DNA of 64,000 nt from assembly GCF_021155765.1 (NCBI RefSeq), contig NC_060108.1, positions 13,789,025 to 13,853,024 on the forward strand, read 5' to 3'. The DNA comes from Diprion similis (lineage: Eukaryota; Arthropoda; Insecta; Hymenoptera; Diprionidae). How positions within the stretch are numbered: the stretch's first letter is position 1; each line of letters begins with the position of its first letter. Both the position numbers and the translations under genes were made by a program. Under the pieces are notes generated by a model, which worked only from the letters and a program-made list of their open reading frames with translations, did no database searches and was not told the origin of the DNA. This document shows, piece by piece, positions 1 to 64,000 of the stretch.

Positions 1-289
1 AAAAAAAATTAAGAAAAAAATTTTACCTCGCTAGCTAAATTTCAATCTCTTCGTTTCTTCTTCTTTCTATTTTTTTTTTTTTTTTTGTTTTTTTTTTTTT
101 TGTGCTACTCTCTTCAGACACATGATATTCCCGGATGAATAAGAAGCGGGGGGAAGGGTGGAGGGGGGTGAGATACATGAGGGGTAGAAAAAAAATGAAA
201 AAAAAAAGTAAATAAGGAACGCGTCGTTACGGAGGAAAGTTGTATAAATAACCCGAGATAAGTTTCACTCTGACGAATGTCCACGTATT

Positions 290-293
<4 letters not shown>

Positions 294-355
<62 letters not shown>
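294..355. repeat. (TA)n microsatellite
   Basis: An uninterrupted run of alternating A and T about 62 bp long. It is the first of two TA arrays within 250 bp, and short interrupted TA stretches continue just after it. Confidence 0.95.
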
Positions 356-369
<14 letters not shown>

Positions 370-430
370 TTATATCCAAGCCTCTACGGTTTCTAATTTA
401 TACGTGCACATAATATACGCGGACCACGTG

Positions 431-432
<2 letters not shown>

Positions 433-517
<85 letters not shown>
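433..517. repeat. (TA)n microsatellite
   Basis: A second pure TA array of about 85 bp, separated from the first by about 80 bp of ordinary sequence. The reading frame that crosses it is only an artefact of the repeat. Confidence 0.95.
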
Positions 518-2145
518 CAAAACGGATGTACACAATTGACCAAAGTTCTCGCCCGTAGTTGTATAACGATGCGATATACCCGTCCCGGTAACTGATAATA
601 ATCCAGGTTCTAATTAAGCTATTGACGCCTGTCCACAAAGCTTCAAGAGTATCTCGTCACGTCGGGTAGTTAGATGCAAGCACTACACCGTGGGATGATG
701 ATCGCATCGCGATGTGTACGGTATAATAACACAGAAGGTGAGGTCGACACTAACGCCTGTCCGTATAGGTGAGAATAAATAAGAGTCGTTTCCGGGGGCG
801 CGAGAAGGTGGGAAAATTTTTTGCGGGGATCGGAGGGTGGTTTTGGGGGAATTCCCGCGAAATAACTGCCGACATGCTTTCGAAATCAGCAATCCGTTCC
901 GTCGAATTCCGAGACGGAGGGATCTCCTCGCCTCGAATTGAATTATTCCGTTTCAGAATATCTTTGTATTATATGTACGGATGTATGGATGCTGGGTGCG
1001 AAGGTATGTACAACCAAATACCGTTCACTCTCGTTACGAAGTATTTAATAGCCGACGAATTCCACGATCGCGATGTCTGCAGATCTGCGTTTCGGAATCA
1101 GGTGAACGAATTTTTTTCAACAATCGTGAAAGCGCGTTCAATTTCTATTTCTTGTTTGTTGTGCCGGGGTTTAAATGGGATTGTTAACATTCGGAGAGTG
1201 AAATATATTGCACATTTTTGTGCCAGCGGGTGAACCAAGTCGTCACTTTTTACGCTCGGCTTTGACCATCCGATTGGAAGCTCGAAATTAAAGCCCAATT
1301 GGAAATGCGTGTGCGTGATGAAATAATCGGTATTCAGCTCTGACGATGATTTTTCATTCGTTAATCGAATCGTCCAACAGGGTTTTAGGGATGTACCGGA
1401 CAGTTCGTTGGGAAAAAAGAAAAATCCGTTTTAAATATCTGCAGCAATTTCATTTGTCAGAAATTAAACCAAGCATATTCGAACAGCGCAAACTGTAAGA
1501 TGAAATAACAATTTGTAAAAAAGTTCCATTGTCGTAACGTGCAGATTTAATTGTTGACAAACATCTGTTGTAGGTACTCTTCTGATAAAAAATTTTCCAT
1601 AAAGTCTGGATGTAACTACTTATAATATTTTTTCTCTAGTCGAACTCGATCTATGCTGAACAAAATTAGCCCAAAGACATTGGAATCGAATCAAAAACAT
1701 CAAAGTTTAATCATTTTGAACATTCGAATCACGAAAGCTTTCCCAAAATTCCTGATACTTCATGTAGCCTTGTATTGGTAGAATTCGCTCACTCAGATTC
1801 GTTTCGCCAAGGTTATTAGTAGCAAAAACTTATCTAAGTAAAATTTCAAACTTGATCAAAAATACCCCGCAATAGGTATTTCAAGTTTCTTAATTTATCA
1901 TAGATTATACGTAAAAATTGAACGTCGATTAAATAATCCTAGGCCAAAAATTGTCGAAAACTGAGTTTTCCGAACAACCATCGATCGCCGGTTCAGCGAT
2001 AATTTTTCCAACAAAGAACGAGGGACGGGGAAAAGTAGCGACGTTAACGGGCGGCAAAAAAGCACATAGAAAAAGTGGCTCATCAGCTAATCCTGCAAGG
2101 TTCCTTGGAACGAACGGGACGAAAAATTTTCCTGCTTCGCTCTGC

Positions 2146-2181
<36 letters not shown>

Positions 2182-2611
2182 CGAGGTTGAGAGATCGGAT
2201 GGTAAACTGGTCATGGTGTAGTGGTGGTAAACGTCGGGCGTGAACACGATTCCGCAGATTGATCGAAACCTGAGCTGCTAAGGGTGGCAGAGGCGGCATG
2301 GGCTCAACTAGCTGGAGCCTGACTCACGCCATCCAATTATTAACGGTGCATGGAGTTTAATCAATCGAAACCGGTGTGTCGATGTTGGTACATACCTACG
2401 TGCCTGGGGCCCTCGATTATCTCGGAAACGCGCCTACGTATGCATGGCCGTTAATGTAACGACGCGGGGCAAAAACCGGGCAGAGCTTTTTCACTTTCCC
2501 CGCGATCCTCACCTCCTTCCGCTCTATTTTATCAGTTCCGAGTGTCGGAGGGTCTGCAGGTGCGATGCAGGGACTGCTGCAGGGTAATCAAACCCAGAAT
2601 AAATCCTCCCT
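518..2611. other. Non-coding stretch, probably intronic
   Basis: I see no convincing gene here. Reading frames of up to about 150 codons exist but begin at non-ATG codons, overlap on both strands and resemble no family. A short tandem array of the unit AAGC lies near 2151-2180. If the minus-strand first exon proposed near 5.2 kb is real, this stretch belongs to the first intron of a gene that continues beyond the left edge of the window. Confidence 0.5.
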
Positions 2612-2861
2612 ACAGGGTGACCACAATGTTTTTGACAAAAAATTCCATCACTTTTCCCAGTTCTGTTAAGTTATTAAAATCCAAATCAGACTCTACACAT
2701 TGGATTAAAATTCAATTCGAATCGAAGAAAAATACATATAATGTAGAAAAAAGTTAGTTCGAGTCAACTTGTTACCTCAAAAAATCATTCTAATTCCCGT
2801 GATGGAAAACCCCCTGATATTTCCAGGTTTTCCAGATTTTCCAGGTTTGTGACCACCCTGT
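2612..2861. mobile_element. Short inverted-repeat element (MITE-like), CAGGGTG termini
   Basis: The left end reads ACAGGGTGACCACAA and the reverse complement of the right end reads ACAGGGTGGTCACAA, a 13/15 match. The 250-bp interior has no coding potential and ends in repeated 'TTTCCAGGTTTTCCAG' phrases. The left 12 bases recur exactly at the end of the element at 51461. No clear target-site duplication is visible. This looks like a non-autonomous DNA transposon; the superfamily is not assigned. Confidence 0.6.
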
Positions 2862-5209
2862 CACGTGAAGGGTTGATCTTTACGAGGAAAGAGGGAGTCT
2901 CGAGGCGACCTCAACCGGCCGACCTTGTTCCTCAAAATTTAATGCTCTACTCAATTTTTTAACGCCGGCACAACTTGAGCCTGATACTCTATTACTGTAT
3001 AGCCGGGAAACGTCTCCGGGCGATAACGGCTCTGCAAGCTGCCGCTGCTGCACCGCGCGCTTACTTTCAGAGTGGGAATTATTAAAAGCGAAGCTTTCGG
3101 ATTCTCGACATGTCTGCCACGGGATTCCTCGTGACGCTTCGAATCCCGCCCTGCAGTTTTTGCAACTTTCTTTTTTCTTCTTTCTTCTCCCGCTCTCTTC
3201 TAGAGTTCTGAGTCACAAGCTACTCTCATTTTCACAGTTTTTATATCACAGCGTTTCACTTCCCCGTAACATTCCCCGTAACATTCCCCGTATAATTGGC
3301 ACTTGAATAATCCTGAAGACAATGAAATCGCGATCAAATAAATCGTAAATACGGTTTGACAGCTCTGTTTATTTACGGAAAAATTCACAGGGAAAAGAAT
3401 TTACATTTCCATAACAGGGGTGAAAAAGTAACAACAAATAAAACTTGTGACAAAATTTATCCTTGTCCTACAATGTTGCCAATCGAAACGAATAAAAAAT
3501 TCCATTCAAATAATATACCGTATTGAACGACGTCGTTATAATCAGGACGAAATAAGATATCGAGGACTGCAGTTAAATATGGATAAAACGGTCACGTGAC
3601 GACACGTCCAGGCTGACTCGGGTATCCGGTGAAATCAGCTTGGCAAGTTGACAGAAATTTTTCAATCGCGAAACCAATTCTAAAAATGCGCGCTGAATGT
3701 ACCGAATTTAATTCTCGTTTACGTACATATACGTGCCTGTGTGTGCATCAAATACGTGTTTAAGAATCGATCAATTGAACATAAAAAGCGAGGAAATAAA
3801 CGCGGCCGGGTAAGGGTGACTGTGAGGGTACAGGGGAGGGGGAAGGGAAAAAAAATCGCTCTTTCTCGCCCATCTGGTAAATAATTTCGAGGTCGTCGAG
3901 GCCTGTCGGTTTTAACGACATCTTTAAACGCAGGCAACAGTCCGTGGGTTGTGTGCCGAAGAGGTCCTTCACACTCACATACGAAAATGTTAATTCACAC
4001 ACATTGTAGGCGGGGTACGTAGGTGTGGGTCTATCATCGTAACCCGGGGCCGGGAGCCATTCGAAAGGCGTAGGCGTGTATAGAAACGACATGTGAGCGG
4101 GGTGGCAGTAAATCAAAGAGGAAGTATGATTGACGGTAGTTGATACGACAAATTGATGTTCGTAATGGTATTGGATCGGAGGCATGGCCTATCTCGTTGC
4201 TTATCGGTTCGATCGCGTCGTCGTCGGGAGTATCAGTGGTGCACAAGGTGGCGATGAGCTGCTTACACTTGTGTCTTTTGCCCTTTAATCCGTTGCCAAC
4301 GTCTCCTCGAATGTTGAACGAACGTTTTTCATTTTCACCAAATTAGCGTAACAAGAAGCACCCCCCCCCCCCCTCCACCCCCTTCGGCGGTCATCTCTCA
4401 CCGAAAGATTAAAAATTCAATCACTTTATACCGAGACACGGATTCGTTATCAGGTTTGATCAAACCTCTATTGAGGAACACCGTTTAATCCTGGACGGAT
4501 GGTGTAGCTTGTAATGAGCTTGCAGCCTGCGCGGGACGTCGATCCATCAAAGCTTCTTAAATGTTTAAAAAGTACAGACTATATAACACGAACAACGATC
4601 CGCCCGTGATGAATTGTTATCGACGAATTATAATGTCAGTAGAAGAAGAAGTAGAAGAAAAGGAGGAAACAAAAAAGAAGGTGGAGTGTGCAAGGATAGA
4701 TCGCAAGAATCGTCGGGGATGAAAAAGCGAGCTTTTAATTCCACTTTCGTCGTCTTGTTGTTGGTGCGCGACGGAAGAGGTGATAAACGAAAATAGAGGA
4801 CACAACGGTGACGCAGAATAATAACGAGGTGCTCCACAAGTACGACAACTCGGTGTTTACGCGCTGACTAACCTAGATATGTACTCTCCAACCATCGCGA
4901 GTAACTATAAATTTAACACTTGGTTGGTTTTACGGGAATTTTGTAACGCGGTGCGAACGGTTTTGAGAACTGCACGAGCTTTCCGTATCCCGCGCAAACG
5001 GGGTGCAGGTACTTTCACCAAGGAGAAGTCGTCCCGTGTGAGAGAGTGCGGGTGCAGGAAGGCGGGTCGCGGCTGGATATCAGGGCGACTCGATATCCGT
5101 CGTCGACGGTGGCAGAGAGGACCAGCAGGACGAGGAGGGAAAGGAAAGGAAATAAAAACAGAGGAAAGAAAACTAAGGATGCAGGGAAAAGCGCGACTAG
5201 CTTACCTGG
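2862..5209. other. Non-coding stretch, probably intronic
   Basis: There is no recognisable gene. A 12-bp unit around CATTCCCCGTAA is repeated three times near 3258-3292, and a run of 13 C lies at 4361-4373. A minus-strand frame of 141 codons with a true ATG (4185 down to 3760) is open but matches no family and is crossed by an equally open plus-strand frame, so I do not call it a gene. Confidence 0.5.
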
Positions 5210-5420
5210 TGAGGCTGTGGCGGTTCTAGGCGATGACGTGCGTCCGGTGTGGCGGGGCTGGCATGGCCTCTCCACGGTCAGCGATGCGCTCAGACGACGG
5301 AGTCTTGTCCTACCTCCTAGGGGTCGGCTCCAGGACTGCTGCTGATCCGAGTTCCACAGCCACTCACACCGACTACCTGGCTCCTGGCACACTATTGATT
5401 TCGTCCCAGACGGCCGCCCG
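5210..5420 (-). other. Probable non-coding first exon of a gene leaving the window to the left
   Basis: On the minus strand a strong splice donor (CACCAG|GTAAGC) ends at position 5210. Upstream of it the DNA is unusually GC-rich for this window and lies just downstream of a cAMP-response-type site. No ATG-initiated frame of useful length crosses the donor, so the exon would be 5' untranslated. The rest of the gene would lie to the left, with a first intron of at least 5 kb. The 5' limit given is approximate. This is inference from a donor site and base composition only. Confidence 0.35.
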
Positions 5421-5462
5421 ACCCACGCAGACGCCCAGCGTCGGCGCGTCGCTTTAGCAACG

Positions 5463-5470
5463 TGACGTCA
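5463..5470. promoter_or_regulatory. Palindromic CRE site TGACGTCA
   Basis: A perfect TGACGTCA octamer, the consensus for CREB/ATF-type bZIP factors, lies in a GC-rich island about 250 bp upstream of the proposed minus-strand donor at 5210. Its place in the only GC-rich island of the first 14 kb supports a promoter here. Binding itself is inference. Confidence 0.4.
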
Positions 5471-8400
5471 TGCCGAAGAGGGATGAAATCTCCGTCCTCT
5501 CCCTCGAGTTCCTCCTTCTCCCCGCCTACCCGCCTCCCCTAAACTCCGAACGCCGCGTTCTTCACTCGACGAAGGTTCTGCTCGTCTGGTCCGCCTCCTG
5601 CAGGTTCGTTCGCGTCTCTTCTTCGTCCTTACACGCCATCCACCTACGAGGATGCTGAGAGTGCGGGGGCTTCTCCGCCTGTCGTCACCCCGAGGCCTGC
5701 TTAACCTCGCCTTCTCAATTACCCGTCCTTCGCCCAGAAATTGTGGATATACACAAGCCGACGAGCGCAGTCCATTCTCTACAAAAATCGGTCTCGCTTT
5801 ATCCAGAGTTTGAGAAATTTTATTTACAGAATCATCGAAGTGTCGATGCGTGACACGCACCTTTGTCTTATCGAATGTAATCTCGTTTTTTCGTCAATGA
5901 TCAGCTTATCGACATCTTTCTTATTAGGGGGATAAATAATCTCTTAATTCTCGGTTTAGGACGAACATATCAATCATCATCACTCCTCGATTATGCTCAA
6001 ATAATTAGCTGATTACTATTTTTTACAAAACAAAATCATCATCAATTTTCCGAACTATCAAAGATCGTTTTTCGATCTAGAATGAAAAAAAGCTTTATAC
6101 CACGCTTTTGAAAGTTTTGAATTATTCAACTGAAACGGTACGTCTGTTTCGATTAACTTTTTTCTTTATCCGCATTTTCTCCACCTGTAATACGGACCTC
6201 GAAATCAGACCAGTGGAAAGAAAAAACCTTGAAGCTTACGAAGTATTGCAGTTTTATTATTTCAATATTTTTTACTATTATCAATCGGCGACGATCTTTA
6301 GGTCATAAAAATGACGAGGGAAGCATCGGTGCTTATCTATAATCAAGGCGGAGCATCAACTTTTTTTTTATCTCCCTAAGAGATCGACTGCTTCGAAGTA
6401 AGATTGCAACCCTCATTCGTCAAATTTAACGCGTCTCTGTCACGTTGGATTAATTTGTTCAATCTTCCATTGCACGGAGTACGAAAAATTGGGAAAAATG
6501 TCTAAATATCGATCCCATTTTTAAATGAAAAACAAACCACGAAGAAAACGTGAAACTCGATAGAGAGAAAAATTGTCATTTCCCGTTCAATTCGAAGCAA
6601 AAGTCTTAAATTATCTAAAATTACTATCCAAATTGCAAAGCGAAAGAAATCATGCTCGTCGAACGGTCGGAATCGCACCGCGTTTTACCGATAAATGCAA
6701 AAATAATTGGGGCTTGATCGCTGAGGCTTTTTTCCACAACTTATAATCCCTAAACGATTTCACTGGCTATGTTGAAAAAACAGTGAGAAATATTACTGGG
6801 GTAAAGTGCCTTGTGAAATGGATTTACGATCGTTTCTTACAGTCGCGTAGCCCGCGCTTTCAAAATCAGATACTTCTTATAATTCTTCTGAAATACTGCA
6901 GCAGCACAATCCCTGATGAAACATTGGATGAGTATAATATAATAAATTTCAGGTTCATTTGATCGAAGCAAATCTTTGTTCGTCTGAAATTAGCTCCGAC
7001 CCCACTTAGCCGCCGTCGGCGATGAAATTGCATATCTATACGGAGTTCGCCACGACTGACTGAGAGAACAGCGAGAGATATTCAAAAGGATCTTTGTTCG
7101 TCGAATTTATTTGCGTCAGGTAAACTCCCGGCTGTGTGTCACAGGCGAAACTTGGTTACATCGATAATGAGAAGGCCTGATCCTCGCGCTCAGCTTATTT
7201 CATGATATTTCACGAATCGCACGGTGCCGCCGAGGTGAACTGACTCGATTATACGAAGAAGGTGCTTCGATAAATAAGGGGTAAAAATCGCCACCGGCGA
7301 ATCCTACCCGGCAGTTCTCCTCGGCCTCGCCTTTCCATTTCGAATTTGAATAATAGACTAGATCCGAAACCGTATTTTGGGACAGCGGACGAACAGCCTT
7401 CGAGTAGCATTCGCTGTTTACGAGGTGTGCCGAAGCCTCGGGAAAGACATTCTTCAAATGGCAGGGTACACCCGACACATACCCACGTGTATCGATGGAT
7501 CCAAGGGTCTCAGGTCTTGAGGTGCAAGGTTTGAACAGGCCCGAAGGTTCGGCGCACTGACAGATGTCAACAAACGTGTTTAAATCGAGGGCGGATGGAG
7601 ATTTTATGTTGATACTTTCCTTTCTTCCCTTTCACCCCATCCTCGCTCACACATTCTCTCTCTCTCTCTCTCTATCTTATACACGCACACGTAGAGTATT
7701 CTGTCGATAAGCGATGGCCATTTTTTCGTCTCCCCCCTTCAGATCATCTGCAAAACTTCGAAACGTGGTCAAGTTATAGAAAATTGGCCAATCCCAAATC
7801 ATTCGAGGGATGAATCAAATTCGCCGGCCAGAGATCAGAGGAGAACGTTCTCCTGATAAAATGGAACGAAATAATGTTTGGATTTCAAAGTTTGAAGAAC
7901 AGAAGAGATAGAAGAATATGCAGTTTTACCTCGCGACGCGGTGCCGGCAAACGTGATACGCGAGAATAGAACTTGTATCTATGTCTATTAGGGTGGTACT
8001 TAAAAAAATCGTTTCTGAATTTTGACCGACTCAACCCCCAAATCGGCCCTAAGTAATTCAAAAATAATTTACTCATTTTTCCAGACTTTTATCTCGACTC
8101 TAAACCGTGCCCGAAAGAGGGTGGATATCCCCATTTAACCACTCTAGGGGCACGTTAAATCTACCGAACGGATTTCGATAAAGTTTTGTACTGGGAAGGC
8201 TTCTTGGGTCGCTGACTTTGCCTCTGAATTTAGAATTTGAAAATTCAAAATGAATGATCCAAATCCCAAAAGTCACTTGATGTTGGCTCTTTTTCTTTCC
8301 CTTGCTCCTTGCTCTCTCTTTAACTTGTACTTAGTTTTATACTTAGCTTTAGTTTTAGCCCTGCAATCATAATTAGTCTCAAGTTCTTTCTGTACCTTGC

Positions 8401-11400
8401 TCTAACCATTTACCAACATTCATATGGATATTATTAAATCCCATTCTATTCTATTCGATTCCCTCTCTAACTTCACGTATTCGAATGAAACCAACTCTGA
8501 AATATTTTCTTAATGAATAGAAAAACTTCAGCGTTATAATTTCATTCAAATCCATCAATCGCATCAAGAAATCACCTCGATGGGTGCCTATCTTTGGGGG
8601 TCGTTTTTACCCCTCTAAACCGTTTTCCCGCAGATAAAAAAATACGTGTCTCTTAGTTTTCAATGTTCTACAACATACGTGAGTCCCAACGAAATCAGAG
8701 AGGGACACCAAACCGATGTTCCCTGTATAAAAGCCTATTGAACTGAAAAATTTTAGTCAGTTATAACTAAACGAGGATATTTTTTACGTTCCGATAACCA
8801 ATGAATATAATATCAACAGCTAAAATCAGACTGAATATGAAATATTGCCACGTTTTCTTGCGCTATTTCAACAATATTGAAATCGTTATTGCGTACCGAT
8901 ACCTATTCCGCTAGAACTTTCTACCAACATGTATAATTACAAGAAATGGCATTTTTCGCATTGTGCGAATTACTCGGTCGTGGGTTGTACCGTTATTCAC
9001 GTTTATCCTCTTTTCTCCTTAATTCTTCCGCGGCTACTGCCATTTCTTATATTCCTCGAGTTTTATTCTCCACGGTTTTGTTTCATTCAAGACGAGTTCT
9101 CCGGCCACGTGCATGTGGATTTACCCTGCATCCTTTGAAAGCTGGCGTGCTGCGCTACTCCGTGGGTGATAAAACTGAATAGGCGAAGAGGTAGACGTGG
9201 GTACGTAAAACGTGCGGGATAAGCGAGCAGCGAGCAGCGAGCAGCTGCTGCAGTCCGGAGATTTCTACACGCGATCTGAATTTTTTTCATTTTCATTTAC
9301 TCTTTTTCTTGTACTCGCGATTTCTGCTTCTTATATATATATATAGATATATATATACGTACACAACGTTTTTCGTTTCCGTTTCTTCATTTTACTGCCC
9401 ACGTTTTTTCATTCTTCGCGTTTTCTTTGCGGTTTCTCTTTCTCTCTGTGTAATTAATTAATAATACCATACCTACGCAAGCTTTTACGTAGAAATTCGA
9501 ATGTAGGGAAATCTGCGAAGCACGTGTTCGGCAAATTAGTTCATAGACATGATGCGAACTTTCCATGTTGTACATATGTAAATGCAACGTAGGTATAATA
9601 CACCACCACACCTCATACCTAACGCCTAAAACTTTTCTCGTTCAAGTTTCAGAATTCATTTAAATAAACGTATAATTATACGTACTCAAGGTGAGAATAC
9701 ATAGACCTGATGCAATAGCCGACAATTTCACTGCTGCAAAATGAGTCCTATCGACACAGTTCCAATACAGATATCGCCATGGAAACCTGTTGTACCTTGA
9801 ACCTATTTTAGGTTTCGATTTATTTAGAACTGGCAGGGTGTAAATGACATTGCTGACTGAATTCAATGTTATTTCACGTTTCAATTGCGCTCGATTAATT
9901 AACGGTTCCAGTCTCGATGTTCTTTTTTATATTGTTTACTTTTTTTTTTTTGGGCGTTAGAAAATAGCGGATTTGGGTCCGAGGTACGAGAGGATGGATG
10001 TTATTCGTACCTCAAACATGTGGAGGTTGTTCCTTGGACACACGTTTAATTATCGTTCATGGCAAGGTATTTATTTATACGTTTGATTGACGCAATTATT
10101 TTCTTTTTTTCAACTTATTTATTGCAACGCTCGGAACAAGTTGCGTGATGAAAGAACGAAATTTATTTTCTAACCATTTGATATGAATTGTTGAAAGGAT
10201 ATTTATGCCTGTTGATCTTTATAAATGAATAAATAAATAAATAAATAAAATATTGAAGTTTGACGATTTTTCATTATTTCATTAATAAATTACTTATTAT
10301 CTGTTTCACCGATAGGCGAACACGTTATGTAAGCATTCTGCAGGCAGATTCCCGTTTTTCATTTTCTTACTTTTATTTCGTTTCTCTTTTTCTCTTCTCT
10401 TTTACATTCCACAGGAGATTCGCTGTACTTCGGATCAGAACCGAGCCAGTGTTTCACGGTAACAGTTTTAGGAAAAATCCGAGAAAAAAGAGGATTATGA
10501 AAATGAGATGGAAGGCTGCGATAACAGTATCGAGACTTGATACGTGATGTAGGTAAACAGATCGCTCGACGTCAAAACAGTTGTCTAGACTCGAGACGCT
10601 CGTGTGCCACGCGAAATAGAAAAAAAAGTCAATTTTTAACGGGAAATAAAAATAGACCAAAGAAAATAAAAATTTGAACCAACAAAAGAGAAAGGAGAAT
10701 AAAAGAAAGGTAATCACATTTCGACGTTGAATTTTACACGATCATCTGTATCATGTAAATAATGCAAGCCAGGTTTTTTTTAAAATTTGCAATAAAAATC
10801 AGCTTGCTTTTGCAAAAGCAATTTGAATTGAGGTGACTTTCCAGATTGAAGAAACAGTAAATCGGACATTAACGAAAGTGGGACTTCTTTTACCTCTTGT
10901 AAAAAAAAAAGTGGCGGATTGAAGCCGATCTTCAAGAGTCCACTCGACGATTCATTATTTTGGAAAATTCCGTGAAGAAATTGAATCGCGTAAACTTTTT
11001 GACACGTTATTGAAATTGAAAAAAATTGAAGTTGCTTTCTAGAATTGAGCTTAAAGATTATTACTCCGGGAAAAAGAACGTTTCTGCCTTATCCCAGAAG
11101 AAAAAACAATATTGCTACGAAATGAAAAGTCCGAGGAAAATGGAATTTAAGGAATTCTAAAATTAAGGATGTAATTTAACGATAAGGATAAGGGAGACGA
11201 CTTTTCGAACTTCATTTAAAGACCCAAACATCCCTGATATCCGTATATACCGCTCGCATACTTAAATGGAACAACATTTTTCACGAAAAGGCATTACGCA
11301 GGCATGAATTTTTATCAGGTTCGTCCCTGTCAGGCTAAGGCGGATCGAAAATCTCTTGACATTGCTGGGTGAGGATATACTGGACCCCACCCCAGCACCT

Positions 11401-13717
11401 GAGGTATAAGACGCGAGGCAAAACGCCGAGAGGATCGACGTATAATCGTCGGGATCAAAGAATCTGTACGGAACTACGCGTGGGCCGAATTCAATGCGAA
11501 CACGACTATCGTTTGAAAATTTTCCAAATTTTCTCCGGACTGTGTATTCCTCTAACCACTGTACGAGTTTCTGATCTTATCGATCTTAAAAAATGCGTCA
11601 CTTTCTCGAAACCTTGTAACAGAAAAAAAAAATAACTGTTTCAATTTTAAAAATCAATTTCGGTAAATCCTAATTAGCGAATTTGCAAAGTAAAACTTTA
11701 ATACAGGGTAGAATTAGTGTGGCTTCTTTTTTGCTTCGTAGTTACCCACAACGGAGTAAAAACTATGACTAGTGTGGGTACTTCGAATCGTTTGAAAAAC
11801 GTTACAAAAGGAAAAGTTCACATGCAAAATGGGTGCCAATTTATATACGAGGTTGCAGGCGTCTGCCGTAATTGCAAAATCATTATTCCACACATGCCCA
11901 CGTAAACGTAGGTGCAAAAAATAAATCCGTATACTAAAAATATTTTACATATATCTGTGCAGATTATATTTCCAGGCCATTTGAATCTTCGAACCACTTT
12001 AAATGTTTCTCGTCTAAACTATTGTCGAACAACGACTGAAGTGTATACTTTGAGTTAGGTCGTAACTCATTTCGCCAAAACGTTTACGAGTTCCGTCGAA
12101 AATTTAACATTGAACGCTACTTTTCTGCTAATGCACATTTGCCTAACGAGTTTGTATAATACAATGCTAAGAACCTGCGGTAAACATGACTGTTTGTTTT
12201 TCTTTGTTTTTGGTTTGTTTGTTTTTTTAACCCAGAATGTCTACAGTTTTCTCTTTCTACCTTTTTTTTTTGTGATAAAATCTGTAGCAAATTATTCCCA
12301 GGAATATATAGACTTTTATTCAATTTATTTCTTCACCGAAAAATGTTGAAAGCGGGCTTGAAAATAGAAACGAAACGATGTTTAGAAATCGACAGATTAC
12401 TCGTCGCAATTTTTCAGAATTAAACAGAACAATCTGTGTGTACAGTAAAAGAAAACTTTTTTACCACACATTGCTAAAATATGTTAAATTACAATTGCAT
12501 ATAACTGAGTATATGGGCGACGATGTGACAAAACATATAAATTCGCGAATACATTGCACAATCGTCGGAAATTGCTGAGCAGGTGTTCCGAGTAATCGAA
12601 TCGCAAGTTCAATACTTTTTGCGCGCAAAACTCGGCCTAGACTTCGCTGCGATACTTTGAAGTTCTTTCAGTACTCACCGAGGGCGAGGAATGTTCGAAA
12701 AACTTCCCCATATGTATGCGAAAGTGTCTCCTGGGTAAAGTGCATGCCCGCAAGTCTCAGATTTGTCTAGACTTTATAAAACGCAAGATTACACGCGGTT
12801 GACATGAGAGTAGAAACGTTGAAGTATATAATTTTGCGTACGCATTTCTAATTCTCAAATCAAGGCAGATGTGTTTTGCGAAGGCATAATAATACAAAAT
12901 TTCATTCATATTTTAGACTTCATTATACCGCTAATCCTAGATATTATCACTTTTGATTACTCGTAGAATTTTTAATTATATTTCTAATTTGAAACTTTTC
13001 GATATAATTTTAGATTTGCACATTTATACATGAATTTCAAACTACAAAGAAAAGTTTTCTTTCGAATCGTTCGTAAAAATCTTTGCGTAAGGTTTCACTC
13101 TGTATTAATTGTGAATCGAACAAATTTTAACTGCGATATAAAAATTTTTAAAATCTAGCTTTCAACTTCACGATCAACAAAATTAAAGCGTCGGAATTTC
13201 GTGTACGAAAAGGTACATTTTCATCGTGATTGTCAGTATTACGAAATGATATACTCATCAGAAAATGAGATATCTAATTCGCTGAAGCTTATCAGTTTCC
13301 TCAAATATAATGGAGTGTCTAGACACCGTTTCGCGTATATTGATGTTACAGCAGACATTTACTTGCCTTTTTTACGAGCCAAACATGCGCGCGTGTAGTT
13401 ATTACACGCACGAGCATGGATATAACACCGAATCGAAACCTCATCGCCCATATTCGAAAACCTGATAATATTGCAAATAGACGAAAAAGAAAAAGAAATT
13501 AGTATCGTGAACGACGATTTAAAATTCAGGATTATAGGATACACAGGATACACAGATTACGCATTTTTCAAAACGATACCACAGACGATGTCGATACGAT
13601 GCAACGCTCTGTAACGTATTTTTAACATTCATACTATTTATTCTCCAGAGAAGGGAGCAAAAAGACAAAAAAACCTGCTTTCTTCAATATATATGTATAT
13701 ATGTATATGTATATGTG
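5471..13717. other. Gene-poor stretch, no coding gene seen
   Basis: About 8 kb without a supported gene. Contents seen: a (TC)n tract near 7650-7672; a stretch from about 7988 that begins AGGGTGGTAC, resembles a dispersed repeat end and has no matching partner end that I could find; GAGCAGC-type tandem units near 9223-9246; and a short (AAAT)n array near 10226-10248. The many short reading frames have no family resemblance and no consistent splice sites. Confidence 0.5.
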
Positions 13718-14264
13718 AGGGTGGCCGTTTAAAAAAAAATGTCATGCTCAGACTTGAAAAATCTTGAGTTCACCTTGAAAAAAAAAAGTTCCAATACTCT
13801 ATCTCGTTACTAAGGGATGCCGACAGAATTCAAAATAATTTTTTTTCATTCCTGTTCCTTATAAAATGAGATTTCATTTTCTCTTGGAGTCCGATTTCTT
13901 TGAATATTACAAGGACTCAAAAGAAAAAAAACAAAAAATCAAACGGTGAACAAATAAATCTGGAATCAAAAGTACTTTTTATTCAAACATTTTCAATTTT
14001 TCAATATGGAATAAACAACGTGGCGTATAAAAAAAACATAGCCTAGGAATTAGTAAGTGAATTTTTTTTACGGAAGACGGGAATTAAAAATTTAACCAAT
14101 CAAATTAGTAACAAAAATATAAATCGAATAAAAATGAAAAAAAATTATGTTTTTTTTTATTATTATTTCAAAAAATCTGCCTGCACCCCTTACGATCTTT
14201 TTTTTTCAAGGTGAACTCAAAGTTTTTCAAGTTGGAGCATGAACTTTTTTTTAACGGCCACCCT
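13718..14264. mobile_element. MITE-like element with about 70-bp terminal inverted repeats
   Basis: The ends read AGGGTGGCCGTT on both strands, followed by imperfect inverted arms of about 70 bp. Each arm contains the phrases CTTGAAAAA and GAGTTCACCTTGAAAAAAA. The 550-bp interior is A-rich and non-coding. The element is flanked by TATA-type microsatellite on both sides, which hides any target duplication. This structure is typical of a non-autonomous, foldback-like DNA transposon; the superfamily is unknown. Confidence 0.75.
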
Positions 14265-15501
14265 AGTATATATATATACTAGGTGTACTGTTTCAAGGAT
14301 ACCTGCAGATTACTCGAATATTGAGTACAAGGTCTAAAATGCTTACCACGTACTTCCATGGTGGAAATACAAAAGAATCATTCATTCGCTTTGTTTAGCA
14401 TAAGATATATTCTCGTTTAGTTACACGCGCCATGCGATAATATTATACAAATACACGCAGGCGTATCAATCGGTGTATAACGTCCATCAGGTAATGAATT
14501 TCGTTCTTTTATGTTTACCGGTGTAAAATTGCGGATCATTGTACGTGTATAATATTACACACAATTTGCCCACGTCAACTGATCAATGGTGTGGAACGAT
14601 GATTGTTTGCTTTTCATTCTACGAACGTGAATCGGGACCGTATGGAACGCTGCAGAGCAGAGCAGAGCAGCATCCCTCAACGAAATGTGATGTACGTTGT
14701 ACGGCGAGCAAACATATCGGAAATTACAGAGTATTCGCGGATTTTGCAAATCTATAAAGTATCGCTTGAATTAAACAACATTCACATATTCAAGGGGTAA
14801 ATATTTCACAGTACTTTTTTCTCTACTCCGCGTGTGATTCATTCAATACACTCACAATCAATCAAGTATTATCAGGCGTTTGTTCCACTTCCACTTCCAC
14901 TTCCACTCCAGAAATGAAAATGCAAATATTTATGGTTTAAAAATATTATAATTTTTATTAAATATTCTTTTAATAATAATGTCTCGAGTAGAGAATCTGT
15001 CACCCTGTAAAGAGCCCATAATACCACTCACCGCAATTCATTTTGAAAACCAATTGTACGAAGAAATTGCTACTACGCAATTTTATCTAAGAAAATCCTA
15101 TTCTTACGTAATTAATATCTGAGCAAGTTCATACAGATATTATTCAGATCCATTTACCCTAAAGCCTAAGCAGTATTTGTCTGGTCAGAAAATATACAAT
15201 TGATATAATATACACACCCCAGAAACGTACGAATATTGTCAAATTAAGTTAGTGAAAAATACTGCCTGCATCCGTTGATGACGCAATTGTATCTTCAAAA
15301 AAGGCAGCTTGAATATCCAAATGATTAATTTACAAAAATATTGAACTCAATATGTTCCTATCGAGTGATGACAACTGTGAAAAGTATTAAGCCACCAGAC
15401 CATGTGCAAATTCGAACGATCGAGCGGATCACACTTCACATTGTTGACTATATTTCGTTACGCACACAAGTGTCTACAGCGAATAACAGTCACATCTCAA
15501 C
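14265..15501. other. Intergenic and RFK 3' region
   Basis: No gene is seen. There is a small (CTTCCA)n array near 14887-14909. A minus-strand AATAAA (plus TTTATT at 14954-14959) lies about 545 bp downstream of the riboflavin kinase stop and could serve as its polyadenylation signal. Confidence 0.4.
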
Positions 15502-17827
15502 CTAAGTGTTTGAAGCCGGATTTGTAAAAAAACTATGCATTTTGTAGGCTGCCAGCTCTGGTTCCTCGAGACACTTTTTGGCATTTTCAATGTCTCCTTT
15601 TATTTCAGCTATAAGATCCTCTGAAACATACGAATGAGGTAGTGTCGTTACGCGTAGAATCCTTCCAAACTTTATAGGCAAGGTTGAGCGAGGACAAACC
15701 ATTCGAGGAATTCAAGGAAAGCGAGGAATGTGAGGAAGGCGATTAGTTAACTAAGAAATCGAATTTAGGATGGAAACTAATAATCCTGCAGTGATGACTT
15801 CGAACATATTCAACAACAATGAAAGGATCGTCAGATTTTTCACTCTGATTGGTGTAATGTAACAATGAACTTAGCCTGAAGGTGAAATAATAATACAGAT
15901 TTTGCGATTCAAGGTACAACTTCAACACAATTTCGTAAAGCAAAATAGTCTTCGGAAATTATGGCTCTTATTATTAGGATTGGGACTGTAGAATAAAAAC
16001 GATCCTCACCGATGGAGGTAAAGTCTGCTTCCGGTCTCAAAAACCGGAGTATTACGACCCTCAACTCCAATCCATACAAATCCCCAGGATATTCATGGAT
16101 TATGTGCGTTTCCTGGCAAAAAACATCTGTTAAAATAGTCACAATTAGAATAATCAAGCTACAAGTTTTCTGAGAATTGTAGATTTTGAACACGATATAT
16201 CTTCCAGTGGTAATAACGTGCCGATTACGCTGATTATATCGGACCAAACCGTCTATTTTGTAATTAAAACTGGGTTAAGATTATTATAAAATTAACCAAA
16301 AGTTTTCCACCAATGGAATGTAGAGGACTTTTTTTATCTATTATAATATTTTTTCAACTGACTAATGTTTACGATTCGTGGTTAGTGTCTGTACGTAACG
16401 CAAATGTAAAGAACCAAGGAAACAAAAGCAGAGCTCGCTTGAATAAAGAGCAACTCATTTTTTTTTTCTAAACACCCAGATAAACAATATCAACCAAGTA
16501 TCTGTGAATAAAGAATCTAGTCAACTATGACTAAAAAAATCGAGTTTCCAAAAACTATTGATTATATCAATCTTGAGATTTTTACAAGGAGAGAGAAATG
16601 GTTGAATATTCTTACATGGGTTCAAAAATTTTCAGAGGATTTCTGGAGCTCTGTTGAAATTTGCAAAGAAAATATAGTATTTCGCTGAGTGAAAAAGAAA
16701 TTTATAGTAATCCAGCAGTTTCATAGGCACAGTGTTACTACAGTTATAAAAAAATTAGTTTAATTACAGATAAGTTTAGACGTAGAGATATTATCGAACT
16801 GGCCATAAATCATGAGATTTAAACCAGCTGTTCTTTTCAGATTTTCTAGAACTGAAATTCAATTTGTTGCTCAACTCATTTCGTAATAACATGTATAACT
16901 CAACATAATTTTATACTTTCGCGTACTATGTACTTTAAATAGCAAACCATACAACTTTATTATGGCCAAGCTATCGCAGAATAATCTGATCTATTTTCTC
17001 TTAAAATCTTTCTCAACCTTAAACAAAATTCTTCAATATTTCCTCAACTCATTCATTAGCTCGAAACGATTTCCTTCGTGTCTCTCAATTTTGCAAAATT
17101 CCAGCCTGGGTAGGAAGCATTAATTACTTGGCACGTTCTTTTCGAACAACAAAGAGAAACGTCGCTCGCTTACATAACTTCATAGTAAAGATGTTGTTGA
17201 AATATTTTGATTGATAATCCAACGAAACAAGTGTCAAACGGTTACATTTTTTAGTTTTTTGGACCTTAGGAAAAAGCCTGAGTTTGCCGACGAACCTTAA
17301 AAATGACCAAAGCACCTAGCAGTGAATTTTGTTAAAAACTCATATCAATCTCGTACGAGCTACATGAAGAACATTGTATTACAGATAAATAAGGAAAACA
17401 GGTAAGGCGCGACTCAAGGCGATACGATATTCATAAACTGGAATCATGTATAAAATATATGAGTAAATTACATACCATCGACTTCTGAGTATTTTGGAAA
17501 AAGGGGTTCCACCCTATGCTCATTACCATCTTATGTACATCCCCTCTGTCGACGGATGCCCATCCATAATAAATACCAGTGCCGATCTCAGGTGGTAGAT
17601 TCTGTACGACTTCGGTTGGAAAGTTTGCTGTGAAATAAGATAGATAAATGAGAAAAAGTACGTTGTGTACAAAAATGCTAATTAACGGAATGTGTATGTA
17701 TACGCGTAATAAATGCCTAGGGAATGCGCAAACACGAACCAGTTGGAATGCCTAGTTCCTTAGATCCGCGTCCAAAACCCTTGACTATATTTCCCACGGA
17801 GAAATGTGGCAAGCCGGTGCGAGACAT
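15502..17827 (-). CDS. RFK: Riboflavin kinase (ATP:riboflavin 5'-phosphotransferase)
   Basis: Converts riboflavin to FMN with ATP, the first step of FMN/FAD synthesis, in the cytosol. I join four exons: 17827-17740, 17627-17476, 16112-16010 and 15620-15502. They give 153 residues, close to the usual 155-162 for animals, and every junction is GT-AG and in phase. The family signature GFGRGSKELGIPTANFP spans residues 17-33 and includes the PTAN nucleotide/flavin-binding motif. IYYGWASV follows at about 48-55, and the METHIIHEY segment around residues 80-88 carries the expected catalytic glutamate (residue 81). The C-terminal helix region (EDLIAEIKGDIENAKK) also matches the family. The start was chosen because it lies just before the conserved LPHFSVG strand. 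The gene is divergent from the LRRC71-like gene, with 606 bp between the two start codons. Identity is very likely. Confidence 0.95.
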
Positions 17828-18433
17828 CTTTGTCTGACTGATGCGACTGCTTTCATCGTACAGCGAGAACGCTAGTTTTATGACTGTTTCCTCCAATGCC
17901 TTACTTTTATTATCATTATACAGGCCAGCGATTGCGTGTCATTTCGTCACTCGCACGAGCACTTCGCACGCCTTAGCAGTCTTACAGCACGCCTAGCATA
18001 AATAAACGACGATCGTAATACAAGATGACGACTGCATGCGCGTACATACATGCGCACGAAATCGATTGTCACGTGGTTCGTCACGTGAGCGAAATGGCAA
18101 ACAATGGAATAAATGCGATCGTGGTATTCAATCAAGTTGTAACGTGATCGAATACCTTAGAAATGATCTTGGAAATGAGAATGCAGATACATGCGCAGTA
18201 TTGAACAAAGAACTGATCTATAAGCGATTAAGAAAATACACAACAGCATTATCAAACAGTACCTACTTATTGTGCTTAGATACGTTTTTAGGTTGCGCAA
18301 ATATCTGATTTCACCTCGGCGAACGGAGCGGAAAGTCGCGGCAAACCATTTTTAAAAAAACCCAAGGCTAGCTAGTATAGAGATCAGTTGCTGGTGGACT
18401 ACTTTAGTCAACCGTTGAAAAGGGAGTTTAAAG
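17828..18433. promoter_or_regulatory. Divergent promoter region with paired CACGTG E-boxes
   Basis: This 606-bp spacer separates the start codons of riboflavin kinase (minus) and the LRRC71-like gene (plus), so it should hold both promoters. Two CACGTG sites occur at 18070-18075 and 18082-18087, each preceded by T and 12 bp apart, in the context TCACGTGG and TCACGTGA. CACGTG is bound by bHLH-zip factors such as Myc/Max, USF and MITF/TFEB. A 90-codon plus-strand frame (18036-18308) overlaps the spacer but resembles nothing and is probably chance. Confidence 0.5.
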
Positions 18434-21400
18434 ATGATGAACCCTAGGAAAATTTTCGTGACCAGTGCTCGGCAGGTAAATGGGACTGAGACTATAGGAA
18501 GCCATATTAGTTATCCGACACCTTCTTTATCGGCGGGAGTTGTTTGAAATGCAATCTCCGAAGGCAACGAAACACGCGGGAACAGAAATGACGACATTAA
18601 GAGTGAAAAATTGGACTGAAGAATCAAAAATTTGAATTGGATCCAAACATTCTATCCGATAAATATTTATTTTGTCAATGCCTTTGACTGGCAGCTGCAG
18701 GATTTTCGAAATGTTTTCATTGGTTTTACACACTAGCAGTTATAAAAAGCTAAATTCACAGCGTTGGAGCTATTCAACAGCTGAAGCGATATAATTCATA
18801 TGAACAGTAACGGCAAGCTCAATTCTGTCCTTGTGTTACGATCAATTGATGTTTACAAATAGAGATTAATTACTTTGGATAGCTGACAGTAAACTTTTTG
18901 AACAGTATTATGACTACTGAAAGAAAATCCAACCGAGCGTTTTCGAGGCAGAGTTCAATTAAATGTGAGCTGGGCGACATTTAAATTTCAATGATTTTGA
19001 TTGCTCAATTTCAACAGAATTTCTGCCGACTGTAACACGTAAATGTATGTTTGACGTATAGCCTACAGCAATCTCCCGCAACCTCATCGCACTTCGTTGA
19101 CGAATGAACCAAACTTCGTTACAAATTTTCTGCAGTCATGCTCAGACCTGGGCGTTTCCCCCCTTCCACACTTCTATGTAATTCCCTATTAAATTATCTC
19201 ATTGATTGAATACTTCGTTTAAATCATGATAATCATCTCTAATATAACGGCCTGAGATCAAAATGCCAAAATTGCTTTGCGCTGAGTAAAACAATAACGA
19301 ATAATCATTTTCGACAGATTACAGGAGGAAAACAGACTTTAGAAATCACTTTGGCAGAACTCATGGATGATGGTATCGAGATAGAAGATAAGGTAAACGA
19401 AAATTCTGGAAAAGTTTCGTTGGAGCTGACAACAGTAAGGTACAATACGTGACTTTGTACAATATGATGATTATTAAGGCATAGCTATAATTCACAATCC
19501 TCGCGTTTCGAACATTTTTCTTCCGTATCTCGAAAAATTGCGTATCTAGACACAGATTTTTTCTACGTCTCTAAGAAGGCGTCATCGGAATCACGAAAAC
19601 AGAGATTTAAAAAAAATGTTTTCTTCACAGGCAAAAACCTAAAATGGATGCAACCATATTCAATTTATTATTCGATCATCAAATACACTTGGACAAACCG
19701 GCAGATTTGCGCTGCAAAGGTGATTTTCTGTTGAAATTCATGCTGAAATTTTATAAATTCAGTAATTTTTTTTCACAGGTTGTCATGTTGACGTATTCAT
19801 GTTGGAAGCGCTAAACAACAGTATGAAGAAATTTTCCACCTTGACAACTTTGAAGTAATTTTCAAAACGACAATCAGTTGACATCATAATCACACAGTAT
19901 TCATTGATACGTTCATTGTGTTTAAACGTTACAGATTACAACGATGCTTCATAGATGCATTTGGAATTGTGAAAATAGCAGAAATGCTAGCCGAACCCAG
20001 TTCCACAATAAAAGATTTGAATTTGGACATGAACCCGAACACGAAACAAAACCATCACTTTCTTTGTGCCGCAAGGACTAAGTGAGTCACGATTTTGTTT
20101 ATCACGAATTAGTTGAAACAGCTAACTGATACACTTTGATTAGTGTTGTCACTGCGGTAAATTTGATGAATGACGGTATTGCACTATAATTCTGACCTGA
20201 ACTTTGAATAAAAATATTTGGAACGAAACGTATACGTTAAGTTGAAAAAACAAGGTGAAAAAGTTAAACAAAACTTGATTTTCAGGCTTCTTTATCTGTC
20301 ACTCAAAATATGTGAAATTAACGACGATGGAGTGGCAAAAATAGCTTCAAATCTGTCTCACCACGACGAATCATGTACCTCCTCGTTAATCGTACTCAAT
20401 CTAGCAAATAATACTATTTCTCAAATAGGGGCGGAAAAGATCGGTAATATGTTACGGACAAACAGGTAAAAATACCTGAATTTTTTTATTTTTTAGGAAA
20501 GCTGTAGTGCCGATGTAATTTTTATTCAGTTCACTGTCAATGTCGCTTCTGGTTATAGCCAATAGCCTTTCTTATTTGATGGATTTTATGCATTTCTGCA
20601 GAACACATTAATGTTGAGATGTAATTTCTATCTTTAACAGATCCTTACAAAGCCTGACATTAACTGGAAATAAAATAAACGACGCAGGTGTGAAATGTAT
20701 TCTCGACCAGTTGAGCCCGTACGACGCATAGTATAATCTCTGAAGATAATTATGATTCATCGTACAATTCTAACAAAGACACCTAATCTGTAATTCAATT
20801 AAACTGTATCAAGTGACCCGGTTCTGTAGGTTTACTCTGACGCACGCCGAGGTAGTGGAAAAGCGATGGAGAAAGATTAACCGATTGAAACTCCGCAAGG
20901 AAAAAGTAATTCTGCGCATAATTTGGTTATGCAAATGTATTAATTGTGGTTCAATGATTCATCAAAATTGATGCGACTTATGCGATTTTATTTCAGCATA
21001 AACTTCATTATGTTTTGTAACAGATGGACAATCTCTCCAGCCTAGCCTTAAGAAGTGGATCTACAGTCTCTGAAAGCAAAGAGCGGGGTCGCGATAGTCG
21101 TATTTCGAAAAAACGAAGAGGTTCGGATTGATTTGATATTACATAGTATCAGGTGAATCGTTTTGGCCTAATTGCGGACATTCGTGATTCCTCTACTATT
21201 ATTTTATGTTTTAGCATCATCAGGTCAAGTAATTACTAATTCAAGCGAATCTAGTGCGAGCCGATCGACTCCAATCATCGTTCAAGTAACAATATCACGC
21301 ATAATTTTGTAATAAGTCGAGAAAATTTTTATTGACTTCTTTCAATTTTCAGTCATTCGAGGAACGAGCAGAAGCCATGATTCCGGTTGATACCCATCCT

Positions 21401-21964
21401 TTGGTGAAAGACCTTATCCAAGTTAACGGAACTCTTATATGCCCGGGAAATTTTAGGCTGCAGCACTTGAACTTGAGCTGTAATTACACCTATATATTGT
21501 AATATTGCATCCAAGTAATCTAATCTTTCAAAGATTCGAAATTGAATTGATTTCGAAAGAAGAATAACATATTTTCTACAAAAACGTTTTATGTGTATCG
21601 GAACCCTTTAAGCATCGTATTTTATCTATTAGTCAATTCACTCTGTCAATCTCACTACGTTAATTATAACTTCCCATGGCGAATTTCCATAGTCAACCAA
21701 CTCACTGAGACGACATTACGGCGTATAATTGATTGCATTCAGAAGCAGCAATCTAAGTCGAACGGCGCCGATATTACAAAAGGGTTATGGCATGTAAACG
21801 TAGAAGTAAGTTATCATCAATTGGCGCGTGGCAATGTCTGCATATACTTCTGAAGCATGATCAACTTGACCCTAATTACAAAAAATAAATTCTTCCAGCA
21901 TAATAATTTTGATATATCTTGCGATCTTGCAAGGCAGTTGATAGATCAACTCCGAAAAAATTGA
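18434..21964 (+). CDS. LRRC71: Leucine-rich repeat protein, LRRC71-like
   Basis: I join 13 exons: 18434-18475, 19318-19439, 19631-19719, 19779-19854, 19935-20081, 20286-20465, 20641-20718, 20830-20905, 21024-21120, 21215-21285, 21353-21479, 21693-21805 and 21899-21964. They give 427 residues with every phase consistent. RNase-inhibitor-type leucine-rich repeats occupy about residues 108-245, for example LIVLNLANNTISQIGAEKI and LQSLTLTGNKINDAG. The segment FTLTHAEVVEKRW follows, a hallmark I associate with LRRC71, then a basic, serine-rich spacer at about 270-335 and one more repeat (LQHLNLSFNQLTETTL) near 358-375. This order of repeats, HxEVVE(K/R)R segment, charged spacer and late repeat matches vertebrate LRRC71, a little-studied protein. 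No catalytic function is implied. The first exon (14 residues) is the least certain part. Confidence 0.8.
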
Positions 21965-22078
21965 AATCCATAATTGCACCCATATCACAGCAGTTCGTTT
22001 TGCCGCAATAATAGTTGAATCATAGTGAGAGTTTATAGCATTATAGCAACATAGTATATGCTGTACTAAAGTCTGTGA

Positions 22079-22084
22079 ATAAAA
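22079..22084 (+). terminator. Polyadenylation signal AATAAA for the LRRC71-like gene
   Basis: A canonical AATAAA lies 115 bp after the LRRC71-like stop codon and only about 170 bp before the BLOC1S5 start codon, so the 3' UTR must be short. Confidence 0.6.
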
Positions 22085-22254
22085 TGTTTGTTAAACTTAC
22101 GATCGCGTTCATGTCAGCCGATTAAATTCCACGTAAAACTCAATCTCATCGATGTGCCTCGTTTTTAATTTTGAAGGCTGTCGAAATTCCCAAGATGCAC
22201 CGCGAGCCGTTCGATTCATTCGCGTGACAACAATTGACATACGAAAGAATAAAT

Positions 22255-23099
22255 ATGGCGTCGGTAGCAAAAGGTGTGATGATCATGTGACAAGTAATAC
22301 GATTAATTACAAATTGAAAAAAGTTTGTCAGGGTTGTCCGGCACTAATTCATATTTCATATTTCATATACTTGCTCTCCTTATCACTCCGTGTCTGCCTC
22401 AGACGCTGGCGAAATTTGGAGCCGACTATTTGACCACCGACCGTTCGTTCAGGGCGAGATTAACTTCTTCGTTCGTGAGTTTGAGGTGTGTACTGTGTAC
22501 TTCGTTGTTTTACTTGGGGGTTTTACTTGATGGGATTTGATTTACGGGACGAGTCGTGTTTTAACTGACTTATCGATTTTTTAAGGAGAAACGAGGTGAC
22601 AGAGAAGTGGAGCGGCTCTTCAAAATTTTAGAGTACTCGACTGAGCTTGGACAGAGTCAATTTGGACGTACGGAACAGCTCGGCGATTGCCATTTGCCCA
22701 GTCTCAAAGCCAACTTGGACGTTGCGCTTAGCATGTGCCAGCGAGTGCTTGAAAAAGAGGACAAAGCGGACCACGTAAGAATCAATTTTTTCTCAAGGAT
22801 CTTCACAGAATCCCAAAAAAGCATCGTATTACTAGTCATCGTTATAGACAAACAAGACTTTTATCAACTGCTAAATGATTGTTAGCTTAAGAAAATGCTT
22901 ATTTCTTTAAATTTCGATATACTGTTTGTAGGAAAATAAACTTCGAGCGAACCGAGAGGCTCGAAAAGGCCAGTGGCTGAAGTTCATCAATGACATGAGC
23001 GACAAGTGCGAGAAAGTGGACAAAACTTTTGAAGAAAAGGAAGAAGAGCTCAGAGAATTTTACGCAGACTTGGAAGAAAAGTTGCACATTTCTCCTTAG
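22255..23099 (+). CDS. BLOC1S5: BLOC-1 subunit 5 (Muted homologue)
   Basis: A subunit of the BLOC-1 complex, which sorts cargo from endosomes to lysosome-related organelles such as pigment granules. Four exons: 22255-22273 (a 19-nt first coding exon), 22403-22485, 22586-22774 and 22932-23099. All junctions are GT-AG and in phase, giving 152 residues. The N-terminal segment AGEIWSRLFDHRPFVQGE followed by FFVREFEEKRGDRE aligns with the most conserved part of vertebrate Muted. The C-terminal half is charged and predicted coiled coil, with RKGQWLKF and the heptad-rich FEEKEEELREFYADLEEKL, as in the family. The protein is shorter than the human one mainly because it lacks the non-conserved N-terminus. 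A variant signal ATTAAA lies at 23167-23172. TMEM199 starts only 181 bp downstream on the same strand. Confidence 0.92.
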
Positions 23100-23280
23100 T
23101 GTGTTTTTAATCAATCCTTCGTTCGTTTCTATCCTCTTTTATTCCTGCCTCCTGTAACACTCAGCTATTAAACTGTGATACAAAAAAGATAAACTCCATT
23201 CCAACCCAGATAAATATTTGAAAATCCTCTTATTGTTCTACATATATCTATCTATATTTATAAAGTAACAAGAAGTGACA

Positions 23281-24055
23281 ATGCCTGTAGGACCGATCAA
23301 GAATCCTTTGATAACAATCAAACCTGGAGCAGCTTTGATAGAGTTTGTAGTAAAAAAAGTAACTGATGTAGAAAAAGCTCCGGATGGTATAACTACGCTA
23401 AAAAATTCAACTAAAAAACAGCGGTCAAATGTTGTGCTGAAACTAGACGATGTAAGATGGCTGAACAATTATTTGATAGAGTGGAGAAAAACATCAGACG
23501 AAAAATTCTACATCCATGAATTTTTGGAGACATCTGAAATCATTCTCCCAACGCCAGAAGTGACCCCGAGAAATCCCGAGCTCGAGGCCAGAATTCAGAA
23601 GTTGATACTTCAACAAAATAGTCGGGATTATCGAGCCATGACTAAAAACATTGACTCAGTGCGGAAAAAGTTTCCTGAAGATACAATCGCCTACCAAAGT
23701 GAGGAAAACGTCTTAACTTAGCTTTCTATTTTATCTGAATATCTCTCATTTCAGTATGGCCTATTCTTGTAATGCTAATCCACTTATACATTCTGTTTCA
23801 GTGAAAGAAATGAATAGGCATCTCATCGCTGTTGCCCAGTTCATCTTCTCCGTACTTGCTGGATTTATGTTTGGCTTTATTGGCATAGAATTAATTATTG
23901 GTAATTTGGACTTTGGATTTAGATTGTTACTAGGTATAATTTTTGCTCTGATCATAGCACTAGCTGAGATATACTTTTTGGCTAAAAAACTTAACGAAGA
24001 AGACTACATCATCACAATGGATGCTCTACCAACAAAAAAATTTCATCAAGAATAA
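23281..24055 (+). CDS. TMEM199: TMEM199 / Vma12-type V-ATPase assembly factor
   Basis: An ER membrane protein that helps assemble the V0 sector of the proton-pumping V-ATPase (yeast Vma12p orthologue). Two exons, 23281-23698 and 23802-24055, give 223 residues. The split codon joins ...DTIAYQ to MKEMNRHLIAVAQF. The first about 140 residues are soluble and charged. Two hydrophobic segments follow, at about 147-170 (FIFSVLAGFMFGFIGIELII) and 175-197 (LLLGIIFALIIALAEIYFL), forming the Vma12-type membrane hairpin. The C-terminus is short and ends KKFHQE. The ATG at 23281 is used because the frame before it has only a GTG. The upstream neighbour BLOC1S5 ends 181 bp earlier, so a shared or overlapping transcript is possible. 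Confidence 0.88.
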
Positions 24056-24662
24056 TATTAGAGATTGTAGAAATTTTGTTTCTTTCGTCAATTTACAGTG
24101 TTGACCATCTGGTATATCATGCATCTCAACTATCAATTGTCCAAATTTTTTCCAAACATCATTGCAATCACCTTGGATTTAAAACCTTAAATTCTTACAT
24201 ATATTTATGTTGTAAAGTTTTCGTACATACTGCGATTTGAAATTAAAGTAAACTGTTCTTAGTACATAGTATTTTTTGGACACCTTAATTCTTTTATTTT
24301 TTTACCGTTCACATTCATTTACCTAGGTTGATGGATAATAATTGAAAATACAAGGTAGGATGATAAAAGTGACGTAATTTATTACTTTTCCCTTCATTGA
24401 CGTTCAAACTAATGTGTTCTTATTTTTCCTTACGATTAGATGTTCGTAATGTGGTTCTGCCATAACAGTGCAGTAGCAACTTAATAATAAATTCCAAATA
24501 GTCCAACGATACAATTTGTTGTGTAATTATTTAGGTATTATCGAGAAATAGCTACAGTTTTGTAAAAATTTTGTAACACCAAGCTAACATGTCAGGAGAA
24601 AAATAATTTTCGGTATTGTACACATAACTATTTACTAATTAAAAATAAGTTATAAAATAATT

Positions 24663-24668
24663 TTTATT
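24663..24668 (-). terminator. Candidate polyadenylation signal for CHRAC1
   Basis: TTTATT on the plus strand is AATAAA on the minus strand, 270 bp downstream of the CHRAC1 stop codon. TMEM199 ends at 24055 on the opposite strand, so the two genes are tail to tail in an 880-bp spacer that otherwise shows nothing but AT-rich 3'-UTR-like sequence. Confidence 0.4.
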
Positions 24669-24938
24669 CGAGCAAACGATACAGTAGATACAATCGGTTT
24701 CAAAAATTACTTGAACTATTTTTGCAGAGGAATGTTTGATTTGAAGAAAATTCAATATGCTGTGTAATGATCCTAGTTATAAACCTTATCCTTTTCTTTG
24801 GGCATAATATCTAGTCAGAAAAAAATTAATTTTTTGACCTTGATATAGTTGAATTTCAACTGTTTCAGATTCTGCTCCAGATTTTAGTGCCTAAACCTAA
24901 CTTAATGATTACTCAATATCAAAACTAACTTTAAAATT

Positions 24939-25650
24939 CTACCCCTCATTTGAATCTTCTTCACTGTCGCTGGATTGATTTTGTCCATTTTCCTTGTTGC
25001 TAGCATCTTTGTTAACAGACTCGTCACTAGAACTACTGGAAACGTTGGCATCCCCGTTTCCGTTTCTTTTCTTAGCTCCGTCGTCGTGTGAAGAAGTACT
25101 ATCAGATTCACTGTCACTATCAGAGTCGGATGAACTTTCTGATGAGCTGCTATCAGATGAAACTGGATTTTTCTTAGCCATCATTTCCTTGAATTCCCTC
25201 ACTGTAATCTTCCGCGGTACTATCTCTCGAAGGAATTCTAGTGTTTCGCTTGTTTGCACAACCTCAGCCAAGTTCTTATAGTCCAAACTGCCACTCTTGT
25301 TTCCTTGACGGTGAGCCTCAACCGTCAAATGGTGAATAAATAATTCCTGTAAACGAAAATAAAAATAATAATTTCATATAAGTATTTCGGAGTTTTCAGT
25401 CATTTGAAATTCCCGCGTTATTAAAGAAAAGAAGGCATCTGCCGGTTGCCTAGCCACTTGGCGCGGTACTTGAGAGTTGTTGGCTTCGTTAATCGAATAC
25501 AGCATATTGTCGTACCGTTGCTTTGGCAACAAGGAATAAACAGTCCTGTCCGACGGTCTCAACGTATGGAGAACTTTTCATTATTGTTTTCACTCGGGAT
25601 AACGGTAAATGCAGATCTTTCGGCTTGTGCGGTGAGGCTTGGGACGCCAT
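24939..25650 (-). CDS. CHRAC1: Chromatin accessibility complex subunit 1 (CHRAC-15/16), histone-fold protein
   Basis: The histone-fold partner of CHRAC-17/POLE3 in the ISWI-containing CHRAC nucleosome-sliding complex, acting in the nucleus. Two exons, 25650-25516 and 25346-24939, give 180 residues. The fold begins with LPLSRVKTIMKSSP at about 16-29, continues across the junction ...LFLVAKAT|ELFIHHLTVEAHRQ, and ends near TSETLEFLREIVPRKI, the same landmarks as human CHRAC1. The C-terminal about 75 residues are a serine/aspartate/glutamate-rich low-complexity tail, longer than the acidic tail of the human protein. The ATG at 25650 is chosen because the next codon upstream that could start is only GTG. 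POLE4 was considered, but the MKSSP and SETxxFL features fit CHRAC1 better. Confidence 0.92.
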
Positions 25651-26930
25651 TGCTTCAAATTCACTTAAAATCACTTCGGCAGTCAGCTGCTAGTGACGTA
25701 ACGCCTGACTAAAGTCTGTGCATGTACAGATGTGCGCGGTTATTATTCTAGATCCCACAGTTGATTGGAGAATGTCGACGAATCGCAAATTTCGAGGAAA
25801 ATTCTCTAGAAAAACTATCGAAAATCAAAGATACTATCACCTCACAGAACATCAGCGAAGTATAAAATAAACGAATTTCATTCAAAATTAAAACAAACTC
25901 TGTAGCCTACTTCAAATCTCTGCCAGGAATGACGCCACAATCAAATCGACTTTGTCACCATCTGGCGTATAGAAAAACTACTTTCTCAATGGTAGATCAA
26001 ATTGTTTGATAATTAATACCAGTTATTACTATCGGAAAGTGGCGTTATTTGGCAGGTAATATTCCTTACAACTCGATGCAAGATTTTCAATCAATCAGCA
26101 GCTCATATCCGAAGGCTAAAATTCTTGTCTGATTCGGTTTCAGGCCAATTGCCTTCAGGCTTAACGTGGGCCTCGCGTGCATGTATTACCAACATAGCGA
26201 CAGTCAACTGTCAATGACCGTCAATAAAATCAGCTGTTCGAGAGTCTATCGTTAACGCGTTCGTTAAATAATTCAATGAATCGTATAGGAATCATCTTAA
26301 CAAAAGAAAAAACGAAGGGCAGATGCTAAATTCAATATGGCGACACGCCGTCGCTCTGATAGAAGAAAATTTGCACCCCACGCATGCATACAAGGCGCTT
26401 TGTTGGTTGGAGTTTAAAAATGAACCAGTGCAAAGGATAATGTGAATTAGTATCACACGTCTCGAGCATTTCTCCTCTCGACTAAGTAAACGACAACGTT
26501 ACGGAGGATCCAACGTTCGATATACTGTTAACCTATTCCGCCGTTGTTGTCCTTCACCGTAGACGTCAAACAAGGTGAGACATTCATAGTTGAGAATGGG
26601 AAAACAAAGGCTAGTTTTTGTTAGCTTGCGATTTGTTTCCCGACACAACGATAAAATGAAACCACTCGTCCATCGCTTCCTGAAGCTCCTCCCAATTCCA
26701 TTAATTCGTGCCCGGCGTGGCTCTTTCCACGCAAATTGCGAATCTAGGAATTTTAAATTAGAGGTTATGTTTTTTTCAAACGTCACTTAAATATTACGCG
26801 TTATTTAAAATCTTTGGTTACAAAATTATCCCTTTATAAAATGCTTAATCTTACTGGAAACACATCATCTCAGCTTCCTCGCTAAACTGCGGACACCGTT
26901 TCTCTCTTATGGGTAAGAACAAAGCCTACG
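25651..26930. promoter_or_regulatory. Divergent CHRAC1/STARD3 spacer with a probable STARD3 5'-UTR exon
   Basis: The 1.28-kb space between the CHRAC1 and STARD3 start codons should contain both promoters. A good donor, CAAACAAG|GTGAGA, ends at 26574, and a good acceptor, CACATCATCTCAG, ends at 26873. This suggests an untranslated STARD3 exon ending at 26574, joined to an exon that starts at 26874 and contains the ATG at 26931. Reading frames of 66-95 codons in this area overlap on opposite strands and are not supported. Confidence 0.4.
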
Positions 26931-29900
26931 ATGATCGATGACGAACGGAGAATTAGAGCAGCTGCCGAGGCGCTGCTTAACAGATCGCTACAATCCCAAA
27001 GAAGCTCTTTCACTCAGCACAGCATCAACCGAGCATCCGATGTAGTGCTTAGTGAAGATCTCATCGCGGGGACCAGACACCAGGGCAGAATGTCCAATGT
27101 CAGACGGTTCTTTTGCCTATTCATCACGTTTGATGTACTATTCACTTGCCTTATGTGGCTCATTTGCACAATGGTAAGTTTCAAAAAACTTTGATTAAAT
27201 GATCCAGCAAGCAGGCTGGCAAAATATCTTATCTGTTCTAATCAATTTTCAGAATTTTATCTACTAATATTCTAATATTTCCCCCCTGTTCCAGTTCAGT
27301 GGAGACCACATAAAAAACGCATTTGTGAATCAAGTTATTCACTACAACATCAAGACTTCTCTATTCGATCTAGTGGTGGGTATTTGACATGATTTTGCTA
27401 TACTATGTTTAGAGAATATACCTACAAGTAGGTGTAATTCTGTATATTCATTTATTTTTTAAAATGATAGAGCTACATATGTGATAATTTGTTCTCTTTC
27501 TTTGTTTTTTCTTTTACAGATGGCTGCTGTCTGTAGGTTCACTGTCTTGCTTCTATTTTATGGACTTTTGTACATTAACCATTGGATAATTATAGCTGTA
27601 AGTGATTTGGTTCATTATGATATACAGTATGCCAAAGATTAGTGGTATATAGGTTTAAATAAAAATTGAAATAAAAAAGTCATTGAAGAACTCATGTATC
27701 TCGATTAAGTTTTTCAATGCTGGATCGTTACAGCAGTTTGCTCGGTTTCTTCTTTCTTGTTTGGTGCAATCCAGCAGAAGTCACTATGTTAAAGTCGTTT
27801 ACCTTGAACCACGAATTAGTAAAATAAAAAGTATGGAAGTCGTCATAGAATTTCACAATTAGAGAATCATCACTTCCTCAATCATATTCTTTTTCACAAT
27901 ATAAGTATTTATATGAACTTAAAATTGAACGTAAGAAATGCTATACTACTTATTTTCCCATAGGTATCAACTGCAACAACGTGCGCTTTTCTCATCGCCA
28001 AAGTATTTTTTTTTGACGTAAGTAGAATGCAAGATAAATGTTTCAATTTAGAAATAATAAAGAGTATCGTGTATGCTGCTGGCAAGTCTAAAGCCTATTT
28101 TGTTCAATCTGACAACTTGCTCGTAGCTAAATCAAACTGTGGAATAATTCCCTTAAGAATTTGTTCACACTTTATTTATTCTTGATGATATTTAGTGTGG
28201 GCAATTATTTTAGTGGTCTGCAAGTAACCTGTCTGTATTCGAAGTGCTGCTTATCCTCTCATCATTTGTGCTAGCATGGAGCGAAGCTTGGTTCTTCGAT
28301 TTTCGGGTAATCCCTCAAGAAACGCAGGCTAGAGATTGGCTTATAGGTGAGTTACAAATTTCCTAATTCTTTTACCCTCCAACGACAAAATTGGCTGTAC
28401 AATCAGTTGACGAGCTCTTGGTTCATGCGATATAATTCTTTCAAATGCTCTTTTGAACCTAATACTAGAAAGAAACGGAATTTACAAAAAAAAAATTTCC
28501 ACCAGGTTCTTCAGGATCAGAACGAGCACCGCTTTTGCAACAATTTTTGTCTGGCCCTCTTTCTCACTACACAGAAAGCGTTGGTAATTTCTATTCCCCA
28601 ATGGAGACGCCGGAGCATTCGGATGACGATGAAGATGGGAGAGGCACATTAGCTGCAGGGCGGACGATATCGTCAGACCATTTCGTCCCACCAATACTAC
28701 CCAAGTTAACCCCAGAAAAGGTTGGTACCAAGCTGAGTATATCGGTGTTATTCTATTTTATAAACTGGTCATTGTTCTGGTGCTGAGGCAACTCCCATCG
28801 AAAAATTTGTGCTAAGCAAGCTAATAAAAAATATTAGTAATCGTAATAATAAATCTTACACAACACCAGAATTTCTTAATCTGGATCTACCCCAGCCAGG
28901 ACAACTTATATTCAAAGAAGGCATTGTCGTCATATTCCTCCCCACTTCCTGAATTGCGTATTGCTCTATGACGCGTCTTATGGTTCTGACTAATCCCATA
29001 GTGGTAGCAGGCCTTGCGAGTATTCGGATTAGCTTAGAAGTTTCACTTGCGTTATTGCTGTGCACGGTGAACAAGTTAAAGCATATAGCCTACCAAACTT
29101 ACTTAGTTTTCGTGATAAGAACTCGTTTTCCGATTTAAGATATTTTTGAAACTTAATGCAAACATTCTAGAAAATACTTGTGTGGGTACGAACAATCTGT
29201 GCAAAAAAATCCAAAGTACAGATTAGTTAATGACTACTTACGGTACAAAAAAAGGAGCCATTTACATAGGTTTTTTTTTTATGACATTGAAGTGTAATGC
29301 AGGTAAAAAAAAAAAAGTTTTTCAATTTTTTGGAGTGCATTTGAATAAATAAATTTTGATTCTATACATCAAATAATAACCAAAATCTTCATGTATTAGT
29401 TATAAAGTCTGCTTTTGTCTTTTTTACATTGATTATAATATGGGTGTTAATTCAGAAGAATAAGGAGAATGTTTTCATCAAGATATGTTGGACTCTGAAG
29501 TTTAATGGTCATCAAAGATAGTAAAATGAGAGAATGATGGAAAATTACGTTTGGGGTTTAATATGAGAAAGTCCAGACAAACATAGAAGAAGTACAAAAA
29601 ATATTCATTTTTGAACTTTGTTTATCAATTCTTTTATGTTTGTAGTTTGTTATTAATTATTATTTTTTAACAAAAGTAATTTAAATGCGAAATTGAAGTT
29701 TGTTTAATTGTTATTTACAATAAATGTTTGAGAGTATACGTGATTTTTCTTAAAATCCGAAATATCGTTCTGTTTTCGACAAAAGCAAACTTTATCGTAT
29801 AAAACCATTTTTTCGCTTATTAGTTGAATAGAAGTTTGGAAAATGAATCTCTAAGCTTAGCTGTATTCCAGTAATCATAACGTATTTGTATTCATAATCT

Positions 29901-31946
29901 TTCATGTAAGTTCGTTTCGACGCTAGCCCAATGTCGCGGATTTCGAAAATATGATTTTCTCCTTTTAGTTACAACTTCACAACATCTCATTAACGATCTT
30001 GAAGTGACCTTGATTCAGTGCAATTGATGACACTATATGTGTATGTGAAACAGGTGCTACAAAGAAACGCGAAACAGTAGTAAAGTGTAATTGACAGTGT
30101 ATTATATTCAAAGTCTGACAGTTACAAGTTTTCATCTACAGTTTTGATTATCTTCAAACTGTTACCAACAGTTGTGCTTGCTACATACAGCATGAAGTGT
30201 CTGAAAGGCTTCTTCTTTGGTGATCGAAACCATAAAATGTTGGAACACAGCGATCACAAAAAAGAAAAGTACAAAGATAAGGATGAGGTGGATAATGCTA
30301 GCTGTAATAAAGTAAGTTCGGAAAGATCAATGATGGCAATATTTATGGTTGATATCAATCGGTCAACATTTTTCTTTATTGTGTCTTGAACGTGAAAGGC
30401 AGGTCGAAAAAACTGATCACGTTGTTTTTATTTACGGTTTTGCACTTCTTCCGATACTACAGAGGACAAATGCCTTGCAGGTATTTCTTGAAATTCTTTA
30501 CGAACTGTTTAATTGTCAAGGCTTGAACAATGGAGCAAAGACTGATTCATAGACAGCTGTGACCTCTATTCCATTAATTCGTTTTTGTTGTGCACCTTAT
30601 GTATCCATTGCATTACTCCTTTTAGGGGCATCACATTTCGTTAGTCATCATCTGTTAGTAAAGTGTAGAAATTGGTATTTATGTATCATGTATTACAATT
30701 ACGAGCAAGGCACAAAAACACTTTGTTCGATCCCTCAATTACTCTGCTATGTCAGCGTTGTTTATTCTTGTCAACTGCATCATAAATAACTGTCAAAATG
30801 ATGCCCGACCAATAGTGTGAAAGGGCATTCAAAAACATTGAAATTTATCTTTCTCTCAAAATTGGTATTTAGTTATACCAAATTTCGAAATAGAAATCTT
30901 GCATGGGAGTTGCATCGCAGTTGCAGAGACGAACAATGCAAAATAAAAATTATGTTGCAGTCAGTCTAAAGAAGATTTAGTACATTCTTCCAATCTGAAA
31001 TTACTTACGTTTTTTTCGTACTGTTTATTTTCTTCCCTTAAGATTGAAGAATACCAAAAAATTGGAGCCGAAATAATAGATCGTTCATGGGAACTACTTA
31101 CCAGTCCTGATTGGGTCATAGAACAAGAAACTGCTGAAGGAGACACAATATCGTCGATGCATCTTCCAAAACCTGATGGAAAAATAATGAAGATCACCGT
31201 AAGTTCTTCTTCGAACATTTAAGAACATTGGAATTTTATAATTCATACTAAAGTTCTTTTTCCAACTTGTAGGGAATAATTGACATCTCGGCGCATGAGT
31301 TACTGCAAGAATTATTCGAAAATATTGAAAACACTCCAACATGGAACAAGCACTTGGCAGAGTCAAAAAAGATCCAAGTGAGTTGATTATTTTTTTCCCT
31401 CAGCCCTCACGTACATCAATTTTCATTATATTGTGGCTCTCTTGTTCAAATGAATTCGAAAAGCTTTGAATCCTTATTTGTCAAACAGGTGATAGACGAG
31501 CAAACCGACATAATATATCAGGTGACACTGCCACAGGGTGGCGGAATCGTGGGAGCAAGAGATTTTGTAGTTTTAAGGTGTTACGGCGAACGAAATTCCT
31601 GTCTCATTAGTGCCGGGGTTTCTATACCATTTCCTCACATTCCACCCCGCAAGAATTTCACGCGGTGAGTATTTTTATCACATTGAGTGGAGCAAAAAAC
31701 TTGACATCATGTGATTTTCATTTCGAATATAACTCAAATTGCTCAATCAGGGGCGAGAATGGTGTTGGATGCTGGGCAATGGAGCCGTTGGAGGGTGAGG
31801 AAAACCTGCGTTGCAGATTCACATGGTTGTTGAACACAAACTTGAAGGGGTGGTTGCCAAAACGAGTAATTGATGCCTCTCTTACCACTGTTACCGTAGA
31901 TTTTATGCAGTTTTTACGTGAGCACGTACGCCAGATGAAAGACTGA
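26931..31946 (+). CDS. STARD3: STARD3 / MLN64 / Start1: MENTAL-START cholesterol transfer protein
   Basis: A late-endosomal membrane protein that binds and moves cholesterol and tethers endosomes to the ER. Ten coding exons: 26931-27173, 27295-27375, 27520-27597, 27964-28017, 28214-28346, 28506-28720, 31043-31198, 31273-31377, 31489-31664 and 31751-31946. They give 478 residues and all are in phase. Residues about 55-196 form the four-helix MENTAL domain. [17 protein letters not shown] at 224-240 is a phospho-FFAT motif (core serine 227) for VAP binding, equivalent to the one in human STARD3. Residues about 269-478 are the START domain, with [11 protein letters not shown] and the final ENGVGCW...[14 protein letters not shown] block. 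Between exons 6 and 7 is the gene's largest intron (2.3 kb), which carries a possible alternative first exon. The gene is divergent from CHRAC1. Confidence 0.95.
28586..28640 (+). other. Phospho-FFAT motif and acidic tract within STARD3
   Basis: The codons read NFYSPMET followed by [10 protein letters not shown]. In vertebrate STARD3 the matching QFYSPPES stretch is a phospho-FFAT motif: the serine at core position 4 must be phosphorylated for binding to the MSP domain of VAP/MOSPD proteins in the ER. Here the aromatic Y, the SP pair, the glutamate two residues on and the acidic cluster are all kept. Function is inferred from the human protein. Confidence 0.8.
30142..30311 (+). other. Possible alternative first exon of STARD3 (START-only isoform)
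   Basis: Inside the 2.3-kb intron, an ATG at 30192 opens 40 codons ([16 protein letters not shown]..., then a lysine/aspartate-rich stretch) ending at a consensus donor AATAAA|GTAAGT at 30311. The phase is 0, exactly what exon 7 needs, so the product would be a short leader plus the complete START domain without the MENTAL domain. An acceptor-like CATCTACAG ends at 30141. If the exon were instead spliced after exon 6, the frame would stop within two codons (TTT TGA), leaving a MENTAL-only protein. No transcript evidence is available here. Confidence 0.5.
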
Positions 31947-32854
31947 TGATTATCATATGGGTTATAAAGCTAATGATAAATCGATTCGTTTGAATAGCCA
32001 AGAATTCATCGCAATCCATTTATCGACCTCATCTTGATTCGTTGCTTATGCACCAACCCTGTATGTTTTACACGTCTATACGGTACATATCATATCAAAG
32101 AAAAAAGGAAAAATCAGCAAACAGAGAATCAGCTTGACACCATGACATGGTTGTTTGACATTTCATCAATATTAATTTTTGTTCAATTTTTTCTATTCAT
32201 TTTCCTCACTGCAAATTACTGATTTTATATTCGAAATGTGAAGCATACCTATACCTATACTTTACTATTATGATAATACGAAGTGCTAAAGAGTTCTTAG
32301 GCAGGTAAAGTATTTTTACTTATATAGTCTTGAAATGGTTTCAATGCAGTAAAAAAAGATTATGGATTATATTTTTGTAGTACTTTATGTGTACCCATGT
32401 ATGGTTATCATTTACCTTTCAAATTGCAATGCAAGGTAGGTATTTACGAACGTAATCTTCAAGGTTTATTTATTTTTGGCCAGGTTCTGATACATATATA
32501 TTGATCAGAACATCTTTCACACTGATCAATTTTTAATATTATATGAATATGCAATTTCATACTGGTCAAACGAACGCCTATAATTCAGAAGTGATTCACC
32601 GTTATAATGGTGAAAAAAAAAAAATTGTTATAACTTTACTTGTCTAACACTCCGTCACACTTTGCGACGCGATTTTTCGCAAAAATACTGCAACATCTGT
32701 CGATTGGCGAAAAATCTCAAGGAAATTGTGTAATCAGGTACAGAATAATTTAGAAACTTAATCGGTTTTGGAAGAAATTGATGCACAGCCATAATAACGA
32801 TGAAAAATTTCAGAGGTTGTGAAAATTTGCTACATTAACATTTTAAAAGTAAGA
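31947..32854. other. STARD3 3' region, no gene seen
   Basis: AT-rich sequence downstream of the STARD3 stop, probably holding its 3' UTR. No canonical AATAAA was found close to the stop. The short frames present have no family resemblance. Confidence 0.4.
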
Positions 32855-33360
32855 TTAAGACGTGGTTGAACAGTGATTACGTATTAATTCAGCACTCAAA
32901 GGGTTAAAAGAGCCTGATATACGTATAATAGTTGTTGATGAATTCATACCACGGGCACATTGCTGTACAATAACTGCATTCCAAGTCAACCGCTTGATCT
33001 GTGCCTTCGTAATATCTGACTGAGAAAAAGATAAGATGAATAAACTTGGAAAAAAATTGACGAAACAAATGTTACCAAGATTGAACGTGGATATGACATG
33101 TTGTACCAATAATGTATGATTATGTATATATTTTCCTTTTCTAACACGACATATTTTATTTCATTATTTTCCTTTGAGTATACCTGAAACACAGTCATAC
33201 ATTGGCTAGCTGCGTACCAATCGATCTCATTATTTACTTTCACAACAACAGCTGATGAGCCAGCTTCCGTTAACGTATCAGGTCCCCTGATTTCAGAACT
33301 AGCTAAATATATAATCAAATGGATAAATAAATGATCACCGATGTATAATATTTGCAGCAT
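32855..33360 (-). CDS. Unassigned candidate coding exons (minus strand)
   Basis: Not recognised. On the minus strand a block encoding ...AGSSAVVVKVNNEIDWYAASQ ends at a GTATAC donor near 33183. In phase, it can join an acceptor (TTTCTCAG) at about 33023 that opens SDITKAQIKRLTWNAVIVQQ and runs to a stop near 32855. Codon content and the matched splice phase look better than chance. Further upstream, 33393-33477 can encode LQRFIDQREVRMRHKNAWLN, but its end phase does not match the acceptor at about 33305. This could be a small unknown gene, a degraded gene, or chance reading frames in the STARD3 3' flank. Confidence 0.25.
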
Positions 33361-33599
33361 CTTAAATGATCAGAATATTTTCTTTAGTCACCTTTGCATC
33401 CACCTGTATTTTCGTGTTCAACCAAGCGTTTTTATGTCTCATTCTCACTTCTCTTTGATCTATGAATCTTTGCAACGCTGTCAACAAACAAACGGACTTC
33501 GGAATTTTTTAGTTCTTCACTTGGACATTCGTCAGATATTGGCTAGCTTCAGTACCCGTTTTAACACTAAACCATACTGCTGCAAGCATGGAGCGTAAT

Positions 33600-36370
33600 T
33601 TACTTTTCGCACTACCTTATTATAATTATTATTGTGATTATTATTGTAAAATCACAATTGCATTTACGCAGAGTCAAGTCAATCAAGAATCTAGTGATAC
33701 ATAAAATGTAAACAAAAACTCAAACATTGTGAATTGATGGAAGAAGTGAATACAAGATACATGTATATGTAATTGAGAGTAACGATTGTTAACGTACAAA
33801 AGTCATTACGATTTATTATTATTTGTATTTCTTGTAAGCATGTGTATATGTATATATAAATATTTTCACACGGTTACTTTTAGATATAAGTGTAATTATA
33901 ACAAGTGCAACATCTATATGCAATTGTACATTCACTAGAAATGAATCGAAGAGACTACCCAATAAGCCAAAGCGAGTTAAGCATGTCAAAACCGGAATTA
34001 AAACAACTTGAATGGAAATAAAAAGACACACAACTCATTTTAATCCTATTCAATTTGTTTTAATTCGTGATTATTCGACTTTTGACTAGCTCAATTCGTT
34101 TTGATTTACTGGGTACTAGAAGTACGTCGCCGAATTCTTTGAGTTAAAAAACAATAATGTTCTACAAGGCTGAGATAATTTTTTTTGTCATTATAGAAGT
34201 TCGTGCTTGAATAAAAAAAAAAAAAAAATTATAATAGAAAAAAAAACCGCTTGTAAGTGTAATACAATCGTAATATTACCTATTAGTTATCACATGCTAT
34301 AGTTATAGATGTATAATAAAACGATATATACACATCTGTTTGAATAATATAAAAGAGTTTAAAGAAGAAAGAAAAATACACGCTGAAAAGAAAAATAGGA
34401 TAATGTCGAGGCGGTGATTTAAGTCGAATTGGAAATTAGACTGAAAACCATCAAGAACAGGGTGTTGTTCATTCTGTTTTTAGTGTAATCAAAATCGAGA
34501 TTAAAATATACTTGCGTACCCGCGTATAACTATATATATCGTGTATACGGTAAGCAGGAGCAGCTGTTATTTTGGCGCGCTCGTTAAAGTTTGTTTTAAT
34601 CGTTGACGACGGGTAGCTTTTGAAATGGGTCAAAAACCGTTGAAAATAGAAGTTATCGGTACGAAATTGAAAAGATTCGGGCTATTGTTAGCTCGGCGTG
34701 TATAACGGTTACGTGTAGTTGGCGCGCGTTTCAAACGATTCATCTATCTGACACGGTCACGGGGTCGAATGATCCTGGAAATCGGGCGAAAGTCTGCGAA
34801 TCTACGTAGGTGAATAAGAAAAATGTGGAAAAGTTAAGCTACGTTGACGAATTTTGGCTAAAATTAGAGAAATTTATTATTATTTTTCGTTTTTTTTTTT
34901 TTTAGTTGAAAAAAGAATGCAATATTTCATTTTCCTGGACGGTTGTGATAATTTTCGTTAAATTTGTAAAGCTTAAGATCCGTGTTTATATATTTGATCT
35001 GTGATTTAGACTAATAATATTATTCCCCGAGACAAATGGAACGAAAACAAGAATTTTAAGCGCTGATGTAAACGTGAAAGATTGCGCGGATGGGAAATTC
35101 AGCTGTTCGTTCGTAACTGAAATTCGAAATACATGTCCGCGAATTAAACAAACATTTGATTTTACCGCGCGACGCGTTTCGACGTACGTTCAACTTTTGA
35201 TTGACAGGGTCAAAATACTCAAACTTCTCTTCCGTATGATTAAAAATAGACTTTCCTTCGCACGCTTCGCCTACGCGCTATCCATGAACGTATTATCCCC
35301 GAGAGCTTTCTCTCGCAACGCGTCGTTATTCAATTCGTAAAATGAAAATCGAACGATCAATCCGTTATTCGAATAATTCAGCTTTTAAACGAATTTCAAA
35401 CAACGTTTTCTACCTATATATACCTACCTACTCTGGTACTCTCAGGTTCGTCCAATGGCAATCTATGGAATACGCCTATTTGAAAAGGGAAGAACAAATG
35501 AATTTGAAAATAGATTGCGGACTGCAACGGTACTAACGAGTCCTGAATTTCGGGGATTGAAACAGCTGATAAACCGAAGCAGGTAGATGGCGCCGCAGTT
35601 TGTATGTATGTATGTACTACACTACGGACTATCGGATCGAGATTCCCGAATCCCGATCGTGTCAGTCGTGCCCGATCCGCGTGGGAATCAAGATAGTGTC
35701 GAAGATCCGGAGTTTCCGTGCACAGCCACCCCGCGAGATGACTATAATCGAGGAATTTGCCGTGGTAGAAGCACCGTCGTAGCAATATTGAAAAGAGCAG
35801 TAAAAATCCGTCCGACAATTAAACAATTAGTGAACTAATACCGTTCCTGAAATTTCCGGCGCACGAGAAAAGGACCCCAGCATCCTTGGTTACCCGTCGA
35901 AGGCACAACCCCTAAAACCGTGACTTAAAATGTAGCATCATACCCATATGCGACTGACCGACTCGATATAATTGAACGCAGAACCGAAGTGCAGGCGAGA
36001 CCGAGGACCAGGAAAGAAGAGAAGAGAATCGTCTCTAATATGGTAATTAATTGTAAGAGAATACCTACATATAGAGATTGATGTTTTCGTGTATCCGTTC
36101 CACGACGCCCCGTTTACGGTGCGTATATAGGTACGAAGTAATCAACCAAACACACCGGAACTATTCAACTATCGCAACGTATTTACAACTGCACTGCAAC
36201 GAATATAGTCGATGATTATAATCACCTGCTTATAGACGGTTGAATTGAGCGATCAATCGTCAATTGCGTACGAAAGGTTCTCCCCGAATGATTGAAAGCA
36301 ATTAACTCACGTCAACAATAACCTCACAATTTCAAAAGGATTGAACGACATCGAGTAGATATATATATAT
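33600..36370. other. Gene-poor stretch, no coding gene seen
   Basis: AT-rich at first, then somewhat more GC-rich around 34.5-36.3 kb, where an upstream DGK promoter could lie. A minus-strand frame of 134 codons (35818-35414) begins only at TTG and matches no family. No splice-consistent gene could be assembled. Confidence 0.4.
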
Positions 36371-36376
36371 ATATAT

Positions 36377-37153
36377 ATGAAGATTGTCGATACGCTTGAA
36401 TTTCTCTCCCTCTGTCTCTCTCTCTCTCTCTTCTTTCACCCTGCAGCGAGAAAGAAAGAAAGAGAGCGAGCTAAGCGCGGAAGGGAGGAAAAGAAGGATG
36501 AATCGAGCGAATGTAGATCAATGACGCGAATATTTCCGTGCGGCGTTTGGGGTTGCAAGGACCCGAAGGGTGGGGGAGTTCCGAGTGCCTTTCCGCCCGA
36601 CCCTTACCTAGGTCAACGAAGTCAGGTCCACAGGTTTCTAAAGGATCGAGAGCCGTCCACCAGCTTCGTCAAAGCCACCTCTGAACGGCGATTCATATCT
36701 GATTTCACCTGTAGCCGCCGCAATAAATCCCCTCGAAAGGGCAAAGACGTCTGCGGATCATTGAATCGACGACTACCCCCTCCTTCTATTTTTACTCACA
36801 TTTTAACCCTCGAGCCTTACACGTGCCGTCATACCCGCACACCTATGCCTTGGCAAAATTTATCAAGACCATCGTTGTTACACTCTCTCCCCCCTCCTCC
36901 CCGTCGGCGATCCTCAACCCCCACACAACTCGCGGGGCGTGACGGCCCCGTCCATCCTTTTCCCTCATTTCAAGGTCAAACCACGCAGGAACAAGCCGAC
37001 CCAGAGGGAGCTTTCGGGGTGCGATTGAGTACGCGAAAAAGCTCAGGAAGAACGCGAATGATGATTACTGTCACTGAAAAAGATCTTGTATTTGTAAAGG
37101 AAGAAAGAAAGATGAAAAAAAAAAAAAAAAAAATAGACGTTGGCCTGATGTGA
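36377..37153 (+). other. Longest uninterrupted reading frame, unsupported
   Basis: A 258-codon plus-strand frame with a true ATG. The product is low-complexity: an SLCLSLSLFF-type stretch from a (CT)n tract, then lysine/arginine/glutamate-rich sequence, then proline/arginine-rich sequence, ending in a lysine run from an A-rich tract. No domain is recognisable. The frame is set largely by simple repeats at both ends, so I judge it probably non-coding, perhaps an untranslated region or a 5' exon of the downstream DGK gene. Confidence 0.2.
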
Positions 37154-37876
37154 TCAAGAACGTCGCAGTCACTGTTTTTTTTTTCTCCCCTATTTTTGGT
37201 GTAAAATCGAATATTTTTGGTGAAATTTTTGTTAGTTACCTTTCTTTTTCCTTCTTTCCAGCTTCTTCACGAATTTGCACACTTTTAGAAAATATTTTTA
37301 TAGATCAAATACGTGTCATAGAGTGTATATCGCGATACTGCAGTCGTAATCTGAGGAAAATATTTGGACTACTTTGGAAATGTTCAATCGTTGTCAGTAC
37401 AGTATTTTTTCTTGATTGTTTTTTTAAACAACAAGATGTCGGTATTAAAATTTTATACTTAGAAAATTGATAAAGTTTTCTTACTAATTGCAGAAGAAAT
37501 GATTTAGAAATATATGTAACTTTTTCTCGTATAAAAAAAAAACACTAGAAAAGTGCCGGAAGATAATCTCGAGATGAAACTTTCGAATACAGACGTCGTT
37601 ATCATCTTAATAAAAAGAAAATTGTATTCGCCAGCATTTTTATTCTTGTCGATTCAAAACGTCTTATTTTTTTTTCGTATCCATGATCGAATACATACAC
37701 ATCAGTTCCGAAATTTGGAATTTTGTTTTCTCCGTTTACATTTCACTCTTTACTTATACTCCGTACTTTTCGTTCAGATATTTTACTTTGCAGTTTCTAA
37801 TTACAAAAGCAGCACAACGCGCTTATGCTATATATATATATATAGGAAGTGCAGTTTTCGTGACCATGTGGTTTCG

Positions 37877-38024
37877 TAGATATCAGAAATTTTTCGTCGA
37901 ATAATGGTCATCGTAGAAAATATTTTTTATTTAAAAAACATGTGATGCAACGTTTCGAGAGGCCGTGGCCAATCATCTTGATTGGAACAATGACCATTAT
38001 TCGACGAAAAATTTCTGATATCTA
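37877..38024. repeat. Perfect 34-bp inverted repeat with 80-bp loop
   Basis: The arm at 37877-37910 (TAGATATCAGAAATTTTTCG and on) is exactly repeated in inverse orientation at 37991-38024. A TATA microsatellite follows the right arm, and another lies about 40 bp to the left of the left arm. The loop includes CGTTTCGAGAGGCCGTGGCC and has no frame. This could be a tiny foldback transposon, a palindrome formed at the microsatellite, or a hairpin RNA source. Confidence 0.9.
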
Positions 38025-38242
38025 TATATATATATATATATATATATTATAAATTTTGTGCATTTGTACAAGTAGATCGTTCTCATGATACTTGCGGATT
38101 TTATTAATTTAAAAATAAAACACCGCGAGTGGGCGAAATTCTGATGCGCGAATCTACGTTATTCGTGTGCACACATGCTGCCTTATACAGGTAAAACGCG
38201 TGAACGATTGCGAGCGATTTGCACGGTAAGGAGCCGCCGACA

Positions 38243-38278
38243 GGGGGAGGGGCGGGCGGGGGGGGGGGGGGGGGGGGG
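38243..38278 (+). repeat. G-rich tract with 21-G homopolymer
   Basis: The tract reads GGGGGAGGGGCGGGC and then an unbroken run of 21 G. It contains at least four runs of three or more G with one-base spacers, so it meets the usual G-quadruplex pattern. It stands out in an AT-rich window. Homopolymer length may be affected by sequencing error. Confidence 0.9.
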
Positions 38279-40174
38279 TAAATCGAAAGAGAGAAACTAT
38301 GGTGTGGGAGAGTGAGAATGAGAATGCGGGAGGGTTGATCGGGAGGGAGAGAAATGATGCGTTACCATGGATACGTGCGAGCCCGGAATAGCGACGATTT
38401 GCGTTGCGTTACGTTACCATATACCTATGTATATTCACTTGCAGGTACCTACGTATGCATAGAGGTATGCGTGTGTGTACAGCGTAACTACGTTTCAATT
38501 ACTACGACTACATTGTATACCTATATATACGCATCGTATCCGCGTACATACGACTCTTCCAGGGTGCCAATAATAATTGCATCGTTTATTCGGAGTGACG
38601 AGCGATGGCTACTGAGCTAAAAATAGTCGATGCATCGATTAATCGGGTGCAAAAAAATAACCGAACACGACTCCTATTTTTTTGAAACGGTGCTGTTAGA
38701 ACCAAAATTTCGTAAATTTCAGCATACAGTCGAATAGTTAAAAAGTTTCTTGATCATTTTTATTGTTTGATTCAAAATATTGTTTAACGTTGGTGAAAAT
38801 ATTCGTTTATCTTTTAATTGTTTTATGAAATGGGTACTACTCGGCAAGTAAGATGCGAGTAAAAAACATAAATCGATTGTGAGGAAAAATAATTGATTAT
38901 ATTTGATTGATTTATTTTTGGTCATTCTTAATTCGAACGCGTATTATCCTACACGTTACTCCTTCTGGATCAGACGTCATTTCACCCTCACACTACTATA
39001 AGTATGGCGATTATTTACACGGGAGACGGTTTCATACAATATTTGAAAAATATTATAAAATTTTACCAGAGGGGGAGAAATAATGTTTGCGGTTATAATA
39101 TATAATTATATAGCACTAAAATATTTAAATTACACGCGATTGATTGAGTTCAAAATTGTATTTAGCAGCCAGAGTTAGCAGCCAAAAATGTCAAACTTTT
39201 TGGAAATAGAAAAATGCAGTCTAGTTTTTTTCTCATAATTCTATAAAACTATTAGGGGTTCAAGGTATACAAAAAAATCTCGTTTTTCGGACATCATTAC
39301 CTTATTCGAATGAACATTAGAACGTTTGGCTGTTAAGTCTGGCAGCTAGCTTTAGCCTCGTATTTTTACACACCTTTAGGTAACTATATATATCATACAA
39401 TTAAATTGAAAACAAGTTTTTAGCACACGTCGCGATTTATTGGCTTTCGTGAAAAAAATTACGGGTTGAAACTCGGTACTGATAAAGTTTTTTTTTTACC
39501 AGTTACGAAGTGTACTATTCGTGTAAAATTCTTGTTCGCAACTCTAACAAACCTCATCATGCACCGATCTAAATTGGTATGTGTATTTTTTTTTAGCTTA
39601 ATATCTTATTTAAAAATAGATTTTCGAGTGTAAAATTGATATAATTCCCGTAAATACAATTACCGAGTGTAATTAAAATAGAAGCTACGTACTTATGTGT
39701 AATTATAATGTAACTGTTGACAGAGAAAAATGAATAATACAAAGAAAAATATTATCGCCTTACGAAAATTTAGAATTACGCTTGCGGGCAGTGATCAATG
39801 CCTATCTAAATTATGAATCAACGACTCATATAGCTATTGCATTTGTTACGGAAAAATTTAACAATGTTCAGTCGGTACATCGAAATCATCATCAGGGAAT
39901 TCTATTATCGTTTGCAAAATCTAATAAATCTGATAAATCTGAATATTTCAAAGAGAATAGTTAATTTTCAGAGAGATCAGTCGAATCATGTCGAAGTTAG
40001 TAACATTATTGCAATGATTCATGCTAAGGAAAAGCCGTTATTCCGCGATTTTGGAATTGGTTGAAATTTAGTTAACAAAAACCTTAGTTCCTTCGAAGTA
40101 ATTATAAAAATAAGAAACGAATTATTATTTATGGCCTACTTCAACCTCGTTAAGTCGATTCTGTGCTGCCTTGA

Positions 40175-40223
<49 letters not shown>

Positions 40224-42553
40224 GGATCCGAAAAAGTGATTTGTGTCTGACGTACGTGATTTCATTGGTGATTTTCCAATTTCGGCAATCGCTGTTCAAT
40301 CGACGCGAAACTATAATTGATCTCTGCTGATCTGCGTATTCTTGCAAGTAATTTTAGCGCAAGGCGCCGCCTCTGATTGTACAACGTGTCTGGTTTCCGA
40401 TCGAAACTTTGATTTTTGACGAGCTAAACAATGATCCTCATATCAGAAGTAAATTATTTCGCATATCCGTGACAAACGTTTTTTCGTCTGATTCTTTTCC
40501 CTTACCAAAAATCGATAGAATCCTACATTTTTTCTATACCTAAACCCCAGCTGCGAATCGATTCAAGTTCGCTTTACAGTAGTTTGTACGTGTTGCGCCA
40601 TTTTGCGATTATTTTGGTAAAGACCTTGCTTGTTTCTTATCTTGGTTTCACATTTGTCGATATTCCTTTTCTCTCACACGCAGGCGTAAATTTTAATCCG
40701 CAAAAATTGCTCAAATTTAGGTTGGTTCGTATGCAACTTTTTGCACATAAATACTACTTGAAAATATTGTCGCCTCGCTTCGCGCACGGAAGTGAAGAGT
40801 TTTTCTGCCCGCACAAACTGCACACTTACAGCCTGTGTATAAGATACCCCTTCATCACCGCCGCACTCCTCATTTCAATTTAGTACTTGGCAAGAATATT
40901 CAAAACAGATGGCATCGCGCGGATTGCCCTCATTAACTCGTTTCAATATCCACACGTTCACGGACTGCCGCGTTTCCCGTTGAAAATATTTACCTAAAAC
41001 GATCAACAAGTCCTTAATCAAACCTTAAAAATTTTCCAAGATTCTCTGTAATAATTATCAGGAAACTTTGGAACAATCGCGCGTGAGAAGAACACATCGG
41101 GGAAGAGGAAAAAGGTAGAAATAAAAACGATCAAACGAGAAAGGAGAAAAGCTGGTATATATAAGATAGGAAAAGGGTTTCGAGTAAACATTGAAGTTGG
41201 GTGGAAAATTGGGGGATGGACCTTTGTTAAATTACGTGTCGTGTAAACGCCCACCACTGTCACACGTGTAGCGCTGCTCGAATATACGATGCTGGATATA
41301 CTATTAAACGATCAATTACACCCTGGTCCTGTTCGGAATTACGTATCACAGCGACGACTCGTGTAGGGGAGGCACGAAAGGACGTTGAAGCGTACAGATA
41401 AGCTTACAAAATTGCCAATTTCGCTTCCTCATCTCTTCGCAGGTGATCAGCAGAGAATATAACACCGACAACGTTTCACATGGTTCCTTATTCATCGTAC
41501 AAATCTCTGTAATTTTACCAACTTTTTACAAGTTTTTCGCCTTTTCTCTAAAGTTCGATGTATCAATGTGAATAATATTATTAATGGACTTTTTCATACG
41601 ATGCTAATCAATCATGAGTCTCAATCAAAAGTTGGATAAGAAGGAACTGGAAGATCCTTTGAAAAATCTCCAGCAGTGTTATGCCTGTGACAATGATAAA
41701 ATTTTTTAACACAATGACAAGCTAATTGTTATCAACAAGTTTACCAAAGGTTTTATTATTTATCAAAACGTTACTGGCTTTTGATTCGGACGGTGATTTA
41801 AGTTAGAATCTTGGTAAATATTTCTCGGGAAATATTTTCACATTTGCAGCTGTGTTTGAAAAATCAAAGTGAATAAATTTCACGAAGAAAGCGTTACGCA
41901 GTTGCAAAAGGATCGACACACTGTAGAGACAATGGCTGACAATGGGGCGGGGTTGAAATTCCAAAAGGGGGAAATTTCGAAAAGACAAAATGCTGAAAGG
42001 GCGCTACTCCGACAAGTGCGAAAATGAAAAGAATTAAAAATCTGAAACATCGAAATTCCGAATGATCGAACATTTTCACTTCTGTGAATTTCTGGCTTCT
42101 CGAAATTTCACCACTTTGATCTTTCTTTGTTTTGGATTTTCGATACTTTCGCGTCCGGGTCATTCTGATTTTTGGTTTTTCTGATTTTTTACACCTACTC
42201 GTTGAGTAAATTTTAATTTTCGGAACTTTGCTCTATCGTAACTTGAATTTTCGGAATCTTGCATTTCGGAAGCTTGAACCGACCATTAAAAACTTTGCCG
42301 TTTCTTCAAAGTTTGATTTCTTTACTTCAAGTTCCGCCACCGAATAAATCAGAATTAGGCACCTCCGGAACTTTTCAAATTCGCAACTTCAACCTCGCCC
42401 CGAGACAATGAGTACATCATATCCGTCAGTAATAACACGACGACGAATGAGTATTTTCACTTGGATTTCAGTAGTAATCTCGGAGAGGCGGTGAGACGAA
42501 CCTTTTGGCGATCGGTTCCTGCGCTGGAGAGGTGGATGAATGTTGTACCTGAC
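38279..42553. other. Gene-poor stretch, no coding gene seen
   Basis: AT-rich sequence without a supported gene. A homopolymer of about 45 A lies at 40178-40222. A 31-codon frame with a true ATG (41614-41709, product containing QQCYACDNDK) is too short to judge. A 99-codon frame at 40584 starts at TTG and resembles nothing. If DGK has an upstream promoter, this is intron. Confidence 0.4.
40178..40222 (+). repeat. Poly-A homopolymer of about 45 bp
   Basis: An unbroken A run follows GCTGCCTTGAAGC. The preceding 200 bp contains no coding frame or AATAAA, so a retroposed transcript tail is possible but not shown. Confidence 0.9.
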
Positions 42554-42622
42554 CTGCAGCAGTGGGCTGAATCCGGGTATAATTGCGGCGAGGATCAAGG
42601 TGTATAGAATGAAGCCGAAGTC
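42554..42622 (-). CDS. Candidate 23-codon hydrophobic exon
   Basis: Not recognised. On the minus strand, CGTTCTTGCAG| opens DFGFILYTLILAAIIPGF followed by SPLLQ, closing at CTGCAG|GTCAGG. The exon is 69 nt, phase 0 at both ends, and encodes a near-perfect membrane-spanning helix with GC-ending codons unusual for this region. I could not find partner exons, so this may be one exon of a long-intron membrane protein gene or a chance frame. Confidence 0.25.
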
Positions 42623-43063
42623 CTGCAAGAACGTCGTTCACAGTATATTGTACGCTGGCGTTCAGTCGAAGAAAGCCCATCGCAAGCGGAGCCTCAGCCG
42701 AGAGATATGACGGTTTCGGGGAATATTTTAACCTACGAATAGCGATAGAAAATAAGGGAATTATCTTATCAAGGTAAAGCGTTCCTTCTCTTCATGCGTT
42801 AATTTTATTCCAAATAATATTTATTCAATATTTATTTCAAGTACAAGTCAGGGAATTGTTTTACGAGGTTTTAGACGTATCAACGAAAATACGTATTTAT
42901 TCTTCCAAAGTTCGCGTATTTAAAAAGAAATTTGTGAAGAATTAATTCGTTTACTAAAACGTGACGTAAGGATACCTAATGTATATACCTATATGATAAA
43001 TAAAAATTGAACGAATCGAATAACATCATGTTTTCAGTTTGAAAAGAAAAACTTGATTCTATT

Positions 43064-43343
43064 ATCAGGATGTCCAGTATTCATGGAAATTATAGAATCA
43101 GGGAAGTCTCAAGGAATTTTATATGATTTGATATTGAATTTTATGTCGTATCTGGAATATACTAATTTTCATTTGAGGTTCATAAAAATTTAACCATTTG
43201 GTGAGAAGAAAACAAAAATTTTCTTTCAACTTTCAGGCAATGGTCACGAACGAGCCCTGCAGATTTCTTAAAAATTGATTCTTGTCTAGAAAACCTGGAA
43301 TTCTGAGGAAATTACGTTTTCACAAATAACTGGACACCATGAT
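43064..43343. mobile_element. Short inverted-repeat element (MITE-like)
   Basis: The left end ATCAGGATGTCCAGT and the reverse-complemented right end ATCATGGTGTCCAGT match at 13 of 15 positions. The 280-bp interior contains 'GAAAACCTGGAATTCTGAGG', a phrase similar to the interiors of the elements at 2612 and 51461. It is non-coding and probably a diverged member of the same or a related family. Confidence 0.55.
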
Positions 43344-46027
43344 TATACTATTAAAATTTCGAGCCTGCTAATTTTTTCTACAGTTATTCTAAGACGACGC
43401 GACGGTGCGAATTCAATTCTATTCGAACATAGGTACACTTCTTTCAATCTCGGTTACACGTTCATAGCCGGCGAATTTTTTATCGTGCGAAAACCGCGCA
43501 GCTTTGGCGAATTCAAAGGGGGCGAATCTGTGTGACGTAGTACCGAAGCTCTGAATACAATTTTTTTCCCCCCTCTTTACGTCACCGGATTAACGCTGGC
43601 TGCCGAATGATCCGTGACAGTATCTTCGCCGAAGTCGGTTCTTTGATCCTAAAATATTTATCGCAAGCACTACTGACGCCAGCCGATCCTCTCGCACGTC
43701 TTTCGCGGCCAAACTGTTACGGACGTTAATTTGTGTACAGTGTATATACATATACGATGTAGGATATTGAGATTTTTGCAACCTGAAGTGAAGTACCTGT
43801 AGAAGTTGCGGTGCTCATGCCTTATGTGTGCGAATTATTTTCAGATTTTAAAATTCAATTTTTCTTTTAAATTTTAATCACTCGTGTTCTTTTCTTTTTC
43901 AAATTTTCTTCCATTTCATTTTACTCTCATCTATTTCATGTAAAAAAATTGACCACGATAAATTTAATTATTCGAAAGTCTTAGACCGAAATTTAAGAAT
44001 AAGAAAACTTTCGTCATACATTGACGATTTATATTAAGAAGAAGAAAAAAATAAAAATCACATTTCAAAATTTTCAGCATTTGATTTTTGTTCATCGTTA
44101 AAATATCAGGAATTCATCACATAACTTTTAACGATCCGAATAATTTTCAAAAAATTGAATAACCTCTTGAAAGACGAAGTTTCAAAAATTCTACCACAAT
44201 TACGTTTAAAATTCAAAATTCTGTAAAAATTGTAAAGTAATATAATTGAAATCGTCGAAAACGATTCAAGCTTCACGTGTGTATAAAATAAAAGAATCAA
44301 ACGTTGACGGTTAAAGGTTGAAAGAATAATAATTAACGAAGGCTGCAAGGTGTTCGCACCTGCATCAGCTATTCGCTTGACCTAAAAAATCCAAGCATTC
44401 CCGTCTTCCTGACCGTATTATGTTTACGCGATCATCGAGCTTGCACGGCAGGACAGCTTAACTATAGTCTACGCGATGGCTGGTACACCTACTACGTGAT
44501 CTAAAATTGGAAGATTATTTGTTGATCGTCATTATGTAGCGTATAAGAACTTTTCATCGGCGTTCAAAGTTTGTAAACATGTTCAGGAATCTGAGGCTCT
44601 ATTTCAGATCCAGTATAACGCCGGTGTGTGTGATGTTACAGAGTTTCACACGCGGCCAGGTTATACAAGCGGAGATCTATGCGCTCGCTTGCTGATCAAG
44701 CCGAACGATATATTTTGCGAGAATACACAGCGTACATTATCGCTTAAAACATTGCGAATTATACAATCGCTCCATCACTGTTTGAAATCATTTGTGTAAA
44801 TATTATATATCTTTTTTTTTCTTTACGTTACAATTTTTCTCTCGATATCAACATGCCTCTTGGTGTTCATTAATTCACATTTCGTAAATACCTGTAATTT
44901 CTCTGCAAAGTGTGTCTTAGAAGCGGTGAATTTAAAAGCCATTTACATTGCACGATTAAAATTTTGATCATTCGGCTGAAAAAGATAAAAAAAATACGAA
45001 GTCTACATTTTTTGATTCTCAAAATCGCTTGACTATAGACTTCAACCGGTTACCAGCTGTTTGGCATTAAGCACTTTGTCGTATTTCCAGTGTCATATTA
45101 GCATCACTGACAAGTATTCATTCTGTTTTCGAGACACGAATCATAAGCTTGAACCAAGCTTAACAATTATTGGCATTACATTTATTCACGCTCTTCGAGG
45201 TTTACGGCTAATTGAATAACGCTCCTCTTCAAATGTGACTTTAAATTGCATATTAAATTCTCTAAATTACACACTATTGAATTTTTACAAAAAATAAACC
45301 CCATAACTGTTGCTTTATTATTAATGTCATTCTTACGCTTTTAATAAATAGGAAAGAAATGTACAATCTGCACTTATTGTGTATAATATTATACGCATCT
45401 GTTACATAAACCACGATCAAAAGGGGTTTTAATTTTTACACGTATATATATACACATATACACACACGCACGTGTCTAAGGCTTATCCTTATAACGGCTG
45501 TGTTTTCAACGTTACGTCACGTCTGATATTTCCCTGCATGTCCCTTGTTTTTCTGCCCTACAGTAAGGGTAAATCCCGGTGGAAGCTCGTCACGCAAAAG
45601 GCCGTGCACGGAATGGGCAATTTTTGTTTTCCCATATCCCCCCCTCCACTCCTATATATTTTTTATTAACTTTTTTTTAAACCTCTTTTGCCTTCCGCTC
45701 ATCACGCAAACGAGTATCGTCCCGGGTATTACGAACATGTATTCTAGGACCAGAAGAAATTGCGATTACCCTATGACATAAATCGCGTAACTCATCCTGG
45801 GCGGAAATCGTTGAATACAAGCTTCGTTCGATACTCTTTCGCGTTTACTTGCGATTACCTCCATTCGCGGATGAGGCGTATTCTCGTTACTCGGGAGATT
45901 GAGACTTGAATTTATACGTGGAAAAGTACGGAATAAAAAAATAAGGGAAAAAATAGATTTATTCGACAAGTGAGATACTTCTTTTAATATATTATTAAAC
46001 AGTTGATTTATTTCTATATACCCGCAG
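43344..46027. other. Upstream region of DGK, no coding gene seen
   Basis: AT-rich with scattered short frames. A minus-strand frame of 137 codons near 45766-46179 is antisense to the first DGK exon and matches nothing. Because the first DGK coding exon begins with a splice acceptor, at least one upstream non-coding exon should lie here or further left. Confidence 0.4.
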
Positions 46028-46104
46028 GTTTGCGCGGCTACGGATTTCAAGTTAAGTTTACTGCCAACGAAACAGAAGCAGGGATTCGCGGCATCGAGGC
46101 GAGG

Positions 46105-49100
46105 ATGACACTTCAATGGGACAAACTTTCGCCCGCGGAGTTTCAACAACTTCAGGATCTCGCTGCCTGTGAGTCCCACCTGTTACTGATGTAATAATTA
46201 ATTAGGCAACACGAAACTAAAGTCAGTTGTGTATGTATTTACACATACACAACAATCCAAGATAGTCAAGTATCAGTTTATACATATACAATAGGCTGAA
46301 GTATTTTTTGTTGAATCAATTGAATTTTTCTTTCTTTACTGACGGAATTCACGCACGATTGACACTTTTTCATTTTCCATCAATTAAATTCTTCGTCGAG
46401 CTTTATATGACTAATCAATTTTCAATCGAGCTAAATTTAAACTGATAAAATTGCATGAAACGAAAAGTATAGTAGATTCAAAATAAGCGGATCAATCCAA
46501 TCAGAGCAGATGATCTGTTAATTCTTTAGAGATTGAAGTTGATACAGTTACCATGACGATGAATTTTTCTGCAAAATAAAATTTAGTAAACCAATAGAAG
46601 GTAATTAATTTTTTATTCTGGAAACTAATGAAATTAACAATTTCTAATCTCCGATTTTCACTCAATTCATAACGTCGTTAACTTCAACTAATTTCCAAGT
46701 ATTTTAGAGATTGAAATAGATTGAGAATTTATTCCATCGAATCAGTTTATTATAGCTTTTAAATCTTGATTATGTGAGAATAATTCTTTCCACCTGATTT
46801 GTTAAGTTTTTTTTTGGCACATGTCACGTTAGATGAACGCATTGTGTACTTTGATGATTGTGAGCATCTAAAATCACGAAAATATTTTTGGAATCTGTTC
46901 ACAGATTCACCAAGAAAACTGCAAGATGTATTGGCTACGTTTTGCGGATCTACTACCACGCCTGGAGGAGTGCAAAAATACCATCCGGACGGGGTGAGGA
47001 ATTTTGAATACCCGGAGAACAAATTCAGAGTACAACAACAATCATATTACATGTATTTGAAATTGAAACATTTGATCAATTCCAGTTAAATTTACTCAAC
47101 ATTATCAAACTGTTTCCAGAGATAGAAACACGAAAATGTTGTCACAGCTAATATGACAGTGAAGAGAATGAAAATAACTGTAACTGCGTTGTTCAACTTG
47201 TATTCTTTCACAGGACATTGATTATGATGGATTCCGCAAGTTTCTTGACAGCTATCTCGAGGTTGGCGCCCCAGATGAGCTGGCCAGGCATCTCTTCCTC
47301 TCCTTCGTTAAAAAGGGGCCAAATGGAAAGGACACGAAGGCGCTCAAGGTATGAACAATCACACCGAGGATAGGCTCATTATTGTGAAAAGAACTGGAGT
47401 AAAATAGATTTCCAAAAAGAACATTTCGTTACAACATTGCATGCAGGAAATGGCTGTTCTATCATCGACAACTGCCTGTGCGGTAATAACTTCGCACACA
47501 ACATCGAACACCAATGTGAACAGCACAGGGCTGACCGGAAGTGGTGGGGGCACATCTGAAAGTCACTGTGGAGGTTCTTCTTTAGTAGATAAATTTCACG
47601 GTCTTACAGAGAAGCTCCAGGCTCTCGGGCACCACCGAAGCGACAGTGAAACTTCTGCAAGAGCTCGAACAGGTGAGAGGAGCTTGTCTTAATTGTGAAC
47701 TGCTTGTGTAGACGTTGAATGTCTTTTCTTGCCTACTGACCATCGATTTAACAAAGAGTCTGCATTCAAGTATACCTTCTGTATTCAACATGCATGTTAT
47801 TCAGGCAGTGTACATCCTATGCTGACTGTAACGCACACGTCGTACAGCTGTCACGACGTGTTGGAAAAAAAAAGCACAGACAGCAGCCCGAGCCATAGCC
47901 AAATGTCCCGAAATTCATCCCGAAAATCTAACAACTCCCTGTTCGTTAACAATGGAAAATTAGAAGGTGAAATTCATACGCATATTTTATTAATATTCTA
48001 CTAACTCTCCTTGTCTGTCTTAGGTACATACTTTCAGGGTGCTCTACCAGAAAAACCAGGAACAGCCAGAAAATTATTCTGAGTATTTACTGCTCAGAGT
48101 CTGAATTTATTTGCACTCGCTTTTGTCGAATTGTAAGCTCAAATTTTATTACAGAATCAGGATCAGATTCTTCATAAAATTTACGCTGTATATGTATTGA
48201 AAATTAGTACTTCCAAAACCGTTCGTCAAAAAGCTTGTTTTCCTTTATCAGATATTTTTACAAGTGTCCAATAACTTCAGTTTTGACATGTTTATATAGA
48301 ATGGGTATGTTTATTTAGAATGTCTGTGATATTTCATAGGAGAACCAGCTCAGTTTATACTATTTACACAATAGCGATCATTACACAGCTCATAGGGAGT
48401 AGGTGCTTATAATCAACGTTGCATCATTTTTCAGAAATTAGACACCTCACCAGGAAACAGAGCATGATAGATGTGCACACCGTCAAAGTTAGCTTGAAAG
48501 ATATCGTCTGCTACCTTTCTTTGCTCGAGGCTGGCCGACCCGAAGATAAGCTAGAATGTAAGAGCAACAATGTACACTATTCACTTTTATTAATAATTGG
48601 TGAATTACTCTGGAAGTCAACTAGTCAGTAGATACTCTACTTCCTTTCTTTTCAACACGAAAGTCCCACCTGTTTATCATACTATTCTATTGGATGCACC
48701 ATCTTTTGCTGAGTAAAATCAGTGAATATGGAGTTCCGCTGACGAGAAGGAAATGTTGCATAAATTTCGTGCACTGAAACTGTTTGTACATAATAAAAAG
48801 TATTAATCTCTTCAGGACTCTAGTGACAAATTATTCGATTATTTGATAAAACATACCACAGAGATGATTGAATGAATGTAGTAACATGATGTTTTTTTTA
48901 GAGTACATATTTTTGTCTCGCATTCGTTCTAGTCATGTTCCGGTTGTACGATACCGATGGGAATGGGGTCCTCGATCGAAACGTGAGTAGATAACACACC
49001 GTGAACGAATCCGTAATAATAATGAATAAAAAATTCGTTTCAAGGAAATCGATTGCATAGTAAACCAGATGATGAATGTTGCGGAATATCTTGGATGGGA

Positions 49101-52100
49101 TGTGACTGAATTGAAGCCGGCGAGTATTATGCTGATCTCTAATTGGAATAATATGTGGTATTACTATCAATAATAAATTTCAGAATGTTATTGTGTTATC
49201 AGATTCTACAAGACATGATGATAGAGATCGACTACGATTCGGATGGAACAGTTTCACTGGACGAATGGAAAAGAGGGGGCCTAACGACAATCCCGCTACT
49301 TGTACTCCTGGGACTAGATTCGCACGTTAAAGAGGATGGCAATCACCTCTGGAAGCTGAAACACTTCAGCAAACCTGCCTATTGTAACCTTTGTCTCAAC
49401 ATGCTTGTAGGTTTGGGTAAAAAGGGATTATCCTGTGTCTGTAAGTTCGATATTGCGAGCATTAGATCTTTTGCAAAATAATTCCAGCGAATTGTGTATC
49501 GTTAATCGTTATTTGTGTGCTGATTTTAGTTTGTAAATATACTGTCCACGAAAGATGCGTACAAAGAGCGCCTGCCTCTTGCATAGCAACTTACGTCAAG
49601 AGTAAAAAGACTTCTCAAACAATGGTTCATCATTGGGTCGAAGGTAACTGCCATGGGAAGTGTTCAAAGTGTAAAAAGACGATAAAAAGTTACAACGGTA
49701 TCACGGGACTCCACTGTCGATGGTGTCAAATAACTGTGAGTAAAACTGCTTTGTCTCTTTTGGTTGGTTCTAAAACTCTCTTTTGAAATTTCGTTCTATT
49801 ACTCTATTGAATTTTTTTATGAATGTCGATGCAAGTTGAAACACTACTTAAAAAATTGGCCAACATTCAAAGAAAGGATTTGAGAGGTCCGGAATTACTC
49901 TTAGTAGGTTTATATTCGTCGATAAATGTATTTCTTGATTCCCTTGCATTTCTCTTTTCTTCTTTCTCTGAATGTCTGTAAACATCAGCAAGTTTGGAGG
50001 AAATCAAACAAAATCTGGTAAAAAGTATCGATTTTGACGCACCAAACGTACTGAAAAGTTTACGCAAAAACGTTCTCTATGCAATCTTAAACAAAAAAAA
50101 ACATCCACAGAGATTTGTAGAAAAAATTGTCGTCGGGATTTTGTGGCGTGAGTTGCTTTTTAGTCCAGTTGTACCTCTTTCAGCTCCACAACAGATGCGT
50201 TTCTCAAGTCAGAGCCGAATGTACACTTGGAGAATACGCAGCCCACATTTTACCTCCAACTGCCATCTGCCCTGTAGTTATAGACAGGCAACGATCGTTA
50301 TCGAGGGACAGTAAGAGAGGCAGTAGATATGGTCCAGACAACGCATCTATCACATCCGTAAGTACTCAATATATATCCTGTTTATTATACTAATTCTAAC
50401 AATGATACAATTCTTCCCAGAATGCCGCAGCTTCCAGGGGGGGTTCGTCCAACCAGCAGCCTGCGATGTCTTTTCAGATAACATTGCCACCAGGGGTAAC
50501 GCCGCTCGTAGTTTTTATAAATCCAAAATCTGGTGGTAGGCAGGGTGAAAAAATGCTGAGGAAGTTTCAGTACATACTAAATCCAAGACAAGTTCACAAT
50601 TTGGCTACTGGTGGCCCGATGCAGGGGCTCCAAATGTTCAAGGATGTGGAGAACTTCAAAGTTATTTGTTGCGGGGGAGATGGGACTGTTGGATGGATAT
50701 TAGAAACCATGGGTAATGCTTCCCATGCCAAACGAACATTTTTTAAACCAAATTTCACTTGTTGCTTCATGTGATATAAGTGTCAATTTTTTTTGTTGTA
50801 TCCTGACATTTGAAAAAGATGATAAACAGTTTTCAAAAATTCTTTGTTTAACAATTTGAAGCACAGAACATATTCTGTTTGATCATCATCAACGAATTGT
50901 TCGGCATTGTTTTCAGACCATGTCCAGTTCCTACAGCAGCCTGCTGTAGGAGTAATACCACTGGGAACAGGCAATGACTTGGCAAGATGCTTGCGTTGGG
51001 GTGGTGGATATGAGGGGGAAGCAATTTACAAGGTTTTGAAGGTAAGGATTAAATTTCTGAGACTTGAAGTGGCGGTGTAAAAGTTTCACATTTCATGCTT
51101 TTTACAGAAAATAGAAAAAGCAACGCCGGTAATGATGGACCGATGGCAAATCGAAATGATAGACCAAGATGAAGAAAGAAAACCAAACCAGGATTCCATA
51201 CCGTACAACATAATCAACAACTATTTCTCTGTTGGTGTTGATGCTGCGATTTGCGTTAAGTTTCACTTGGAGAGGGAACGAAATCCAGAGAAATTTAATA
51301 GCAGAATGAAGAACAAACTGTGGTATTTCGAATATGCAACTAGCGAGCAGTTTGCTGCAAGTTGTAAGAACCTCCATGAAGATTTGGAGATAATAGTACG
51401 TATATTATTCTGTATATGCACTGTAATATTGTACTCAACATTGTTTTCATAGTTTAATTTCAGGGTGACCACCGGTCAGGGAATTCTTAAATTCTGAAAT
51501 AGTCAGGGATTTTTGCGGAAAGTCAGGGAATCGTTTACTAGATTTTTTGTTTTCATATAAATACGTCCCACAATTTTCTTAAGCTTTAGATAAATCAGGT
51601 CGAATATAAATATTATACCATCGCCGGTATTCTCTTTAAACTTTGAATATTCCTAAATATTACCTCATAAATGATTGTGTGCTTCGGCTAGATGGTACAG
51701 TATGAACCGAGTGATAGTTGATTCTTTCATAATAAAAAATTATATGGAAAATGCGTATGTTTTTTTCAATTTGCTATCACCAATTTATTCGAATTGGTCA
51801 GGAGAAATTGTAAGATTTTTGTCTGGAGAACCTAGAAAAGTAAGGGAATTTTGAGATGGAGATTTAGTTGCCACCCTGTGTAACCAAGAGTGCCTAAAAG
51901 CATATTATATGTTTTGTTTCTTTTCAGTGTGATGACATTCCTTTAGATTTAGCTCACGGACCCTCGTTGCAAGGTGTCGCCCTGTTGAACATCCCCTTTA
52001 CACACGGGGGCTCAAATTTATGGGGTGAACATCACGCGAGGCATCGCCTTGGGAAGCGTAGAAAACGTCCAGACAAAGAACTGAGCACTAGCAGTTTTAA

Positions 52101-53072
52101 TTCTGTAGATTTAAACGCAGCTATTCAAGGTGCGTTGACAATCATTTACCAACACTCATAATCAGATCGGAATAGATTAAAAACCATTCCATTCACCTGC
52201 ACCGTCTAATTCTCGTTGAATTGCTGAAACTCTTTAAAGCTGTTTACAATTTGGTAACAGCTCATCTAGCTAAGTAAAAAAGTCTATAATCGTGGGGTGA
52301 TGCTTATCATGAGTAGCTCCCTTAATTGCGAGCAGCTCCGCCACACCCTTCAATTACCTCGGGGAAAAACCCTTGTTCTATTAATAAACCTGTCGCAAAA
52401 CGAGAAGCTTATGTGTCTCGGTATACGCTCAAGAATTACTTACAGCCTAGAACGGAGTAGCAATAAAACTTAAAAGCGTGTATATGACTAAGAATCTACA
52501 GAGGAAAGAATTCTAATTCAAATTTATGCAAATAGAAATAATCATATACCTAACTTTAATGAATTTGAAAATTGGGAATTTACAAATTGCAGTATTTTAT
52601 TGCCACCCAGAGAATGAATAATAATAGCTCGCCAAGCTTTATAAGCGTAATTATACTGTTTTCAATTGCATGGGAAATATCTGTTCCAGATATAGGAGAC
52701 AATCTCATAGAAGTAATAGGTTTGGAAAATTGTTTACACATGGGTCAAGTCAAGACAGGTCTCAGAGCATCTGGAAGAAGACTTGCCCAGTGCAGCAGTG
52801 TTAAAATAAAAACTACTAAAAGGTTTCCCATGCAGATTGATGGAGAACCATGGATGCAGGGACCATGCACGGTAAATCTCATTAAGCTGAGGTGTTTTTG
52901 CTGGTGTGATAATGGAGTTGATGACGACGATCTTTTTGCAAAATTTAATATATTCGTGTAATATTGAATCTTTTGGTTTCAGATTCACATCACTCATAAA
53001 AATCAAGTACCGATGTTGATGGCTCCCCCTCCGGAGAAAAGTAAAGGATTTTTTCGCTTTTTAAAGAGGTAA
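46105..53072 (+). CDS. Dgk: Diacylglycerol kinase, type I (calcium-responsive; DGK alpha/beta/gamma class)
   Basis: Phosphorylates diacylglycerol to phosphatidic acid with ATP at membranes. There are 17 coding exons: 46105-46168, 46905-46993, 47214-47348, 47447-47672, 47805-47966, 48435-48557, 48933-48982, 49045-49119, 49203-49440, 49530-49735, 50184-50357, 50421-50712, 50917-51041, 51108-51395, 51928-52129, 52690-52871 and 52983-53072. They give 906 residues. Order: recoverin-homology region (1-96); a serine-rich linker (about 97-235) with no match in vertebrate proteins, which explains the extra length; EF-hand loops [12 protein letters not shown] (273-284) and [12 protein letters not shown] (318-329); two C1 domains (about 356-480); catalytic domain from about 536 with NPKSGG (548-553) and GGDGT (599-603); accessory domain with [22 protein letters not shown] and a final FFRFLKR. 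The first exon follows an acceptor at 46028, so an upstream untranslated exon exists. The intron at 49120 uses a GC donor. Confidence 0.95.
49120..49202 (+). other. GC-AG intron in DGK
   Basis: Both flanking exons are fixed by conservation (TELKP | ILQDMM, as in vertebrate DGK-beta TELNP | ILHEMM). The only donor that keeps phase 0 is CCG|GCGAGT, ending the exon at 49119. The acceptor ATCAG ends at 49202. The nearest GT downstream would shift the frame. Confidence 0.85.
51461..51878. mobile_element. Inverted-repeat element in a DGK intron
   Basis: It begins CAGGGTGACCAC and ends with GTTGCCACCCTG, whose reverse complement begins CAGGGTGGCAAC. The 418-bp interior repeats 'GTCAGGGAAT'-type phrases and has no frame. 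It sits wholly within the intron at 51396-51927 and shares its first 12 bases with the element at 2612, so the two are probably copies of one non-autonomous family. Confidence 0.65.
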
Positions 53073-53145
53073 ATTTTTTAATTTCTTCTCTCTCATCGTC
53101 GCTGTAAAACTTTCATTAATTTATTATTTATTTCAACTAACGCAG

Positions 53146-53287
53146 TGTACTAGGAAATGTTGCTGTAATTATTATTGTTATTGAGTGTATGGTAAGATTT
53201 CACCCAGGGTTAAAGGCTACAGACATCGGTAAACCGTTGATGATAATATTTCACAATCGAGAGCGAACTATTGAAATTCACGAATGA
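53146..53287 (+). other. Possible alternative last exon of DGK
   Basis: The normal stop (AGG TAA at 53067-53072) overlaps a possible donor AG|GTAAAT after 53068. Splicing to the acceptor CTAACGCAG at 53145 keeps the frame and adds about 47 residues that begin with the hydrophobic stretch VLGNVAVIIIVIECMV, ending at TGA. The unspliced stop gives the ending FFRFLKR, close to the short ends of vertebrate type I enzymes, so I prefer that form. Confidence 0.3.
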
Positions 53288-54969
53288 ACAAATGATGAAA
53301 AGTGAGTATTAATTAGATACCATACCAATGCACTGATTCAAGTGTAAACATATGCCACCTGAAAAATTTAACGACATCTTGTCGTATGTAAGGAATTATA
53401 AATTGCCGACTCTGCATTTACATACAAATACCTAGTATTATATATACCATATTGACTATAGTGATTTTTTGAACTCTCGCTTTTTTAACGGAGTAGATAA
53501 CCGCAATCAGGTTCAATTTAGTATTTGATGATGTACCAATAGAACAAAAAATTAACACATTCGTTGATAGTACGAGGTCCGTAAAAGTCGCTTTATATCG
53601 CATAAATGGTAGCGAAATAGTTATAATAGTATAAGCCGTGTCGATTGGTAAACGGCGTTAGTATAAGATAAAAGTAAAATAAAAATAAAAAACAAATATA
53701 AATCAAGAAATAAATCAAAGAGTTTAGAAAACTCCGTCAAATTCAAAAATATATTTTCTAGCTACATACAGATTTAAGTCTCGGCTGATATTTTCTGAAT
53801 ATCTTAGGACTCGTTGCAACCTGTATAGTGAATTAATATCAAAATTAAAACTGAACCGATTGATACTCATGAATTTATATTTATATCATCTATAGAATTA
53901 TAACAAATATAGCATAATATTGAATAATGATAAAACGATCTAAAAGAATGAATAAATAACAATAATTGATCAGTTAAATGAACAAATAAATCAAAATAAA
54001 CTGTTGTTTTTATATGGATGCAGACCGGCATCCTGTCCTGAAGTCTGATTGAAAATAAAACAAAAAATGAACGAAAACACAATAGAGAAAGAATATAACA
54101 AAGCCTGTCTAGAGAACACTTTACCAATAGTAAAACTCACCAGCATTATCACAGCTATGGATGCATGTGAGCCGAAGTGTATTACAATCAAAAAAATGTA
54201 CGCGCTCTGTGTAATTGTACAAGTAAAGTAAAAAGAAGAGAAAAAATAGATGCGCTGTACCCATTGTTGCTTGTTATTCTATGTTTATTGTATGGCATAC
54301 TGAAGCAGGAGATGAAAGTACAGTTAGGCATAGACTGATGTCAGCGTATTTCAGTTAGGATAAATATCAGTATAATATTAGGAGGATTGAAATATTTGAT
54401 GTGATCACTGACATTTACACTGTGCGTATCAGGAAATTATTTATTTATTTTTTTTTCGCAACTTTCTTCTCATCTGTCGTACCTATGTATGTACAAATTA
54501 TATATACCTAATTCACGTTGCGGAAAATATTTTTTCTATTAATATAATTCTCTACAATCACGCTTTATAGGTATTATACCTGTAATCAATTAACAAACGT
54601 TTACTTTTGTCTTTAGAAATATACAAATTATGGAATGATTATCCGCTGTGTATTTATAATCTAATGATAATATACTTTTTCGTTTTTAGCTATTTAATAC
54701 GTATTATATTGCATTGTAAATCTCAGATGAAAACGAATAAAGGTGAATAATGAAAGGTCTAATTTAAAAGAAATTGTCCATAAGTAATCAACGAAAAATA
54801 TGATTCTATGTAAATAAGTATATTTTGAGTTTAAAAAAATGTCATTTACACGTACAATATATTATAAAAAATTCTTTTTGTTTCTTAAATATCATTCTTC
54901 AACTAACATAATTTTTCCAGTTGAAAATTAGTTTATTTGGAAATTGATACTATTTATATCACTTGTTCT
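53288..54969. other. Convergent DGK / NADK2 3' region
   Basis: AT-rich sequence between two tail-to-tail genes. An AATAAA at 54736-54741 on the plus strand could end a long DGK 3' UTR. On the minus strand, AATAAA (TTTATT at 54932-54937) lies only 33 bp beyond the NADK2 stop. No other gene is seen. Confidence 0.45.
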
Positions 54970-57623
54970 TCACTCTCTGAGCATAATTGTTCTTAGTGAA
55001 TCTTCAGGATGGATTTCCATAACTGCAATTGTTCCATCGTTGAAGGGAACAGCGATACCACCGTCTAGTACTAGTCCTGCGTCGAAGCAATGTGAACGAA
55101 TGATCAGCTTCTTGCAATATCCGCGAGGTTGAATTCCTTTTGGCAATGGTAATGTTTGTCCCACAATCATATCTCTAATTGTGTATGCTATTTTTGTATC
55201 CTCTGAAATGATATGAACGTCAATCTACTTGCGGATAATTAGTAAGAACCATGGCATAATAATCAACTGAACAATGGAGTTCATTAATTGTCACCCTCAC
55301 TGACAATGCTAACCTGCGGGAAACTGCAGTCTTTTATTGTACTCCATTGATATATCCTCAGTTTTTGTACTAGGTTCAATTTTAACATTCGCAAGTTTTA
55401 GGACGTCGTCAACAACTTGCGGACTAAGACTGTTGATTGCTTTGTGCCAAGATGTTGAGCCTGTCCCAGTGCTGGCACATAACCCGCAGCTCTTTATTTT
55501 GAACCATGAAATTTCGTCCCCAAAATTCACCTCCAAAGTGCTTGTCCTTGCCGACAGTGATTCACCCACAAAGACCTGACAAGATATAAACGGTACAATA
55601 AAACAAATCTTTGGTATCATATTTTGGAGGCACTGCAGTCTACCGACAATATCTGTGGAACGCAATGAATGCATTTTTTCTAATTTGCTAGCCTCCAACA
55701 AAGGCTAGAAGAGGCTATTATCATCGATGTATTCGAGAATCAATCGTCATTTCATATGATTGAATTTGTCAGTTTGGTAATAAAACATACTTCATTTAAG
55801 GCCAACCATGGAAGTCGTCTCTCTTTTGGCACCTCTGCTGCTGTGTCTGCCTTGAATGCGTCATCCACGTAAAACCTGTCGTAAAAAATCAATTCTCGTT
55901 TTGAAATAAATACCGTTGGTTGAAAATAGAAATGCAAGATAAATATGAAAACCACCAGCCTTGTGTGATTTAGAATACTTTACAAAAAATTGAATTACCC
56001 AAGGATATGGTTGTTCTCTGCAGCAGTATCTTTGTCTGTATATCTGACTCGTTGCTTTTCTTCGCCAGCCACTCGCCACTTTTCATGCATGTGAAAGGGC
56101 GGATTCCAAATCCCTTTACCTTTGAGGGTAGTTCTGATTCTACTTCGCATGACATAATTGTAATCCCCTGATCTGAGAAGCTCAAATATCAATCTTATGT
56201 CTCTGGTATATTTCTCAGGCAGCATCAAATACCCTTCTGACGATGACGGATCAGAATTTATGCCCATTATACGCTTCTTGTTGTCACGTATCAGATTTGA
56301 TGAGAATAAAAAAGTTCCATCTCCACCTATCGGTAGAATCAGATCTGCCCAGTCGAAAGTGTTACGATCTATCGTTAACCTAATGGAATGCAGTTAGGAG
56401 GTGAGCGAATAAAAATATCATTCAAATTTCAGTTGTATAGACAATAATTATGCATAGTAATAATCCTTGAAAAACATATATCAGTCAAATCACCATATAC
56501 AGGCGGTATTTTTGTATTCAATTTTTTAATATTTTCAACAAGTAGATAAAGAGAGGATATTATGCTTTCCCTCGTGTGAATTTGTTTAATGATTTTTTAT
56601 TCATTTCGAGTGTGCCAAAAATATAATATTGAAGTTTAGATTGATTCTTTTACTGAAATTTCTCATGCTCAGTGTTACAGGTTTGAGTAGAGTCTAATTA
56701 AAACAAATAATTATTGGCTGTTTTCATCAGGCGTGTCTCTCTGAGGATCAAAAACTTGTTGCAATTACAGCAAATATTGAAGTTAATACTTTCCTTACAT
56801 CCCATGGCTTTCATCTTAATTAAAAACTACACGATATAATAAAAAGTCAAGTGAGTTTTCGCGAATGAATAGATAAACTATATTTTCCTAAAATAGATAA
56901 TTGATTACAAATGGCTTGTGGCCTACGTAATTTTTCTTCGTACTTACCTATTTGTTACTCTATATTCAATGTTTAATTCTTCCAACACAGTTTTCGTCTC
57001 CAATTCTCTCTTGCGGTCATTATTGTGGCTGGTAAGCAATGCGTCATAATCAGATCCTCTCTCGATAAGTTTCGTCCTAAATTGAGATTCACTCAGATTT
57101 GGTTCGCGCAGTCTTTCGAAATAGTAACGTGATACCTTGGTCAATATTAGAACTCTCTTTGGTACAAAGCTGGATTCATGACGGGCAAAAATTCGAGATT
57201 GCCTCCGGAGGAGCGCCGAAGTTTTTAAAAATTGAAAAGTTCCTGAAAATAAATCGTAGGATTCACACTAATGGATACAAAAAAAAGTAATAGTGGTCCT
57301 AAAAAGTGAACAGCAAAGATCAACTTATCATGTTTCAAACAATTCATATTTTCAAATAATTCGAAATTCAAATTTCCCCGCGCCATGTCTGATATTTATA
57401 TTCAAGAAGCTGATCTGTGTATCATTTACGTTATCTATGACTTAACAGAACGGCTGATCCCTCCCCCCCAACTGATTCGATTCTTGAATGCCGTCTGCTT
57501 TGGTTGGGAATGACAATTTCGATCATAATCTTATAATACGGTTAGGTTTTCGTAATTTATATACAATGTTGAGGTTTTCTACTCACTGCTTACTTTCCTA
57601 TGCAACAGAGCAAGTGCTGTCAT
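54970..57623 (-). CDS. NADK2: Mitochondrial NAD kinase 2
   Basis: Phosphorylates NAD to NADP in the mitochondrial matrix, supporting NADPH-dependent reactions there. Six exons: 57623-57587, 57242-56948, 56379-55999, 55875-55791, 55575-55314 and 55202-54970. They give 430 residues, all in phase. The N-terminus MTALALLHRKVSRTFQF...LLRRQSRIFARH is basic, lacks acidic residues and fits a mitochondrial targeting peptide. The kinase core starts at FVPKRVLILTKVSRYYFERL, with the GGDGT motif at 129-133, GINSDPSSSEGYL just after, ALNEVFVGESLSAR, CASTGTGSTSW and, near the end, DAGLVLDGGIAVPFNDGT and LRTIML, all matching human NADK2 landmarks. The first exon uses donor AGCA|GTGAGT. A GT 7 bases earlier would give the wrong phase. 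The gene is convergent with DGK. Confidence 0.93.
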
Positions 57624-60600
57624 TTTACACGTAAAAAATTATTGAGTACATCAATCTTCGATTACGTGCTTGTCACTTGATTAGATTATTTCATAAAACA
57701 TTTATAACCTCTGGAGTCTGGATATTGGCCACGCGCAGCAATTGCATTCAGCGCTTACGCCGTGATTAACACGCTACCTAGACTGGCTTTCTTGTAGTCG
57801 ATAGTAGTGGCTTCTACAGATTGTAGAGACTCTACTGGCTGCAAACGAAAGTAAACTTCCTGCTGATATTTATTTTTATTAACAATAATCTATTCTTAAA
57901 GCTCAGTAATCTGTTATTCGACTACTATTAGAGGTGCCGTATGATCGTTACTGCTATTAGCATATTTCAAAACTTTTAAACTTCCTTACTTGATGAATAA
58001 CTGCATTACTTTGTATGACCTGGAAAAGGATATAATACATTAAGCTGCAATAAAAGTAGACCGTATTAATTGCTCTAGCACTTTTTATTAACGATTTACC
58101 ATGGATTATTTTATAATCACTCTGTCCATATAAGTTTTATCTTTAAATCCATATGTATAATATGAGATGCTTTTTATCGATGTATTTACGTATGAGTTAC
58201 AATGATAATTTTTTTCCCGCTTTCAACGCCATTAAAACGTAACAATATTATAATTCTCGTATAATCACAAATGTTTTGCCTTATGCAATTCTTAAAATTT
58301 AATGATATTTCACGCACCGTCGTATAAACGTGTGTACGTATAATATTCATCCTCCATATCGTACCTATACGTATATGACTGTTTTTATGTATTAAGTTAA
58401 TATTTTTAAACGACTAGAAACGTCATTTATCGTACAAGAAAAAATAATAATTCTACTTCTTTTTCTCTTCATATACTTAATTTGGGTTTTGTCGAAAACA
58501 TCTTATAATTATAGATACAATATACGCCTTTACGCAAAAAACGATATCAATTGATATATTTTTATTCTATCAACTTTTATGTATAATATATAAGTAATGA
58601 GAAGTAATCCCATAATAACGATTTATGTACACATACATATACATATACATATACATATACCTATGCCTATGTATCTGTATATATATATGTGTACATTTTG
58701 AGCCAATTTACTCGCCTACATGTAACGGCAACAGCCTAGAGGACAGCATCGCAGAGAATAAGAGTTAATTACGATTCACTTAATGATCATATTTTCCACC
58801 TTGGTAGAAAGTTTTCAAAAATTTCCTTGCTACTACGTCATCATTGTACAGTATAAACTTATATATTTAGCTTGATATTTAAAAGAAAAATATTACTATC
58901 TCGAACTAAAATATTCACTTGTACACGGTGATCAAACGTTGATAAGAACTGATTACTTAAAAACCGCTCGAGGTGCCATTCGTGGTTAATTTTTTTTTTT
59001 TCACCCAATATGAAATGATGAATAAATTCTTATCACGTCATATAAGAAAGAAATAAAGAATGAAAAAAGTTAAAGAAAACTAACGAAATTAGTTTTCCGC
59101 CATAGTGTTAGCAATGCATAACTGATACAATATATCAGTACTGTATTACAGAAATAATGTAAAATGACTTTTGCATGGTCATTAATAATTATATCATGGG
59201 TGCAACATATATAACATACGCACTATATATGTATGTATATATAATACATTGAAAATTGAAGATAAAATATTTTACATACATACGGTTCATTTACATATTT
59301 AACAATAATAAATTAGCGTTAAACGGGGTCTATAAATTGTATGAATCGTGTACAACAGAACGATGCAATAATTTTCTCTCACCATGGACGATTTAAAAAT
59401 ATATTTATATATATATATATATGTAAGAATAGGACTCGAAAAATAATATACAACACTAAATCGAGTGTTGCTAGTTGACGTTATCCTACGCTCGTTTCGT
59501 AGTGGATATAATTCGACTGCGAGGCCAGTTTTCAAATAAATAGAAGAGAATTTTTCTACCACTGACAAAATAGGCACTTAATGCTTTTTTTTTTATTACA
59601 AAACATTTGACGACCTCACTAAGGGTTTGTTTCGACGTACCTATTATTATTGATCTTTGATCAATTTTCGAAATTTACTAATTGTAAGGGTTTGATTACT
59701 TGTGACCGAAAGAAATGTTTTTGTATAAACGATAAAACGTCGATATGACCCCGCAGTCGCGCGTGCTATAATGAATAAATGACACGACACGAGCTGCATG
59801 GCTTGCCAGAGAAATCTCGCTCAACTTTTCGTATAACATTATATACAAGCTGCGAAATTAATTTGGCAAAAGGCTCGAGTATAAAGCCTTTCTGTGAGGA
59901 AATGGGCGTTCAGCTTGGACAATCGATCCTTGGTCTCTTAAAGCCTCTATCACCTATACATAACTTGCATAATTTACCGCAAGACGTGCGATAATTAAGC
60001 TGAAAGCCCACGTAGTGCTTACTTGCTTTTATATAAGGGTGGAAAGGTGGATGTAGTCTACTTGCCCAAGAAAATTGCGCTTTAGTACTGTTCATAACTG
60101 GTAATTTTAAATGTAATGGAATACTTGTCAGTATATAATATCGAAAGATGTGCAAAATTAATTTTTCCATTTAATTAAAAAACTTCGTTATTGTAAAAGC
60201 TTTTTCATATTTCTGCAGACAAGTAGTTTAGACGTGGATACGATAGAGTTACAGAAGAAATAGTTGGTGAAATAGTATATAATTGTATATATAGTCTTGC
60301 AGTTTCATGCAGTGTAAAAGCATTTTCCACTTTCATTTTACTCTATTTCACGTTAAACATTCACTATACAACAACATAGAGAAAAGTACTTGCGAAATTC
60401 ATATTCATCCCTAGTACTTACCAAATGTTTAGAAAAAAATTTCGCAATGATAATGAAAATTATGGTTACGAGTGTGTTTCATTTCAACCTATTATCTCGA
60501 GTGCAATGATTCAGCATAAATTTCAGGTATTTTGAAATAAATTCAAATTGATTTCATAATAATCCTAATGGATTATTGATAAGGTCTTAATTACTTAAAT

Positions 60601-61145
60601 ACCAAAGAATTAAAGGCTCAAATAATACTTGCACCATCAAGCAATTGCTCGACGACTTTAAAGAACGTCATCCGAAGCTATTGCATAACGTTTATATGCG
60701 GTGCAAAATGTACAGTAAAATGATGAAGTCTTTTCTCGTTTCGTTGAAGAAAAACGAATCGGATCTAATGTAAAAAATTGGGATTTAGGTGAGCATTTTA
60801 AACGTTACACCGCAAAAATCAATATTACGTGTTATATACGCACACATGTAGACTGACAGGAGTCTGTAGATTATGCCAAACGTCGTTCTACTTAAGAAAT
60901 ATCTCAAATGTACACTTTCATTCCTGCACGTATTATAATACAATATTGCCAATATCACTATCTATTATTTTTATACTTCTATCTACGTGTTTTCTACTGG
61001 CAAAAATATTTCCAAAAATTATTTACGGTATTGCTGCCAATTTTAATAGTTTTGACATTCTTCAATTATTATTGTATTTATCGTTAAAAATATTTATACT
61101 CGCTTTATTATTATATTATTCCTATCTTGATTATTATCATTTCAA

Positions 61146-61187
<42 letters not shown>

Positions 61188-62816
61188 CAATATTACTATC
61201 GTTATTATTGATGCACAGAATTGTGAAATCTGGAAATATTTTCGTCAATCGTCTATATCTATTATAATATGTGGTCATGCTCAGAACACGCGTGTATAGT
61301 TACGCCAATTAGTATGCAGCATTTCATCTACTTGTGTTATATGTCAACGCTCGTTATTCGAGTAAAACATATCTATACACCTAAGGAGATCGAGTCAAAT
61401 TATGTAAAATGTTGTCTGATAGGTCTTTTGTACATGGATTTAGCTATTAAGCGATTCTTTTCTCAAAGTATTTTTCTGCGATTATCTAATTGTGATAAGT
61501 TTTAGTTCTTTTTTGTCTTTGCCTTGTTTCTTGTATTGAGATTTTCTATTTTCACTTTATTTCGAAAACCGACAGTAAGTTACTCAAGACCAATCGAGTA
61601 TTTCATTCCACATTCTATTTTTCTTCTCTAATATCCGCATACAATTCTGTTAAAGGTAATAGGATGCAAACCAAAATGAAAAATCAATTCAGTAGAGATA
61701 CTACGTGTAGTTTGATAGTCATAGACTATCCATGTGTATAGTCATTAGGTTGATGCTGTTTTTAGTAATTGTAGTTGAAATAGTTTTCTTGCTTTTTTGT
61801 GTAACAAAGAATTATTACGCTAGCATTGCAAACAACTTGCGAAACGTCATGCAGCCCGGTTTTCTTGTTTACAACGGAATGTGTGCCTCTGTATAATTAT
61901 AAAATGAATGTAAAGTGACAGAAGAAAAACAAAGTTAACGAGTAACTAATTAAAAAATAAAAACTAACCCAAGTAAAGATAGAAAAATAAAAACAAAATT
62001 TACAAAATCTATACAATACTTGTTTAAAACCTTGACGAATACATTTTATGAAGGATAACTTGATCCATTATCGTTTCAATTATTCATAACTTCGATCGAC
62101 GAACAAATTTTAATCCACGGCATATTGCACGCCGGGAAACCAGTCGAACTTGAAAAATTTTTATAGAAAGGTCCAAGTTTACGACGGCGCGTTTTCGTTG
62201 ATTATTATAATGACTGCGTACCTACTAATGTAGCATATCGAAGACTGATATGTTGAATCTGAATCTAAGACTAAAATTTTTTGTAACAATAATATCAAGA
62301 AAACTTCTATACATCTACATTTAAGGATTTCTTCGTATAAACTACGCGCGTAATGTGTACCGAAGTACAAGATATGATACAACGTGCAACGAATAGCCTT
62401 TATTCTGCTCAGTTATCAAACAATAATATGATTCGTCAGATTTTATATTCGCACGAACGATGAATGTGGTATAGAGTGCAATTAGAAAAACGGCGGCCAA
62501 TGTGTTAGTGAGGACCGTCGTGTAACCGTAATTGTTTCAATTCAAATCTAATTTCGTATTGAATTACAAGCTTCGTGACGTCACATTCCGCATCGCACCT
62601 CATCTAATCTCTTCAATCAACGTTCACATACCTCTATTCTCTAAAATGTCAAGCAAGCCCTTGCATTAGTTCTATATAATTTCACTACAGGGCTATGCGT
62701 TCGCTTTACTACTGAATGGTGAAGTTTCATGTGGTATAATATAAATAACAAGTAAGTAAATAAGTAAGTAAATAAGTAAGTATATATGAGTGTCACTATA
62801 GGTATATGGTTCATCA
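57624..62816. other. AT-rich intergenic stretch, no gene seen
   Basis: More than 5 kb between the NADK2 5' end and the Ly6 gene 3' end. It holds microsatellites (CATATA units near 58630-58662, (ATT)n at 61146-61188, and GTAA/AAGT units near 62750-62782) but no splice-consistent coding frame. A 156-codon frame at 60829 starts at a non-ATG codon and runs through the ATT repeat. Part of this stretch may be a long 3' UTR of the Ly6 gene. Confidence 0.45.
61146..61188 (+). repeat. (ATT)n microsatellite
   Basis: About 14 tandem ATT units, encoding an artefactual polyisoleucine run in one frame. Confidence 0.95.
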
Positions 62817-63987
62817 TCACAGCGACCTACTAAGCAAGCCTGCAGGAGCTGATCTTAGGATGGAGAGTGTAACGAGAGGTACGAGGATTGCTTGGAGAAT
62901 GGGGGACGGGAGAGAGGAGATTCCGACTCGATTGCACATATCCTCCTCACAGAAGCACATGTGACCAGTGCCGGTACTTTCCATCATGCACACGTGGTCC
63001 ACCATAAACAAGTTTATCTGTAGTTGCGACGTACAAGTTCTCCTCACGCTTTCGTAAGCTGAAAACACAATTGTCGAATGTTTCATATTAAATTTTTCAT
63101 TCCTCACGACCGTTTCGTCTTGCATTATACCGAAAGACTTTTCCGTCAAACTCAACGGTCAACGTCAACGGATAGACAACCGGAGCTACGTTACGATCAG
63201 GTGCATATTGCGATGTAACTTTGGTTGTCCAACTGCTGGCATCGACCGGCGAGTTTCACAGAAAACTGTATTGTTATCTGGACAAATTTTATTTCTAGTT
63301 TCAAAAATTATATCGCTGTTGTATAATGCTCACGTGACTTGGCATTGCGGACCATCTTGACGCAGCATCCATTGCACGTCATTAGAGGTGGTTGATCACG
63401 GGGCAAGGCGGTGTAATTAAAGGGATCCTTGCATCTGAGATCCGTCCACGAATCGCACTGGTAGCAGTAGACAGACCTTGCTGTTGACGTAAGTTTAGGG
63501 CAAGGGTTTTAACATGTATCACGCCCTATGTATCTCTGAAGAGGAAATCTTCATTTCACCATAAGTATATTCAATTTCCATGCAACTATTTTTTATTTTT
63601 TTTTTTTTTTCTTTTCTCACTTCTAAGAAACCTTGAACAAATTCTTCAAAATATTGCTAAGAAAGTGACTACCGAATCGACATGTAAATTTCTACAAATC
63701 TTTATAGATGTGAAAATGGACATGCAGTTCCTATTCTGATTATAAAAATTTTCGTAGTTATGCAATTCGTTATCACTTACTCTGACATTCTGCGTAACTG
63801 GCGTTGATGGTAGCGAGTAAAATAGCGGCTGAAAAATGCGAATGGTAAACCATTTGAAAAGCGTTGACATTTGGAGATATCGCGTTACTTGGTTGTTTCT
63901 TCTCGAGATGAAATTTTTTATTTTAATGAGAATTGCAACCTTTATGCGAAAAGAAAACTCACCAGCTATCAGATAATCAGACCCCAT
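62817..63987 (-). CDS. GPI-anchored Ly6/uPAR-family protein (quiver/crooked-like)
   Basis: A small secreted three-finger protein, probably tethered to the cell surface. Insect members act in septate junction formation, ion-channel modulation and protein trafficking. I join four exons: 63987-63963, 63828-63781, 63480-63334 and 63058-62817, giving 153 residues. [21 protein letters not shown] is a good signal peptide. The ectodomain starts at CYQCDSW and has eleven cysteines, including a GCC pair and the closing CFCEEDMCN, the Ly6 signature with terminal Cys-Asn. A hydrophobic C-terminal tail ([15 protein letters not shown]) fits GPI addition. An alternative start at 63853 (MVYHSHFS...) is possible because the second exon has an open frame through its acceptor. 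The exact paralogue is not assigned. Confidence 0.85.
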
Positions 63988-64000
63988 ACTGCTCGCGATT

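Follow-up and report, generated by a model that had tools for sequence, protein, structure and literature searches.

A STARD3 gene in Diprion similis carries, within the intron that follows its phospho-FFAT exon, a 170-nt segment at 30142-30311 with the appearance of a genuine additional exon. The exon is predicted and unproven, and it stands above what bare chance would be expected to provide. We tentatively propose, as a quite possible reading, that STARD3 uses it as an alternative 5' coding exon, from which a CBP-like, START-only isoform would be made. All positions refer to the window, the whole stretch of 64,000 nucleotides that was analysed.

Structure and identity of the STARD3 gene

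The window contains a complete STARD3 gene on the + strand (26.5-31.95 kb), encoding MENTAL, phospho-FFAT and START. Its parts are as follows.

26931..27173, + strand: coding exon 1, with ATG 26931 and the start of MENTAL (PF10457, E 7.4e-09)
27295..27375, + strand: exon 2 (frame and splice sites)
27520..27597, + strand: exon 3 (MENTAL match at window positions 27496-27648)
27964..28017, + strand: exon 4 (frame and splice sites)
28214..28346, + strand: exon 5, end of MENTAL, phase 1 at its end (MENTAL E 4.5e-15)
28506..28720, + strand: exon 6, phospho-FFAT, phase 1 in and phase 0 out, donor GTTGGT
28721..31042, + strand: host intron of 2,322 bp, from the FFAT exon to the first START exon
31043..31198, + strand: exon 7, where START begins (PDB match of the START protein after joining of its exons)
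31273..31377, + strand: exon 8 (PDB match of the START protein and frame)
31489..31664, + strand: exon 9 (START PF01852, E 2.8e-05)
31751..31946, + strand: last exon, coding part (START matches and frame)

The spliced frame from ATG 26931 encodes 478 aa and shows four hydrophobic peaks, as in the four-transmembrane-segment MENTAL domain. In Pfam, MENTAL (PF10457) is above cut-off in two of the 5' exons, with matches at three places, while START (PF01852) matches the 3' exons. The exon at 28506-28720 reads, by eye, N1F2Y3S4P5M6E7T8, with S/T at positions 4 and 8. The human STARD3 phospho-FFAT is given in PMC13044316 as Q1F2Y3S4P5P6E7, followed at position 8 by a residue that can be phosphorylated; NFYSPMET fits this motif and the position-8 rule as stated there. 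The START domain is of the STARD1/STARD3 kind: in the PDB it matches StAR (3p0l, E 4e-34), silkworm CBP (7ztq, E 1.5e-33) and human STARD3 (E ~3e-25), whereas other START proteins reach E 2.9e-13 or weaker. The gene model, its frames and splice signals and the intact START domain can be read directly from the DNA, and the sequence-only reading of this stretch had the gene's identity, coordinates and frames right.

Seven START matches are listed for the genome at E 0.01, from a search that, like the one for MENTAL, scored just the best candidates. Two lie in STARD3 and two, by eye, in a RhoGAP-START gene; the other three fall at two places (C14:10472244 and C6:1877xxxx), so a separate CBP-like gene may exist elsewhere in the genome.

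The window holds further coding sequence. Diacylglycerol kinase exons lie at 50917-51041 and 51928-52129 on the + strand (PF00781, E 2.5e-08; PF00609, E 0.00049, below cut-off), an exon at 56948-57242 on the - strand matches mitochondrial NAD kinase 2 (PDB, E 4.3e-05), and an open frame at 23275-23718 on the + strand matches Vma12, an assembly factor of the V-ATPase (PF11712, E 4.6e-07).

The candidate exon

Four features bear on the candidate exon and on how it might be joined.

30192..30311, + strand: putative alternative start of coding, an ATG with 40 codons and donor AAA/GTAAGT
30142..30311, + strand: whole potential exon of 170 nt, acceptor to donor, a single open frame, phase 1 in and phase 0 out
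26570..26574, + strand: possible end of a noncoding first exon, donor AAG/GTGAGA (score 6.08), candidate partner of acceptor 30142
29901..29905, + strand: donor with the highest score in the intron (4.95), where an intronic noncoding exon may end

An ATG, 40 codons and a phase-0 consensus donor had been described within the 2.3-kb MENTAL/START intron, and they are present: 40 codons are open from ATG 30192, and the donor AAA/GTAAGT after 30311 is in phase 0. Exon 6 ends at 28720 in phase 0, and exon 7 begins at 31043 with ATT GAA GAA, also in phase 0. The exon had been given as 30142..30311; this span holds for the whole potential exon, whereas its coding part in a START-only form begins only at 30192. 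The ATG has A at -3. In the candidate's own frame, 56 codons and 2 nt are open back to the acceptor at 30142 (sequence CATCTACAG/TTTTGA, the slash marking the splice site). The same frame continues for 20 codons above the exon and 25 below it; from stop to stop it spans 30084-30386 and therefore overruns both splice sites. The G+C content is 35.9% in the exon, compared with 31.5% and 34.7% on its flanks.

Splice sites were scored with generic donor and acceptor matrices that were not fitted to this genome. On this scale the donor after 30311 scores 4.56, against 2.45 to 6.35 for the nine STARD3 donors. Acceptor 30142 scores 2.63, against -1.78 to 8.16 for the nine STARD3 acceptors, and exceeds three of them; it ranks fifth among the eight acceptors in the intron that score at least 2 and is unremarkable.

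K, D and E abound in the 40-aa leader. Neither it nor the 56-aa leader from the acceptor has a match in Pfam; the 56-aa leader has no PDB match up to E 10, and prokaryote and viral collections yielded no relative. The 331 bp at 30000-30330 have no match in the genome other than themselves and are thus single copy; an origin from a repeat or transposon is unsupported, this segment being without a second genome copy. A structured RNA was rejected: nothing in 25000-33000 matched Rfam up to E 1.

Chance expectation and coding signal

The main rival to a real exon is a chance pseudo-exon, never used, that arose where decoy splice sites happen to flank an open frame of the AT-rich intron. We consider this about as likely as the START-only reading and hold it just as tentatively; under it the STARD3 gene would be an ordinary one. 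Dinucleotide shuffling of the intron argues against it: an ATG followed by 40 or more codons and a phase-0 donor of this quality arose in only 35 of 3,000 shuffles, and the same structure with an equally good acceptor no more than 150 nt upstream in 15 of 3,000. Function-free cases nevertheless exist. The genome background comprised 20 stretches, 10 of satellite repeats (L005-L013 and L019) and 10 of unique sequence; in the latter, the ATG-frame-donor structure occurred four times in 200 kb-strand (~0.05 per 2.3 kb), although two of the four cases lie in the gene-bearing stretch L024.

Two of the satellite stretches, on the same contig, consist of arrays that fill the 10 kb: L011 (G000:C4:4600001-4610000) has a period of 148 and 67.6 copies, and L019 (G000:C4:9400001-9410000) a period of 279 and 35.8 copies. 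L005-L010, L012 and L013 (C4, 1.0-5.8 Mb) are mostly repeated 20-mers.

On both strands of the window, nine acceptor-frame-donor structures of 120-300 nt, in any phase, score as well as the candidate or are the candidate itself. True coding exons overlap six of the eight others and account for five distinct exons, assigned to STARD3 (three structures), diacylglycerol kinase (two, one of them below the Pfam cut-off) and NAD kinase 2 (one). The remaining two are a structure antisense to STARD3 and one for which Pfam gives no match. Where the donor is in phase 0, both window structures besides the candidate fall in real exons. That most equally good structures in the window are real exons speaks against chance. 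Outside the window, the background stretches hold three phase-0 structures of this kind. One is weakly supported (V-ATPase regulator, E 0.046), and for the other two (L014, and L020 as searched in Pfam only) no support was found. This count of two in three favours a pseudo-exon, as does the choice of several introns that a 64-kb scan offers.

Coding models were built from 20 kinase exons, with nine unique stretches as background; L024 was left out because it carries a gene. For the 40 codons, the frame score is 9.4 (reached by 14 of 307 background ATG frames) and the codon score 2.5 (reached by 33 of 307). Of these 307 frames, 6 reach both scores, compared with 39 of 106 held-out kinase windows. 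For the 56 codons from the acceptor, the comparison used 4,000 mutually overlapping background windows sampled from 9,210: a frame score of 15.3 is reached in 7 of them and a codon score of -0.1 in 622, while both together are reached in none, compared with 20 of 69 kinase windows. The codon periodicity is exon-like, which also argues against a pseudo-exon.

The codon score itself is positive in the 40 codons (+0.06 per codon) and negative in the 16 codons between acceptor and ATG (-0.16), in the 20 codons of the same open frame above the acceptor (-0.42) and in the 25 codons downstream of the donor (-0.37). By codon score the intron's best segment, at 12.0, is ordinary: 42 of 152 background blocks, of which half are satellite, reach or exceed it. 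An ordinary codon score and a frame that runs past both splice sites are what a pseudo-exon would be expected to show. The coding test has low power in this gene, since several genuine STARD3 exons also score weakly. On the minus strand the intron scores higher, with 13.5 over 52 codons antisense at 28880-29035.

A predicted START-only isoform

If the exon is used as the start of a START-only form, we infer that transcription would begin inside the big intron, or that a noncoding exon would be joined to acceptor 30142. Such a noncoding upstream exon could end, for example, at 26574 or 29905. Translation would then proceed from ATG 30192 across the junction from 30311 to 31043 into the complete START domain. 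The arithmetic of this form had been worked out in the sequence-only reading and is borne out: the in-frame start lies outside the MENTAL exons, the START domain is complete, and the product is 250 aa and reads IEEYQKIG at 31043. Having neither MENTAL nor FFAT, it would be a freely diffusing lipid carrier, of sterol or carotenoid, as opposed to the 478-aa membrane tether.

An acceptor would be useless to a pure promoter exon, and a noncoding exon joined to 30142 is therefore favoured. Evidence for a promoter near the candidate exon is poor, comprising one TCAGT at 30015 that is followed by three ATGs. A START-only form that began at the end of the intron without splicing was rejected, since the frame is open from 30947 to 31043 but contains no ATG. 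Taken as a whole, the proposal that the exon is the source of a START-only isoform is partly supported by the fitting frames, the rarity of the structure in shuffles and the exon-like periodicity. The single-copy nature of the segment and the confinement of all three listed MENTAL matches to this gene also count in its favour; the lack of any match for the leader, the modest rank of the acceptor and the overrunning frame count against it.

Other splicing outcomes

The exon could also act as a cassette after 28720, which we regard as improbable. The upstream acceptor and the immediate stop that had been described for this case are real: after 28720 the frame reads one residue (F) and then TGA, leaving either a 269-aa MENTAL-FFAT protein resembling STARD3NL or a reduced level of mRNA, the segment then acting as a poison exon. 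By frame arithmetic alone, MENTAL and FFAT would be retained and translation would stop before START. The splice sites fall within the range of STARD3's own, and there is no second MENTAL gene among the genome matches listed, all three MENTAL matches lying within the STARD3 gene. PMC13044316 describes STARD3NL as MENTAL and FFAT only, which is what the cassette would leave. In vertebrates, however, STARD3NL (MENTHO) is a paralogous gene, whereas the form predicted here would come from splicing, its stop being followed by four more exons. With the stop upstream of those exons, degradation of the mRNA would be likelier than a stable protein, and a poison exon would not require the codon periodicity that the candidate shows. 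The earlier idea that one exon toggles both halves of the protein thus stands as regards the stop after 28720, but is weakened by the four exons downstream, which may expose the mRNA to degradation.

Replacement of the FFAT exon is a further outcome that was absent from the sequence-only reading and is new here. Since the candidate is open in one frame from phase 1 to phase 0, it could replace the FFAT exon in frame. Splicing from 28346 to 30142 and from 30311 to 31043 would give a 463-aa STARD3 unable to hold the ER. Both exons are phase 1 in and phase 0 out (215 and 170 nt); including both leads to a stop and including neither shifts the frame, so the two are mutually exclusive by frame. When the FFAT exon is skipped alone, one residue is followed by a stop, and that variant was rejected. 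The frame open to the acceptor and the rarity of its 56-codon frame score among the sampled, overlapping background windows favour replacement. On the other hand, agreement of phase alone is expected in about one-third of cases, and the codon score is negative over the 16 codons that precede the ATG. The protein would also have a fifth hydrophobic peak (2.14, at residue 196 of its frame), which would tend to misplace START across the membrane. We therefore rank the START-only form above replacement, which adds this fifth hydrophobic segment and which we consider about as improbable as the cassette.

Most improbable of all is a three-way switch, in which joining to a noncoding exon would yield the soluble START-only form, joining to 28346 would replace the FFAT exon and unhook the ER, and joining to 28720 would stop translation.

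Comparison with known START proteins

The START-only form has a precedent in silkworm CBP. In the silkworm, according to what Sakudoh reportedly described in 2005, a single gene gives rise to a MENTAL-START form (BmStart1) and a START-only form (CBP). The window gene would resemble this system if it makes the predicted second form. The match to CBP (7ztq) runs from the first residue of the window's START domain, and IEEYQ in the window, opposite IDEYK in CBP, coincides with the exon border at 31043. That CBP exists and binds lutein is stated in PMC3903547; carotenoid binding by the window's START domain would be a prediction from its sequence similarity to CBP. PMC9952040 gives the CBP construct as residues 68-297, which suggests a leader of ~68 residues before IDEYK, as opposed to 40 here.

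Vertebrate STARD1 (StAR), the best PDB match (3p0l), is likewise a single START domain behind a short leader. StAR is, however, a separate gene with a mitochondrial presequence, unlike the K/D/E-rich leader in the window. As for the honeybee locus 'Protein star-like', the name may denote the unrelated Star gene instead of a StAR-like one. A honeybee sweep study treats it as a StAR-like cholesterol transporter (PMC4900560). STAR is reported missing from insects in PMC3790746.

Among the matches listed from open-licence literature (titles and the starts of abstracts), there was no START-only STARD3 isoform outside the silkworm. If the START-only reading is true, the exon would plausibly represent a further CBP-type isoform of a STARD3 gene. 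The silkworm with its CBP would then not be alone in deriving a soluble START-only carrier from the gene of a membrane-tethered sterol transporter, which would suggest that animals lacking a separate STARD3NL or StAR gene share this solution or have reached it repeatedly. The isoform would also be a specific candidate for transporting sterols or carotenoids in soluble form.
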